DNA of 46,237 nucleotides from a virus: IMG/VR virus record IMGVR_UViG_3300028298_000011, positions 1-46,237 of that record; one strand, 5' to 3'. The first letter of the stretch is position 1; every line of letters begins with the position of its first letter. The translations under genes and the position numbers were made by a program. This document shows positions 1-46,237 of this stretch, piece by piece. A model generated the notes under the pieces. It saw nothing but the letters and a program-made list of their open reading frames with translations. It made no database searches and was not told the origin of the DNA.

Positions 1-1597
1 AACTTCCTGAATTGAACATTTGATAGGCATAATTTTGATCTGATACCGATACGGCTATTGCGGCACCGGAGGAAGCGTTAACTTGCAACTTTCCCGATGT
101 TGGTGCAATAGTGCCTATGCCGACATTGCCACCCGTTGTCTGCAAATTAACATATGAGGTTGTTTTAGTTGCATCGCTTGTTCCATTGATTGTTATGTCA
201 TCGTTGGCCCCGGTTCCACCTACTACCGTCTGACCGCCTGACCTACCGCCCAACCGGACAAATTTAGATGAATCGGCAACAAAGACCGGATCAGACTCTG
301 CTGTTAAAAACCCACTACCCTCTAATGCCACAATCCGATCAGAATGATCCCATAAAGTATCTCGATGAAGTGCAAGCGTGTCATATATGGCTGACAGCGA
401 ATCTGAGTGAAGCACCAATGTATCACGTATACCGCTTAAATCAATGTTTTCACTCAACGTATCAATATCGTATTTAGTTGCCAATAAGGATATAGTATCT
501 CTATTGTCAAGCAAATACCAATGCGCTGTGCTATCCGTTGCGTAAATCTTGTTCTGCCAATACGTTACCTTCAACCCATCAGGCGGGTGTGTCGGCAGTT
601 GGGTTAACTTACGGAAACTGATCGTGTCTATTTCCAAATATGATAGCGTTCCACCAGTGTCGATGTCCGTAATAATTCCCCCTGTTGTAGTTATCATATT
701 ATTGAACATATCCTGAAATGTACCTGTCTGTCCTGAGTAGATTGGCCCAGGATAACCAACAGAGAATCTTGTCTTTGCAAAAATCGTATCGGCAGCAAAG
801 TTATGCTCTAATTCCGATGTTGTATTATGGTCGAAATGAAGCCATCGGTCAGCACCATTACTATGGTAGAAATCAATATAATCCGCATCCATTGTTAATA
901 AATTGGTGTAAAGAGGATTTGTTTTCATTCTGACATTTTCAGCAAAATGGATTCCCGAAGTATCTACATACAGTTTTCCACTTAACGGATAAGACGCACC
1001 AGCAACCAATGGAAGATATAGATCTAAATCACTTCTTGTAGATATTTTCGTAAGAGTATCTCTCCATAACAAAGAATTTGCTTCTACATATTTGGAAATT
1101 GCTTTCATCGTTGCACCATACGTATCTGATAAATTCCAAAACACTGAGTCTGTTCCGGTTACAATATACGTTAATAAAGGATTGCCATGATGCTCAATTA
1201 ATGACCACTTAGAAATCATGTCATAAGGAGCTGTTCCGGTTGACATGTGAGCTACTTTACAGATATAGTAAACTATATACGTACCCAGGTCAAATGTAAC
1301 AATTTCACCTTTTGCATACGCATGTCCAGTTATCCAAACAGTAGCTAAATTCAAATCAATTGCCGAAGTATAGTCTACTATTAATCCCAGGTTCCAATCT
1401 TTAACTGAATTTTTGAAATGGAGTGAATCTTCATAGATATACATTTTACCCCATCCTGGCGATGGGTTTGAAGGAATACCTAATTGAGATTTTCCTAGAA
1501 TGTATAGGCTGTTATTGAGGACTGAAGAGTTAACAATCTGAGATTGCAGGGATATTCCTATGACTAGGAAAACTATTGATAGGATTAATTTTTTCAT
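1..1597 (-). CDS. Tail fibre/adhesin, N-terminal 532 codons (continues at 46237)
   Basis: The frame opens with ATG at 1597 and has no stop before the left edge. Base 1 is the first base of a codon completed by 46237 and 46236, and the frame continues into the gene at 43833-46237, giving about 1333 residues in all. The N-terminus, MKKLILSIVFLVIGISLQSQ, looks like a Sec signal peptide, which is odd for a virion protein. Residues around 375-430 are rich in Asp-Thr-Leu and His-Ser-Asp heptads and may form a coiled-coil stalk. The first NVGIGT repeat follows near residue 500. The start overlaps the previous stop by ATGA, so it is translated with the distal tail genes. The role as receptor-binding fibre is inferred from position and repeats. 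Confidence 0.82.
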   Translation of the reverse strand, partial: MKKLILSIVFLVIGISLQSQIVNSSVLNNSLYILGKSQLGIPSNPSPGWGKMYIYEDSLHFKNSVKDWNLGLIVDYTSAIDLNLATVWITGHAYAKGEIVTFDLGTYIVYYICKVAHMSTGTAPYDMISKWSLIEHHGNPLLTYIVTGTDSVFWNLSDTYGATMKAISKYVEANSLLWRDTLTKISTRSDLDLYLPLVAGASYPLSGKLYVDTSGIHFAENVRMKTNPLYTNLLTMDADYIDFYHSNGADRWLHFDHNTTSELEHNFAADTIFAKTRFSVGYPGPIYSGQTGTFQDMFNNMITTTGGIITDIDTGGTLSYLEIDTISFRKLTQLPTHPPDGLKVTYWQNKIYATDSTAHWYLLDNRDTISLLATKYDIDTLSENIDLSGIRDTLVLHSDSLSAIYDTLALHRDTLWDHSDRIVALEGSGFLTAESDPVFVADSSKFVRLGGRSGGQTVVGGTGANDDITINGTSDATKTTSYVNLQTTGGNVGIGTIAPTSGKLQVNASSGAAIAVSVSDQNYAYQMFNSGS

Positions 1598-2760
1598 ACC
1601 TTGTAACGAATTAACGTGAGATTAATATCATAAGTCTCGGCCCCTGCTGGAGTTATGGTAATGTATAGTGTATCCTGGGAATACCCAAATACTGCTCCAC
1701 AGTATAGAGATTGGGGATTCCCTACCACGAATGTAGATAAATCAGTTTCAACAAGAACATCATCGGATCCAACAGTTAGTCCTGCTTTAATTGTTCCCCC
1801 CACTCCTGAGAGAACAGTGACCACAATATCATTGATCCGAAAGTCGTCTTTGTAAGCCCCAACATCAATACTCTGTGCCCCGGTCACTCCAGTGAGGGGG
1901 AAGTTCTTAATGGTCTCCCAAGCATCTCCCCCTTGCCCGATATAGTCAAACCCTTCATCATCTGAGTTTAACCCGACCACATAGGACTGAGTAAGTTCAC
2001 AGGTCAGTACTTGTAAATTTGTTTTGGAAAATCTAACTACAGAAGGATTTGCCTCTTTTACAAATTCCTTTCCATTAATTGAAACTATGTCATGAGCTAG
2101 GGCTATATTGATCTTTTCTGTAAGGTAAGAAGGAATCGGTTCTGTCTCTAATACTAAAACCCTTTGAACTACTTCACTTATTTTTGTGAGAATCCCTTGA
2201 TTGGAATATACATCTATCTCCCCCTTTGGTTTATAGTTATATAGCCTTCCAGGAATACGGATATAGTGTTCTATCACCAAGTTTGTATAGTCCAATTCAA
2301 AAGCAGTATCATAATTTGTATATCTCAAAATCACATGGTTTACCCAAGTTGCAGCATTTATAATAGGTTCACTCTGATAAACTATAGTGTCATAGGATCC
2401 ATCTGTAGCTGTTAATTTTACATAGTAGGCCTTAGCTGTTTCCCAAGCCACAGTGTCAATCTCTACTGAGAAAAAAGAATAGGTGGCATAAGTAGTTTCA
2501 GAAGTTACAGTCAGAGTAGCAACCTCTTCATTCAAATGGTTATATAGTTTACAAACATGAGTCCCATAAGCACTTTTGAACCAAAACTTCAGAACATCCC
2601 CAGTGATAACTTTCTGAGCATACCCATATTTTTTTCCATCTGGTACTACTTCAGCACAGACCAAGGTATTCTCCCAGTTAGACCCATCTAGGGGACTAGA
2701 TTCAACCTTTGCAAATCTCAGTGAATTTGCTAAACTTATTGCTAGTATTCCTTCTGCCAT
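1594..2760 (-). CDS. Distal tail structural protein
   Basis: A 388-residue protein, predicted mostly beta, with no domain I can name. It follows the 696-residue tail-hub candidate with a 2-base gap and its TGA overlaps the ATG of the fibre gene (ATGA). Its N-terminus (MAEGILAISLANSLRFAKVE) has no signal peptide. The centre contains a motif VSINGKEFVKEANPSVVRFS and the C-terminal third resembles a beta-sandwich (repeated TVLSGVGGTIKAGLTVG-like strands). Position between hub and fibre suggests a baseplate or fibre-attachment protein. That role is inference from gene order only. Confidence 0.6.
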   Translation of the reverse strand: MAEGILAISLANSLRFAKVESSPLDGSNWENTLVCAEVVPDGKKYGYAQKVITGDVLKFWFKSAYGTHVCKLYNHLNEEVATLTVTSETTYATYSFFSVEIDTVAWETAKAYYVKLTATDGSYDTIVYQSEPIINAATWVNHVILRYTNYDTAFELDYTNLVIEHYIRIPGRLYNYKPKGEIDVYSNQGILTKISEVVQRVLVLETEPIPSYLTEKINIALAHDIVSINGKEFVKEANPSVVRFSKTNLQVLTCELTQSYVVGLNSDDEGFDYIGQGGDAWETIKNFPLTGVTGAQSIDVGAYKDDFRINDIVVTVLSGVGGTIKAGLTVGSDDVLVETDLSTFVVGNPQSLYCGAVFGYSQDTLYITITPAGAETYDINLTLIRYKV

Positions 2761-2762
2761 AA

Positions 2763-4853
2763 TTAACTTAATTCAAAGGTTGCTGACACTGTAGGATCCA
2801 CTTTCAATAATTCAAATTTAGCTGTACTTTTAACTCCCTCAGACTTAACCCGTATAGAAAGGATCCAACCATATTTCCAAATCAGGTCTTCTGAATTTTG
2901 CCTAAATTTAACAATTCCATACATATTTGAGATCCCCCCTGTGGACCCCAATTGAATTACATCAATGATTGCTTGTGATATGGGAGTTTCAAAACTATAT
3001 TTAGTTGATTCCCAAATTGGAGTTACTAAGTCAGATACTAATATATCTGAAGTTTCAGTTATTGAATCCCCTCCTGTTTCTTTACTTATAAGTCTTGTAT
3101 CCTTTTCCTGTTTAGTAAAAACTATTTTTGAATCTTGGTACAGTTTTAAGAATCCTGTAAGTCTATATCCGTGTCTCCTTAGATTTCTAGCGGGAGAATA
3201 TAATACATTGTAAACTCCGGTATTACATACAGTCCCTGATATAGAATCAAAACCCTGATTTGTCTGAGCTATAATATCTGACTCACTTCTAACTACAGAG
3301 AGAATAAAATTATCCTCATCAGTGCTTATGTCCTTACCGGACTTGGCCTCATTTCGGGCCATTTGAATCCCAGAATCATCAGCTCGATAAGGACTGATCA
3401 ATGTAAGTTCTTTCTTTATAGTTTTTATGATATCCGTATAAGCTATTTGTGTATTGTACTCTCGAAGTCCCCCCGTGGCCCCCAGAGGCTCAAATTTGGA
3501 ATATCCCACACTAATCTTATTATATACCCAATCGGCTAAAACAGCCTCCTGTATGTCCTTACAATCACTAAAAGTGAGTTCTACTGGAGTTGAATCCTGT
3601 ATGATAAAGACCCCAAAGAAATAGGATAATAGTTCAATTCGAACTTTTCCGGATTCAATACCCATCCCTATATTCAAAGTAGCTTTAAGAGAATCAAAAG
3701 CTTCTTTCAATGTAGCTGTCAAAGGAATATCAGAAACTAGGAATCCCCTCAGTTGTTTTCCCCCAATGAACACTCCTAAGGATCCTGCCCCATCAGATTC
3801 ATAAGTCTGAAGTTCAGAGTCTGTTCTCCCCAAAAAATCTGAGTAGAATGGATCAGCTTCACCTGTGATACTTTGCAGAATCCGAGTAAAAGCTTCATGA
3901 TAGAAAACCCCATTAACAGTTGTAGCTGGATATACTAAAGGATTGCTTTTAACAGTTATAGATCCTGTATAGGGTAAAGTAGTGTCTCCAGGAGTCCCAG
4001 CATAGACTAAAGTAATATTAATGTAGTCATCTTGAACTAAAGAAAAATTATGAGGCCCCACATCTACTAAGTCAATTTCAGTCGAAGGATCAATTAATTC
4101 TTGGAATAGGTTTACTGAAGATTGTAAATCTCCCGCAGAATTGTAGTGAGCAATCATTACTGTAGTTACTACTGTAGCTGTTACTGTAACATTTAAGGTA
4201 ACATATAATGACAAAGTTATATCTTCATCAGCTTCAAAAATACTTCCTAGAACTCCTGCATAGGCTGAAGGATCCGCAACAGTATGAAATCCTGGAATTA
4301 GGGATGAAACTAAAACAAAAGGAATTGAATGTGGCCCGTTATATGTAGTTCCTGCATTCAATGTAAATAAGTTATTCAATCCATCAGTTCTTTCTGGCAG
4401 ATTAACTAGAACTCCCTCATTAGAAAAAGGAGTTATAGAATCTCCATCGAGAGTTGTAGTTTTAACCAAATTTATTGGTATATCTTCCCGATTCATTACC
4501 TTTGTTACAAAATCTGAATCTTCAATTCCCAATTCTATACGATCAATCTTTCTATTATAAGTGGCAAAATTTATTTTACCCCTGTAACATTGTGTGTAGT
4601 AATGTGTAGTCGGGTCAAACCTTTTTACTATAAAATAAGCCTCTGATTCAATCCCTTCATTTTCCTTCAACCACTTAACAATTACCTTCCCATCTTTTAT
4701 AAAACCTAGAAGAGAAACCACATATTTTCTATATATTCCTTGATAGCTTTCACTTCTTACCAATTCCCAACCGGCCTGATCCCATCCATAGGGCTGATAA
4801 AAAACTCTTTCAGTTCCCCTGGATGATTCAATATAGAATAATTCTTGTTTCAA
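2763..4853 (-). CDS. Tail hub / distal tail protein (putative)
   Basis: A 696-residue protein directly downstream of the tape-measure gene, the position where siphoviruses encode distal tail or tail-associated proteins. The N-terminus (MKQELFYIESSRGTERVFYQ, then GWDQAGWELVRSE) resembles proteins found after tape measures in Bacteroidota phages, as I remember them. The middle contains long threonine/valine-rich beta stretches (around residues 205-300) that suggest an inserted beta-sandwich. Start ATG at 4853 overlaps the tape-measure stop (ATGA). I see no peptidase or lysozyme catalytic motif. The hub assignment depends mainly on gene order. Confidence 0.6.
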   Translation of the reverse strand: MKQELFYIESSRGTERVFYQPYGWDQAGWELVRSESYQGIYRKYVVSLLGFIKDGKVIVKWLKENEGIESEAYFIVKRFDPTTHYYTQCYRGKINFATYNRKIDRIELGIEDSDFVTKVMNREDIPINLVKTTTLDGDSITPFSNEGVLVNLPERTDGLNNLFTLNAGTTYNGPHSIPFVLVSSLIPGFHTVADPSAYAGVLGSIFEADEDITLSLYVTLNVTVTATVVTTVMIAHYNSAGDLQSSVNLFQELIDPSTEIDLVDVGPHNFSLVQDDYINITLVYAGTPGDTTLPYTGSITVKSNPLVYPATTVNGVFYHEAFTRILQSITGEADPFYSDFLGRTDSELQTYESDGAGSLGVFIGGKQLRGFLVSDIPLTATLKEAFDSLKATLNIGMGIESGKVRIELLSYFFGVFIIQDSTPVELTFSDCKDIQEAVLADWVYNKISVGYSKFEPLGATGGLREYNTQIAYTDIIKTIKKELTLISPYRADDSGIQMARNEAKSGKDISTDEDNFILSVVRSESDIIAQTNQGFDSISGTVCNTGVYNVLYSPARNLRRHGYRLTGFLKLYQDSKIVFTKQEKDTRLISKETGGDSITETSDILVSDLVTPIWESTKYSFETPISQAIIDVIQLGSTGGISNMYGIVKFRQNSEDLIWKYGWILSIRVKSEGVKSTAKFELLKVDPTVSATFELS

Positions 4854-7800
4854 CGTTTGAAGTTATTTCTGTAGTGAGTAGCAAAATCTCCATCCCTGTG
4901 AGAAATATCAATCCCTTCATCAGTGAAGTTAAAAATGTATTCTCTCTTATTTTTTATGGCCTCTACAACAGGATTCATATCTACATTTACAACAGTATTA
5001 TGTTGATCTCTATTTTGAAGGGCCTTACGCATTATGAAGTCGGTTTCTTTTGCTGGAATGATTTGAGTGTGGGGTTTCAGGTAGACTAGTGATGCCCTCT
5101 CAGGAGATAGTTGAACTCCTCCGTATGTATCTATCAATAATTCTCTCCCCTCCTCCCCTATGATTGCAGGTCCTCCTGGAGAGTCTTTAGTTCCTATCCT
5201 GAACTCAGGAATCTTTTTGCTCAGTACCACAGCAGCTTGAATAATCCCTAATCCAGCTGTTAGGGCTATAAGTATGGGGTTGGGGGCTACCTTCATTATG
5301 GCTACAGCCGTATTGAGGGCAATATTAAATAAGGCAGCTAGTTTGTCATTCTCTGCTTGTTTCTTTTTCTGTACAGCTACCTCTTTATCATACTTATCAT
5401 TGATTTTTTTCTGTGCTTCTTTATTTTCCCCGGCTGCCTCTATTTCTTTATCCCTTTTCTTTTCTATTGAATTTATCTCAGATTCAATCCGATCATTACT
5501 GATTTCAAAAATAGCATCCCCAAGTTCATTAACTAGATCAAATGTAGCTTTAATTAATTCTTGTTTACGTTCTTCTGCTTCTTTTTCATTTTTCTCTCTC
5601 TCCTTTTGTATCTCCTTTATAGCATCTTCACTTTCCTCCAAGTCTGCCATTTCAAGGTCAGTCCAATATTTCTTAGCATTGTATTCATCTTCAGCTAAGT
5701 TCTCTATTATCTTAAGTTTCAAAGCAGCTATTTTAGCTAAACCTTCGGCCTGTTCCCCTGGAGTGAGAGCTCCAACATTTTCCTCCAGGGCCTTAAGAGA
5801 TTCCTGAGCAATCAGAAGTTCATACTTACGAGCGATCCTCAGTTTCTCCTCTTCAGCTTTCTCAAATGAAGTAACTCCATCCAAATAAGATTGATTTACA
5901 ACAGCTAACTCCTGATCCCTAGCTTCATTTAATTTAGACATATTGACCAGTTGTTGATCTATCCGTTCATCTCGTATTTCTTTTAAAGCATTCTCAGCCA
6001 TCTTAAGATCTTCAACTTCCAATTCATCCCATACTTTTTTATTCTTGAGTTTCTGTTCATTTGCTTTCTTAGCAGCTTTCTCAGCATCTTTAACCCCTTT
6101 TTCAGCTATTTCTTTTTTAGTCAATTCAGCTTTCTCTAAATCTGATAATCTAGCCTTCTCAGCATCAGCCAATGCTCTACTCTCCAAATCAATCTGGACT
6201 TTCCTTCTTTCGATGAACTCTTCATATAAAACTAAGGCCTGTTTTTTATTGAACCCTATATCGTCTAATTCTTTAAGGGAGGCCTCTTTTGAGGCAGCTA
6301 ATGACTCTATGGTCTGATCCTTCAGTTTTCCAATGATGATCCTTAATTTGTCCGCCTGTTTTCCTGTACGAGCCAACATAGCGTCGTAAGTCCTGGTAAT
6401 TTGTTCAGCAGACAGTTTTGAAGTCCGGGTAAATATAAGATCCAAGTTCGAAAGAGAGATCACCAAGTTATTAATGAACTGAATCATTTTACGAAATAAA
6501 TTAAATCCTGCCTCCCCCTTCAATACAAACCCCTCCCAAGCGGAGGATAACTTAATTACATCCCCCGCTAAGTTATCTAACCTCTTGTCAACCATTACTT
6601 GGAGTTCATCATTCACTCCAGTAATTGAATCCCTGAGGGTTCCTGCTGCTTCTGCCTGGTTCAGGAATACGTTAAATGCAGCAACAGATCTCTTATCTGT
6701 TAACTGAAGGGTCTCATTCAAACTGACTCCCCTTTCTCTCAGGGAGACCAATCCCTTTATAAGTTCATTGGAATTTGTAACAGTTCCCCCCAATTCCTTA
6801 GCTAATGCCCCATTAGTATCTGCCAAGTTAAGGAATATATTTCTCAAAGCTGTTGCTCCCTTAGAGGCATCAAATCCGGCGTCTTTTAATTTTCCAATCA
6901 ATCCTATAAGATCCTCTAATGTGAACCCGTATGCCTTAGCTACAGGCCCTGCAGTGGATAGTATTGTATCATAATCTGCAAAGGTCAAAGCAGATTTAGT
7001 TGTAGCCACTGCTAGAGTAGCTACAAAATCATTCATTCGGGAAGCATCGGCATTGAATACCCTCAGGGCTGTACCTGCAGTTTTAGCAGCATCTGGGAGA
7101 GCAGCTCCCGTAGCAGTTGCAAAAGAGAGGATAGCTTTAGTGGACAATTCAATCTCAGTTGTTGTGAAACCTAGTTTTGCTAACTCAACTTGGAGTTTAG
7201 TAACTTCTGTGGCAGTATACTGAGTTTGGGATCCTAATAATTTAGCTTGGATGGTTAGATTCTCAATTTCCTTAGCTGTTTTCCCAGACACGGATTGTAA
7301 TTCACTTTGAGCTAATTGAAATACTTTTATTATGTTGAAAGCCTCCTTCATAGCTTTCCCAATTAAAGCGATCCCCGCAGTAATCCCTAAAGCTCCTGCC
7401 AGTTTTTTAAGAGTAGATCCTAACCCCTCTAGAGCACTTTTGTAATTCCCAATGTTCATCCGTTGTTTTCCGGCTGCATCCAAGTTCTTACGAATAGTCT
7501 CTGTGTTCTTATCAATCGCAGTATTGATTTCTAATAACCTTGTCCGACCTTTCTCAGTCTCTAGGTTAAGGGATTTCCTCTCGAGGGTTAATTTCTTATT
7601 TTCTGCTACCAGTTTCTGTAAGGATCCTGCCTCTTTATTTTGAAGGACAGCCTCAGCCTCCATTGTAGATTTTAAGTCCCTCCTTGCTTGGGTCTCCTGG
7701 ATCTTAGTTAAGACCAGTTCCTTATTGGTAGTCTCTGTCTTCTTTTTAGTGTTATCTAGGTCAATTAGGAGTTTAATTTGGTCTTGTATAGTCTTATTCA

Positions 7801-7969
7801 ACTCGGATATAGTTAGTGACCCAGATAAGGCCTTATCCATCCCCTTGCCCTTCTCTATCATCTTATCCAACTGATCCAAATTCAACTTTAATTTTGCCCC
7901 TAATAGGTCGATGGAGTCCAGAGCGGCCTTGGAGATGACATCATATTGTTCAATCCGCCCTTTTGCCAT
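4850..7969 (-). CDS. Tail tape measure protein
   Basis: At 1039 residues this is the longest uninterrupted tail gene. The N-terminal 190 residues are Lys/Glu-rich coiled coil. A hydrophobic helix (LGITAGIALIGKAMKEAF) follows near 195-215. Residues about 225-400 carry the PhageMin_Tail/TP901-type core (QTQYTATEVTKLQVELAKLG, then TFADYDTILSTAGPVAKAYG). Next is a long charged helical region rich in AEKAAKKANEQK-type sequence, a second hydrophobic segment near 895-940, and a C-terminal GPAIIGEEGRELLID motif common at tape-measure ends. Such proteins set tail length and fill the tail tube. The start overlaps the previous gene by 20 bases. A tail of this size fits a siphovirus. Confidence 0.93.
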   Translation of the reverse strand: MAKGRIEQYDVISKAALDSIDLLGAKLKLNLDQLDKMIEKGKGMDKALSGSLTISELNKTIQDQIKLLIDLDNTKKKTETTNKELVLTKIQETQARRDLKSTMEAEAVLQNKEAGSLQKLVAENKKLTLERKSLNLETEKGRTRLLEINTAIDKNTETIRKNLDAAGKQRMNIGNYKSALEGLGSTLKKLAGALGITAGIALIGKAMKEAFNIIKVFQLAQSELQSVSGKTAKEIENLTIQAKLLGSQTQYTATEVTKLQVELAKLGFTTTEIELSTKAILSFATATGAALPDAAKTAGTALRVFNADASRMNDFVATLAVATTKSALTFADYDTILSTAGPVAKAYGFTLEDLIGLIGKLKDAGFDASKGATALRNIFLNLADTNGALAKELGGTVTNSNELIKGLVSLRERGVSLNETLQLTDKRSVAAFNVFLNQAEAAGTLRDSITGVNDELQVMVDKRLDNLAGDVIKLSSAWEGFVLKGEAGFNLFRKMIQFINNLVISLSNLDLIFTRTSKLSAEQITRTYDAMLARTGKQADKLRIIIGKLKDQTIESLAASKEASLKELDDIGFNKKQALVLYEEFIERRKVQIDLESRALADAEKARLSDLEKAELTKKEIAEKGVKDAEKAAKKANEQKLKNKKVWDELEVEDLKMAENALKEIRDERIDQQLVNMSKLNEARDQELAVVNQSYLDGVTSFEKAEEEKLRIARKYELLIAQESLKALEENVGALTPGEQAEGLAKIAALKLKIIENLAEDEYNAKKYWTDLEMADLEESEDAIKEIQKEREKNEKEAEERKQELIKATFDLVNELGDAIFEISNDRIESEINSIEKKRDKEIEAAGENKEAQKKINDKYDKEVAVQKKKQAENDKLAALFNIALNTAVAIMKVAPNPILIALTAGLGIIQAAVVLSKKIPEFRIGTKDSPGGPAIIGEEGRELLIDTYGGVQLSPERASLVYLKPHTQIIPAKETDFIMRKALQNRDQHNTVVNVDMNPVVEAIKNKREYIFNFTDEGIDISHRDGDFATHYRNNFKR

Positions 7970-8543
7970 ATTCGTTATGTTTATTAATTAGAAGGACAAA
8001 TTGCTTTATACTCATGGTGTCAATATTAATAGGAATCCCCCTAAGTTGTTCAATTTGGTTCACCAGGTCTAAGAATTCAATTTTTACAGTACTCTTCTTT
8101 GTCTTTGATTCCAGTTCTTTCTCTAGAATCTTAATCCGAGTTTCTTTATTTCTAAGTCTTTTTGTAGCTATATTCAAAGATTCCAGATATTCCCCTCTAC
8201 TGTTCATGTTCAAGATAATCCCTTCCGCCTCCAGATCTTTGGCATATTCAGCATTGAACCTGAAATATAGAGAAAAAATCTCAGCCTTCAGAACTTCATA
8301 CTGTGTATTAGTAGAAGAATATTTACGAAGAGTTTCAAAATAAATCTGATAGTCTCGATCCTTGGAGATCTCAATATATTGACCCCATATTTTTTCCCAA
8401 ATAAGGGAATCAATTTCAGCATTAGGAAGATTCTCATAATCAATCCCCTTGATTAACCATCGATGATCCCCCGTTTCAACTATCATATAGAAATTCCTAA
8501 TCGGGAGAAAGTCTATTGTAGTGTACAATTTCAACGGGGTCAT
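7950..8543 (-). CDS. Putative tail assembly protein (hypothetical)
   Basis: A 197-residue protein just before the tape measure, a position often held by tail-assembly chaperones. I chose ATG at 8543 (MTPLKLYTTIDFLPIRNFYM) because in-frame starts farther upstream, to 8627, would lie deep inside the 63-codon gene at 8497-8688. With this start the overlap is 47 bases. The sequence is helical and charged in the second half (residues about 120-175, KRLRNKETRIKILEKELESK), followed by a Leu-rich C-terminus. There is no recognisable domain. I see no slippery heptamer that would support a GT-type frameshift product, but I did not examine this exhaustively. Confidence 0.6.
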   Translation of the reverse strand: MTPLKLYTTIDFLPIRNFYMIVETGDHRWLIKGIDYENLPNAEIDSLIWEKIWGQYIEISKDRDYQIYFETLRKYSSTNTQYEVLKAEIFSLYFRFNAEYAKDLEAEGIILNMNSRGEYLESLNIATKRLRNKETRIKILEKELESKTKKSTVKIEFLDLVNQIEQLRGIPINIDTMSIKQFVLLINKHNEYGKRAD

Positions 8544-8688
8544 CGGTACAGTATGCAGTTTCCTCAAATGTATAGCGCCCTTCGAAATTGAGGAAAATTG
8601 TAACATCGACTTTTTCATGATATGCATACCGTATAGCTAAGATTCTTACATAATCCAGCGTATAGGCCGGCAGATGTTTTTTACACAC
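8497..8688 (-). CDS. Small hypothetical protein in tail module
   Basis: A 63-codon frame starting 8 bases before the stop of the upstream gene (8681) and overlapping the next gene by 47 bases, so it fits the tightly packed operon and fills what would otherwise be a gap of about 140 bases. The sequence (MCKKHLPAYTLDYVRILAIR, then VDVTIFLNFEGRYTFEETAY) is compositionally normal for a real protein. No domain recognised. It could be a small tail-assembly factor. Confidence is moderate because it is short and overlapped. Confidence 0.5.
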   Translation of the reverse strand: MCKKHLPAYTLDYVRILAIRYAYHEKVDVTIFLNFEGRYTFEETAYCTDDPVEIVHYNRLSPD

Positions 8689-9127
8689 CTATCTCTAACC
8701 TTAATCTGGGGAGAAATAATGTTAAAAACTCGATCCTTAAGTGCTCCATATTCAGAGGGGTGAGCCCATAAATCTTAGCAAATGCCCTCATCCTACTCGT
8801 GCCCTCTTCCAACCATTCAGCTTTTCGATCAGTGGAGTAGATATCCATGATCCCTCCTTTTAGGTCTGCTTTGAAAGCTTTCCAAAAATCACCGGAGACT
8901 TTTAAGTCAGGATTTCCAAAACCTGGGAGGGAATTCATAAGTGCTTTCTTGGCTGAATAGGACTTGTTTTTATACTTTCGAAATCTTTTACCTTCTGCAT
9001 TAAGACCCTGTTCCAATTGAAACCTGTTAAGATCCAGGATCAGGGGTCTTAGTTCAGAAAGTACTTCATCGACTAAACGACTAGTGTCAATCTGCTTGAT
9101 GTTCTGATATGCTTCAAGTAATGTCAC
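8681..9127 (-). CDS. Putative neck / tail-completion protein
   Basis: A 148-residue protein located between the tail-tube candidate and the tape measure. The central part (GKRFRKYKNKSYSAKKALMN, then GNPDLKVSGDFWKAFKADLK) resembles a pattern I know from small head-tail joining proteins of Bacteroidota phages, in which basic residues precede a 'L-x-x-x-G-D-F' segment. That resemblance is from memory and not a computed match. The start overlaps the previous gene by 14 bases and the stop overlaps the next by 8. Being part of the connector or tail-completion set is likely. The precise role is unknown. Confidence 0.5.
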   Translation of the reverse strand: MTLLEAYQNIKQIDTSRLVDEVLSELRPLILDLNRFQLEQGLNAEGKRFRKYKNKSYSAKKALMNSLPGFGNPDLKVSGDFWKAFKADLKGGIMDIYSTDRKAEWLEEGTSRMRAFAKIYGLTPLNMEHLRIEFLTLFLPRLRLEIGV

Positions 9128-9296
9128 TTACCTTTAATTCTTTGTAGACAGATTTCAATTCCTTTATGATAGACTTTTTTTGATCTTCAGTTTTCATACT
9201 GTATAAAAACTGATGGACACGGATGAACTCCTCAGCCGTACCTATGAAGGTCGGTGAAAAACTCACCCGTTGTCCAGCAATTAATTTTTCCATCAT
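9114..9296 (-). CDS. Small hypothetical protein downstream of tail tube
   Basis: A 60-residue charged, helical protein (MMEKLIAGQRVSFSPTFIGT...) whose ATG overlaps the TAA of the tail-tube gene (TAATG), indicating translational coupling. A second ATG follows immediately at 9293 and could be the real start. Small genes directly after the tube gene often encode tail-assembly chaperones, but this one is shorter than those I know and I cannot assign it. Confidence 0.6.
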   Translation of the reverse strand: MMEKLIAGQRVSFSPTFIGTAEEFIRVHQFLYSMKTEDQKKSIIKELKSVYKELKVSDIT

Positions 9297-10204
9297 TAGA
9301 ATGATATAGCTACAGGATCAGTCCCTTCATATCCAGCGATGGACAATTTAGGAGTTCCGATCGGGGAGCCTGTAGGAGATAAGAAAACAATATCAGCCGT
9401 TACAAATGCAGCGGATGAAGCCAGGGTGTACCTCCCTGCAATAGTAGCACTTTCAGTAGCTGAAGTCAAAGCATGTGTGACCCCTAAAGCAGTTGTCACA
9501 TTGAAGTCAGCAACCACCAGACCAGACAGACCAACCTGTCCGAGAGAAGTTTTAGCATCTACCACGATAGAGGAGGCAGTTGGGGTTCCAACTACTGTGA
9601 GATCCACATCCTTCAGACCTTCAAGTTCCAGAGGATTGAAAGCAGTGGGAGTGACAACCACACCATAGTCATCTCGATCGGATGGAGTGTCCTCCCATAC
9701 ATTAACAATCACTTTTTTTGTTTCCTCTTTGGTGATTGGGTTGGTCATTCCTTCACAGTGGAACATCCCCACTTTGAACCCTTTCATAATGGTTCCATCC
9801 AGGGACATACCTAGGATATTACCATTAATGTCAACATACATAACACGGAGATCTGCGCCATTGAAGGACCGAAGAGCAATCTGCATTCCGAGAGGAGCAT
9901 CTAGAAGATACTCGGCACCATAAGTTCCCTCTTTACCTAATTTCTTTTGGCCAAGAGGGGAGGTTTCATAAGCATCTTTTTCACTTTGTTCCGTGGCGCT
10001 CCATACTCGAGGAAGGGGAAATACATCCCGTGTTTGAATCCCAGCAGTCCAGGGGGCCAAAGTTTTGGCCAAAGTTTCAGTTGCAATGGTGAAGTCATCC
10101 GACGTTAGGATAACCATCGCTATTGCTCCTAAAGCTGAATTACACTTGTCGAATCCTGTGTTCGCCCATTCGGCTACTGAGCAGGAATATTGGTTGTAAG
10201 ACAT
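9296..10204 (-). CDS. Major tail tube protein (putative)
   Basis: A 302-residue protein placed between connector genes and the tape measure, where the tail tube subunit is expected. The N-terminal 190 residues look like a single beta-rich tube domain (VFPLPRVWSATEQSEKDAYE; GMQIALRSFNGADLRVMYVD). The C-terminal 100 residues (LEGLKDVDLTVVGTPTASSI onward, ending AGYEGTDPVAISF) are Thr/Ala/Val-rich and look like an Ig-like domain of the kind often fused to tube subunits. The assignment combines size, composition and order. No motif is diagnostic. Confidence 0.65.
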   Translation of the reverse strand: MSYNQYSCSVAEWANTGFDKCNSALGAIAMVILTSDDFTIATETLAKTLAPWTAGIQTRDVFPLPRVWSATEQSEKDAYETSPLGQKKLGKEGTYGAEYLLDAPLGMQIALRSFNGADLRVMYVDINGNILGMSLDGTIMKGFKVGMFHCEGMTNPITKEETKKVIVNVWEDTPSDRDDYGVVVTPTAFNPLELEGLKDVDLTVVGTPTASSIVVDAKTSLGQVGLSGLVVADFNVTTALGVTHALTSATESATIAGRYTLASSAAFVTADIVFLSPTGSPIGTPKLSIAGYEGTDPVAISF

Positions 10205-10205
10205 A

Positions 10206-10697
10206 TTAGCAAAGTTTATAAGTTATAGAACATTCAAATTTAAAACAATAGTATGGTTGCATGTCCATCAGTTCCGGGCGTTCAATAGCGAAGTCTTTTA
10301 CGCTTTCATGCCCTGTTACTAGTCGGGTAACTTGGAACGGACTTCTTGTAATTTCTTTTAGGATCAATATGTGAACCTCCTCAACTGCCCGGTGTGAATA
10401 ACTAAAAAGTGTAGCCAAGTTAACAAAGAAGTAAATATTCACCCTTGCCTTAGCATTCATCATTTCAATATCCTCCAGGGGATCTACTGTAAAGAAGCTT
10501 AAAGCATCTTTGGTATCATCTTGAAGAACTTCCTCATATTCATTGGCTTCTAAATAAACCTCGGGAATAACCCCATTTCGTTCATTCAGAAAAGCCCTCC
10601 CATAAGATGAATAAGTTTTCCCCACAAACAAATGAGCCAAAAATTGGGCTTGCAGTGCTTGAATTGGTGAGTCTATTCCTACGGGATTTGTGATCAT
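10206..10697 (-). CDS. Putative tail terminator / completion protein
   Basis: A 163-residue protein that overlaps the previous gene by ATGA and ends one base before the tube gene start. The order connector, terminator, tube matches many siphoviruses. Sequence features such as ARVNIYFFVNLATLFSYSHR and a C-terminal YYCFKFECSITYKLC strand pair are consistent with the alpha/beta fold of tail terminators, but I cannot show homology by eye. Confidence 0.5.
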   Translation of the reverse strand: MITNPVGIDSPIQALQAQFLAHLFVGKTYSSYGRAFLNERNGVIPEVYLEANEYEEVLQDDTKDALSFFTVDPLEDIEMMNAKARVNIYFFVNLATLFSYSHRAVEEVHILILKEITRSPFQVTRLVTGHESVKDFAIERPELMDMQPYYCFKFECSITYKLC

Positions 10698-11821
10698 ATT
10701 GTTCCTATTTCTATTCCAAATTCATCGGGAGGGGTTAAGGCCCTGTCAAAAGTCCGGGAGATTATTTCTCGGGTTTCATTCAAAATTGAATTATATCTCC
10801 GGGCGACTGTGTTGTTTTTAAGATCTGTGATCTCATAATACAAACGGTCATCTTCTAAACCTCTTTCATTGCGATTCCCTCTAATATTACCATTCACACT
10901 CATCAGTCGAAGAAAGTCCATTTCAAACTGAGCCTGTTGCATCTTCGCAAAATCAATTTCATTGTTTGTAATGAATATTTCTGAATCCAGATAAGCAGAT
11001 ATGTTGAAATTTAACCCATTTCCATAGGATCCGATCAACCAAGTGCTTAATGCAGCTGAGGCCCCTGTCCCGTGAACGGGATAAGCCACGAACCCATTGT
11101 ACCTTAAAGCATCATTATAACAAACCTGAGTTTTGACAGATTGAGAAGCAAAAGCCAATACTACCGGGCCTTTCGCAGATATTTCGTAAGGGACATTTTC
11201 GAACTCTAGAACCCCATTGGAGGGAGTCAGAGTAAGTGTATCTAATAAGATCCCTTGATTCACGACATACAGCGAAACTTCATCAGTAGTATTGGCTTGT
11301 AAGGCTATTTCATTGATCCGGATTTTGATATAGTCGGATCCTTTCGGTTCGATAACCCACCCAGAATAATCCCCTGGAAGGATCACTATATTATCCCCTA
11401 CGTTGTAAATGTATTGGTTTTCAACCAGTTTCCGGGTAAGATTAAGCGCAGAAATCATGTTGCTCCGAGACATCTTTATGAAATTCTTAACCCGTAAGGA
11501 TTCCAAATTAGTGGCCCTCCATTTTGTGGGCGACGTTGAGGGAGTATTCCCTAAATTCGCCGTAACAATGGATTCATAGATAACACTATTGTAAGTAACC
11601 AAATCAGTCCTTACCTGAGTAGTATCATACTTCCCATACGTAGTTCCCGCCACGTAAGCAGCAGGGGTGAATGTATATATAGGAAGGAAGGATAACAAAT
11701 TTTTCACTGTGACAACAGGATGGACTCCTCGATTGAAATACAAACCCGAAGAGGGAATGGCTGTCAATTCAGAGTCCAGCCCTATATCACCTGTGAAATC
11801 TTCTGCGAATGTTAGTATCAT
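10694..11821 (-). CDS. Structural protein with CBM5/12-like segment
   Basis: A 375-residue protein between the capsid and tail genes. Residues about 60-105 read YDTTQVRTDLVTYNSVIYES, followed by a GNTPSTSPTKWRA motif. This 'xVxYNGxxYxSxxxxNxGxxPxxxxxxW' spacing is characteristic of carbohydrate-binding module 5/12 segments often embedded in phage virion proteins. The C-terminal 110 residues are more helical, with FEMDFLRLMSVNGNIRGNRN. It probably belongs to the head-tail connector or is a capsid- or neck-attached decoration. Start and stop abut its neighbours (2-base gap upstream, ATGA downstream). Confidence 0.55.
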   Translation of the reverse strand: MILTFAEDFTGDIGLDSELTAIPSSGLYFNRGVHPVVTVKNLLSFLPIYTFTPAAYVAGTTYGKYDTTQVRTDLVTYNSVIYESIVTANLGNTPSTSPTKWRATNLESLRVKNFIKMSRSNMISALNLTRKLVENQYIYNVGDNIVILPGDYSGWVIEPKGSDYIKIRINEIALQANTTDEVSLYVVNQGILLDTLTLTPSNGVLEFENVPYEISAKGPVVLAFASQSVKTQVCYNDALRYNGFVAYPVHGTGASAALSTWLIGSYGNGLNFNISAYLDSEIFITNNEIDFAKMQQAQFEMDFLRLMSVNGNIRGNRNERGLEDDRLYYEITDLKNNTVARRYNSILNETREIISRTFDRALTPPDEFGIEIGTI

Positions 11822-11823
11822 AA

Positions 11824-12516
11824 TTAACCTGTATAAGCGTTGATGTAGTGTTCCACCCCGTCAATCGTAATTTTGATCTTCTTGGCAGTCCCCCCGGTCT
11901 CGGCTGTATCAGAAACAAAAGCCGAACATGTATCAAACTCAACGAAGACCTTGGCTCCTGGAGTTCTCATATACATGACCTGATCCAGAGGCTCAGCCCC
12001 GTTCTCTGTCATATAAAGAAGTTGATAGCTTCCAGTAATGGCCTCCGCTTGGTGAGTATCCAGCCAGAGTGATGCAACATGAGTGGCAGTGATAGCAGCC
12101 CCGGCCTCAATTAATCCATAAAGACCAGCTAGGAAAGAAGCTCCAGCCACATCCCCATCCGCACGGGCTTGTCCGTATGCACCGATCAAAGTGACGGCAG
12201 TCGCTGTGAATCCTGTGTCCAGAACTGCAACCCCCTGTACTCCCCGAATGTTTGCAGCTCCGGTTGCTCCAAGATGTGTCTCTGAATCAATACCCCAATG
12301 GGTTCCAGTAGTCTTACCAGATACGGAACGCACTTGTAGGGCATAGTCATTGGTTGCCGTTGCGATAGCCGGACGGTAATCTACTTTTACGTAACCTGCC
12401 AACTTGATATAGGCTGTTTTGAGAGCATTCCCGATAATGGTTAGAATCCCTCCCAGGTACGACGGTTGAGAAACTATGTCGCTCGTACCGTCTGAATTTG
12501 TCTTATGGTATGTCAT
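11824..12516 (-). CDS. Putative head decoration / head fibre protein
   Basis: A 230-residue protein just after the major capsid gene. It is Gly/Ala/Thr-rich with regular short strands (TGAANIRGVQGVAVLDTGFT; IGAYGQARADGDVAGASFLA; LYGLIEAGAAITATHVASLW), suggesting a beta-solenoid. Genes in this slot in gut Bacteroidota phages often encode capsid-decorating or head-fibre proteins, which I infer here from position. The N-terminus (MTYHKTNSDGTSDIVSQPSY) has no signal sequence. No catalytic motifs seen. Confidence 0.5.
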   Translation of the reverse strand: MTYHKTNSDGTSDIVSQPSYLGGILTIIGNALKTAYIKLAGYVKVDYRPAIATATNDYALQVRSVSGKTTGTHWGIDSETHLGATGAANIRGVQGVAVLDTGFTATAVTLIGAYGQARADGDVAGASFLAGLYGLIEAGAAITATHVASLWLDTHQAEAITGSYQLLYMTENGAEPLDQVMYMRTPGAKVFVEFDTCSAFVSDTAETGGTAKKIKITIDGVEHYINAYTG

Positions 12517-12527
12517 GTCAATAAAAT

Positions 12528-13607
12528 TTAAGAGGTTTTACCGGAAAGTTTCATAATTCCCTGAGCCCTGGAGGCGATTGCTGAGTTGTAACGATACGGG
12601 ATAAAGAAGCGGTGCCAGATAGCCATCTCCTCGAAGGTGGTCATCAGGAGGTTCGTGTCTGTGTTCGGGGTGATGAGAGCTGTTGCGTCAGTAGCCTCAG
12701 TATTGATGAAGATATTAGCCCTCATCTTGGTGTACGGCAGAGCAACGTCGGTGATTGACCATTTTTTCCCAGCGATCTCGGTTCCATTGCGGAAGTCGAA
12801 CGGGAAGTTCTCAATCAAACCTATCTCACCATCGCGGACGAAGAATCCATTGAAGATGTCGGATCCTGCAGCAAGCTGATCAGAAGTGAACCTACGATCT
12901 GGTGGGATCACGGTCTCATTCCACTGGATGTTCTTCTGGTTGCCTGCCCCATACATACGGGACTGGGTCTGACTTGAAACCAAACCACCAGGGGATGTTA
13001 CAATACGATAATTTCCACCCACCTGATTAGCCTGTGCCAGTTGTACCAGATTCCAGAACATCGTCTCATTCACCGCTGCTTTGGCTATTTCAACGGTATC
13101 AGTTCCGGCGTTGAAAGTGAAGGCCCCTCCACCCTGGGAGACCTGGGCTACATAAGCACAGACCTGAGTCTTCCGGGCTTCAAGCACCACTTCAATCAGG
13201 TCATCAATATATACGGCCATTCCTTTGAGAACGTTCCGGAGGATCTGATCACGGTACCATGCAGCATCAATCTGATTGTTTTCGTATGATCCAGGGTAGA
13301 GCCTGAATCCGGAGAAGACGTCAACGGCAGTGTACCCGAAGGTTGCCGTTTCACCCAGGTTCGTTGGGATGTTTGCAAATCCCGGAGTCACACCTACCGT
13401 CACAACCTGATCCTTCAGGGCAGGAATCTTCACCCCCCTAGAGGCGGAGATTGTAGCCAGCTGTTGCATAACGGAAGGTGGAATGTAATCAATTGATTGA
13501 CCAGAGGCCTGAGCCAGGTCAATCATCCCATAGTTGGCCTCGAACTTTTCGTTCACGGCCTCACGGGCTTGGAAGTCATTTAAGACGGTTAAATCAAGAT
13601 AAGCCAT
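12528..13607 (-). CDS. Major capsid protein
   Basis: A 359-residue protein directly downstream of a coiled-coil scaffold candidate and upstream of decoration and connector genes. Its size, mixed alpha/beta composition and internal features (LGETATFGYTAVDVFSGFRL; ENNQIDAAWYRDQILRNVLK; a Pro/Gly-rich loop PDRRFTSDQLAAGSDIFNGF) fit an HK97-fold capsid subunit. Base composition here is richer in GC than in the neighbouring tail genes, a common sign of a highly expressed structural gene with selected codons. The fold is inferred and not demonstrated. Confidence 0.8.
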   Translation of the reverse strand: MAYLDLTVLNDFQAREAVNEKFEANYGMIDLAQASGQSIDYIPPSVMQQLATISASRGVKIPALKDQVVTVGVTPGFANIPTNLGETATFGYTAVDVFSGFRLYPGSYENNQIDAAWYRDQILRNVLKGMAVYIDDLIEVVLEARKTQVCAYVAQVSQGGGAFTFNAGTDTVEIAKAAVNETMFWNLVQLAQANQVGGNYRIVTSPGGLVSSQTQSRMYGAGNQKNIQWNETVIPPDRRFTSDQLAAGSDIFNGFFVRDGEIGLIENFPFDFRNGTEIAGKKWSITDVALPYTKMRANIFINTEATDATALITPNTDTNLLMTTFEEMAIWHRFFIPYRYNSAIASRAQGIMKLSGKTS

Positions 13608-13626
13608 TTGAGAATAAAATTAGAGA

Positions 13627-14532
13627 TTAAGCAGGAGTCCCTTCCAAGATTTTTGAATTGAATTCAGCGAATTTCTTCGCATATTCAGATGAAATGGTAC
13701 TCAGCTTTAACTCATTGACCAAGTAATCTTTTATGGCCTTCTGCCTTTCGGTAGGAGTAGCTTTTTCCGGTACTTCGAATGGGACATCCTTAAGTTTGAT
13801 ATTTCCTTTGAGTGTTGGTCCCACCCCTTTATTCTGAACCCCTGCCAGTAAAGATTTGATCTCTTCATTCTTACTTACAAGGTCCGCGAGTTTTACAGTT
13901 TTATGTTTGTTCTCTTTCGAGATTCCAATGTATTCCCCTTCAACCAGTTCCAAGTCATACTTAGATAGGAAGTCGTCTTCAAACGCCTTCCATTTTGCAG
14001 CAGCTTCATATTTGTTTACAATCTCAGGGAATACAGGCTTCACCGAATTGAATCCCGTTTTCTGTTTCAGGGTCTTATTCTCCCCCAAGAGATTGTTGTA
14101 CAGATCTTCGAATTTTCCGTTTGTTACACGGTCGAATTCTGCTTCCTTTTTCTGCAGATTGTCATGGGCTGTTTGAAGTTCCTCAAACTTTTTCTTTAGG
14201 GCAGCATCACCAGCACCATTTTTGATCATTTCATCCAGTTCGGATTGCTTTTTTTGAATGGCAGTTTTCTCACTAGATAGTTTACCTTCAACATGCTTCT
14301 CAGCTGCTAAGGTAATATAATCAGCAATCTTCTGTCCCTTTTCACGGATGATTCCCGTTTTGGTTTCGACCACTTTGGCTGCTCCTTCCAGGATAGCCTC
14401 TGCATCATTGTTTGCTTTGCCGTCGTAAGTCTTTTTCACATCGGCAATATCGTTGTTCAGGATCTCATTCACGGCAGTTACCTGATCCGGTGTGAGACCT
14501 TTGGCAGCGATAAGTTCAGGAGTTAATGGCAT
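13627..14532 (-). CDS. Capsid scaffold protein
   Basis: A 301-residue, Lys/Glu-rich protein immediately before the major capsid gene. Residues about 30-150 are strongly helical with heptads (LSSEKTAIQKKQSELDEMIK; KKKFEELQTAHDNLQKKEAE), as in scaffold proteins that shape the procapsid. The C-terminal 60 residues (VPEKATPTERQKAIKDYLVN...) are again charged and helical, a typical capsid-binding end. No protease motif is visible, so maturation by a fused protease is not indicated. Confidence 0.75.
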   Translation of the reverse strand: MPLTPELIAAKGLTPDQVTAVNEILNNDIADVKKTYDGKANNDAEAILEGAAKVVETKTGIIREKGQKIADYITLAAEKHVEGKLSSEKTAIQKKQSELDEMIKNGAGDAALKKKFEELQTAHDNLQKKEAEFDRVTNGKFEDLYNNLLGENKTLKQKTGFNSVKPVFPEIVNKYEAAAKWKAFEDDFLSKYDLELVEGEYIGISKENKHKTVKLADLVSKNEEIKSLLAGVQNKGVGPTLKGNIKLKDVPFEVPEKATPTERQKAIKDYLVNELKLSTISSEYAKKFAEFNSKILEGTPA

Positions 14533-14538
14533 AATCTT

Positions 14539-15084
14539 TTATGGTTTTTTAACGGTTATTTTAGAAGCAGATTTTGTTTTGACTCCTGCTACTTCAACTT
14601 CAGGAGTGCCCTTCATTATCTCTTCAATAGATGGATCCTCAAAATCTTTACGGGCCTCTGCCAGAGAAGGAGCAGGAAGAGGAATCTCAGTTATTTCCTT
14701 AGGAGTTAACTTCTCCATCATGGATTCCATTCGGTTCATCCTAGCCTTAAGTTCTTGGTTCTCTTTCTCCAAGGGAGACAATTCAGGAATAGGAACAACA
14801 GAATTCATCTTATCTGTCAGGACTTTCTTTAGCCTGTCAAATTCTGCCGATTCCAGGGCAGCCAGTTCATATTTGTTCCCTGGTAAGTGAATCACTTCAT
14901 AAGCATCCTCAAACTCAATGTGGGCATAACCCATCATCTGGAATCTAGGAATAAATTTGTGAATATACTCAAACTCATTCAGTTTGATCTTCTGGGTCGG
15001 GTTCAGGATCTTTCCCTCCCTGTTGTGCATCAAGCCCTGGGTCTTTTCCATCGGCTCGTACACTCTCAAAACGATTGTTGTCAT
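14539..15084 (-). CDS. Hypothetical protein between portal and scaffold, overlapping portal
   Basis: A 181-residue protein whose ATG at 15084 lies 110 bases inside the 3' end of the portal gene in another frame. The N-terminal 65 residues look like a compact domain (NEFEYIHKFIPRFQMMGYAH, then IEFEDAYEVIHLPGNKYELA). A short coiled coil (LEKENQELKARMNRMESMME) follows and then a Pro/Lys-rich tail. A shorter form could begin at Met49 (14940), downstream of the portal stop, but would cut the apparent domain. Perhaps an internal head or scaffold-associated protein; function unknown. Confidence 0.62.
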   Translation of the reverse strand: MTTIVLRVYEPMEKTQGLMHNREGKILNPTQKIKLNEFEYIHKFIPRFQMMGYAHIEFEDAYEVIHLPGNKYELAALESAEFDRLKKVLTDKMNSVVPIPELSPLEKENQELKARMNRMESMMEKLTPKEITEIPLPAPSLAEARKDFEDPSIEEIMKGTPEVEVAGVKTKSASKITVKKP

Positions 15085-16759
15085 TGATTAATTGAATTAG
15101 TAAATTATTAATAACTCGGAATTTTTCTGCTTCAATAGTTTCCCCCAGGTTAACAAAGAAAACTACGATGTCCCCATATTCAGATTCAAACATCTGAATC
15201 CAGTAATCAAAGCGATTCTGCATTTCAAATGTGACAAGATCCATCCCCTTAGCAATAGCCTTATCAAATTCCAGGTCACTGAGGAAGGGGAGCAGGTTAT
15301 ATAGGATGACCTGCCTGGAGAGTTTAGAGGGGTTATTTCGGTACTTTGATTCTGAGATGCGCAGTAATATGTTCTTCCGCTCGATAGGGTTGGGAGCGGT
15401 TGTGAAACTGGTGAACAGCTCCTCTTCAGTCTCCAAGAAAAAGTCAGACCCATAAAAGGTAGTGACTTCATTGACGCGATCAGGTCCGTACTTAAGGCTT
15501 AAGAAGTCCGTGTCTGCTAGTTTGCGAATCCTGGATAAGTCATCTGAGATCTGGCGGAGTGTATTCTCAAGGATAAGTACAGACTTTCTGATCTGCATTT
15601 GATTTTTTGCTGCTTCCCTGCTTTCAGTAACATCCCCAACCAAAGATGTAATGATTGATCGTTCAATCTCAGAGATCCTACTTCTTAAGTAATCCAAGGA
15701 TTCAACCGGTAGATAATGAAACTTAATGAAATCCGTGACGATTGTCATATCTAAGTCCCCTTTATCATTCCTGATAATTGGGACCTTAATTACAGTACCT
15801 GTCTGGAGCACCCCTTGAGAGGGTATTGTTGTCCCCTGGACTCCTGCCCTTTGAGATGACATAGATTCCCCTCCCCCTGGTTCATTATCAACAGATTTGA
15901 ATTCCTCTGATTTTGGAGGGGGAAGTTTCAAATGGGTAGCAACAGGAATAGCCCCGTTAGGTTCAGTCATTTTCTGCAGGGTCTTCAGGAAGTTATACTC
16001 TTCCAGTTCCTCCCTTACATAGGAGAAATATGATTCTCTTACAACGGGTTTCATACCAAATGACCTAGCAGAAATGAAGTGAGCAGGGCAGTGACCCAGA
16101 TTATGGGTGAACCGAGCCCTTTCAATATACTCCTGGGAGTAGAAGATATAGTCAGTTTCATCAATATAATAATACCCTGATTCCTCCACCCCTGTGACTG
16201 GATCCTCCCAACAGGCCTTAATAACTAACCATTCTATCTCATCATCGTCAACATCGATTGATATGACATCCTTTATAGGGATCAGCATTCTGTAGGGAGA
16301 GTTTATCTCATCCCGATCCAGGTCCGTTAGTAATATGGAATTGTGCTGATGAATCAGGCCATCGAATATCATACGATTGAACTCATCAATCTCCATACCT
16401 GGGAGAAATTCCTGAGGGTTAATATTACCCACCACATAATCAAAGTTAGCATCATCTGCCTGGAACACCCGTTTGAGGTCCGGTAGGATCCTGTTGTTAA
16501 TTAACTTGGAGGAGGGTAAAGGGAATCTCAGATATTTAAAAAAAGTCAGGAAATTCTCAGTCTTGAAGACAGACTTTACATAATTAAGGAAATGATCTGT
16601 GGTTTCATATTTCCGTTCAGCCCATTGAGCAAAGTATTCTTGGTTGAGTATATCAGTTTGAATATCTGACTCGGTAAAATAAGAGAGTTGTTTCTCCTGG
16701 CGAATGGCCTCGTTAAGATACTTAGAATTCCGCCTCGATTCAATTAAGTCTTTGCTCAT
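14975..16759 (-). CDS. Portal protein (putative)
   Basis: A 594-residue protein in the portal slot, between terminase and scaffold/capsid. It has an acidic helical N-terminus (RRNSKYLNEAIRQEKQLSYF), a central alpha/beta part with YYYIDETDYIFYSQEYIERA, then a helical stem-like segment (KFHYLPVESLDYLRSRISEI; GDVTESREAAKNQMQIRKSV) resembling the portal stem and wing arrangement. The C-terminus is acidic and low-complexity (GGKDPEPDPEDQTE). It has its own likely promoter (TATATTTA at 16798-16805) after the tmRNA terminator. The last 110 bases are shared with the next gene. Confidence 0.72.
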   Translation of the reverse strand: MSKDLIESRRNSKYLNEAIRQEKQLSYFTESDIQTDILNQEYFAQWAERKYETTDHFLNYVKSVFKTENFLTFFKYLRFPLPSSKLINNRILPDLKRVFQADDANFDYVVGNINPQEFLPGMEIDEFNRMIFDGLIHQHNSILLTDLDRDEINSPYRMLIPIKDVISIDVDDDEIEWLVIKACWEDPVTGVEESGYYYIDETDYIFYSQEYIERARFTHNLGHCPAHFISARSFGMKPVVRESYFSYVREELEEYNFLKTLQKMTEPNGAIPVATHLKLPPPKSEEFKSVDNEPGGGESMSSQRAGVQGTTIPSQGVLQTGTVIKVPIIRNDKGDLDMTIVTDFIKFHYLPVESLDYLRSRISEIERSIITSLVGDVTESREAAKNQMQIRKSVLILENTLRQISDDLSRIRKLADTDFLSLKYGPDRVNEVTTFYGSDFFLETEEELFTSFTTAPNPIERKNILLRISESKYRNNPSKLSRQVILYNLLPFLSDLEFDKAIAKGMDLVTFEMQNRFDYWIQMFESEYGDIVVFFVNLGETIEAEKFRVINNLLIQLINDNNRFESVRADGKDPGLDAQQGGKDPEPDPEDQTE

Positions 16760-16797
16760 TTCTCAAGTGTTGATATTCGGAACGGTCTCTCGCCGTG

Positions 16798-16805
16798 TAA
16801 ATATA
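16798..16805 (-). promoter_or_regulatory. Candidate -7 box for the portal transcription unit
   Basis: On the minus strand the sequence is TATATTTA, one base from the Bacteroidota TAnnTTTG -7 consensus and from the TATATTTG boxes at three other places in this genome. It lies about 40 bases before the portal ATG at 16759 and just downstream of the terminator at 16846-16877, where a new start is needed. The -33 element is not clear. Confidence 0.45.
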
Positions 16806-16845
16806 AAAACATTATTCAGATCTCATACCATTTATTTTCAAAATA

Positions 16846-16877
16846 AAATCCGGGCCTTAGAATAAAGACCCGGATTT
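16846..16877 (-). terminator. Rho-independent terminator after tmRNA
   Basis: A perfect 9-bp inverted repeat (AAATCCGGG / CCCGGATTT) with a 14-base loop. On the minus-strand transcript it is followed by UUUUAUUUU. It ends the terminase/tmRNA transcript and separates it from the portal gene. Part of it could also be a structural helix of the tmRNA coding piece. Confidence 0.75.
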
Positions 16878-16881
16878 GTCC

Positions 16882-16929
16882 CTATGCAGCCACCTTGTGG
16901 AACACAGGAATCATTGAGATTGTTTTGCC
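16882..16929 (-). other. tmRNA tag reading frame (GKTISMIPVFHKVAA-stop)
   Basis: Starting at the GGC at 16929 the frame encodes Gly-Lys-Thr-Ile-Ser-Met-Ile-Pro-Val-Phe-His-Lys-Val-Ala-Ala and stops at TAG (16884-16882). Known proteolysis tags end in a hydrophobic residue plus Ala-Ala, and Gly is, as I recall, a usual resume codon in Bacteroidota. The exact resume codon is inferred. The body of the tag, with Pro, His and Phe, is unlike the usual Asn/Glu/Tyr-rich host tags. Confidence 0.68.
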
Positions 16930-16991
16930 TGTTATGGCCTTGCATTCTCTCATTCCCCTAATTGTATGAAATCAAAAGCCTGGTCATCCCC

Positions 16992-17172
16992 GAGATCCTG
17001 GACTCCCCTCGTTGGGTCTATATCTGTGTTTACAGATATTGTTTCATCCAGGGAAAGAAACTGTACTATGGCGACAGGTTAGCCCCAACTGGATATAGAG
17101 AATAAGGTCGGCCCGGTATTATCATGTAACCCGGACCTTAAGCCGATTCCCTTACGGGAACTTAGGCCTGTG
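16992..17172 (-). other. Intervening segment of permuted tmRNA precursor
   Basis: The roughly 180 bases between the acceptor 3' end and the 5' end of the coding piece contain several hairpins. These include a perfect 8-bp stem with loop AAAC (17020-17039, ATATCTGT/ACAGATAT) and a TTCCC/GGGAA hairpin (17147-17160). A GTTGGG/CCCAAC pairing also encloses part of the segment. In known permuted tmRNAs such a segment is removed during maturation. That is inferred here. Confidence 0.6.
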
Positions 17173-17242
17173 TGGAGATGGCGGGAGTCGAACCCGCGTC
17201 TTTCATACTTTCCTGAAATGGTCAATGAACGCAGAGGTAAAA

Positions 17243-17446
17243 TTAGAAAATTCCCCCTACCCAGGATAAAAACTTCTGCCATAAACTGGGAATCATAGTA
17301 CAACTTTCTGCCTTGTACCATACTCTACATTCCCCTCCCAGGTATTTTGAATTCTTGATACCCACCAGATAACTAACTCTTCCATCAACTTCCCGGCGAC
17401 TTCTTATGAAGCCTGTTCCTGTTGATACTTTTACTTTTATGGCCAT
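17243..17446 (-). CDS. Small hypothetical protein between terminase and tmRNA
   Basis: A 67-residue basic protein (MAIKVKVSTGTGFIRSRREV, then DGRVSYLVGIKNSKYLGGEC) starting 4 bases after the terminase stop. I chose ATG 17446 over an in-frame ATG at 17479 inside terminase. The stop lies 3 bases before the start of the tmRNA region, so protein gene and RNA gene appear to share a transcript. No domain recognised. Confidence 0.55.
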   Translation of the reverse strand: MAIKVKVSTGTGFIRSRREVDGRVSYLVGIKNSKYLGGECRVWYKAESCTMIPSLWQKFLSWVGGIF

Positions 17447-17450
17447 AATT

Positions 17451-18710
17451 TTAACCCCATTCTGAAGAGAGATCTTCATCCCCCCTGTTAGACATTAATT
17501 CAAGTATTGCGTACACCATCCAATCTAAGTTGTTCGGTGATTTTTGCCCTGGTACACCAGTATAGTGAGTCATCTGATCCTCCAGCTCAGGAAAGTAACC
17601 AACATGGTGGACCCTACCCTGCTCATACAGTCCGGCGACAGGTTCAGCCCTCAGGATCTTTCCTTTCTTGGCATGTATAAGTTTGACTGTTATGTCTGGA
17701 TTAACACTTCTTACAGTAGTCCTAACCATCTCCCCTCCCTGGTTAGATTCAGCGACCATCTTATCTGCATTCCATTTATGGAACAATACAACCGCTTTAG
17801 ATGCCCAACCATTAGGACTTAGAATCTCAGTCCAATCATTCAGTATATAGAAATGACCTGTTGAGGACTTCCCTGCTGCCCCTATTCCACACTTATCTGA
17901 GTCGGGTCCATAGGTAGTCGCTGGATCAATAGCTATGATCACCCTTTCTATGTCCCCAGGGACTTCCAATTCTCGGAACTTATCAATCAACAGATCTGTC
18001 CATAAAGCCCCCACAATATCTTCAGCATACTCACCATCCAGAAATCTCTTTCGAGCTCTTTCCGGTAGTCCCTGCAGAGTACTCAGATAGTCATCATCTA
18101 GGTTCATTGTATTGTCCCCTGGATTCATCTGCATAGTAACCCAGTTATCCGGGTCCATCAAGGGCAGATCATTTTCTGGATTCTTATGCAGGACAAATAC
18201 CTTATAAGTCCAATGGGATTTTGAGGGTGGATTCTGGTCAAAATACATCTTATTCTTTAGCCCTGTCTTGGCAGCAAGACGGGTGAGGGCTAGAGTAACC
18301 AAGTTCCATTCCAACATGGAACATTCATTCAAGTATATTGTACTCCATTCAGTCCCCAAGATCTTCTCAATACGTTCCTTCTGATCAAAACCAAAGATCC
18401 AGACCTGGGAGCCATTTGGGAGCTCATAAAACCAGTCTTGACGATTCAGAGATACTTCCATATCAGGGAAGCAGACTTTGATCATTTTTGGGATGGTCTG
18501 ATACACCAGGGAGGCCACTGCATGATTGAACCGTAAACGACCTATTGCATGTAAGGAGAAGGGCTCCTTGATTGCCCGGACAAAAACAGCGTAACAAAGG
18601 ATGAAAGTTTTTCCAGACCTGGAGCCTCCTACTAACAGGATCCTGCATGCTGCAGAAGCCAGAAGTCGGACAGCCCTTACCTGGGTTTTGGTCTTAGTCC
18701 AAGAGATCAT
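17451..18710 (-). CDS. terL: Terminase large subunit
   Basis: A 419-residue packaging ATPase/nuclease. Walker A is GGSRSGKT (residues 28-35) and Walker B with catalytic Glu is TIYLNE (124-129), followed by a motif III-like segment around KMYFDQNPPS. The C-terminal nuclease half shows IAIDPATT (first Asp, 262), an ESNQGG segment and a late NNLDWMVYAI Asp. Such subunits cut concatemeric DNA and pump it into the prohead through the portal. The length is typical for the family. The ATG overlaps the small-subunit stop (ATGA). Confidence 0.95.
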   Translation of the reverse strand: MISWTKTKTQVRAVRLLASAACRILLVGGSRSGKTFILCYAVFVRAIKEPFSLHAIGRLRFNHAVASLVYQTIPKMIKVCFPDMEVSLNRQDWFYELPNGSQVWIFGFDQKERIEKILGTEWSTIYLNECSMLEWNLVTLALTRLAAKTGLKNKMYFDQNPPSKSHWTYKVFVLHKNPENDLPLMDPDNWVTMQMNPGDNTMNLDDDYLSTLQGLPERARKRFLDGEYAEDIVGALWTDLLIDKFRELEVPGDIERVIIAIDPATTYGPDSDKCGIGAAGKSSTGHFYILNDWTEILSPNGWASKAVVLFHKWNADKMVAESNQGGEMVRTTVRSVNPDITVKLIHAKKGKILRAEPVAGLYEQGRVHHVGYFPELEDQMTHYTGVPGQKSPNNLDWMVYAILELMSNRGDEDLSSEWG

Positions 18711-19177
18711 AGTTCTGAATCATCCTTGTCGATAATAACATTGATGGCCCCTTTAATGGTGTTTTCTCCCTTGTCAATCAGACCAAGATCCCTAGCAATA
18801 ATGTTGGCATTTAGTAAACCTGCTGCAGCTCCTTCGAACTTCTGTCGGTAAATAATATCCTCAATTTGAGCCATGACTAGTAAGAATTCATCATCAAATT
18901 CAGGATCCAATCGGCCTTTGAAAACATGCCACCAGGATCTAGAACAGTTCAAGTAAAAGCATAACCCCCCCATAGTCAATGCTCTCATCAAGGGGAGGTC
19001 CTCTTTAGTGACATCTCCCTGGAAGGCAAATCCTTTAGTTTCGTATAAGGGATTGTCTACACACCATTGGAAGTAATTACATGCCTCTTTCCATAGGAGT
19101 TCAGGAGTTTCGAAGAGTTTATCCCTGCCCTGCTTAGAGCGGAATTTCCAAAACTCATTTTTCATCGGTGCTGCCAT
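18707..19177 (-). CDS. terS: Terminase small subunit (gp3-like)
   Basis: A 156-residue protein with the pattern of P22 gp3-type DNA-packaging proteins: RSKQGRDKLFETPELLWKEA, then YFQWCVDNPLYETKGFAFQG and a LNCSRSWWHVFK segment resembling a HTH. The C-terminus is charged (INVIIDKDDSEL) as expected for an oligomerising small terminase. It is the first gene after the 19.2-19.5 kb repeat region, so late transcription probably begins just upstream. A weak AT-rich -7-like sequence (TATAATTTTA) lies at about 19198-19207. Confidence 0.85.
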   Translation of the reverse strand: MAAPMKNEFWKFRSKQGRDKLFETPELLWKEACNYFQWCVDNPLYETKGFAFQGDVTKEDLPLMRALTMGGLCFYLNCSRSWWHVFKGRLDPEFDDEFLLVMAQIEDIIYRQKFEGAAAGLLNANIIARDLGLIDKGENTIKGAINVIIDKDDSEL

Positions 19178-19526
19178 GATGGATAAAATTTATAGGCTAA
19201 AATTATAATGAAATTTTGAATCTCCCCTCATAAACGATCGAAACAATGGATCGTTTACGCTGAATCCCTTAGCCTGGTTAGAAAACTCCTGAAAAATGGG
19301 CTCCGTAAACGATCTAAACAATAATTTCCTAATACTCTAAACGCGTTTTTACGAATAACATACAGCTTTCTATATATGTTATTTTATACTATTCATATTT
19401 AAGTTCTAAAAGTATTGTTTAGATCGTTTAGATCTTCATCCAGGGCAGACAGGCTGTAGATCCCAGCGTAAACGATGGATTGTTTACGATCGTTTAGATC
19501 GTTTAGACATAAAAGCCTTATCTCAC
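19178..19526. repeat. Iteron-like region A (candidate origin or operator)
   Basis: A 349-base gap without a gene. It contains the 9-mer TAAACGATC or close variants in both orientations: direct at 19231, 19306, 19315 (TAAACAATA) and 19469; reverse (GATCGTTTA type) at 19249, 19422, 19478, 19488 and 19497. Several are in perfect 9-bp tandem. The outer sites flank an AT-rich core (about 19365-19410) with direct sites to the left and reverse sites to the right. Region B (39706-39958) has the same arrangement. This could be a replication origin with initiator iterons, or operators controlling the late promoter just before terS. Confidence 0.8.
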
Positions 19527-19808
19527 TTATAGTGAATAGAGATCAAACGTACTCTGTATGGTCTCAGCATTCCTATTCAGGAACTCTTTGGCGTCTGCCA
19601 GGGATTCAGGCCTATATTTCAACAGGACCCACCTAAAAGGCGCTGGATCCTCTTTAGTGGGATCCTTACGGACCATAAGCCTGATCCTGGAGTTATCATC
19701 GGCAATCGACCCTACCTCTTTACCGTCGACTTTGATCACATGTTCAGAGGGTTCAAAGGAGTGATAACGCCCCGTTGGTTTGACGGTTTTGAATGTGAAT
19801 TTTAACAT
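19527..19808 (-). CDS. Hypothetical protein, last gene of early operon
   Basis: A 93-residue protein (MLKFTFKTVKPTGRYHSFEP...) with beta-rich N-terminus (EHVIKVDGKEVGSIADDNSR) and a helical C-terminus. It overlaps the end of the helicase gene by 7 bases and is followed by the region A repeats. No known domain. Its position next to the UvrD-type helicase suggests a role in early DNA metabolism, but nothing in the sequence shows it. Confidence 0.7.
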   Translation of the reverse strand: MLKFTFKTVKPTGRYHSFEPSEHVIKVDGKEVGSIADDNSRIRLMVRKDPTKEDPAPFRWVLLKYRPESLADAKEFLNRNAETIQSTFDLYSL

Positions 19809-21286
19809 TTGAAATCAGTTATAAAACCTAAATGATGTTTAGCCCTGGTGTAGGCGACATAGACCAGATTGGCCTCTTGCTGAGCCATCCAGGGAATGGA
19901 CATTGAACGCTTATTGTAGAATGCCTCAGGGCAGACGATGAAGACCCGATCGGCTTCCAGCCCTTTGGACTTATGGACAGAACTCAGGCAGATTCCCTGG
20001 TTGGTATCATCCCTGAAGATGGATTCTATCCTGGAGACCAATTGACGGGTTTGGCTCAGTCCTTCAGATAATGTCTCCAGGGCATTGATCTTATCAAAGT
20101 AGGTGACGTATTGGCTGCTGAAGGAGGCTTCGCTCAGTTCGCAGCATTGGCGGGCAGATACCCTGTGGGCTATCTTATCCAGTTCCTTATATAGGACCTT
20201 AATGGCCTCTTCGATATTGGTCTTCTTAGTCTTGTTCAGCATGTTGATCAGGTTCATCCCAATGTCCTTCCCCCGGATATAGGCCTTGGTCCCGTTGGCG
20301 ATGTATTTCATACAGAGTTTTGCCAGGGGAGCAGTAATACGGCAGAGAACCATATCCCCGTCCTGTACATCTTTCATTTTAGCATTCTTATTAACCATCC
20401 CCTCCTGGGCTCCTTCCCTGGACTCGATCTGAGGGACCAATCCTTGAGCCAGGTCTATAATGGAAGTATCACAGCGATAGCAGACCGAAAGTGGAAGGGA
20501 TGCAGTCCCTGGTAGTTCCTTCAGCAGATTAAAGCTGTGGATGTCAGCCCCAGCGAATCCATATATGGCCTGCCGAGGATCCCCGACAGCGATGAAACGA
20601 CCAGACCCAGGCTTAATGCACTTCAGGAAAAGTTCCCGCTGTGCAGCATTCAGGTCCTGGCATTCATCGATGAACACCCAGTCGTATTGTGGCATGGTGA
20701 TTTTTTTCATATTGGGGAAGTATATCATGTCCGTGAAGTCGATGATCCCCATTTCCATCAGGCCGTAATTGACAGCCTTCTTGGCAATATCCAATTCGTT
20801 GTCCAGGAGGTCGAGCCCATGTTTCTGGATCAAGTCCTCTATGTCACTTCCAGCCCTGCAGAGATTGACCCGGATCAGGTCGATCAGTTTCATAATATTG
20901 GATTTGTACTCCCCCAGCTCTTCCCATTCCAGATCCTGGTCTGGGGAGATATTACCATACTTAAGACCCTCGTTGACCCATGCCCTGTACTTATCTGCCT
21001 GGACAACGGTCTTGATCTGTCGGGTGATGCAGGAGCTTCCCAGGGAGTGCAGCGTACGGATCTCCACATGGGGGAGATTTACTACCTTGATCTTAAGCTC
21101 CTCGACGATGGCCTTGTTGAATGCCAGGAAGAGAACAGATTGATCCAGGGGGATCAGTTTCAAGGCATTGACGATGGTGGTGGACTTCCCAGATCCGGCT
21201 ACGGCGTCGATGACTGCGTTGCCAGTTCCTGAGGTGATCAGGTCATATATGGCCTGTTGGTACTTGGAGGGGGTGAAGGTTGCCAT
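19802..21286 (-). CDS. UvrD/Rep-type superfamily 1 helicase
   Basis: A 494-residue SF1A helicase with motifs in the expected order: Walker A AVAGSGKST (about 28-36), motif II FIDECQDLNAAQ, motif III VGDPRQAIYGFAGA, motif IV YRCDTSIIDLA, motif V SSVHKSKGLEADRVF and motif VI VYVAYTRAKHHL. It is shorter than bacterial UvrD (about 700 residues), with reduced 1B/2B insertions, as is common in phages. These enzymes unwind DNA 3'-5' using ATP. In this early operon it probably serves replication or recombination. Confidence 0.93.
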   Translation of the reverse strand: MATFTPSKYQQAIYDLITSGTGNAVIDAVAGSGKSTTIVNALKLIPLDQSVLFLAFNKAIVEELKIKVVNLPHVEIRTLHSLGSSCITRQIKTVVQADKYRAWVNEGLKYGNISPDQDLEWEELGEYKSNIMKLIDLIRVNLCRAGSDIEDLIQKHGLDLLDNELDIAKKAVNYGLMEMGIIDFTDMIYFPNMKKITMPQYDWVFIDECQDLNAAQRELFLKCIKPGSGRFIAVGDPRQAIYGFAGADIHSFNLLKELPGTASLPLSVCYRCDTSIIDLAQGLVPQIESREGAQEGMVNKNAKMKDVQDGDMVLCRITAPLAKLCMKYIANGTKAYIRGKDIGMNLINMLNKTKKTNIEEAIKVLYKELDKIAHRVSARQCCELSEASFSSQYVTYFDKINALETLSEGLSQTRQLVSRIESIFRDDTNQGICLSSVHKSKGLEADRVFIVCPEAFYNKRSMSIPWMAQQEANLVYVAYTRAKHHLGFITDFKC

Positions 21287-21291
21287 GGGTT

Positions 21292-21711
21292 TTAGATATT
21301 ACGGAAGATCCGAAGATCCGTAAGTTCAGAGATAGGGTTACATTTCAGGACCTCGAAGGAGTACCCGAAGTTGTAGGGAACGGTCACGCCATCCACCCGG
21401 AATTCAAATGCCACCCGAGTAGCCGAGTACCGAATGAATGTCAGGGCCACAGTTTGCTCAGGGTAGATCCCCTGTAATTTGAACAGGAGGGCATAGGACA
21501 GATCAATGGACTTAGCGATGGCCCAATCAGGTGTGTGCAGTTCCAGTTTGTACTCAATGATCCCCCGATCAGCCATCCGCTGGATAGCAGTGGCCTTACG
21601 ATAGTTCCCAGCACGATTGATGTCCTGAGTGATCAGAATTCCCCCACGAGCACAGTCCTCAATCCAGGTCGGAGAGGAGTAGGCAGTCAGTCGAATTTTG
21701 TAAGATGTCAT
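21292..21711 (-). CDS. Hypothetical early protein
   Basis: A 139-residue protein with alternating strands and helices (IEDCARGGILITQDINRAGN; YALLFKLQGIYPEQTVALTF) and no recognisable domain. Its ATG overlaps the stop of the small upstream gene (ATGA) and it ends 5 bases before the helicase start, so both are likely co-translated. Function unknown. Confidence 0.7.
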   Translation of the reverse strand: MTSYKIRLTAYSSPTWIEDCARGGILITQDINRAGNYRKATAIQRMADRGIIEYKLELHTPDWAIAKSIDLSYALLFKLQGIYPEQTVALTFIRYSATRVAFEFRVDGVTVPYNFGYSFEVLKCNPISELTDLRIFRNI

Positions 21712-21887
21712 TTGGTGGTAATTTTGATAGTGGTACCTTTGATATGGACTTTCCCTGTGTCGTACATACGATTGTAGGTTAGAGCCCCATAATTGGCTCC
21801 CAGGTGAAGGATAGCAGTTTCAATGGATGGGTATACTGCAGTCTGTTTTCCGTCGGTGAGAACCCGAATCTCTTTATTCTTTTTCAT
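21708..21887 (-). CDS. Small hypothetical protein (59 aa)
   Basis: The frame MKKNKEIRVLTDGKQTAVYP..., ending TTIKITTK, fills the gap between two larger genes exactly. Its ATG overlaps the upstream stop and its TGA overlaps the downstream ATG, both as ATGA. The segment SIETAILHLGANYGALTYNR resembles a short helix-turn-helix-like motif of the kind found in small phage DNA-binding proteins, though that is only a visual impression. Strong coupling argues that it is real. Confidence 0.68.
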   Translation of the reverse strand: MKKNKEIRVLTDGKQTAVYPSIETAILHLGANYGALTYNRMYDTGKVHIKGTTIKITTK

Positions 21888-22327
21888 GATATTTTGGATA
21901 AAAGGTATGTTGACTCTTCAGCGTTCAGGGAACATCCATCCTCCAGTTTGGCCTTGAGGATTTCATCGAAAGTGAACAGGTCCCTGTAATCCGGTTCAAA
22001 ATGGTTAGCCTCGGCATGTATCATATTACCCAGAATGTCCCTCATCCGGGCCTTCAGTCCCTGGATCTCCCCCTCACGGACTTCAAGAAGAGAACTATGG
22101 GCAGTCAGGGACCTCTCCAGTGAATCAACGGTTTCACAGGCCTTGATCCTGCCCACCCTCCAGTCCTCCATTTTGGTCCCGAATTCGATGGGGAGGTCAT
22201 TCATGATGTTGGCCGTCATCTGATCCGTCTCAGACCGGAAAAACTCAGCGAAGTAAGAATCTGAAGTGGCAAGAGCCTCCAGGATCTGGACCTCTTGTGC
22301 CTTAGTGAATGATGCAGGTAATTTCAT
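21884..22327 (-). CDS. Hypothetical early protein, helical
   Basis: A 147-residue acidic, mainly helical protein with a coiled-coil-like middle (DSLERSLTAHSSLLEVREGE; IQGLKARMRDILGNMIHAEA). No domain recognised. ATGA overlaps on both sides place it in the same coupled chain as its neighbours, the second gene after the promoter cassette at 22536-22618. Confidence 0.72.
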   Translation of the reverse strand: MKLPASFTKAQEVQILEALATSDSYFAEFFRSETDQMTANIMNDLPIEFGTKMEDWRVGRIKACETVDSLERSLTAHSSLLEVREGEIQGLKARMRDILGNMIHAEANHFEPDYRDLFTFDEILKAKLEDGCSLNAEESTYLLSKIS

Positions 22328-22524
22328 GGCATAACGATTATAGAGTGAATCCCCCAGGTCTGGGCTTGCCGTTTAGCCCGTTTGCAGGCGTCAGCGTAGG
22401 TACCCATACAGTCCCATGTGATGTTCCCGATGGTGAACATCCATAAACCGAATCCCCGTGGGGATTTGCCGTGAGAAGCCCGGAATTTCCAGGTGTTGAT
22501 CTCGATGTTTTTCAGTGCTGTCAT
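22324..22524 (-). CDS. Small hypothetical protein after promoter cassette
   Basis: A 66-residue protein (MTALKNIEINTWKFRASHGK, then WMFTIGNITWDCMGTYADAC) with aromatic strands and a basic helix (KRAKRQAQTWG). It is the first gene downstream of one of the two 83-bp promoter cassettes. The first gene after the other cassette is likewise a short protein with a MT-x-x-x start. The function is unknown. Confidence 0.72.
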   Translation of the reverse strand: MTALKNIEINTWKFRASHGKSPRGFGLWMFTIGNITWDCMGTYADACKRAKRQAQTWGIHSIIVMP

Positions 22525-22535
22525 AATTTCAAGTA

Positions 22536-22618
22536 TTAATTACCCAGCAAATATACAAGATCCCTTTGACATAAAAAAATTTTTTTGATGAAAACTTGAA
22601 AAAAACTTTTAACTCATT
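22536..22618 (-). promoter_or_regulatory. Promoter cassette copy 1 (TATATTTG box)
   Basis: On the minus strand TATATTTG (22555-22548) matches the Bacteroidota -7 consensus TAnnTTTG and is followed by CTGGGTAATTAA. An A7T7 run and a TTTCAAG box lie upstream. The 83-base block aligns end to end, without gaps, with 30779-30861, differing at 12 positions by my count. It includes the TGA stop of the upstream gene. Confidence 0.75.
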
Positions 22619-22775
22619 CATTCATAAGATCCTGGCGAACCTCTTCAAACTCCTTACCATATAATATATAATGCCTGCCCTCCTCGTAGAACCTCCTCAG
22701 GATAGGTTCCATAGCTGGATCCTCCAGGACTTCCCTCCTCCTTTGCTTCAGGGGTTTCAGGGTGAAGGCCTTCAT
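22614..22775 (-). CDS. Small hypothetical protein (53 aa)
   Basis: The frame starts MKAFTLKPLKQRRREVLEDP and ends EEVRQDLMNE. I prefer the ATG at 22775 because it overlaps the upstream stop as ATGA. Earlier in-frame ATGs (22814, 22844) would overlap the 54-codon gene heavily. The protein is very charged and helical, and ends inside the promoter cassette that serves the next transcription unit. No known domain. Confidence 0.6.
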   Translation of the reverse strand: MKAFTLKPLKQRRREVLEDPAMEPILRRFYEEGRHYILYGKEFEEVRQDLMNE

Positions 22776-22936
22776 GATCCCCCCATACCATTGCTTAGTG
22801 CCCGTTTTAGCCATCGGATTAAAGTTCTTGTAAATACCCTCCAAGCCCAGTTCACTTCATAGAAAGCTACCACCAAAGGTTTGTCCTTCTTTCCCCTGGT
22901 AGTTCGAATCATCATCCTGTATGGATAGTCAAACAT
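22772..22936 (-). CDS. Small basic protein (54 aa), paralogue of 24560-24640
   Basis: The frame MFDYPYRMMIRTTRGKKDKP..., ending RALSNGMGGS, begins 8 bases before the upstream stop and ends with an ATGA overlap. It has a Trp-rich amphipathic C-terminal helix (VNWAWRVFTRTLIRWLKRAL) that could bind membrane or nucleic acid. The first 14 residues are almost the same as those of the short frame at 24560-24640 (MFNYPYRMMIQATGG), and the DNA is nearly identical over about 30 bases. Hence this looks like the intact copy of a partly duplicated gene. Confidence 0.58.
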   Translation of the reverse strand: MFDYPYRMMIRTTRGKKDKPLVVAFYEVNWAWRVFTRTLIRWLKRALSNGMGGS

Positions 22937-23177
22937 CGGGGGCTTCATTCTTTATTGCTTTTAGGATTTCATCAGTGGAGGCCCCTGCAGAGATCCCGAC
23001 ATCCATCATCTTCTGGATGGCCTTTATCACATCCAGGGGATCAAGGCAGTAAGATGTACAATAGTCTAAGATCTTCGTTCCTGCCTGGGGGAAAGCTTCA
23101 AATACCTTATCCAGGACATCCTTATCATACGGAGTTGTCTTGTACGCAATTTCCCGTTCTCTTTCTTGTTGTTTCAT
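22929..23177 (-). CDS. Hypothetical protein (82 aa)
   Basis: A helical, charged protein (MKQQEREREIAYKTTPYDKD, then VIKAIQKMMDVGISAGASTD) with two Cys in a CTSYC pair. Its start follows the stop of the 55-residue gene by 7 bases and its stop lies inside the start of the next. No domain recognised. It belongs to the array of small early genes. Confidence 0.65.
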   Translation of the reverse strand: MKQQEREREIAYKTTPYDKDVLDKVFEAFPQAGTKILDYCTSYCLDPLDVIKAIQKMMDVGISAGASTDEILKAIKNEAPDV

Positions 23178-23184
23178 TGTTTAC

Positions 23185-23352
23185 TCACTTTTTTTTAATT
23201 CCTAAATCCTTCAACCATTTTTTAGCGATTCTCTCCCCGTTCCAATTCATATAAGATCGTTGTATTGACCTCCAAATCATTGGCAAATAGTCGAGGGTCT
23301 TGGTCAGTAGAACTCCTACTAATACCCACATGTAAAACTTTGTGATATTCAT
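23185..23352 (-). CDS. Small single-span membrane protein (55 aa)
   Basis: The frame MNITKFYMWVLVGVLLTKTL..., ending LKDLGIKKK, has one hydrophobic N-terminal helix and a basic C-terminal tail, so it would sit in the inner membrane with the tail in the cytoplasm. There is no known family. It lies between two better supported small genes and fills the gap between them. A TGA at 23187-23185 ends it 7 bases before the next ATG. Confidence 0.5.
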   Translation of the reverse strand: MNITKFYMWVLVGVLLTKTLDYLPMIWRSIQRSYMNWNGERIAKKWLKDLGIKKK

Positions 23353-23407
23353 GGCTGTTTAGTTTTAGGCGGTGATGGTTTATTATCATCAATCCATTTT
23401 CTAAATC

Positions 23408-23647
23408 TTAATCGGCTTTCCTCACATCTCTGATGATTGGAAGTACAGTTCGGTCGTTGCTATAAATATTGGCTGTTCCGCAAATACTTGTGGCTATTTC
23501 CTTCGCCTCCTCTCTGCTCACCGTAGGGAACAGGGAGGCGAGGTAAGAGCGATATTCATGAAGCCATATCACAATTTCTGTTCTGGTTTTACCCATTAAT
23601 TCTTTAGCAAGAACTTCATCGGGTTCGGATAATTCAGGTCTGTTCAT
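23408..23647 (-). CDS. Hypothetical protein (79 aa)
   Basis: A 79-residue protein (MNRPELSEPDEVLAKELMGK...), helical with a segment EIVIWLHEYRSYLASLFPTV and a basic end. The ATG overlaps the upstream stop (ATGA). About 55 bases separate its stop from the next gene, one of the longer gaps in this block, and I see no promoter there. Function unknown. Confidence 0.65.
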   Translation of the reverse strand: MNRPELSEPDEVLAKELMGKTRTEIVIWLHEYRSYLASLFPTVSREEAKEIATSICGTANIYSNDRTVLPIIRDVRKAD

Positions 23648-23817
23648 TTTTTACCCCTTTCTTTTGCGAATTTGCTTGTTGTAAGAAATTCAATAACTGT
23701 ATCAAAATCAACATCGGCTACGTCCTGCATATACTGGATCATAAATTCTGTTGACTTATCTTCCTTATTGCAATAATCCCATGCGTCCAAAAGGATTTGT
23801 TCGGTTGCTTTGTTCAT
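23644..23817 (-). CDS. Small hypothetical protein (57 aa)
   Basis: The frame MNKATEQILLDAWDYCNKED..., ending SKFAKERGKK, is coupled at both ends by ATGA overlaps with 23814-24440 upstream and 23408-23647 downstream. It is acidic and helical with a basic C-terminal tail. No domain recognised. Being exactly framed by overlaps is the main evidence that it is translated. Confidence 0.65.
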   Translation of the reverse strand: MNKATEQILLDAWDYCNKEDKSTEFMIQYMQDVADVDFDTVIEFLTTSKFAKERGKK

Positions 23818-24440
23818 GGTTGTGGTTTGTTAAGAGTTCTAATATCACCAAGCAATGCACCACTTCTGTCCAATACTTCATCACAAACCTTCGCAACAAA
23901 ACTTGGATAAGAAGGATATAAAGTCACCAATCTTTCTTTAATTGTGTTATAGTTGGCTATCCGTTCTCTCAGTTCATTGGTGGCTGGTGGGATGGACTTA
24001 AGCCTAATCAGAACGTCATTGGGTGTATGACCATCGAATGGGTACTTAGCGGAAGGTATGGATTCGCATTGGAACAAATCCCAATATTCCTCTTTGTAGT
24101 GATTGCTTATCTGTCCTGTTGGCAGGATTGCCACAACAATGAACCATCCACCTCCAAAACATGGTTCTCCGTCATTGTGTCGCTTACTCTTATGAACCTC
24201 GTATTTACCATGAGCGAACCACTCATTAAATAGAATGGCATTATAGACCATTCGGTATTTGTACAATTCATCCATTGTGTGATACTTATCACGGAGTTCT
24301 GCGGGTGGGATGGATAGGTAAGATTCGGATTGAATGAAGTCATCCCAAACCAAATCATTGTCTTCCCATATCTGTTTACTATCGAATGCGAATACGATAA
24401 AGGCATTTGCCACCAATTTGTCACGTTCTGCTGTTGTCAT
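23814..24440 (-). CDS. WDGH-type conserved phage protein
   Basis: A 208-residue protein with the recognisable signature KRHNDGEPCFGGGWFIVVAI, LPTGQISNHYKEEYWDLFQC and FDGHTPNDVLIRLKS, found in many phage and prophage proteins annotated as 'WDGH domain' (here the Trp of that motif is replaced by Phe). The biochemical role of the family is not known to me. It is preceded and followed by small genes with ATGA overlaps. The C-terminus is helical (ANYNTIKERLVTLYPSYPSF). Confidence 0.78.
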   Translation of the reverse strand: MTTAERDKLVANAFIVFAFDSKQIWEDNDLVWDDFIQSESYLSIPPAELRDKYHTMDELYKYRMVYNAILFNEWFAHGKYEVHKSKRHNDGEPCFGGGWFIVVAILPTGQISNHYKEEYWDLFQCESIPSAKYPFDGHTPNDVLIRLKSIPPATNELRERIANYNTIKERLVTLYPSYPSFVAKVCDEVLDRSGALLGDIRTLNKPQP

Positions 24441-24544
24441 GGTGTTTGTGGTTTTAAAAGGTTTTCGAGTTCTTCTATAATTCGGTATTCGTGGATGCCG
24501 ACATCATTCAGCAGGCACGAGATGATTAGGCGTTCTGGTGTCAT
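24437..24544 (-). CDS. Very small protein (35 aa) with strong Shine-Dalgarno
   Basis: The frame MTPERLIISCLLNDVGIHEY..., ending NLLKPQTP, starts 6 bases after AGGAGGA, a near-perfect Shine-Dalgarno sequence. That is unusual in this genome, where most starts follow AT-rich or A-rich leaders. Its TGA overlaps the next ATG. Helical and amphipathic. It may act mainly as a translated leader that feeds ribosomes into the WDGH gene. Confidence 0.55.
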   Translation of the reverse strand: MTPERLIISCLLNDVGIHEYRIIEELENLLKPQTP

Positions 24545-24559
24545 GGTTTGTCCTCCTGA

Positions 24560-24640
24560 TTAGTGAGTAACTGTTGTTTTTCGTCCTCCGGTTGCTTGGA
24601 TCATCATCCTGTATGGATAATTAAACATCAGGCGTATCAT
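24560..24640 (-). pseudogene. Truncated paralogue of the 54-residue small gene
   Basis: A 26-codon frame (MIRLMFNYPYRMMIQATGGR, then KTTVTH) that begins with an ATGA overlap with the lipoprotein stop. Its MFNYPYRMMI segment matches MFDYPYRMMI of the gene at 22772-22936, and the DNA around 24600-24630 and 22911-22941 is nearly identical. The rest of the longer protein, including the Trp-rich helix, is missing. It may be a remnant of a small duplication or a still-translated mini-gene. Confidence 0.5.
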
Positions 24641-24921
24641 TTTATCTCTACGATCAGGACTTCATCAAACCCAACAGCCTTACAATCTGAGACTCGGGAT
24701 TGGTATTTTCGATTTAGGAACTTCCCAGCATCCCATAAGTATATGGTATCATTTTGGATTGTGTACCTGTTACAAAGTACAGCCCCATGATCAGCTAGAT
24801 TAACTACATAGTTCATCCGTATCTTCTGAACCGGGGAGCACCCCATTAAGAAGAACAGTAAGGCGAAGAATATCATAACCCCTATCAGGATTGTGACTTT
24901 GATTGATTTTTGGGATTTCAT
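24637..24921 (-). CDS. Small lipoprotein
   Basis: A 94-residue protein with basic N-terminus (MKSQKSIK), a hydrophobic segment (VTILIGVMIFFALLFFLMGC) and a lipobox LMGC, so Cys28 should be lipidated and the rest exported. The mature part is short and has two more Cys that could form a disulfide. Phage lipoproteins expressed early are often superinfection-exclusion factors that block receptors or DNA entry. That is inference here. ATGA overlaps with neighbours on both sides. Confidence 0.75.
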   Translation of the reverse strand: MKSQKSIKVTILIGVMIFFALLFFLMGCSPVQKIRMNYVVNLADHGAVLCNRYTIQNDTIYLWDAGKFLNRKYQSRVSDCKAVGFDEVLIVEIK

Positions 24922-25496
24922 ATTTCTATTTCTAAACCGGTTACAATTCTATATATCTCTCTGGTCAAACGGGCATCATACAGGGCATTATGCAGGTCAT
25001 CCTCAATTACATCTATACCCAATTCTTTGGCTACCCGTTTCAGCTTAAAAGAGGGCATCCCTGGTCTACGTTCCAGGAGATATTGCGAAGCCAGACAGAG
25101 GACATCAATGGTATCTGTCCAGAACCAAGATCCTATGAATTGATCCTCACAGAGTTCAAAATGCTTCCTGAGGAAGGGATCATCGAAATACCTGTTATTG
25201 TACCCAATCATGTGGGCCTTGTGCTTTGGATTGAACTTATCGATGTATTTCTCCAGGATCCTTTTGAACTTTGTGTGAGCTATAAACATATTTGGATAAG
25301 CCCGGATCTGCTCTTCGGTTACATTGCATACATGCATAGCCTCTGGAGTAATGATGGCTTTCTCGTGAGGGGCCATTTTGATATCAAACTCCTCCACCAC
25401 GATTCCATCGACTTCAATCAGTCCCGCCAGCTGGTGTATGCTGTGCTTCCGATGATCCGTTCCTGTCGTCTCCAGATCGTAAAAAATCTTTATCAT
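24918..25496 (-). CDS. DnaQ-like 3'-5' exonuclease (DEDDh)
   Basis: A 192-residue protein with the DEDD exonuclease motifs: Exo I FYDLETTGTD (D7, E9), Exo II NNRYFDDPFL (D105 or D106) and Exo III DDLHNALYDA (H169, D174). The His marks the DEDDh subgroup that includes DNA polymerase III epsilon and RNase T. It degrades single-stranded 3' ends using two metal ions. The polymerase in this genome carries its own DEDD-like exonuclease, so this stand-alone enzyme probably serves repair or nucleotide recycling. The start is fixed by Exo I and forces an 83-base overlap with the upstream gene. Confidence 0.9.
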   Translation of the reverse strand: MIKIFYDLETTGTDHRKHSIHQLAGLIEVDGIVVEEFDIKMAPHEKAIITPEAMHVCNVTEEQIRAYPNMFIAHTKFKRILEKYIDKFNPKHKAHMIGYNNRYFDDPFLRKHFELCEDQFIGSWFWTDTIDVLCLASQYLLERRPGMPSFKLKRVAKELGIDVIEDDLHNALYDARLTREIYRIVTGLEIEI

Positions 25497-25779
25497 CTTT
25501 AATGAGTTTTGTAATTACAGTAGTAAATACTGAGCGAAGAATGACCCTGATTCCTGCAGGAAGTTTAGAGGTCTTCTCCCATACTGGAGGGATATTCTTA
25601 AGAAAGAAATCTGCAGTCATTTTCCCCCCTTCAGTCATTTGATCATACCAATTCCGGCGATAGTGATACCCCGGTTTTGGGATTGGACGGAGGGATCTCA
25701 TAATTATAATCCTTTCTACCTCTTGAGTTACACCTTGGATGTATTTAGGATCTTCAAAAATTTCCTTGTTTGTTTTCAT
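25414..25779 (-). CDS. Hypothetical protein overlapping exonuclease start
   Basis: A 121-residue protein (MKTNKEIFEDPKYIQGVTQE...) with a basic N-terminal half (RPIPKPGYHYRRNWYDQM) and a helical end. Its last 83 bases are shared with the start of the exonuclease gene in another frame. The overlapped part (DDRNGSSEAQHTPAGGTD) looks disordered, as expected when the exonuclease frame constrains it. ATGA overlap upstream. No domain recognised. Confidence 0.62.
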   Translation of the reverse strand: MKTNKEIFEDPKYIQGVTQEVERIIIMRSLRPIPKPGYHYRRNWYDQMTEGGKMTADFFLKNIPPVWEKTSKLPAGIRVILRSVFTTVITKLIKDDKDFLRSGDDRNGSSEAQHTPAGGTD

Positions 25780-25964
25780 CGGTTCAACACCTTTTCCAAT
25801 TCCTCATTGGCCCCATAAAGAGATTTAGCAACTGAACTGAGTTCATCGGCTTTCACTTTCCGTGAATTCAATATATTTTTAGAAACTATCAAGATTACTT
25901 CATTTTGTTCCTGAGGGGTTAGTTTGTTAATCACGTTCAGGATTCCATTTACTACTTCTTTCAT
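25776..25964 (-). CDS. Small hypothetical protein (62 aa)
   Basis: A helical, charged 62-residue protein (MKEVVNGILNVINKLTPQEQ...). ATGA overlaps join it to genes on both sides. No domain recognised. Its composition is similar to small DNA-associated or regulatory phage proteins, but nothing specific can be said. Confidence 0.66.
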   Translation of the reverse strand: MKEVVNGILNVINKLTPQEQNEVILIVSKNILNSRKVKADELSSVAKSLYGANEELEKVLNR

Positions 25965-26086
25965 TTTACTTTGATTGAGGCCAGAATAACAAATCCGGCG
26001 GTTAAAGAATTAAGTTCTTCGTGAGTGATTCCACATATCCAAAATTGGGATCTCCACGTATACTTTATTAGAAAATCGAATTTCAT
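25961..26086 (-). CDS. Very small protein (41 aa)
   Basis: The frame MKFDFLIKYTWRSQFWICGI..., ending GFVILASIKVK, is coupled by ATGA at both ends to its neighbours, filling the gap without spare bases. It has a short hydrophobic C-terminal stretch but is probably too short for a full membrane span. No family known. Confidence 0.52.
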   Translation of the reverse strand: MKFDFLIKYTWRSQFWICGITHEELNSLTAGFVILASIKVK

Positions 26087-26235
26087 GATCTTTTAAACCA
26101 AAAGTGAGCGAAAAAGAAATTGCCGAAAAAGACTACTGCTCCAATTACAAAAATTAAAGCAATGTCAAAGATTCCCCCTATTAATATGGATACAATACTT
26201 CCAATCATAAGTGATAAGGGTAATGATTTTTTCAT
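26083..26235 (-). CDS. Small two-span membrane protein (50 aa)
   Basis: The frame MKKSLPLSLMIGSIVSILIG..., ending HFWFKRS, is almost entirely hydrophobic with two likely transmembrane helices and basic ends. Its ATG overlaps the dUTPase stop (ATGA) and its TGA overlaps the next ATG. Such small early membrane proteins may affect host envelope functions or block superinfection. The role is unknown. Confidence 0.6.
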   Translation of the reverse strand: MKKSLPLSLMIGSIVSILIGGIFDIALIFVIGAVVFFGNFFFAHFWFKRS

Positions 26236-26657
26236 AATCCAGTTGAGCCAAATCCCCTGGCTCCGCGTTTAGTTTCCTCTGTATGCAGGAACAATACCTC
26301 CTCCAGGTTTGTGTATGTGACAGGGAGAATGATACCCTGCACTAATTTCATCCCTGGGGAAATCTGTTGGACCTGTTTTCCGACATTAATCACATGGAGA
26401 TGAATCTCCCCCTGGTAATCTTCATCAACTACGCAGGCTCCAACGATTAACTCCTTTTTGGTAGCAATCCCTGATTTATTCATCATCACCAGGACATGAC
26501 CTTCGGGGATCTTTACCTTAAGTCCACTCGGGATGTTTATCCCCTCCCCCCGTTTCAGCCAATAATAGAATTCCTCGGGGACATAGAAATCAATTCCTGC
26601 CGATCCAGGTGTCCCCCTGGTCGGGCTCTTAACTTCTCTGATTCTTGTGTACTTCAT
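26232..26657 (-). CDS. dut: Trimeric dUTP diphosphatase
   Basis: A 141-residue enzyme with all five trimeric dUTPase motifs: I SAGIDFYVP (19-27), II NKSGIA (60-65), III GACVVDEDYQGE (73-84), IV KLVQGIILPV (104-113) and V RGARGFGSTG (131-140). It hydrolyses dUTP to dUMP and pyrophosphate, keeping uracil out of DNA and feeding dTMP synthesis. The length is standard. It sits beside the thymidylate-synthase homologue and two other nucleotide enzymes, forming a pyrimidine-metabolism cassette. Confidence 0.95.
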   Translation of the reverse strand: MKYTRIREVKSPTRGTPGSAGIDFYVPEEFYYWLKRGEGINIPSGLKVKIPEGHVLVMMNKSGIATKKELIVGACVVDEDYQGEIHLHVINVGKQVQQISPGMKLVQGIILPVTYTNLEEVLFLHTEETKRGARGFGSTGL

Positions 26658-26673
26658 GACTTTTTGTGTTTAC

Positions 26674-27417
26674 TTAATAAATTACCCATTTTGTGATATC
26701 TTCCTTGTATGCATGGAAACTTCCAGCAAAGTAATTCAGTGCCCCACAGCGGAGCCCTGGATATGTCTCCAACAGGTTTTGAAGTATGTAATCCTGCAGG
26801 GCATGAGCCAGCCAGATGTCAATGGCAAAGTGCTTGAAATAGTCGTTGCTCCGGATATAATATAGGACCATCAGTTTGTTATTCCGGATCAGAAATTGAT
26901 ATGAAATTGAGCATGGAATCCTGGTTTGGAATCCGGCAGATTCACAGGTGTCTAAAGGATCAAATACCATCACCATTGCCCGGCGAGAGTGTATATCTTC
27001 CTTCAGGGCAGCAATTGCATTATCCAATTGTTGCATGTGGTTAATCCGTTCTGAATAGGTGTAGTCAAACTTTCCTTCCTGATCCCTGGACATAAGCTTT
27101 TGCCATAGGTCCATTCGGATCAGGTATGAACTCCCTGGGTTAACTCCCTCCCTGTTGATCCGGTCAGAGATCTCGGTATTACAATATTTTTCAATATTCT
27201 CAGCCTCTTCATTGAACACAAACTTCAGCATCTCCTGTTTCATCATATAAGGTTTGGAGATAATGAAATTAACCCCGATCAATTCTTTAGTGTTCTGATC
27301 TTCCCCGGTTAACTCCTGATTCTGGTAGTGCTTTATTGGCACCGTGATTCCGGAGACCTTAAGCTCCCGATCCATTTCTTGGATCATTTCTAAGCAGTCC
27401 TTAAAAATTCGTGCCAT
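26674..27417 (-). CDS. Thymidylate synthase family, dCMP hydroxymethylase-like
   Basis: A 247-residue member of the thymidylate synthase superfamily. The region 167-204 aligns without gaps to E. coli ThyA: catalytic Cys169 in IPCS, QF (174-175), YIRSNDYF (187-194), then IDIW. The residue in the place of ThyA Asn177 is Asp200. From T4 gp42 and ThyA mutant work, Asp at this place favours dCMP over dUMP. So it is more likely a dCMP hydroxymethylase or methylase than a true ThyA. The His after the catalytic Cys is replaced by Ser. It overlaps the methyltransferase-like gene by 17 bases. Confidence 0.8.
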   Translation of the reverse strand: MARIFKDCLEMIQEMDRELKVSGITVPIKHYQNQELTGEDQNTKELIGVNFIISKPYMMKQEMLKFVFNEEAENIEKYCNTEISDRINREGVNPGSSYLIRMDLWQKLMSRDQEGKFDYTYSERINHMQQLDNAIAALKEDIHSRRAMVMVFDPLDTCESAGFQTRIPCSISYQFLIRNNKLMVLYYIRSNDYFKHFAIDIWLAHALQDYILQNLLETYPGLRCGALNYFAGSFHAYKEDITKWVIY

Positions 27418-28645
27418 TTTTGATCTCCTTTTCAGCGATTTTTATTTGTTGTTTACAATACTCTTTTGACCCACAGAACTGACAGACCTTCTTCTGGTTT
27501 GAATATCCTATGATCTGGCAGTACTCAAACTTATTTCGGTCCACATTAGGATCTGATTTGACAGTCCTTTTTCCTGTATAGTCCTTATCCTCCCGGGTTC
27601 CTTCCAAAAAAGTCTTAATCTGCCCCGTAGCGTGTGTACAGGCCTCTACAGGAATGAACTTACCTGTCTGCTTAATCAGGGAGCGGTAACTGTCTACATT
27701 TTCATCAATTCCGGTTGGGATAAAGATGAAGTCGTCTGGGCATCCCTGGATTCTGGCTCTCTCCCGTATTGTGAACGGGAACATGGTGTCACTGCGGAAT
27801 CTGTTATCATAGGCCGATCCTCCCCCTGTAAGAGTTCCAGCATGCCGATCGATGTCAATGATCATGAATCCGATCCTTTGCTTTATTTCCTCCCTCCTGT
27901 TGTACCTGGGGATGGACTTATTCACTGGGGTGTCCCTTATGTAATCCTGGAGCTCCCGAACAGTCAGAATATTGTCTTCCCTGGGGGATCCTATAAACTC
28001 AGGTTCAAAGTTATATCTGCTCCACCCCTTTACCACGGAATCTGGATTGAGCCTATCATGGTTTGGAGCTCCATCCTTCAGATCCTGGATCTTATCACGG
28101 ATCGTCTTATTGTGATTGAATTCCCCAGGGATGAAATAGAATCCCAATTCCTTTTTGGATCCTATGACGAACAGCCTTCTTCTGCTCTTTTGGACATTCC
28201 CGTAGCCGTAGTTATTGATGTGCTCGAAATGGATGTCATAATCCGGCAGCATTGAAGACCAGTATACCCAGTCAACCACGATCAGTGATTTTGGGTTATT
28301 GTCCATAATGAAAAACTTTGGACTCAGCTTCTTTACTGATTCTATAAACTCCGGGATGTCCCCTACATCATTCTTGTTTAGTGCCTTCCCTTTATTCTTA
28401 TGGAATCCACTAAATCTGCCACAGTAAGTATGGCCTATGATAAGATCAACCCCTGTACATTCCTCGATCTGATCCTCTGAGAGATCCCTGAATTTCTTGA
28501 CCAGGAAAGCCCCAGGAAAGTTGTGCTCGAATGTCCCCGTATGAAAGTAAGGCCTATACTCTACATTCCCAATAATATCCCACCCTTGTTTCTTTGCCCC
28601 TATCATCATGGACCCTATCCCCCCGAATATCCCTAGTGCTCTCAT
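27401..28645 (-). CDS. C5-cytosine methyltransferase-like protein, divergent
   Basis: A 414-residue protein with the C5-methyltransferase layout: motif I ALGIFGGIGSMMIG (3-16), motif IV GHTYCGRFSGF with Cys75 (71-81), motif VI position MDNNP (114-118), motif VIII QKSRRRLFVIG (152-162), and motif IX-like TIRERARIQGCPDDF (292-306). Motif IV has YC instead of the usual PC, and motif VI has Asp-Asn-Asn in place of Glu-Asn-Val, so catalysis may differ. A C-terminal cluster of Cys376, 388, 391 and 397 could bind zinc. It lies between dCMP-hydroxymethylase-like and pyrophosphatase genes. Confidence 0.85.
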   Translation of the reverse strand: MRALGIFGGIGSMMIGAKKQGWDIIGNVEYRPYFHTGTFEHNFPGAFLVKKFRDLSEDQIEECTGVDLIIGHTYCGRFSGFHKNKGKALNKNDVGDIPEFIESVKKLSPKFFIMDNNPKSLIVVDWVYWSSMLPDYDIHFEHINNYGYGNVQKSRRRLFVIGSKKELGFYFIPGEFNHNKTIRDKIQDLKDGAPNHDRLNPDSVVKGWSRYNFEPEFIGSPREDNILTVRELQDYIRDTPVNKSIPRYNRREEIKQRIGFMIIDIDRHAGTLTGGGSAYDNRFRSDTMFPFTIRERARIQGCPDDFIFIPTGIDENVDSYRSLIKQTGKFIPVEACTHATGQIKTFLEGTREDKDYTGKRTVKSDPNVDRNKFEYCQIIGYSNQKKVCQFCGSKEYCKQQIKIAEKEIKNGTNF

Positions 28646-29214
28646 TAGTAGTTTGAATTAATTCTAAACATATTTACTTGATACTTCAATGACCATAGGG
28701 ATCTGATCTCTTCCTCTTTCATCCCAATGGCAAAAAACAACTTTATATACTGGGTCCATATAATCTTGAACCTAGGTTCAAATATATACAGATCCACCAG
28801 ATATTGTGACCTCCTCCACTGTCTATTCTTTAGCAAATTGGCCGTGATACCCAGCTGGTAGACGATCTTAAGTATCTGATGATTCAAATCCATTAGGCCG
28901 AATTTGAAGGGTTCATTTACATCCTCAAAATTCCACCCATATAAAAGGTACAATTCGATCAGGAAATTCATACCGTCGATCAGTTCCTCCTTGAAGTGGG
29001 TTTCATTACATCGATCTTCCAGGGATTCCATCAGTTCCTCCGTTATTCTCCAGCAATACTTTTTGAACACCTCCTGATCTTCATAGCAGTCGATATCAAA
29101 GTCCTGGAAGATTCTCTCAGATTCTGGCTCATATAGGAATTTCACTTCTTTCTGATTCTGAAATATCTCAGGCCATGTTAGACCCTTTATCGGTTTGAAA
29201 TTTTCAATGTTCAT
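28645..29214 (-). CDS. All-alpha NTP pyrophosphatase (dCTP/dUTPase-like)
   Basis: A 189-residue helical protein with the metal-binding signature of the MazG/dimeric dUTPase fold: ITEELMESLED (E59, E60, E63) followed by KEELIDGMNFLIEL (E77, D80). T4 gp56, which removes dCTP to force hydroxymethyl-dCMP into DNA, belongs to this fold. The next two genes encode a C5-methyltransferase-like and a dCMP-hydroxymethylase-like protein, so a dCTPase/dUTPase role is plausible. Specificity cannot be read from the sequence. The stop overlaps the next start (TAATG). Confidence 0.8.
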   Translation of the reverse strand: MNIENFKPIKGLTWPEIFQNQKEVKFLYEPESERIFQDFDIDCYEDQEVFKKYCWRITEELMESLEDRCNETHFKEELIDGMNFLIELYLLYGWNFEDVNEPFKFGLMDLNHQILKIVYQLGITANLLKNRQWRRSQYLVDLYIFEPRFKIIWTQYIKLFFAIGMKEEEIRSLWSLKYQVNMFRINSNY

Positions 29215-29464
29215 GGAAGTTGTTTAGAGCCCCAATATAAGCAGCTGCATCCAGGAGATTGTCTTCCTTATGGGCAAAGGCTTCACGGGCTAATTTAGAG
29301 GCAATATGGAAGTAGTATACATCCAGGATAGTGATCTCCTTCTTGGATAGAACAGACATTATCTTTGCTGTCCGTTCACTGCAATCAGCTATCGGGCCGT
29401 AGGTTCTTTCCTTTTCCTCGGCCCGTTCGTTGACTATTTCGTTGGCTTTCTGCAGGATATTCAC
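29204..29464 (-). CDS. DUF6378-like protein
   Basis: An 86-residue protein matching from memory the DUF6378 pattern: ERTYGPIADCSERTAKIMSV, a SKKEITILDVYYFHIASKLA segment and HKEDNLLDAAAYIGALNNF. The family is small, helical and frequent next to phage nucleotide-metabolism genes. The Glu/Asp/His arrangement suggests a MazG-like metal site but this is unproven. Overlaps both neighbours (4 and 11 bases). Confidence 0.75.
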   Translation of the reverse strand: MNILQKANEIVNERAEEKERTYGPIADCSERTAKIMSVLSKKEITILDVYYFHIASKLAREAFAHKEDNLLDAAAYIGALNNFHEH

Positions 29465-30192
29465 GGCAGGAAGGTGATGTCTGTTGAATGAATCTCTTTC
29501 CCGTATAAGTCCCCTGAGGCAACCTTGATCCTGTACTGAATGGAATTACTCCGTTTGTCCAGGCGAATCCGGCTGATGATCCCCTCTTCCCTGGTAGCCG
29601 TTTTGGACCGGGTGAAAGATACCTTCTTACCTATCTTCTCCTTGGCGGATTTCATGTCTGCCTGGATCTCTTCCTCGGTGGCCTGTTTTTTGAGGGGTTT
29701 GGCCTCTTCAACAGCCGGATCCTTTGAATCCTTACCTTTTCCCTTACTGGGTTTGGCTTCAACAGCAGGGGCCTTTGAACCCTTACCTTTTCCCTTACCG
29801 GTTTTGGACTCAGCAGCAGGGGCTTCATCCCCCTCAGGAGAAGGCATACCTGCAAAATCATCACTTGTGGAGTCCTCAGCAGAGGAATAGCCTGTGATTC
29901 CAGGTCCATGGTCAGTCAGCTGTCCACGGGAAGCCAGGATCTCATTGATCAGTTCCAGTTCAACCCCTTTTTTCCCTGGTCTGACCTTTTGGAGGTCCTT
30001 TGCCGACCGTTTTTTGTAGTTCAGTACATTCACCTCTTCGATGGTCAGGGAGTCCATATACTCCTCAGATACGAATAAGATGGTTTGATCCTTCAGTTCA
30101 TCAATGGTTGTTCCAGGTTCACTGGTGATGATGATACCATTTTCCAATTCGATTTTTGTGGAATTTTCCAGCTTAAAAAGTTTTGCATTCAT
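29461..30192 (-). CDS. Hypothetical protein with Lys/Ala-rich linker
   Basis: A 243-residue protein in three parts. The N-terminal part (residues 1-90) is alpha/beta (KIELENGIIITSEPGTTIDE). A low-complexity linker (about 105-175) carries repeated GKGKGKGSKAPAVEAKP-type units. The C-terminal domain (about 185-243, FTRSKTATREEGIISRIRLD) is basic and beta-rich, perhaps nucleic-acid binding. The linker DNA is repetitive and could vary in length between isolates. No known family. Confidence 0.72.
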   Translation of the reverse strand: MNAKLFKLENSTKIELENGIIITSEPGTTIDELKDQTILFVSEEYMDSLTIEEVNVLNYKKRSAKDLQKVRPGKKGVELELINEILASRGQLTDHGPGITGYSSAEDSTSDDFAGMPSPEGDEAPAAESKTGKGKGKGSKAPAVEAKPSKGKGKDSKDPAVEEAKPLKKQATEEEIQADMKSAKEKIGKKVSFTRSKTATREEGIISRIRLDKRSNSIQYRIKVASGDLYGKEIHSTDITFLP

Positions 30193-30204
30193 GATAATAT
30201 AAAA

Positions 30205-30444
30205 TTAAAGTGTAAATATTTCATCGTTATGTTCCCCCTGTATTGATATTATATCCTCTGGTCTAAGAGACACCAAGAATTGTCTACCTAATGTCCCAAA
30301 ACGATCATCCATCATAATCAAGACAGATTTTTCAAGATCCCTTCCACTATAATTTATTCTAACAACCCTTCCGAGTTTTCGTAGATTTTTTCCATCTATA
30401 GTATTATAGTGGAAACGATACCATTTTCTTGGTTCAATAGTCAT
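30205..30444 (-). CDS. Small beta-rich hypothetical protein (79 aa)
   Basis: A 79-residue protein (MTIEPRKWYRFHYNTIDGKN...) predicted as a small beta-barrel with a KLGRVVRINYSGRDLEKSVL core. The pattern is similar to KOW or Tudor-like folds that bind RNA or proteins, but this is only a visual impression. It is placed between two genes downstream of the promoter cassette at 30779-30861. Confidence 0.65.
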   Translation of the reverse strand: MTIEPRKWYRFHYNTIDGKNLRKLGRVVRINYSGRDLEKSVLIMMDDRFGTLGRQFLVSLRPEDIISIQGEHNDEIFTL

Positions 30445-30455
30445 GAGAGATATTA

Positions 30456-30767
30456 TTAAAAGTTGACCACTATGTTACGGCTCCGATCCCAGCAGAATGA
30501 CATGTCAGGTTCAATGCCTGTGGCCTTACAAATAGCCCAGGTCATCCCGACGTATGTCTTGTAGACATGACCAGCGTAGGAAGGAGAGGAATCCCCCTTA
30601 CGGATCCACATCATCTGACCACCTGAGCGGTGATGTTGGTTGACGGTGATCAGTTTGTCCCCCCTGAGGATGTGATCCACGATAACTTGTTGGGGCTCAG
30701 TGAATTTTGTCATTTTGACCAGTTCGGTGAAGGTGTCTTTTGCTTCCAGGGTTTCAGTTGTTGTCAT
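30456..30767 (-). CDS. Hypothetical protein (103 aa) after promoter cassette
   Basis: A 103-residue protein (MTTTETLEAKDTFTELVKMT...) with conserved-looking aromatic and basic patches (KLITVNQHHRSGGQMMWIRK; MSFCWDRSRNIVVNF). It is the first gene of a transcription unit led by the second 83-bp cassette. No recognisable family. The length and start are supported by the leader, where ATG follows ACAACAGACAAA. Confidence 0.7.
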   Translation of the reverse strand: MTTTETLEAKDTFTELVKMTKFTEPQQVIVDHILRGDKLITVNQHHRSGGQMMWIRKGDSSPSYAGHVYKTYVGMTWAICKATGIEPDMSFCWDRSRNIVVNF

Positions 30768-30778
30768 TTTGTCTGTTG

Positions 30779-30861
30779 TTAATTACCCAGCAAATATACA
30801 TGATCCAGTTGGAATAAAAAAATTTTTTTGAAGAAATCTTGAAAGTTTTTTTTAACTCATT
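30779..30861 (-). promoter_or_regulatory. Promoter cassette copy 2 (TATATTTG box)
   Basis: On the minus strand TATATTTG (30798-30791) followed by CTGGGTAATTAAC, with an A7T7 run and TTTCAAG upstream, matching copy 1 at 22536-22618 over its full 83 bases. It begins at the stop codon of the SNF2 gene and drives the genes from 30767 down. Confidence 0.75.
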
Positions 30862-32236
30862 GTAAATCAGTATACTTTTGGATCCTGTATTTGATAGCTT
30901 CCATCAGTCCATCTTGGGTTTTGGTCTTCCCTGCTAGGGATTTGATCACATCCAGGTCCATTGTTTTACTGGCTAGGATCCTGTTTAGGATAAAGGTCTG
31001 GGTTTGTCCCTGCCTGTTCAGCCGGGCATTAAGCTGTTCGTACAGCTCCAGAGACCAAGTCTGTCCGAACCACACTATAATATTACCCCCGTACTGAAGG
31101 TTCAATCCGTGTCCCCCAGAGGCTGGGTGGGTGAGCAGCACCTGGATCTTCCCATCATTCCAGTCGAGGATGTCCTGCTCCTTCAGCAGTTCCCGGGGAT
31201 TATATTTCTTTAGGTACTCCTTCAGTCTGTAGAGATCGTGTCTGTATGTCCAGGCAATCAGAACAGGCTTCCCCCCTGCCTGTTCAACGATCTCCTCGGC
31301 AGCTTCCAATTTTAGGGAGTGGACTTCGTGGTAGATATGATCCTCGTCATAGACAGCCCCATTGGCGAACTGGAGTAGTTTATTGGATAAGGCTGCAGCA
31401 TTGAGAGCACCAATACAATCCCCTTCCAGGGATTCCATAATCTGATCCTCTTCAAACTTGTCATATCTGGCCTGTAGTTCCTCAGGGAATTCAACCATGA
31501 TATCATTCAGGATCACGTCTGGCATATCAATATAATCTTCAGCTTTCATGCTTATGCAGATATCCCCGATCTTATCCTGGATCTTCTTATCTGAATCCTT
31601 CTTGGGTTTGTAACTGTAAACTATGGACCCGTTTCTAGCATCAGGAGCAAAGTACTCATCTCTGTATGTAGTGAGGAATCTCCCCAGGCGTTCACCCCGA
31701 TCCAAGAGAAAGATTTGACTCCATAGATCCAGCAGTCCATTTGGTGCAGGTGTCCCTGTCAGGATCACCACCCGTTTGAACTTCGGTTGCAGTTTCCTGA
31801 GGGTCTTGAATCTCTGAGATTTTGGATTCTTAAAACTACTACTTTCATCGATGACCAGCATATCGAAAGGAAGGGATCTCTTTTCATAGTACTTACAGAT
31901 CCAGGCGACATTGTCTCGACCTATAATATATATATCTGCCCTTGATTGAAGAGCCCGAGTCCTCTGTTTCTCAGTCCCCACTACTTTTGAAAGTGTAATT
32001 CCGTGGAGATGATCCCACTTCTGTAATTCGGCAGACCAGACAGTTTCTGCAACCCTTTTTGGAGCTATAACCAATACCCTGGTAATATCCAGCTCCTCGA
32101 ACATTAACCTCTTTATAGCGGTCAATGTGGAGACGGTCTTCCCTAATCCCATATCTAGGAACGCACCAGCAAAATGATTCTCTTCGATATGCTTTATCGT
32201 GTTAACTTGATAGCCGTGGAGATCCAGTTCATTCAT
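30857..32236 (-). CDS. SNF2/DEAD-like superfamily 2 helicase
   Basis: A 459-residue SF2 helicase with Q-like LHGYQVNTIKHIEE, Walker A LDMGLGKTVSTLTAI, motif Ia VLVIAPKRV, motif II VIDESS (DESS in place of DEAH), motif III TGTPAPN, and C-terminal motifs IV-VI including TYRHDLYRLKE, HPASGGHGLNLQYGG and EQLNARLNRQGQT. This compact SNF2 form is found in many siphoviruses next to VRR-NUC, DUF2800/2815, polymerase A and VirE genes. ATG 32236 overlaps the nuclease stop by 8 bases. ATG 32275 is possible. Confidence 0.92.
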   Translation of the reverse strand: MNELDLHGYQVNTIKHIEENHFAGAFLDMGLGKTVSTLTAIKRLMFEELDITRVLVIAPKRVAETVWSAELQKWDHLHGITLSKVVGTEKQRTRALQSRADIYIIGRDNVAWICKYYEKRSLPFDMLVIDESSSFKNPKSQRFKTLRKLQPKFKRVVILTGTPAPNGLLDLWSQIFLLDRGERLGRFLTTYRDEYFAPDARNGSIVYSYKPKKDSDKKIQDKIGDICISMKAEDYIDMPDVILNDIMVEFPEELQARYDKFEEDQIMESLEGDCIGALNAAALSNKLLQFANGAVYDEDHIYHEVHSLKLEAAEEIVEQAGGKPVLIAWTYRHDLYRLKEYLKKYNPRELLKEQDILDWNDGKIQVLLTHPASGGHGLNLQYGGNIIVWFGQTWSLELYEQLNARLNRQGQTQTFILNRILASKTMDLDVIKSLAGKTKTQDGLMEAIKYRIQKYTDLQ

Positions 32237-32510
32237 AACATTCCAGGATTTCATCGACTCCAACAACGGAGTCAATTACAAATACCCTGAATCCCAAACC
32301 CCTCAGTTTCTTATGTACCCAATACTGAGCTGGTGTTGGTTCCTTACCGGAAGACTTCAGTTCAACAAAAAACATAATCCCTATAGGGAGTAGAACCATT
32401 CTATCGGGAAGCCCTGTAATGAAAGTGGGGAGTAACTTAATACTCCACCCACCCCTTTTTCTAACTAGATGAGAGAGTCTTCTCTCAATATTTTTCTCAC
32501 TTTCTTTCAT
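32229..32510 (-). CDS. VRR-NUC domain nuclease
   Basis: A 93-residue protein with the VRR-NUC core: LLPTFITGLPDRMVLLP, then MFFVELKSSGKEPTPAQ (Asp and the E-x-K active-site triad of the PD-(D/E)XK fold) and a HKKLRGLGFRVFVID strand. Stand-alone VRR-NUC proteins in phages act as Holliday-junction or structure-specific nucleases, as in psNUC. The gene is immediately upstream of the SNF2 helicase and its ATG overlaps the previous stop (TAATG). Confidence 0.93.
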   Translation of the reverse strand: MKESEKNIERRLSHLVRKRGGWSIKLLPTFITGLPDRMVLLPIGIMFFVELKSSGKEPTPAQYWVHKKLRGLGFRVFVIDSVVGVDEILECYE

Positions 32511-32773
32511 TATGAATAACTATCTAAAGCATAATAAACTATATCCGAAACTGGAGCAATGAAATACTTAAGAGACATTGTCATCTTCTTATCCAGTATA
32601 CTGATTGAAAGGCAGAATATTTCATAGCGGGTCACCAATACATGGTTCATTATGTCCAGGTAACGGGAGTTATAGGGCCGAACTACAATCCTCTTGTGCT
32701 CCATACTCCGGAGATCCAGGATGACGATATTTTCTTCAATCAAGTTTTCTGGAGTAGTATTTTTGCTTCCCAT
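32510..32773 (-). CDS. Hypothetical protein (87 aa) between VirE and VRR-NUC
   Basis: I chose ATG 32773 (MGSKNTTPENLIEENIVILD), giving a 38-base overlap with the VirE-like gene. Starting at the first in-frame ATG, 32917, would overlap it by 182 bases. The protein is mostly beta (HKRIVVRPYNSRYLDIMNHV) with no domain I know. Coupled by TAATG with the nuclease gene. Confidence 0.58.
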   Translation of the reverse strand: MGSKNTTPENLIEENIVILDLRSMEHKRIVVRPYNSRYLDIMNHVLVTRYEIFCLSISILDKKMTMSLKYFIAPVSDIVYYALDSYS

Positions 32774-35090
32774 AGAGTTTGAAATTCTTAGTTGATTTAG
32801 ATTGTTCCCAACCCTCCATACTTCTGAGGATATCATTGATCTCTCTGGTCTTATATCTGTCCATTGATTCTTTTTCTTTTCCCAAGCATTCACACCATAC
32901 TTCAGCAATACAGACATAATCCCTTTCTAAAGTTCCCTTCCCCCTCAGGGGATCATTTATAAATACTCTTCTTTCTAGTAAGTCTAGTTCATCCCAGTCT
33001 TTTGGAAGGGGGATGTTTACGAACGATTCTATAATACCCTTCCGCTCATCAGTTTCATAATGTTTCCCCTGTTCTATCTTGGCGAGATATTCAGCTTTTG
33101 GACTTAGATACAGGGTCTCTCCAGATTCATATAAATGGACAGCCTCAGCCCATATCTGATCCACTTCATATTCGGAGATCGTGAAGATACTTTTTGTTGC
33201 CTGGGAAGGATCAATGTCAACAGGCATAAATCGTCTATTTCCTGATGGGTCACGAAGGAAATCTTTATTGTTCGTTGTCCCTATGAATATACATTGCCTT
33301 TTGAATGTCTCCGGTGTCCTGGCGTATGCAGGTCTAAAAATATCCTCCTGTTTAGATATGAAATGCTTAATTGTTTCCACCTCTGCTTTCCTCAATCCTG
33401 CCAATTCAGCCAGTTCAATAATCCAGGCACCTTGTAATTGTTCGAAAGCATCCTTCCCATTTACGGTCATAAATGTATCTGAGAACCAATGTTTCCCCAG
33501 TTTCTTTACAAGGGTGCTTTTTCCAGTTCCTTGCTCCCCCACCAGGGTGAGTACTAGGTCGAACTTTATCCCTGGTATGAATATCCTGGAGACTGCTCCG
33601 ACTAGTGTCTTTTTTATTGCCTCCCTGGTATAGTAGTTATCTTCTGCCCCGAAGTAATCAATCAAAAGGGATTCTACTCGGAGTTGACCATCCCATTCTA
33701 AGTTGACTAAATAGTCTCTCACAGGATGGAAGGACTTCTTTTCAAATTCCAGGGCTAAGACATCATCTATTTTCAAATTCCCAATGATCCCATAAACGGT
33801 TTCAATGTAGTTCCTGATCCCTGAATAATCGACATTCTTTATCGGTTCTGGGTGATCCACTTTCCTCCAAGGAACTGTACCAAAAATATATCGCTTACTA
33901 TCAAATAAGTTATGTCTGAATAGTCCCTTCAAATTTTCATCCTGGGAAAGAATAAGATTTAGATTAAAGGCAGAAGATAAGTAGTTCCCCCTGAAATCTA
34001 ACTCCAGTTTCTCAGTCCAGGAAAGATCTTGAGACTCTTCAATGGGTTCAGCAAAATCGTATTTAGATTCATTAATGGTTTCAACGGCGATAGTTTCTTT
34101 TACTTTTTTATCCTTTTTTATGAAGTCCTCCATGGCTTTTGTGCTTTTGGAGTTATCAGGACCTTTATCTAAATGACTAAATAGATGGATCCTCACCAGG
34201 TCGAATGCATTACAAAGCTTACCTACACAGGGATCAGTTCCATGATGAGAGTAAGCAAATTTATCGTCATATATTACCAAACCCGCAGCTGCAGAACCCT
34301 TTGAGTATGTATATCTCCCATCAAATGCAGGGACATAAATGGTACTTAAAAATGTCTCTATTGCCTCTGTAATTGAATAAGCCCTGCAGAATGCCCCAAT
34401 CAATCCCTTTTTTACTTCAGGATCCTCTTGTTTTTTAGTTTGATCATTTATTTCTTTGATCTTACTGTCCGCTGTAGGCCAAAGGCTTGAATCCTTCCAG
34501 TCTAGATATGAACTCAGGATCTCATCCACATCTACCCATTCCCCCTCCTGGAATCTGCAATAGTAATCTATGTCTCTAGGCGTAGAAGGCCAAAACATTA
34601 GGCGATTAGTTTCAAAAGTCGTATTGTCAAAAAGCTCCACCCCCATGATCCCGGCTATCTGCCTAGAGACTGCCACATATTCGTCAGGTGTAGCGGGTCT
34701 GGATAGGGGGATGATCAATCTATACCTGGGATTTGAAACAGTATGTTTGTGGGTTCCATGAAGCAGGGCAGCATTGGAAAACTGTAGTGTGAAATCTTCC
34801 CAGAAATTGGAATGTGCAAAGTCAATGTCCAGGGTTAAAAGTTGACGATGAACAACAGCCTCAGGCTTTCTTCTCCCATTCTTTAGATATCCTCCTACAT
34901 AGCCTCCGACGTCCTTAATTTTAAGCTGTTCATCTTTTGTGGCTGATATGAACTCTTTGAATGTTTCAGTCGTCTTATGCTCCTCTTGGAGCCTATTTAC
35001 AATTTCTTTCCAAGTCAACTTTGTGTTCTTCCATATTTTTGACTTGGCACTTAGGCCAATTGCTAAATCTAATGTTCCGTCATTTTTCAT
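32736..35090 (-). CDS. Prim-pol / VirE-type replicative helicase
   Basis: A 784-residue two-part replication protein. The N-terminal part (about 50-180) has archaeo-eukaryotic primase-like features: LLTLDIDFAH (Asp88 and Asp90), LHGTHKHTV and RYRLIIPLSRP. The C-terminal half (about 450-700) is a virulence-associated-E (VirE) helicase/ATPase with Walker A GEQGTGKST (518-526), motif around WIIELAELAGL and a FIGTTNNKDFLRDPSGNRRF segment. The family primes and unwinds DNA in plasmid and phage replication. Here it should work with polymerase A, whose stop overlaps its ATG (TAATG). Confidence 0.92.
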   Translation of the reverse strand: MKNDGTLDLAIGLSAKSKIWKNTKLTWKEIVNRLQEEHKTTETFKEFISATKDEQLKIKDVGGYVGGYLKNGRRKPEAVVHRQLLTLDIDFAHSNFWEDFTLQFSNAALLHGTHKHTVSNPRYRLIIPLSRPATPDEYVAVSRQIAGIMGVELFDNTTFETNRLMFWPSTPRDIDYYCRFQEGEWVDVDEILSSYLDWKDSSLWPTADSKIKEINDQTKKQEDPEVKKGLIGAFCRAYSITEAIETFLSTIYVPAFDGRYTYSKGSAAAGLVIYDDKFAYSHHGTDPCVGKLCNAFDLVRIHLFSHLDKGPDNSKSTKAMEDFIKKDKKVKETIAVETINESKYDFAEPIEESQDLSWTEKLELDFRGNYLSSAFNLNLILSQDENLKGLFRHNLFDSKRYIFGTVPWRKVDHPEPIKNVDYSGIRNYIETVYGIIGNLKIDDVLALEFEKKSFHPVRDYLVNLEWDGQLRVESLLIDYFGAEDNYYTREAIKKTLVGAVSRIFIPGIKFDLVLTLVGEQGTGKSTLVKKLGKHWFSDTFMTVNGKDAFEQLQGAWIIELAELAGLRKAEVETIKHFISKQEDIFRPAYARTPETFKRQCIFIGTTNNKDFLRDPSGNRRFMPVDIDPSQATKSIFTISEYEVDQIWAEAVHLYESGETLYLSPKAEYLAKIEQGKHYETDERKGIIESFVNIPLPKDWDELDLLERRVFINDPLRGKGTLERDYVCIAEVWCECLGKEKESMDRYKTREINDILRSMEGWEQSKSTKNFKLYGKQKYYSRKLD

Positions 35091-37048
35091 TAGTCTTTTT
35101 TATAGAAAGGGGTGATATATCCATCTGCTCTAAGGGGGAGTCCCCCCGCCCATGAAACTTCCTCTCCCATGATCCGGCTCATTGTTTTCAATCCTTCCTC
35201 CGCTAAACGGGTGGAGACTTCTGCTACGATCTCATCATGAACATGCATAACTATTTTGAATCCCTCCTCCTTCAGCCTGATCATAGAATGTGCAAGTAGA
35301 TCCCTGGAGACTGCCTGAACAATATTCTCAACCAGTTTCCCCCCGAAGGTTTCAATCCAGGTCCATTGCTTTATGTCCTGGTCAATACCTTTGAATTTTA
35401 TACTTTCTGCTCCAAACCTATTCTTACACAGGGTTGGGTCCACATAGAACAGTTTTCGGCCGGAGGGGAGTTGGATCATTAGATATTTTCCATCGTACTC
35501 AAATATAATATTTCTATATATACTGTGTACTTTTTTTCGATTCTTTATTGCCCATTTAGCACAGTCTTCAACTCCCTTCCAAAGATCAACGATGGATGGA
35601 TTTGCCCTCCTCCAGCGTGTAACTATTGCTTTCATCTCTGTATCTGAGAGGCCCATCTTTTCTCCCCCCATCTTTTTTATAGCCCCTAGTGATCCCTGGT
35701 AGCCCAAAGCCAGTTCGGCTATTTTCCCTTTATGTCTCAGGGATGATCCTTTGGTTACTGATTCAATTGGGACCTTGAACATCATTGAGGCGGAGGCTTC
35801 ATATATTTTTCCGTGGGTCTTGAAGACATCCAGCCTCCATCGTTCATTAGCAATCCAGGAAACTACCCGGGCCTCAATGGCACTGAAGTCAGATACTACA
35901 AACAGATTCCCCTCCCCTGGTATGAAGGCCGTTCGGATCAGTTCGGAAAGAACTGTTGAAATATCATCATACATCATGGTGAACAGGTCATAATCATTGG
36001 CCTTTACAATAGCCCTAGCTTCTGCCAGATCATTCATCTGATTCCTGGGGAGGTTTTGCATCTGAATTAACCTACCCGCCCATCTACCCGTCTTACTGGC
36101 TCCATAAAATTGGAACAATCCCCGAGCCCTAGAATCTTCCCCTGCACAGTTAATCATGGCCACATATTTTTTGGTCGATGTTTTGGCCAATTTCATACGA
36201 AGACCTAAGACATCCGAGACAGCTCCGTCATCAGTCTCATCTAACAATTCTTGGACTGAATCTTTTGCTAATGAAGTTATTTCTTTTTTCATAGCCTTAC
36301 TCAACCATTGTTTGAGCTGTGCGGAGCTGTTCGGATTGTCTACTCCTGTTAGTTTAACCATCTCAGCAGATATCTGCCCGGAGAATTGTGTATCAAAGTC
36401 AAAAGCATTTCTGGCAATTTCTTGGTCGATCAGGACTCCATTACTATTTATCTCCTGGTCTAAAGCATACAATATTTTCTCGGATGGGGGGAGGTGATAT
36501 TCTGCCAGGATAAGACTAACCTGCCTTTCTGCCTCAACATCATTTATACAATACTCTTTGAACAGTTCCCATTTCTGGGGATCATGGAGGGGGAAGTTTC
36601 TATTTCTAAAATCATTTGATTTCTTGGGTTCACAAGGACTGCAGAAAAACTTTATTAAGGCCTTTCCGGTACTCAGTTTTCCCTTCTCCCCCAGGTCCAT
36701 AGCTTTAGACAGTTCATCCAAACTCATAGGCCATCCACAATAGGCAGCTTTTACTAAGGAACATTCCCACTGATCAGCTGGAATATCAAAGCCCAGGGCT
36801 TTGAAACAGACCCTTTCAAAGGTAGCATTATGGGCATGTTTCTTTACCCTTGGATCCATCAGGGCTTCTAGGAACTCGGGTGGTAATTCTCTGCCTGAAG
36901 CCATATCTATAATCTGAATAGAATCCTCATCAAATGCATAAGCACAGAGTAGTATCTCAAAGTCCAGGGATTGTGTGTATTTGTAAGATCCAACGACAGT
37001 AATGTCCGCGGAACTATAGGTCTCAATATCTATATGTAAATTTTTCAT
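35090..37048 (-). CDS. polA: DNA polymerase family A with 3'-5' exonuclease
   Basis: A 652-residue phage family A polymerase. Exonuclease motif I is HIDIETYSS (D7, E9), and Exo III YCINDVEAE has D170. Polymerase motif A is SDFSAIEARV (386-395), motif B RHKGKIAELALGYQG (438-452), and motif C VMHVHDEIVAEV with HDE at 604-606. The arrangement is as in the polymerases of many siphoviruses with DUF2815/DUF2800 neighbours. It is the main replicative polymerase. A strong terminator hairpin sits just 13 bases before its ATG, so expression may need read-through. Confidence 0.96.
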   Translation of the reverse strand: MKNLHIDIETYSSADITVVGSYKYTQSLDFEILLCAYAFDEDSIQIIDMASGRELPPEFLEALMDPRVKKHAHNATFERVCFKALGFDIPADQWECSLVKAAYCGWPMSLDELSKAMDLGEKGKLSTGKALIKFFCSPCEPKKSNDFRNRNFPLHDPQKWELFKEYCINDVEAERQVSLILAEYHLPPSEKILYALDQEINSNGVLIDQEIARNAFDFDTQFSGQISAEMVKLTGVDNPNSSAQLKQWLSKAMKKEITSLAKDSVQELLDETDDGAVSDVLGLRMKLAKTSTKKYVAMINCAGEDSRARGLFQFYGASKTGRWAGRLIQMQNLPRNQMNDLAEARAIVKANDYDLFTMMYDDISTVLSELIRTAFIPGEGNLFVVSDFSAIEARVVSWIANERWRLDVFKTHGKIYEASASMMFKVPIESVTKGSSLRHKGKIAELALGYQGSLGAIKKMGGEKMGLSDTEMKAIVTRWRRANPSIVDLWKGVEDCAKWAIKNRKKVHSIYRNIIFEYDGKYLMIQLPSGRKLFYVDPTLCKNRFGAESIKFKGIDQDIKQWTWIETFGGKLVENIVQAVSRDLLAHSMIRLKEEGFKIVMHVHDEIVAEVSTRLAEEGLKTMSRIMGEEVSWAGGLPLRADGYITPFYKKD

Positions 37049-37060
37049 TTGGGGTGGAGT

Positions 37061-37098
37061 AAAAAAAGGAGGGACCTCTGAGCAGGTAGAGGCCCTCC
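37061..37098 (-). terminator. Rho-independent terminator or attenuator before polA
   Basis: On the minus strand GGAGGG-CCTCT pairs with AGAGG-T-CCCTCC (one bulge), giving an 11-bp stem with loop ACCTGCTC, followed directly by seven T. It lies between the DUF2815 stop (37117) and the polA ATG (37048). There is no room for a new promoter between the hairpin and polA. Confidence 0.85.
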
Positions 37099-37116
37099 CT
37101 GGTAGGAAAACTAAGC

Positions 37117-37647
37117 TTAAGACAGATCCTCGGAATCGGATCCAAAATCTTCTTCTGCTGTGGCACCCCCTCCACTCAGACGATCGCCGTCTTCCAGTTT
37201 CTGTAGGTTGTTCAAGCTACAGGCAATCCCCTTATTCCCTGAGGTATTGAAGGCGTAAAAGGAGATTGAAGCCCGACCATAACATCCTGAATAGAACTCC
37301 TCTTTATCCATGATGGGATCAAGGTTAGCATCCACCAAACCCGGTTTGTTGGTGTTGTTTGCATTGATGAACATGCACCCTTCATAGGTCTCATCATCAG
37401 GTCTTTCCTCATCCCCATCCCTGAGGGGGAGTTTGAGTTTAGCCGGGATCTTACCACCAAACTTTGTTTTCCCTGCTTCGGTAGCCTCAGCGATTGCGGC
37501 CTCGATTTTAGCCAGGGTAGCTTTGTCCTTTTTCGGGATCAGGATTGAAACACTGTACTTCTCCTTCTGTCCCTCTTCCATTGCTCTTGGGGTGAAAACG
37601 TTAGCGTAGCTGAAACGAACTTTACCCGTGATAACTTTTGTTGCCAT
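37117..37647 (-). CDS. DUF2815 protein (putative ssDNA-binding protein)
   Basis: A 176-residue protein with the DUF2815 layout: VRFSYANVFTPRAMEEGQKE, YSVSILIPKKDKATLAKIEA, a central LPLRDGDEERPDDETYEGCM and a YSGCYGRASISFYAFNTSGN segment, with an acidic C-terminal tail (SGGGATAEEDFGSDSEDLS). An OB-like fold plus acidic tail is the pattern of phage ssDNA-binding proteins. The family is usually found beside DUF2800 and polymerase A, as here. It probably coats single strands during replication. Confidence 0.88.
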   Translation of the reverse strand: MATKVITGKVRFSYANVFTPRAMEEGQKEKYSVSILIPKKDKATLAKIEAAIAEATEAGKTKFGGKIPAKLKLPLRDGDEERPDDETYEGCMFINANNTNKPGLVDANLDPIMDKEEFYSGCYGRASISFYAFNTSGNKGIACSLNNLQKLEDGDRLSGGGATAEEDFGSDSEDLS

Positions 37648-37658
37648 AAAAATAAATA

Positions 37659-38828
37659 TTAATTAGTGAAATCAAGTTTAGCTTGTTCTATTCCCAAGGC
37701 CGGTCTTTTATCCGACTCTGGAACTAATGCAGGAGCTCCAGGAGGTTTCATTGTTTTGTTCCCCAGGAGTTCATTGAATTTTGTTTTTCCAATTAATTTC
37801 TCAACCATACCGATCCCTCCAAGTTTTGTGATCATGAAATCTTTGGGATCGTATTTATTTTCCACCAGGGTGTTAGCCACCGCCGATTCATCTATCCATT
37901 TACGGTTACTCCTGCCTTCAACTAATTTGTAACCCTTCCATTGTTTTCCCTCCATGGCAGAAGTCATGATGTATTCCTGGACTGAAGAGAACCAATCTTG
38001 GATCTCCCCAATCTGTTTATATACAGATAGAATTTCGTCATCTGTCAGAAGGGGAGGCTCAGCAAACTCGAATCGAGCTATGTCCATACTCTTTACCTGG
38101 AGGGCTCGGCATGTAGCCTTTACTTTACACCATTTGCAGTGTGATCCTGGGTTGAACTCCCCTATTCCTTCGTAAGCCATCTTTGCCCTGGGAATCACTA
38201 CAGTTTCTCCCCAATTAACCAAATCTGAAGCAGGTATCTTCCAACTACTTCCATGATCCAGGCGAGGTTGAATGATTGTTAGCTCCACGATTTCAATATC
38301 GAAGGCCATTTCATATTTCCTGAGAGCTCCCAGGCCATAAAGCTTAAGCTGAGAGTTATCCTCTGGGTAGACCCTGATCCCTTTACCATATTTTAGGTCT
38401 ATAACCTTCAGAACCTTGTCTGCAATAATTATGCAGTCATTAGTTCCAAAACCTTCCTCAATGTAATGGGTGAGATCCACCAGCTGTTCCAGTAATATGA
38501 TAGCATCAGGAGTTATGTTCTTAGAGGCCTCAAATTCACCCAAAATATAATCAACATACTTTTGAACCTCTTCCTCCATCTCCTCGGAATAAAACTCATT
38601 TTTTTCAAGCTCAAATGACTTGGAGACATAGTCCTTTTCTTGGATCATCCCCAAACTCCTGAGCAATTTTACTTCCGCAATTTCATGGGCCAATGTTCCC
38701 TCTCTGGCATAGGAGGATCTTTCGGATTCCTCTTTGGTGTCTTCCAGTCTGGCACTCGGGGTGCAGTTCAGCCATCGACTAGATCCAGAAGCCGACAACA
38801 GGGAGTGGGCTCTTTCTGTGTGTGCCAT
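37659..38828 (-). CDS. DUF2800 nuclease, Cas4/AddB-like
   Basis: A 389-residue protein with PD-(D/E)XK features: DCIIIADKVLKVIDLKYGKG (Asp and E/D-x-K region) followed by a QLKLYGLGALRKYEM helix. A C-terminal CKWCKVKATC cluster, along with Cys22 near the N-terminus (WLNCTPSARLE), could hold an iron-sulfur cluster as in Cas4 and AddB. It is the DUF2800 family, thought to be a recombination exonuclease. Adjacent DUF2815 suggests a two-component nuclease and annealing/ssDNA-binding pair. TAATG coupling upstream. Confidence 0.88.
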   Translation of the reverse strand: MAHTERAHSLLSASGSSRWLNCTPSARLEDTKEESERSSYAREGTLAHEIAEVKLLRSLGMIQEKDYVSKSFELEKNEFYSEEMEEEVQKYVDYILGEFEASKNITPDAIILLEQLVDLTHYIEEGFGTNDCIIIADKVLKVIDLKYGKGIRVYPEDNSQLKLYGLGALRKYEMAFDIEIVELTIIQPRLDHGSSWKIPASDLVNWGETVVIPRAKMAYEGIGEFNPGSHCKWCKVKATCRALQVKSMDIARFEFAEPPLLTDDEILSVYKQIGEIQDWFSSVQEYIMTSAMEGKQWKGYKLVEGRSNRKWIDESAVANTLVENKYDPKDFMITKLGGIGMVEKLIGKTKFNELLGNKTMKPPGAPALVPESDKRPALGIEQAKLDFTN

Positions 38829-39232
38829 TACTTCAGACCCTTGAGGAATTCCATGAAAGCCGGAAAATGAGATTTGTCCATTGTAGATACATTGTTGGCC
38901 CCCAGCTCAGTGAGTTTGGCTTTGATTCCATCCCTGTTATTCCCAACCTTCTTAGCTAGAAGTGAACGAATATCTTCGATTTTGATTCCCTCAGTAGATT
39001 CGGAAGAAGCTTCAGCTACAGGGGCCTCTTCTGGTACCATTTCAGCTACAGAGGCTTCAGGTGCATGAGCAGCTTTATCTTTTGAACGTCTTCCAGTTTT
39101 TGGAGTTTCAACTGTTTGTTCCGGTGTAACCAGAACAGGTGTTCCACTGATACTCTGCAGCATTATGATCACTTTACCGACCTGATCTTGGTCATTAATG
39201 TCAATTGACAAATTAAGAGTTAGATTGCTCAT
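38828..39232 (-). CDS. Hypothetical protein upstream of DUF2800
   Basis: A 134-residue protein in three parts: a beta-rich N-terminus (MSNLTLNLSIDINDQDQVGK), an Ala/Pro/Glu-rich linker (about 45-85), and a C-terminal helical module (IEDIRSLLAKKVGNNRDGIK, then TKLGANNVSTMDKSHFPAF-like) recalling SAP/LEM-like helices. Such a module recurs in phage proteins next to recombination genes. Overlaps the HTH gene by 20 bases. Function unknown. Confidence 0.68.
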   Translation of the reverse strand: MSNLTLNLSIDINDQDQVGKVIIMLQSISGTPVLVTPEQTVETPKTGRRSKDKAAHAPEASVAEMVPEEAPVAEASSESTEGIKIEDIRSLLAKKVGNNRDGIKAKLTELGANNVSTMDKSHFPAFMEFLKGLK

Positions 39233-39629
39233 CGAATTTTAATATTAAGTTGTTTAACATGTTGATGTACTCGCTAAGAGGGATCTTGTTGGAATGAATT
39301 ACCTCCTCATGAAACAGATTTCCTTTGTGAAAGACTGAAGATGTCCAGGTCTCAGTATTCAGGGTAGCGGTGAAATCCCCATTGGTGAAGATATGTTTTC
39401 CCTTCGAACTTTGGGCCTTCCACTTCCCCCCACTGAATAGAGAGGATATAGGTATGCCTGTAAAGAGTGACAGTCTACTAACCTGTTGGGTGTTCAAAAA
39501 GGATTCCCCCTTCAGGACCCTACGCATTGCTAAGTCTGGATATTTATTCCCTGGGAATAGTTCCCTTGCTATAATCCCTGGGTCTAAGTCCAGTTCCTTG
39601 ATGAGTTTTACTAAGTCTAAGTTTTGCAT
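39213..39629 (-). CDS. HTH-like regulator, first gene of early operon
   Basis: A 138-residue protein whose N-terminal 70 residues look like a Cro/XRE-like helix-turn-helix unit (ELFPGNKYPDLAMRRVLKGE, then TQQVSRLSLFTGIPISSLF). The C-terminal half is beta-rich (HIFTNGDFTATLNTETWTSS). It is the first gene after the promoter at 39640-39690 and adjacent to the region B repeats, a good place for a regulator that binds the TAAACGATC modules. The binding is inference. Confidence 0.62.
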   Translation of the reverse strand: MQNLDLVKLIKELDLDPGIIARELFPGNKYPDLAMRRVLKGESFLNTQQVSRLSLFTGIPISSLFSGGKWKAQSSKGKHIFTNGDFTATLNTETWTSSVFHKGNLFHEEVIHSNKIPLSEYINMLNNLILKFDEQSNS

Positions 39630-39639
39630 TTGTCTTTGT

Positions 39640-39690
39640 TGTTATACCCAGGCAAATATAAAATTTTTTTCAGATATAGTTGAAAAAAAG
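39640..39690 (-). promoter_or_regulatory. Early promoter with TATATTTG box
   Basis: On the minus strand TATATTTG (39660-39653) is followed by CCTGGGTATAACAACA and preceded by AAAAAAATTT and CTTTTTTTCAAC, a shorter relative of the 83-bp cassettes. The HTH gene begins 24 bases downstream of the box. Confidence 0.72.
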
Positions 39691-39966
39691 TTATACTTGA
39701 TCCCATAAACAATTCATCGTTTAGAGTTAACCCTTTCATTTCAATTGTTTTAAACTGTTCTCCTGGTCCTGTAAACGATCTAAACGATGTTTTCTATACA
39801 CTCTATTCCCCCTTTTTCAGTTTTCCCATTTCATATTTCCCTCTATATATAATTTATAGTGTATTTATTGTTTAGATTGTTTATACGGCCTTCAATTCCA
39901 GTCCTGGTGCAGGATCCAGCGTAAACAATGGATCGTTTATGATCGTTTAGATCGTTTACAACAGAG
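39691..39966. repeat. Iteron-like region B (candidate origin or operator)
   Basis: Holds the same 9-base modules as region A: TAAACAATT at 39706 facing CATCGTTTA at 39715; TAAACGATC at 39772 followed in 9-bp tandem by TAAACGATG at 39781; an AT-rich core (about 39795-39866); TATTGTTTA/GATTGTTTA (39866-39883); then TAAACAATG at 39922 facing three GATCGTTTA units (39931, 39941, 39950). The order and orientation of modules match region A, including the context CAGCGTAAAC. Candidate replication origin or regulatory site between early and lysis genes. Confidence 0.8.
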
Positions 39967-39995
39967 GAGGCCCGGGTTCATAACTCCCGAGCCTC
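39967..39995 (-). terminator. Hairpin terminator after lysis module
   Basis: On the minus-strand transcript GAGGCUCGGG pairs with CCCGGGCCUC, a 10-bp stem that includes one U-G pair and a 9-base loop. On the opposite strand the same site has a C-A mismatch, which supports the minus orientation. The trailing sequence is only moderately U-rich, so termination efficiency is uncertain. Confidence 0.6.
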
Positions 39996-40019
39996 CAAAC
40001 CTTGACTCCAAAGAAACAT

Positions 40020-40175
40020 CTATTTTCTTTTTCGTAGCAACTCAATGGTTTTTGTTATCATCCACTGCAGGACCCATCCAGCACCCCTACGAACGGCAGG
40101 AATTGACCAGAGATATCTCAGAGTCTTGAGAATCCCTGGAGGAATTATAAGACCTTGTGCAGGGGTGGATGACAT
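40020..40175 (-). CDS. Small protein (51 aa), end of lysis module
   Basis: The frame MSSTPAQGLIIPPGILKTLR..., ending ELLRKRK, starts with TAATG overlap on the preceding stop. It is basic with amphipathic helices (GWVLQWMITKTIELLRK), so a membrane-surface or peptidoglycan-associated function is possible. It is followed by the terminator at 39967-39995. No family recognised. Confidence 0.58.
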   Translation of the reverse strand: MSSTPAQGLIIPPGILKTLRYLWSIPAVRRGAGWVLQWMITKTIELLRKRK

Positions 40176-40567
40176 TACTTAGGATTCTTCGGAGGTTCCA
40201 GTTTGAACAGCCGTAGGATAACCTTTATGAACTCAATGTTAAAGATCCCGTTCGAAACCAATCCTACAGATATCCCATATATAAGGGGGACATAAGCCGC
40301 TGTGACTGTTTCAAATACTCCCAACTTCAAACCCCATCCCGCATAACATAGCCCGATGGAAATTACCCAGGAGACAGCCTGTGCCAGAAAACCAGTAATG
40401 GATAGCAATCTTTTAACCACTCCTACCACCAGGGTAGAAAGGGCAGCCATTCCCACAAGGTTAGCGAAGTAGTTTTGAATGTTCGGGTCCAAGGTTCCAT
40501 CCCCTGTTTGGGCCATTAGGCCTAACGGGATCAGGAGGCAGAGAAATAAAACTAGCTTTTTCATCAT
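40175..40567 (-). CDS. Membrane protein with signal peptide (putative holin)
   Basis: A 130-residue protein starting MMKKLVLFLCLLIPLGLMAQ, a textbook Bacteroidota signal peptide cut before Gln, followed by three hydrophobic segments (LVGMAALSTLVVGVVKRLL; FLAQAVSWVISIGLCYAGWG; AYVPLIYGISVGLVSNGIF). A charged C-terminus ends it. Location next to the endolysin suggests a holin-like function. A second ATG at 40564 is equally possible, and an in-frame ATG at 40585 looks less likely. Confidence 0.62.
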   Translation of the reverse strand: MMKKLVLFLCLLIPLGLMAQTGDGTLDPNIQNYFANLVGMAALSTLVVGVVKRLLSITGFLAQAVSWVISIGLCYAGWGLKLGVFETVTAAYVPLIYGISVGLVSNGIFNIEFIKVILRLFKLEPPKNPK

Positions 40568-40592
40568 AATTTTTTTTAAGTACATATCAAAA

Positions 40593-41096
40593 TTAAATAT
40601 TAATTCCCAGAAATCCCAAGACTCTTAGTCCATTCTGTGGTTTATCCAAGGGATTGCGAATCTTTATAGCTACCTCTATTCCTTCTCTTCCCCCCTCACT
40701 ATCTGTGTTTCCTTCAGCTGTTGCAAGCATTCCTTTACCCACCCCAACAATATATCCTGCGTGCCCGGACCATTGAGACTTTCCATCTTTATAATTCTGC
40801 CATATAATTATGTCCCCAATCTGAGGTACACTATGGATCTCGAACAGGTTACTCTTTGTGCAGTTATTCCAAGTCTGAACAGCTGAGGCGGATATCACTT
40901 TTGCATGTTCATCTAGACCTGCTGTGATCAATACAGCCTCTATGAAATAGGCACACCAAGCTTCCCCCATCTTCCACCCAGTCTTCTTCATCAGGGCTTC
41001 AAACTTAGGATCCTCCCATCCCTGATTCCCTGGGATCTCACGTTCTGTGACAAAATCACAGGCAGTACGCAAAATCAATCTGGTTGTATCGTCCAT
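40593..41096 (-). CDS. CHAP/NlpC-like endolysin
   Basis: A 167-residue protein with a cysteine-peptidase/amidase pattern: catalytic Cys48 in KMGEAWCAYFI, His112 in WSGHAGYIVG and a third polar residue in TAEGNT (E128/N130). The order Cys, His, Asn/Glu is that of CHAP-type domains that cut peptidoglycan stem peptides or amide bonds. No signal peptide, so it needs a holin or other means of release. It lies amid the membrane-protein genes of the lysis module. Confidence 0.85.
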   Translation of the reverse strand: MDDTTRLILRTACDFVTEREIPGNQGWEDPKFEALMKKTGWKMGEAWCAYFIEAVLITAGLDEHAKVISASAVQTWNNCTKSNLFEIHSVPQIGDIIIWQNYKDGKSQWSGHAGYIVGVGKGMLATAEGNTDSEGGREGIEVAIKIRNPLDKPQNGLRVLGFLGINI

Positions 41097-41097
41097 T

Positions 41098-41421
41098 TTA
41101 AGCTCCTTTTTTACGAGTCAATAGATTTACGGTAGTCTTAGCCATAGAACCCGCAGTTATCCCCATAAGCAGGCCCACAACGTCCAGAGCGTTAGCCATT
41201 CCATAGTCTGCTATTCCCCTCATGGAAAGATAACATCCAATGAGTGCATAACAGAACCCAACAACCCACGACCAACCCATTCGATATAGAAATGTTGCAA
41301 AACTATACCCTGGCTTAAGCCGAGCTAATGAGAATTTTCCTAGTGCATGAACAAATAATCCAAACAGCATAAACGGTAACATACCGAAAAACTGATCCCA
41401 CTTAATTTCTTGTAGTATCAT
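41098..41421 (-). CDS. Holin-like membrane protein
   Basis: A 107-residue protein (MILQEIKWDQFFGMLPFMLF...) with three likely transmembrane helices (MLPFMLFGLFVHALGKF; WSWVVGFCYALIGCYL; ALDVVGLLMGITAGSMA) and a basic C-terminus (LLTRKKGA), the usual look of a class I holin. I use ATG 41421 because it overlaps the upstream stop as ATGA. It ends one base before the endolysin start, so the two should be co-translated. Confidence 0.7.
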   Translation of the reverse strand: MILQEIKWDQFFGMLPFMLFGLFVHALGKFSLARLKPGYSFATFLYRMGWSWVVGFCYALIGCYLSMRGIADYGMANALDVVGLLMGITAGSMAKTTVNLLTRKKGA

Positions 41422-41549
41422 TTTAGTTTTATCCAAATATTTATCAATGTGAAAACAATTCCAATAATAGTTACTGTCCCTGAAACAATCAATACAACTT
41501 TCTGAGTAAGTAACCCCAAATTCCTTCGATTGGTTTCAAAATTTGCCAT
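41418..41549 (-). CDS. Small single-span membrane protein (43 aa)
   Basis: The frame MANFETNRRNLGLLTQKVVL..., ending INIWIKLK, has one strong transmembrane helix (VVLIVSGTVTIIGIVFTLIN). It is coupled at both ends: its ATG overlaps a TAA (TAATG) and its TGA overlaps the next ATG. Such small proteins can be pinholins, antiholins or spanin-like accessories. Which of these it is cannot be decided from sequence. Confidence 0.66.
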   Translation of the reverse strand: MANFETNRRNLGLLTQKVVLIVSGTVTIIGIVFTLINIWIKLK

Positions 41550-41905
41550 TATTTCATGAATGATATTATGATTGAAATTATTGCAACTACAACACCAATC
41601 ACGGCCAATCCGGTCGTCATGTTTAGGGATTTCTGCGATGCCTTACCACGCAATTCTGCCAGTTCATTTGCCATAACCTTCATTTCATTGGTAATGGCAT
41701 TGCCCTCCGGTCGGGTGATGAAGGTTGCTTTTTCATCCTTGCTCTGGCTGCGCCACTCGTTCATGCCTTCAAGTTTGTGCTGCATATTAGTTGCTTCAAG
41801 CCTTGTAGCCCTGTCAATACCATCCAAGCGAGCTTCCATATATTCCCTCAGGCTCTTAATCTGGCTTTCCAGATGATCCCGTAACGTCACTAGTGTTTCA
41901 CTCAT
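41549..41905 (-). CDS. Coiled-coil tail-anchored membrane protein
   Basis: A 118-residue protein: N-terminal coiled coil (RDHLESQIKSLREYMEARLD), a charged middle and a single C-terminal membrane helix (MTTGLAVIGVVVAIISIIIS). The arrangement recalls XhlA-like lysis proteins. I prefer ATG 41905, preceded by AAAGGAAA, over an in-frame ATG at 41968 inside the upstream gene. Confidence 0.66.
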   Translation of the reverse strand: MSETLVTLRDHLESQIKSLREYMEARLDGIDRATRLEATNMQHKLEGMNEWRSQSKDEKATFITRPEGNAITNEMKVMANELAELRGKASQKSLNMTTGLAVIGVVVAIISIIISFMK

Positions 41906-41918
41906 TGTATTTCCTTTA

Positions 41919-42311
41919 TCATTTAGTGTATGGACTTGAACCTCGTGACTTGAAATTACCGTTCTCAATCAACCACTTGAAGTCTCTGTCGATCTTATCG
42001 TTTGCCGCCTGAATTTTTGCATTAATCTGCTGGTCTGTTAAATCCCGTGCAACTGTCTCCGCACCAAGCATCAAGGTATGTGTTTCTGCAACAGATTTGA
42101 TTTCAGCGTTGGAAGTGCCTACATTATATAATGTCGTCAAAATCAGTATGAGCAGTGTTGACAGTATGCCAACCGGTAATCCTACCCGCAAATTAATCGC
42201 CTTCTTTATGCTTTTTAAATGCTTCTGGTATTGGGATTCCTGCATCAATACATGACTTCGGTTACAAGCCGTCAATAATTTTTTTACGTCAGCCAATTCT
42301 TCGTCGCTCAT
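41919..42311 (-). CDS. Membrane protein with internal span and coiled coil
   Basis: A 130-residue protein starting MSDEELADVKKLLTACNRSH at 42311, where ATGA overlap with the upstream stop fixes the start (an in-frame ATG at 42419 would overlap by 112 bases). It has a membrane helix (GLPVGILSTLLILILTTLYN, about 42-62) followed by a helical coil (EIKSVAETHTLMLGAETVAR...). It might be a spanin- or holin-like component. No family recognised. Confidence 0.62.
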   Translation of the reverse strand: MSDEELADVKKLLTACNRSHVLMQESQYQKHLKSIKKAINLRVGLPVGILSTLLILILTTLYNVGTSNAEIKSVAETHTLMLGAETVARDLTDQQINAKIQAANDKIDRDFKWLIENGNFKSRGSSPYTK

Positions 42312-42823
42312 TTGATTTCTATTGTTAATGGTCTGGCGGCTCCCGACCGTGTTACAAAATCGCCTATGTAGTTTTGATCTGTTCCTTTGCCGATAAAGAT
42401 TGGTGTCAGCCATCCGCACGGCACGCGATAGTCAACGTAGTGCAGCAACCGCCCATCCACCCGCCACATCAAACGGTTCGTGTTCATTTGCACGGTGTAC
42501 CAAATTAGCGGTTCTATCTCCATCCGGTACTGAACGAGTTCATGGTTCCGGTTCACGCCATCTCTGACCACTTCATAATAGCGTGGTACGATATACACTT
42601 TGCCATGCTCATGAATGATTGCCATACCCATGCCGCCCCGGTGATAGTTGAACCGGCCAATGCTCGGTAGTTTCAATCCGAACCCCGGGATCGGAGCCGT
42701 CAGGTCGCCATCCCACCATTCCTGACCGATGCGGAACCGATACGTCAGCGACTCCCGGCAGTACGGCAGAATCGGTCTGCGTGGGCGTGGTGTGTTCGAT
42801 CCGGTGGCGAAGGTGTAGGTCAT
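42308..42823 (-). CDS. Hypothetical protein, possible lectin-like fibre accessory
   Basis: A 171-residue protein rich in Arg, Trp, Tyr and Gly with strand-like segments (MGMAIIHEHGKVYIVPRYYE; LIWYTVQMNTNRLMWRVDGR). It is preceded by the FN3-repeat protein with ATGA overlap. Composition suggests a beta-sandwich or lectin-like fold that might bind carbohydrate, but there is no diagnostic motif. GC content here appears higher than in flanking genes, a possible sign of recent acquisition. Confidence 0.58.
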   Translation of the reverse strand: MTYTFATGSNTPRPRRPILPYCRESLTYRFRIGQEWWDGDLTAPIPGFGLKLPSIGRFNYHRGGMGMAIIHEHGKVYIVPRYYEVVRDGVNRNHELVQYRMEIEPLIWYTVQMNTNRLMWRVDGRLLHYVDYRVPCGWLTPIFIGKGTDQNYIGDFVTRSGAARPLTIEIK

Positions 42824-43833
42824 ATATTATAGTCAGTTACTGAACTAACCACGCCATTGACGAGGTATATAATTTGAAAGTTGTCATAGTTCACTGCATC
42901 AAGTATTAAAACAAAATATCCGGTTTGTGTCAATAAGCATCTACCTATTTCCCACATACTAACTCCCGCTTCAACTGGTGCGGCTGATCCGTATGTCCGA
43001 GAAGTCCAACTCATGCCTGTTCCATGATATGTATAAAACATATCGCACACATCCTGCCCCGTAGCAATACTTGTAACAAATACTGATGTACCCCCATTCG
43101 GTGTTGCCACGTAAATAAAAGAGTACGTATGATTTCTGTCAGGTGAAAGCGTTTTGAAGTTTACATTTGCCCCGTATGCCGTTCCGTATGCATTCGTAGC
43201 GTATGCCCTGATCCAATATGATGTGCAACTCGTAAGGCTCGTCATGTGCAGTCCGGTGAACGCTCCAGTGGTTCCCGTTGTCGTAACCTTGCTTCCGGCT
43301 ATTGTCGGGTTCTCTGATGTTGAATAACAGATACCACGTCCCGTTACTGTGTTGCCGCCATCGCTCGTTACATTACCACCCCCATACGCCCCGGTCGCTT
43401 CGGTAGTAACAGACTCACTGGTGGTAACAGATGGTAGAGTACCAGATACCGGAGTAAGAAAAGTAACGATATTACCGTATTCCGTACCAACACTATTGGT
43501 CGCATAAGCCCTGACTAAATATGTATTTCCACCAGATATGCCCGCAGCAATACTGCTTGTGAATGCACCCGTTCCCGATCCGTCCGTAGTATGATCTGAC
43601 GATACAGTTGGAACGCCAACGCTCCAACATATCCCACGAGCCGTTACCGTTGCCCCACCATCAAGCAATACATTACCGCCTCCCGTTGCGGTTGTTGAAG
43701 TTATCGCTGTAATTCCGCTAGTAATTACGGTAGGTTTCGTTGCCGCACTTCCGTAGGTATGTGTCATAAAGAAGTTACCCTGACCGTATCCAATCAGCGT
43801 AAACATTGATAATATTAATGTGATATATCTCAT
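42820..43833 (-). CDS. Secreted-type FN3-repeat protein
   Basis: A 337-residue protein that starts MRYITLILSMFTLIGYGQ, a probable signal peptide, at an ATG overlapping the fibre stop (TAATG). Two related repeats of about 90 residues follow, each with RGIC(W/Y)S, TGAFT and YLVRAYATN / YWIRAYATN-type motifs ending in a YG(N/A)xVxF strand. These are typical of FN3-like domains of Bacteroidota extracellular proteins. A C-terminal unique part includes TYHGTGMSWTSRTYGS. It probably helps adhesion or decorates the tail fibre. The signal peptide suggests export, which would be odd for a virion part. Confidence 0.72.
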   Translation of the reverse strand: MRYITLILSMFTLIGYGQGNFFMTHTYGSAATKPTVITSGITAITSTTATGGGNVLLDGGATVTARGICWSVGVPTVSSDHTTDGSGTGAFTSSIAAGISGGNTYLVRAYATNSVGTEYGNIVTFLTPVSGTLPSVTTSESVTTEATGAYGGGNVTSDGGNTVTGRGICYSTSENPTIAGSKVTTTGTTGAFTGLHMTSLTSCTSYWIRAYATNAYGTAYGANVNFKTLSPDRNHTYSFIYVATPNGGTSVFVTSIATGQDVCDMFYTYHGTGMSWTSRTYGSAAPVEAGVSMWEIGRCLLTQTGYFVLILDAVNYDNFQIIYLVNGVVSSVTDYNI

Positions 43834-46237
43834 TAGTTTCCGTATCCTTTCGTTCCATTCCACCATAAATACTCGCCATCATAGTACCACGAGAATACAT
43901 CGAACCCGCCCGAAGTAACGGTAAACGTATCTGCCGCACTACCGATTGCAGAACTCATCTTAATATTTGCCGTTGCGTGGTGAATATGTACCGTATAGGC
44001 TCCCGAAGGCCCAAGAATTGATAGGTTGCCCGTTGCTCCATCAATCAGGTTCGTCATTGTCAGTATCACGTTCCCGGTAATCGCCAAAGTAGCGTTCTGA
44101 CCTGCTGAACAATCCCACGCTGCCGCCCCTGCCGACATGGTTAGGTTTTGATGTGCATACATTATTTTATCTGATTTCAATCCTATCTGAGTTTGAATTG
44201 ACGATGTTACATTATCCAAGTAACCAATCTCTGTCGCTGATACGTTTCCGATTGAAGTGGTCGACGGCAGTACAACCGTTCCGGTGAAAGTCGGACTCGC
44301 CAATGTTGCTTTCAATATCATTTGATCGTACACATCATTCCGTGTTGGAACAGTAGTTAATCCATCCCATCCCGCACCAAACGCAGAATTGTTAACCGAT
44401 ACAGAAGTTGATGTAAAGTCTCCGGTTGCCGCATTAAACTGTAACGATGCGGCTCTTGTCTTTGGTGCAAGGCTTCCGGTTGATGAGTTTGTAAATAATG
44501 GGAAACATTGTGTGTCTGCGGATTCATCTGCTACCGTTACCGTTGCCGCATTACCAGTTATATTAGTTTGATCGCCCGTGTTTGTTCCTGCTACCGATGC
44601 CGTATTCGCAATCGTGAGCGTATATCCTCCTGCGTTTGATAATCCGTGTATTCCAGTCTTTAAAGCGGCATGAGTGGATACTGCCCCGCCAGCTTCTTTC
44701 CCATTAAATGTATTCCAATCCGTTGAAGTTAGCGCACCCGTTACTGAAGTGGATGCCGTTGCGATAGATACGGTGTGTGTATCACCTGATGAATTTACTG
44801 CGATTGGTGCAGTACCAGCGATTGCCTGAGTTGCACCTGACTGAGAATTGATCGAAGTAATACCTCCCGCCGAACTACCTTCTTTGTCCGTCCAGCTCAG
44901 CACACCTGATCCATTTGTGGTTAGTACCTGACTATTGGTTCCATCGTCACCCGGCCAAGTATAGATATGACCGCCAAAGTGAGTGTTTCCAACTACATGA
45001 AGTGGAGCGTCAGGTGCTGTTGTCCCTATGCCGACATTGCCATCGTTCTTTATATACAATCTTGACGTACCACTTGCATATGGATCACCATCTTGAGCAT
45101 TACTTTGCGAAAAAGATAAATCACCATAAGTTATTCTGTTTAACTGAATCATCCAATTTCTATTCGCTGCCGTATTGTAGGTATTATTTAAGAGTAAAGC
45201 AGTCGAGTTGCCAGTTGCTCCTGATGAAGATAGTGTTAGCAACGATGCAGGTGCAGTCGTGCCGATACCGACATTGCCATTACCAAGTATAGCCATTTTA
45301 GTTGTGGGTAAATCGCTAAAACTTGTACTTGTAGTTTTAGTTTGAAAGTATAAATTACCGAATGAATTTGTACCATCCCAAGATTTATCTGCCACAATCC
45401 CGGCAGGATAAAAATCTGCACCATTACCGTAATCATAATGACGAAACATAAGCGCACCAGCATCGGAGCTATTCCCTGAAGGGCTATTGGTAATTGTTAA
45501 TACCTTAGTTTCCCCTGCTCCGTAGGCATGAGTAGACACCACTTCTAATTTTGACCCCGGTGCGGTCGTACCTATGCCGATATTGCCATCTGGCAATATT
45601 GAAAGTCTTGCATCTGCAATAGTGGCATTGTGATAATCTGCAACATTATTCAATAGAAAGTGCATTTCTGGTTGTACTTCTGCGGTTGTTCCACGCACTA
45701 AAATAGCCGCCTTTGAATAGGTTGTCGGGTAGCCATTTAAACCAAATTGTATTCCAGTATATTGTCCTGCAACGTCAATATCTCCTGATACTCTGAGTGG
45801 AAATACATCAATAGCAGATGTTTCAACGTGAAGGGTAGTCTGTGGTGCAGTCGTTCCTATGCCGACATTACCGGTTCCAGTAATTCTCACCTTTTCAGAC
45901 AGTCCGCCACTATAAGTTGAAAATGCAATGTGCGATGTTGATGATGGTGAGGCATCCACAGCACCTGTAATATTTGCACTTTCAGCATCATTATCCGACC
46001 ACCAACTTATTTTAGAGCCAGCTTCAAAGTCATTTTTGTGTGATAAACGGATTCCTTCATTTATACCCGCCCCAAGATTTTCCACGTCTAGTTTAGCCCC
46101 CGGTGTAGTCGTGCCTATGCCGACATTACCCCCGTATGGCTGAAGCGACAGGTTTTTACTATTTGAAACCCCAGTGTTGTTTGCAAAAATATAACCAAAA
46201 TCCTCACTTGTTAGATATCCCATTCTCAATCCTAAAC
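43833..46237 (-). CDS. Tail fibre/adhesin, C-terminal part (continues from 1)
   Basis: This frame has no start of its own at the right edge. Upstream codons join in frame with the piece at 1-1597 when the ends are fused (the joining codon is TGT, Cys). It holds five of the six NVGIGTTAP...LxV repeats, at spacings of roughly 55-95 residues, suggesting a long beta-helical or triple-stranded shaft. After these come Ser/Thr-rich segments and a C-terminal domain with MTNLIDGATGNLSILGPSGA and FDVFSWYYDGEYLWWNGTKG, likely a receptor-binding tip. Ends TAATG with the FN3 gene. Confidence 0.82.
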   Translation of the reverse strand, partial: LGLRMGYLTSEDFGYIFANNTGVSNSKNLSLQPYGGNVGIGTTTPGAKLDVENLGAGINEGIRLSHKNDFEAGSKISWWSDNDAESANITGAVDASPSSTSHIAFSTYSGGLSEKVRITGTGNVGIGTTAPQTTLHVETSAIDVFPLRVSGDIDVAGQYTGIQFGLNGYPTTYSKAAILVRGTTAEVQPEMHFLLNNVADYHNATIADARLSILPDGNIGIGTTAPGSKLEVVSTHAYGAGETKVLTITNSPSGNSSDAGALMFRHYDYGNGADFYPAGIVADKSWDGTNSFGNLYFQTKTTSTSFSDLPTTKMAILGNGNVGIGTTAPASLLTLSSSGATGNSTALLLNNTYNTAANRNWMIQLNRITYGDLSFSQSNAQDGDPYASGTSRLYIKNDGNVGIGTTAPDAPLHVVGNTHFGGHIYTWPGDDGTNSQVLTTNGSGVLSWTDKEGSSAGGITSINSQSGATQAIAGTAPIAVNSSGDTHTVSIATASTSVTGALTSTDWNTFNGKEAGGAVSTHAALKTGIHGLSNAGGYTLTIANTASVAGTNTGDQTNITGNAATVTVADESADTQCFPLFTNSSTGSLAPKTRAASLQFNAATGDFTSTSVSVNNSAFGAGWDGLTTVPTRNDVYDQMILKATLASPTFTGTVVLPSTTSIGNVSATEIGYLDNVTSSIQTQIGLKSDKIMYAHQNLTMSAGAAAWDCSAGQNATLAITGNVILTMTNLIDGATGNLSILGPSGAYTVHIHHATANIKMSSAIGSAADTFTVTSGGFDVFSWYYDGEYLWWNGTKGYGN

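Follow-up and report, generated by a model that had tools for sequence, protein, structure and literature searches.

Two-piece tmRNAs occur in lineages of Alphaproteobacteria, Betaproteobacteria and Cyanobacteria (PMC11915505) and have also been published from the OM43 phage Melnitz and from further phages, most of them marine; of 133 unique phage tmRNAs, 53 were called two-piece (PMC9004378). A 46,237-nucleotide stretch of viral DNA (IMG/VR record IMGVR_UViG_3300028298_000011; hereafter the window) raises the question of whether such an RNA is encoded by a phage of Bacteroidota as well, and what the phage might use it for. The original prediction for this locus had proposed a circularly permuted tmRNA that may tag proteins or free ribosomes during infection while using host SmpB and AlaRS.

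Gene order, structure and covariation

Our analysis located a complete circularly permuted tmRNA gene on the minus strand of the window (16840-17245; strand read directly and mapped by coordinate). In transcribed order, a promoter-like box is followed by the acceptor piece (17233-17173), a 181-nt segment, the coding piece, the tag and a terminator (Table 1). All of the predicted parts could be placed by coordinate, namely a 7-bp acceptor stem with G3.U70 and a discriminator A, a T-arm, P2 with two more stacked segments, and a tag frame ending VAA-stop ahead of a terminator. Run over the whole window, ARAGORN called exactly one gene, a permuted tmRNA (c[16791,17262]) with the tag GKTISMIPVFHKVAA followed by a stop. 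The Rfam permuted model (RF04321, tmRNA_permuted; gathering cut-off 47 bits) matched 16882-17230(-) at 48.9 bits (E 1e-6 over the window, 1.1e-8 when the searched space was 501 bases), and the one-piece model RF00023 scored 27.8-28.2 bits at the locus, under its cut-off.

The RF04321 score is weak proof by itself because some one-piece genes pass too: the cut-off was exceeded in 57 of 150 Pseudomonadota genomes, and ARAGORN read all seven of the Pseudomonadota matches fetched at 47-65 bits as one-piece. We therefore dropped the score as sole proof, and the case rests on gene order and on comparison with relatives (covariation). As a separate matter, RF04321 passes these one-piece genes (L374-L380), and its threshold is perhaps set too low for annotating genomes.

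Table 1 Features of the permuted tmRNA gene in the window.
Feature	Position	Strand	Basis and remarks
Putative promoter-like box TAATTTTA	17238..17245	-	Direct reading; TAnnTTTG with final base off
P2 distal 3' strand UGCGUUC, start of acceptor piece	17227..17233	-	Coordinate mapping; 17233-17227 pairs with 16947-16941
Family element GTTCATTGAC, overlapping P2 distal 3' strand	17230-17221	-	Comparison with relatives
P2 middle 3' strand CAUUUC	17215..17220	-	Coordinate mapping; 17220-17215 pairs with 16956-16951
P2 proximal 3' strand GUAUGAAA	17201..17208	-	Mapping and cognate/swapped pairing test; 17208-17201 pairs with 16971-16964
T-arm GCGGG-TTCGACT-CCCGC	17181..17197	-	RF04321 alignment, covariation
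Acceptor 3' strand CATCTCC (17180-17174) and discriminator A (17173)	17173..17180	-	CCA not encoded
Intervening segment, predicted to be excised	16992..17172	-	181 nt; structured, z -2.81
Acceptor 5' strand GGGGATG, start of coding piece	16985..16991	-	RF04321, mapping, covariation
D-loop analogue with GG...UUGA	16972..16984	-	Comparison with relatives
P2 proximal 5' strand UUUCAUAC	16964..16971	-	Mapping and cognate/swapped pairing test
P2 middle 5' strand GGAAUG	16951..16956	-	Coordinate mapping
P2 distal 5' strand GAAUGCA	16941..16947	-	Coordinate mapping
Tag frame GKTISMIPVFHKVAA-stop (VAA-TAG), Gly (GGC) resume codon, CCATAACA before it	16882..16929	-	ARAGORN, comparison
Intrinsic terminator, 13-bp stem and T-run	16840..16877	-	Stem at 16877-16846

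Among 21 distinct sequences, 99.6% of cells in the acceptor and T stems were paired and 41 cells were double-changed, and G3.U70 was present in every sequence; the discriminator A is retained as well. The covariation score for acceptor stem and T-arm was 0.42, versus 0.08 in shuffles (0 of 500 shuffles as high), and sliding the partner strand by one to three columns destroyed the covariation. For P2, we paired each coding strand with its own acceptor strand and with the acceptor strands of other sequences (n = 26). Cognate pairings were more stable than swapped ones (-4.55 vs -2.67 kcal/mol, p = 1e-5), and so they were at an intermediate length (p = 0.002) and over the whole of P2 (-15.95 vs -11.68 kcal/mol, p = 1e-5), p values that serve as a guide only since the sequences are related to each other; the own partner was not the best for every member (e.g., L309). 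The original prediction had been made to depend on covariation in P2 and the acceptor stem among relatives, and it passed this test. Relatives keep the pairing via compensatory changes, a resemblance beyond chance, and these comparisons confirm, as far as sequence can, that the locus is a genuine circularly permuted tmRNA gene carried by a phage.

The predicted joint fold was recovered in part: with strands trimmed to their parts, two-strand folding gave the acceptor stem, T-arm and first two P2 segments together, but longer strands gave competing folds. The intervening segment folds better than shuffles, and 16992-17172 yielded no tRNA and matched no RNA family of its own. Upstream, the -7 consensus of Bacteroidota is TAnnTTTG, and the exact motif stands just upstream of the gene in relatives L309, L314, L063 and L310.

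Only 11 nt (16940-16930) separate P2 from the resume codon, and 4 nt the stop codon from the terminator stem. The pseudoknot PK1 lies between P2 and the resume codon in most bacterial tmRNAs, though its presence is usual rather than strictly defining. Because P2 ends so close to the resume codon, the window tmRNA has no room for PK1, and the RNA appears to be without pseudoknots, as judged from spacing rather than from pseudoknot prediction. Its function therefore cannot be assumed from the standard tmRNA; highly reduced forms nevertheless count as tmRNA (PMC11915505).

Elsewhere in the window (26232-28645), a dUTPase, a thymidylate-synthase-like protein and a C5 cytosine DNA methylase are encoded side by side, a trio that may point to modified pyrimidines or restriction evasion.

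Relatives, tag classes and hosts

Relatives were sought in IMG/VR with a T-arm pattern and interval patterns and then read with ARAGORN. Other routes were less productive: a pattern with the window's own interval length returned no relative of its class, BLASTN of the window tmRNA in phages gave only short T-arm matches, and TerL and portal searches of viral_contigs found no direct relatives, so that portal alignment was needed. Intervening-segment length proved very variable across the family.

The phage permuted tmRNAs in IMG/VR fall into two classes by their D-loop analogue. Those with UCGA have an Ala resume codon in 39 of 43 cases and an encoded CCA in 37 of 43, and those with UUGA a Gly resume codon in 27 of 39 (for the others, ARAGORN seems to have read some tags incorrectly) and an encoded CCA in 4 of 39. 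The window, with UUGA, a GGC resume codon and no encoded CCA, belongs to the UUGA class. Within it, a subfamily has tags starting GK[TSV]I or AKVI, including those of the window, L309 (GKSISMVPQAFRMAV), L311 (GKTINFSNAPLRAVA), L314 (AKVITLGQPLRMAA), L063 (GKTIQVNFAPAQVRAAA), L196 (AKVITPSFTQLRAVA), L335 (GKTIQMFPQQLRAVV) and others. In several members the acceptor piece opens with GTTC[AG]TTGA or a close variant of it, and most have a hairpin close behind the tag. The window fits this group in its UUGA, Gly codon after ATAAC, GK[TSV]I tag, GTTC[AG]TTGA and terminator soon after the tag, a fit that is descriptive rather than an independent test as the class was defined on these same data. Codons at the tag start vary synonymously across relatives (Thr ACA/ACC/ACT; Ile ATC/ATT/ATA), which suggests that the peptide is under selection. 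The tags of many relatives end AV, VA or VV, not AA, which may weaken a degradation role.

Other members depart from this description. A second subgroup (L007, L036, L037, L048, L049, L054, L091, L095, L128 and others) has tags GEQVELAMAA or GEHVEMAMAA, short intervening segments and, by eye, an apparent pseudoknot after the tag; its host is only probably Bacteroidota because no host signal came from the L048 DNA ligase. Two permuted UUGA genes inside tRNA clusters (L144:118-405 and L158:5118-5405) lie nearest the window in the tree described below, yet have an ANDNFALAA tag and an encoded CCA; they are intermediate between the two phage classes, whose borders are therefore not clean. Complete tRNA genes occur within some intervening segments (Ala at L048:3675-3748, Glu at L091:5856-5927, His at L123:3046-3117), where excision would free a tRNA from between the two tmRNA pieces.

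As had been predicted, the window phage very probably infects Bacteroidota. Portal relatives were found in 19 phage records, 18 of them phages of Bacteroides, Parabacteroides, Alistipes or Croceibacter and one an unhosted gut contig, and the best tape-measure relatives are from Flavobacterium, Cellulophaga and Bacteroides phages. Six of the nine genome contigs with a related portal are titled Bacteroidota (the other three are MAG contigs titled otherwise). The window's terminase points the other way, though less strongly, as it is nearest that of a Synechococcus phage (44%).

Evidence independent of the window comes from the RNA itself, whose family recurs in phages and a prophage of this phylum. 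Maribacter phage Panino (PP540027), isolated on Maribacter halichondriae, has a permuted gene with tag GKVMNVSFAPTVRQFA that scores 62.2 bits with RF04321 and carries GTTCATTGAC. The crAss-like phage cr114_1 (NC_055897; L123) has one with UUGA and a Gly resume codon (50.9 bits), and Bacteroidota are established hosts of crAss-like phages (PMC7886860). In the Bacteroidota genome G279, a permuted gene with tag GKVIQMNNAPVRLAA lies amid DNA polymerase, helicase, RIIA, ligase and integrase genes (a prophage), and the genome's own one-piece tmRNA is intact on another contig (C5, 160 bits). This prophage copy was the sole RF04321 pass in 392 Bacteroidota genomes, and 96 of 99 sampled Bacteroidota genomes passed the one-piece model. 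The family is spread over many Bacteroidota phages, and nearly all sampled host genomes keep the unswapped gene. Upstream of its permuted tmRNA, cr114_1 also carries a Hatchet ribozyme (L123:1164-1292, 86 bits) and a RAGATH-9 RNA (L123:2522-2689, 154 bits).

Carriage of the gene is patchy. In L181, whose portal is 57% identical to the window's, a 75-nt gap separates terminase and portal with no tmRNA between them (the record is a fragment), and in L196 (portal 24% identical) the permuted tmRNA is present elsewhere in the record. Among 49 records searched whole, three passed the cut-off by a permuted gene. Its absence from the phage with the closest portal indicates that the gene is dispensable in at least some relatives, and comparison of these records indicates that it is gained and lost among these phages.

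Comparison with known tmRNAs and origin of the permutation

The original prediction had regarded a permuted tmRNA in a phage of Bacteroidota as unrecorded. This stands for the main texts of the open-access papers found, which do not describe permuted tmRNA in Bacteroidota phages, but two-piece tmRNAs borne by phages had already been published. The Panino paper reported an SsrA gene and did not call it permuted (PMC11590407), and GenBank annotates the Panino and cr114_1 tmRNAs as plain SsrA. What appears to be new is a Bacteroidota-phage clade with GK[TSV]I tags, a Gly resume codon, a UUGA loop and usually no encoded CCA.

With cellular permuted tmRNAs (RF04321; PMC11915505), the window gene shares the order of acceptor piece, excisable segment and coding piece, and a tRNA-like domain with G3.U70, whereas its host phylum has one-piece genes. 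The cellular alphaproteobacterial genes that we fetched have a different T-loop (GGGGGCGGTACC vs GGGTTCGANTCCC here) and, ahead of the tag, a GC-rich segment that is probably pseudoknotted. Melnitz-type phage tmRNAs, which have been grouped with alphaproteobacterial, gammaproteobacterial and cyanobacterial genes (PMC9004378), are likewise phage-borne and two-piece with a complete tag. However, the window has none of the UCGA, Ala codon (AND... tag) and CCA of the UCGA class, which we took as the Melnitz kind, these three being majority features of the class as sampled here rather than a published definition.

Closer to the window, Panino has a permuted gene of the same family with the same GTTCATTGAC element, but within a tRNA cluster, whereas the window's stands alone between terminase and portal; cr114_1 belongs to the same class but has the tRNA-His inside its intervening segment. 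One-piece Bacteroidota tmRNAs share the Gly resume codon in 8 of 28 sampled, and GACTGGTTTTGA is common to some (e.g., the G279 host gene L299); they are not permuted, and their tags end AA in 28 of 28, versus endings such as RAVA or RMAV in relatives of the window. The tmRNA of Cellulophaga phage Calle_1 (MT732432), another Bacteroidota phage gene with GACTGGTTTTGA and with CATTGACG upstream of the T-arm, was checked too and proved to be one-piece.

In a tree of the tRNA-like domain, all 35 UUGA permuted genes fell in a supported set (99/96) that takes in some Bacteroidota and phage one-piece genes and excludes the UCGA permuted ones; the tree has 69 columns, many unresolved forks and a bootstrap that had not settled, its alignment includes the UUGA/UCGA column, and cellular alphaproteobacterial genes are absent, their T-arms not matching the search pattern. 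The AU test did not reject a tree constrained to unite all permuted genes (p = 0.34). Three features (UUGA, the Gly resume codon and the absence of CCA) point rather to one-piece genes of Bacteroidota, and an independent origin of the permutation in Bacteroidota phages is plausible. We tentatively suggest, giving it slightly less than even weight, that this is a fourth independent tmRNA permutation, which would have arisen in Bacteroidota phages from a one-piece Bacteroidota-type gene and yielded a pared-down RNA with its own tag signature, in hosts whose cellular tmRNA has remained one-piece.

Possible roles during infection

The locus quite probably encodes a functional two-piece tmRNA, which is best interpreted as rescuing ribosomes by means of a phage tag. 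Alongside the observed gene order, structure, covariation, conserved tag start, phage location and Bacteroidota hosts of the family, we infer transcription, processing, charging, tagging and benefit for the window tmRNA as follows. Transcription would start at the unit's own promoter and end at the terminator behind the tag; since the unit seems self-contained, flanked by a promoter-like box close to P2 and by this terminator, it is mainly the intervening segment that would need excision, by host RNase P and 3' tRNA-processing enzymes, with CCA added. The acceptor and coding RNAs would stay joined via the acceptor stem and the long P2, be charged by host AlaRS (G3.U70, A73) and be delivered by host SmpB and EF-Tu to ribosomes stalled on broken mRNAs, where the nascent chain would receive the phage-specified tag instead of the host tag. 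The likely benefit would be ribosomes kept available during mRNA degradation in infection. No SmpB gene was found in the window record or in a further 18 phage records, of which several are fragments, and host SmpB would therefore be needed; the predicted use of host SmpB and AlaRS is consistent with this result and with the uniform retention of G3.U70.

The same RNA could instead act as a decoy that binds host SmpB or enters stalled ribosomes and damps host trans-translation. A reduced RNA with no room for PK1 would suit this role, a second tmRNA could compete with the one-piece tmRNA that a host such as G279 has, and such damping has been reported for tmRNAs consisting of a tRNA-like domain and no tag, e.g., in mycobacteriophage DS6A (PMC11915505, PMC4131195). 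We nonetheless consider a decoy unlikely, since it would not need a tag frame, and here the full frame is kept, with its start conserved at the amino-acid level through synonymous changes.

A passenger or integration-site remnant, i.e., a copy of a host gene taken from an attachment site and unused by the phage, is very improbable and already disfavoured. While tmRNA genes are known integration sites, a possibility considered by the Panino authors (PMC11590407), and an integrase lies in the G279 prophage region, the hosts' genes are one-piece, G279's own gene is intact on another contig, and the entire permuted gene is present and covarying over diverse phages. Chance or degenerate sequence that merely resembles a permuted tmRNA would account for an RF04321 score barely above the cut-off of a model that passes some one-piece genes too, but it has hardly any probability in view of the ARAGORN call and the intact T-arm, acceptor, P2, tag and terminator, and the family covariation already contradicts it.

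With ribosome rescue as the preferred reading, the finding bears on both the history and the use of these genes. Permuted tmRNA had been associated with three lineages of bacteria and with phages that group with these, and a diverse phage family in a phylum with one-piece cellular genes separates the history of the phage gene from that of its host. Having no space for pseudoknots, the window RNA may represent a naturally minimal tmRNA. The reasons for which phages carry ribosome rescue, and any advantage that permutation gives them, become open to experiment, with Panino and Maribacter halichondriae already available as a laboratory pair. With the GK[TSV]I tags and their altered C-termini, one could test directly whether host proteolysis is redirected or evaded by phage tags.
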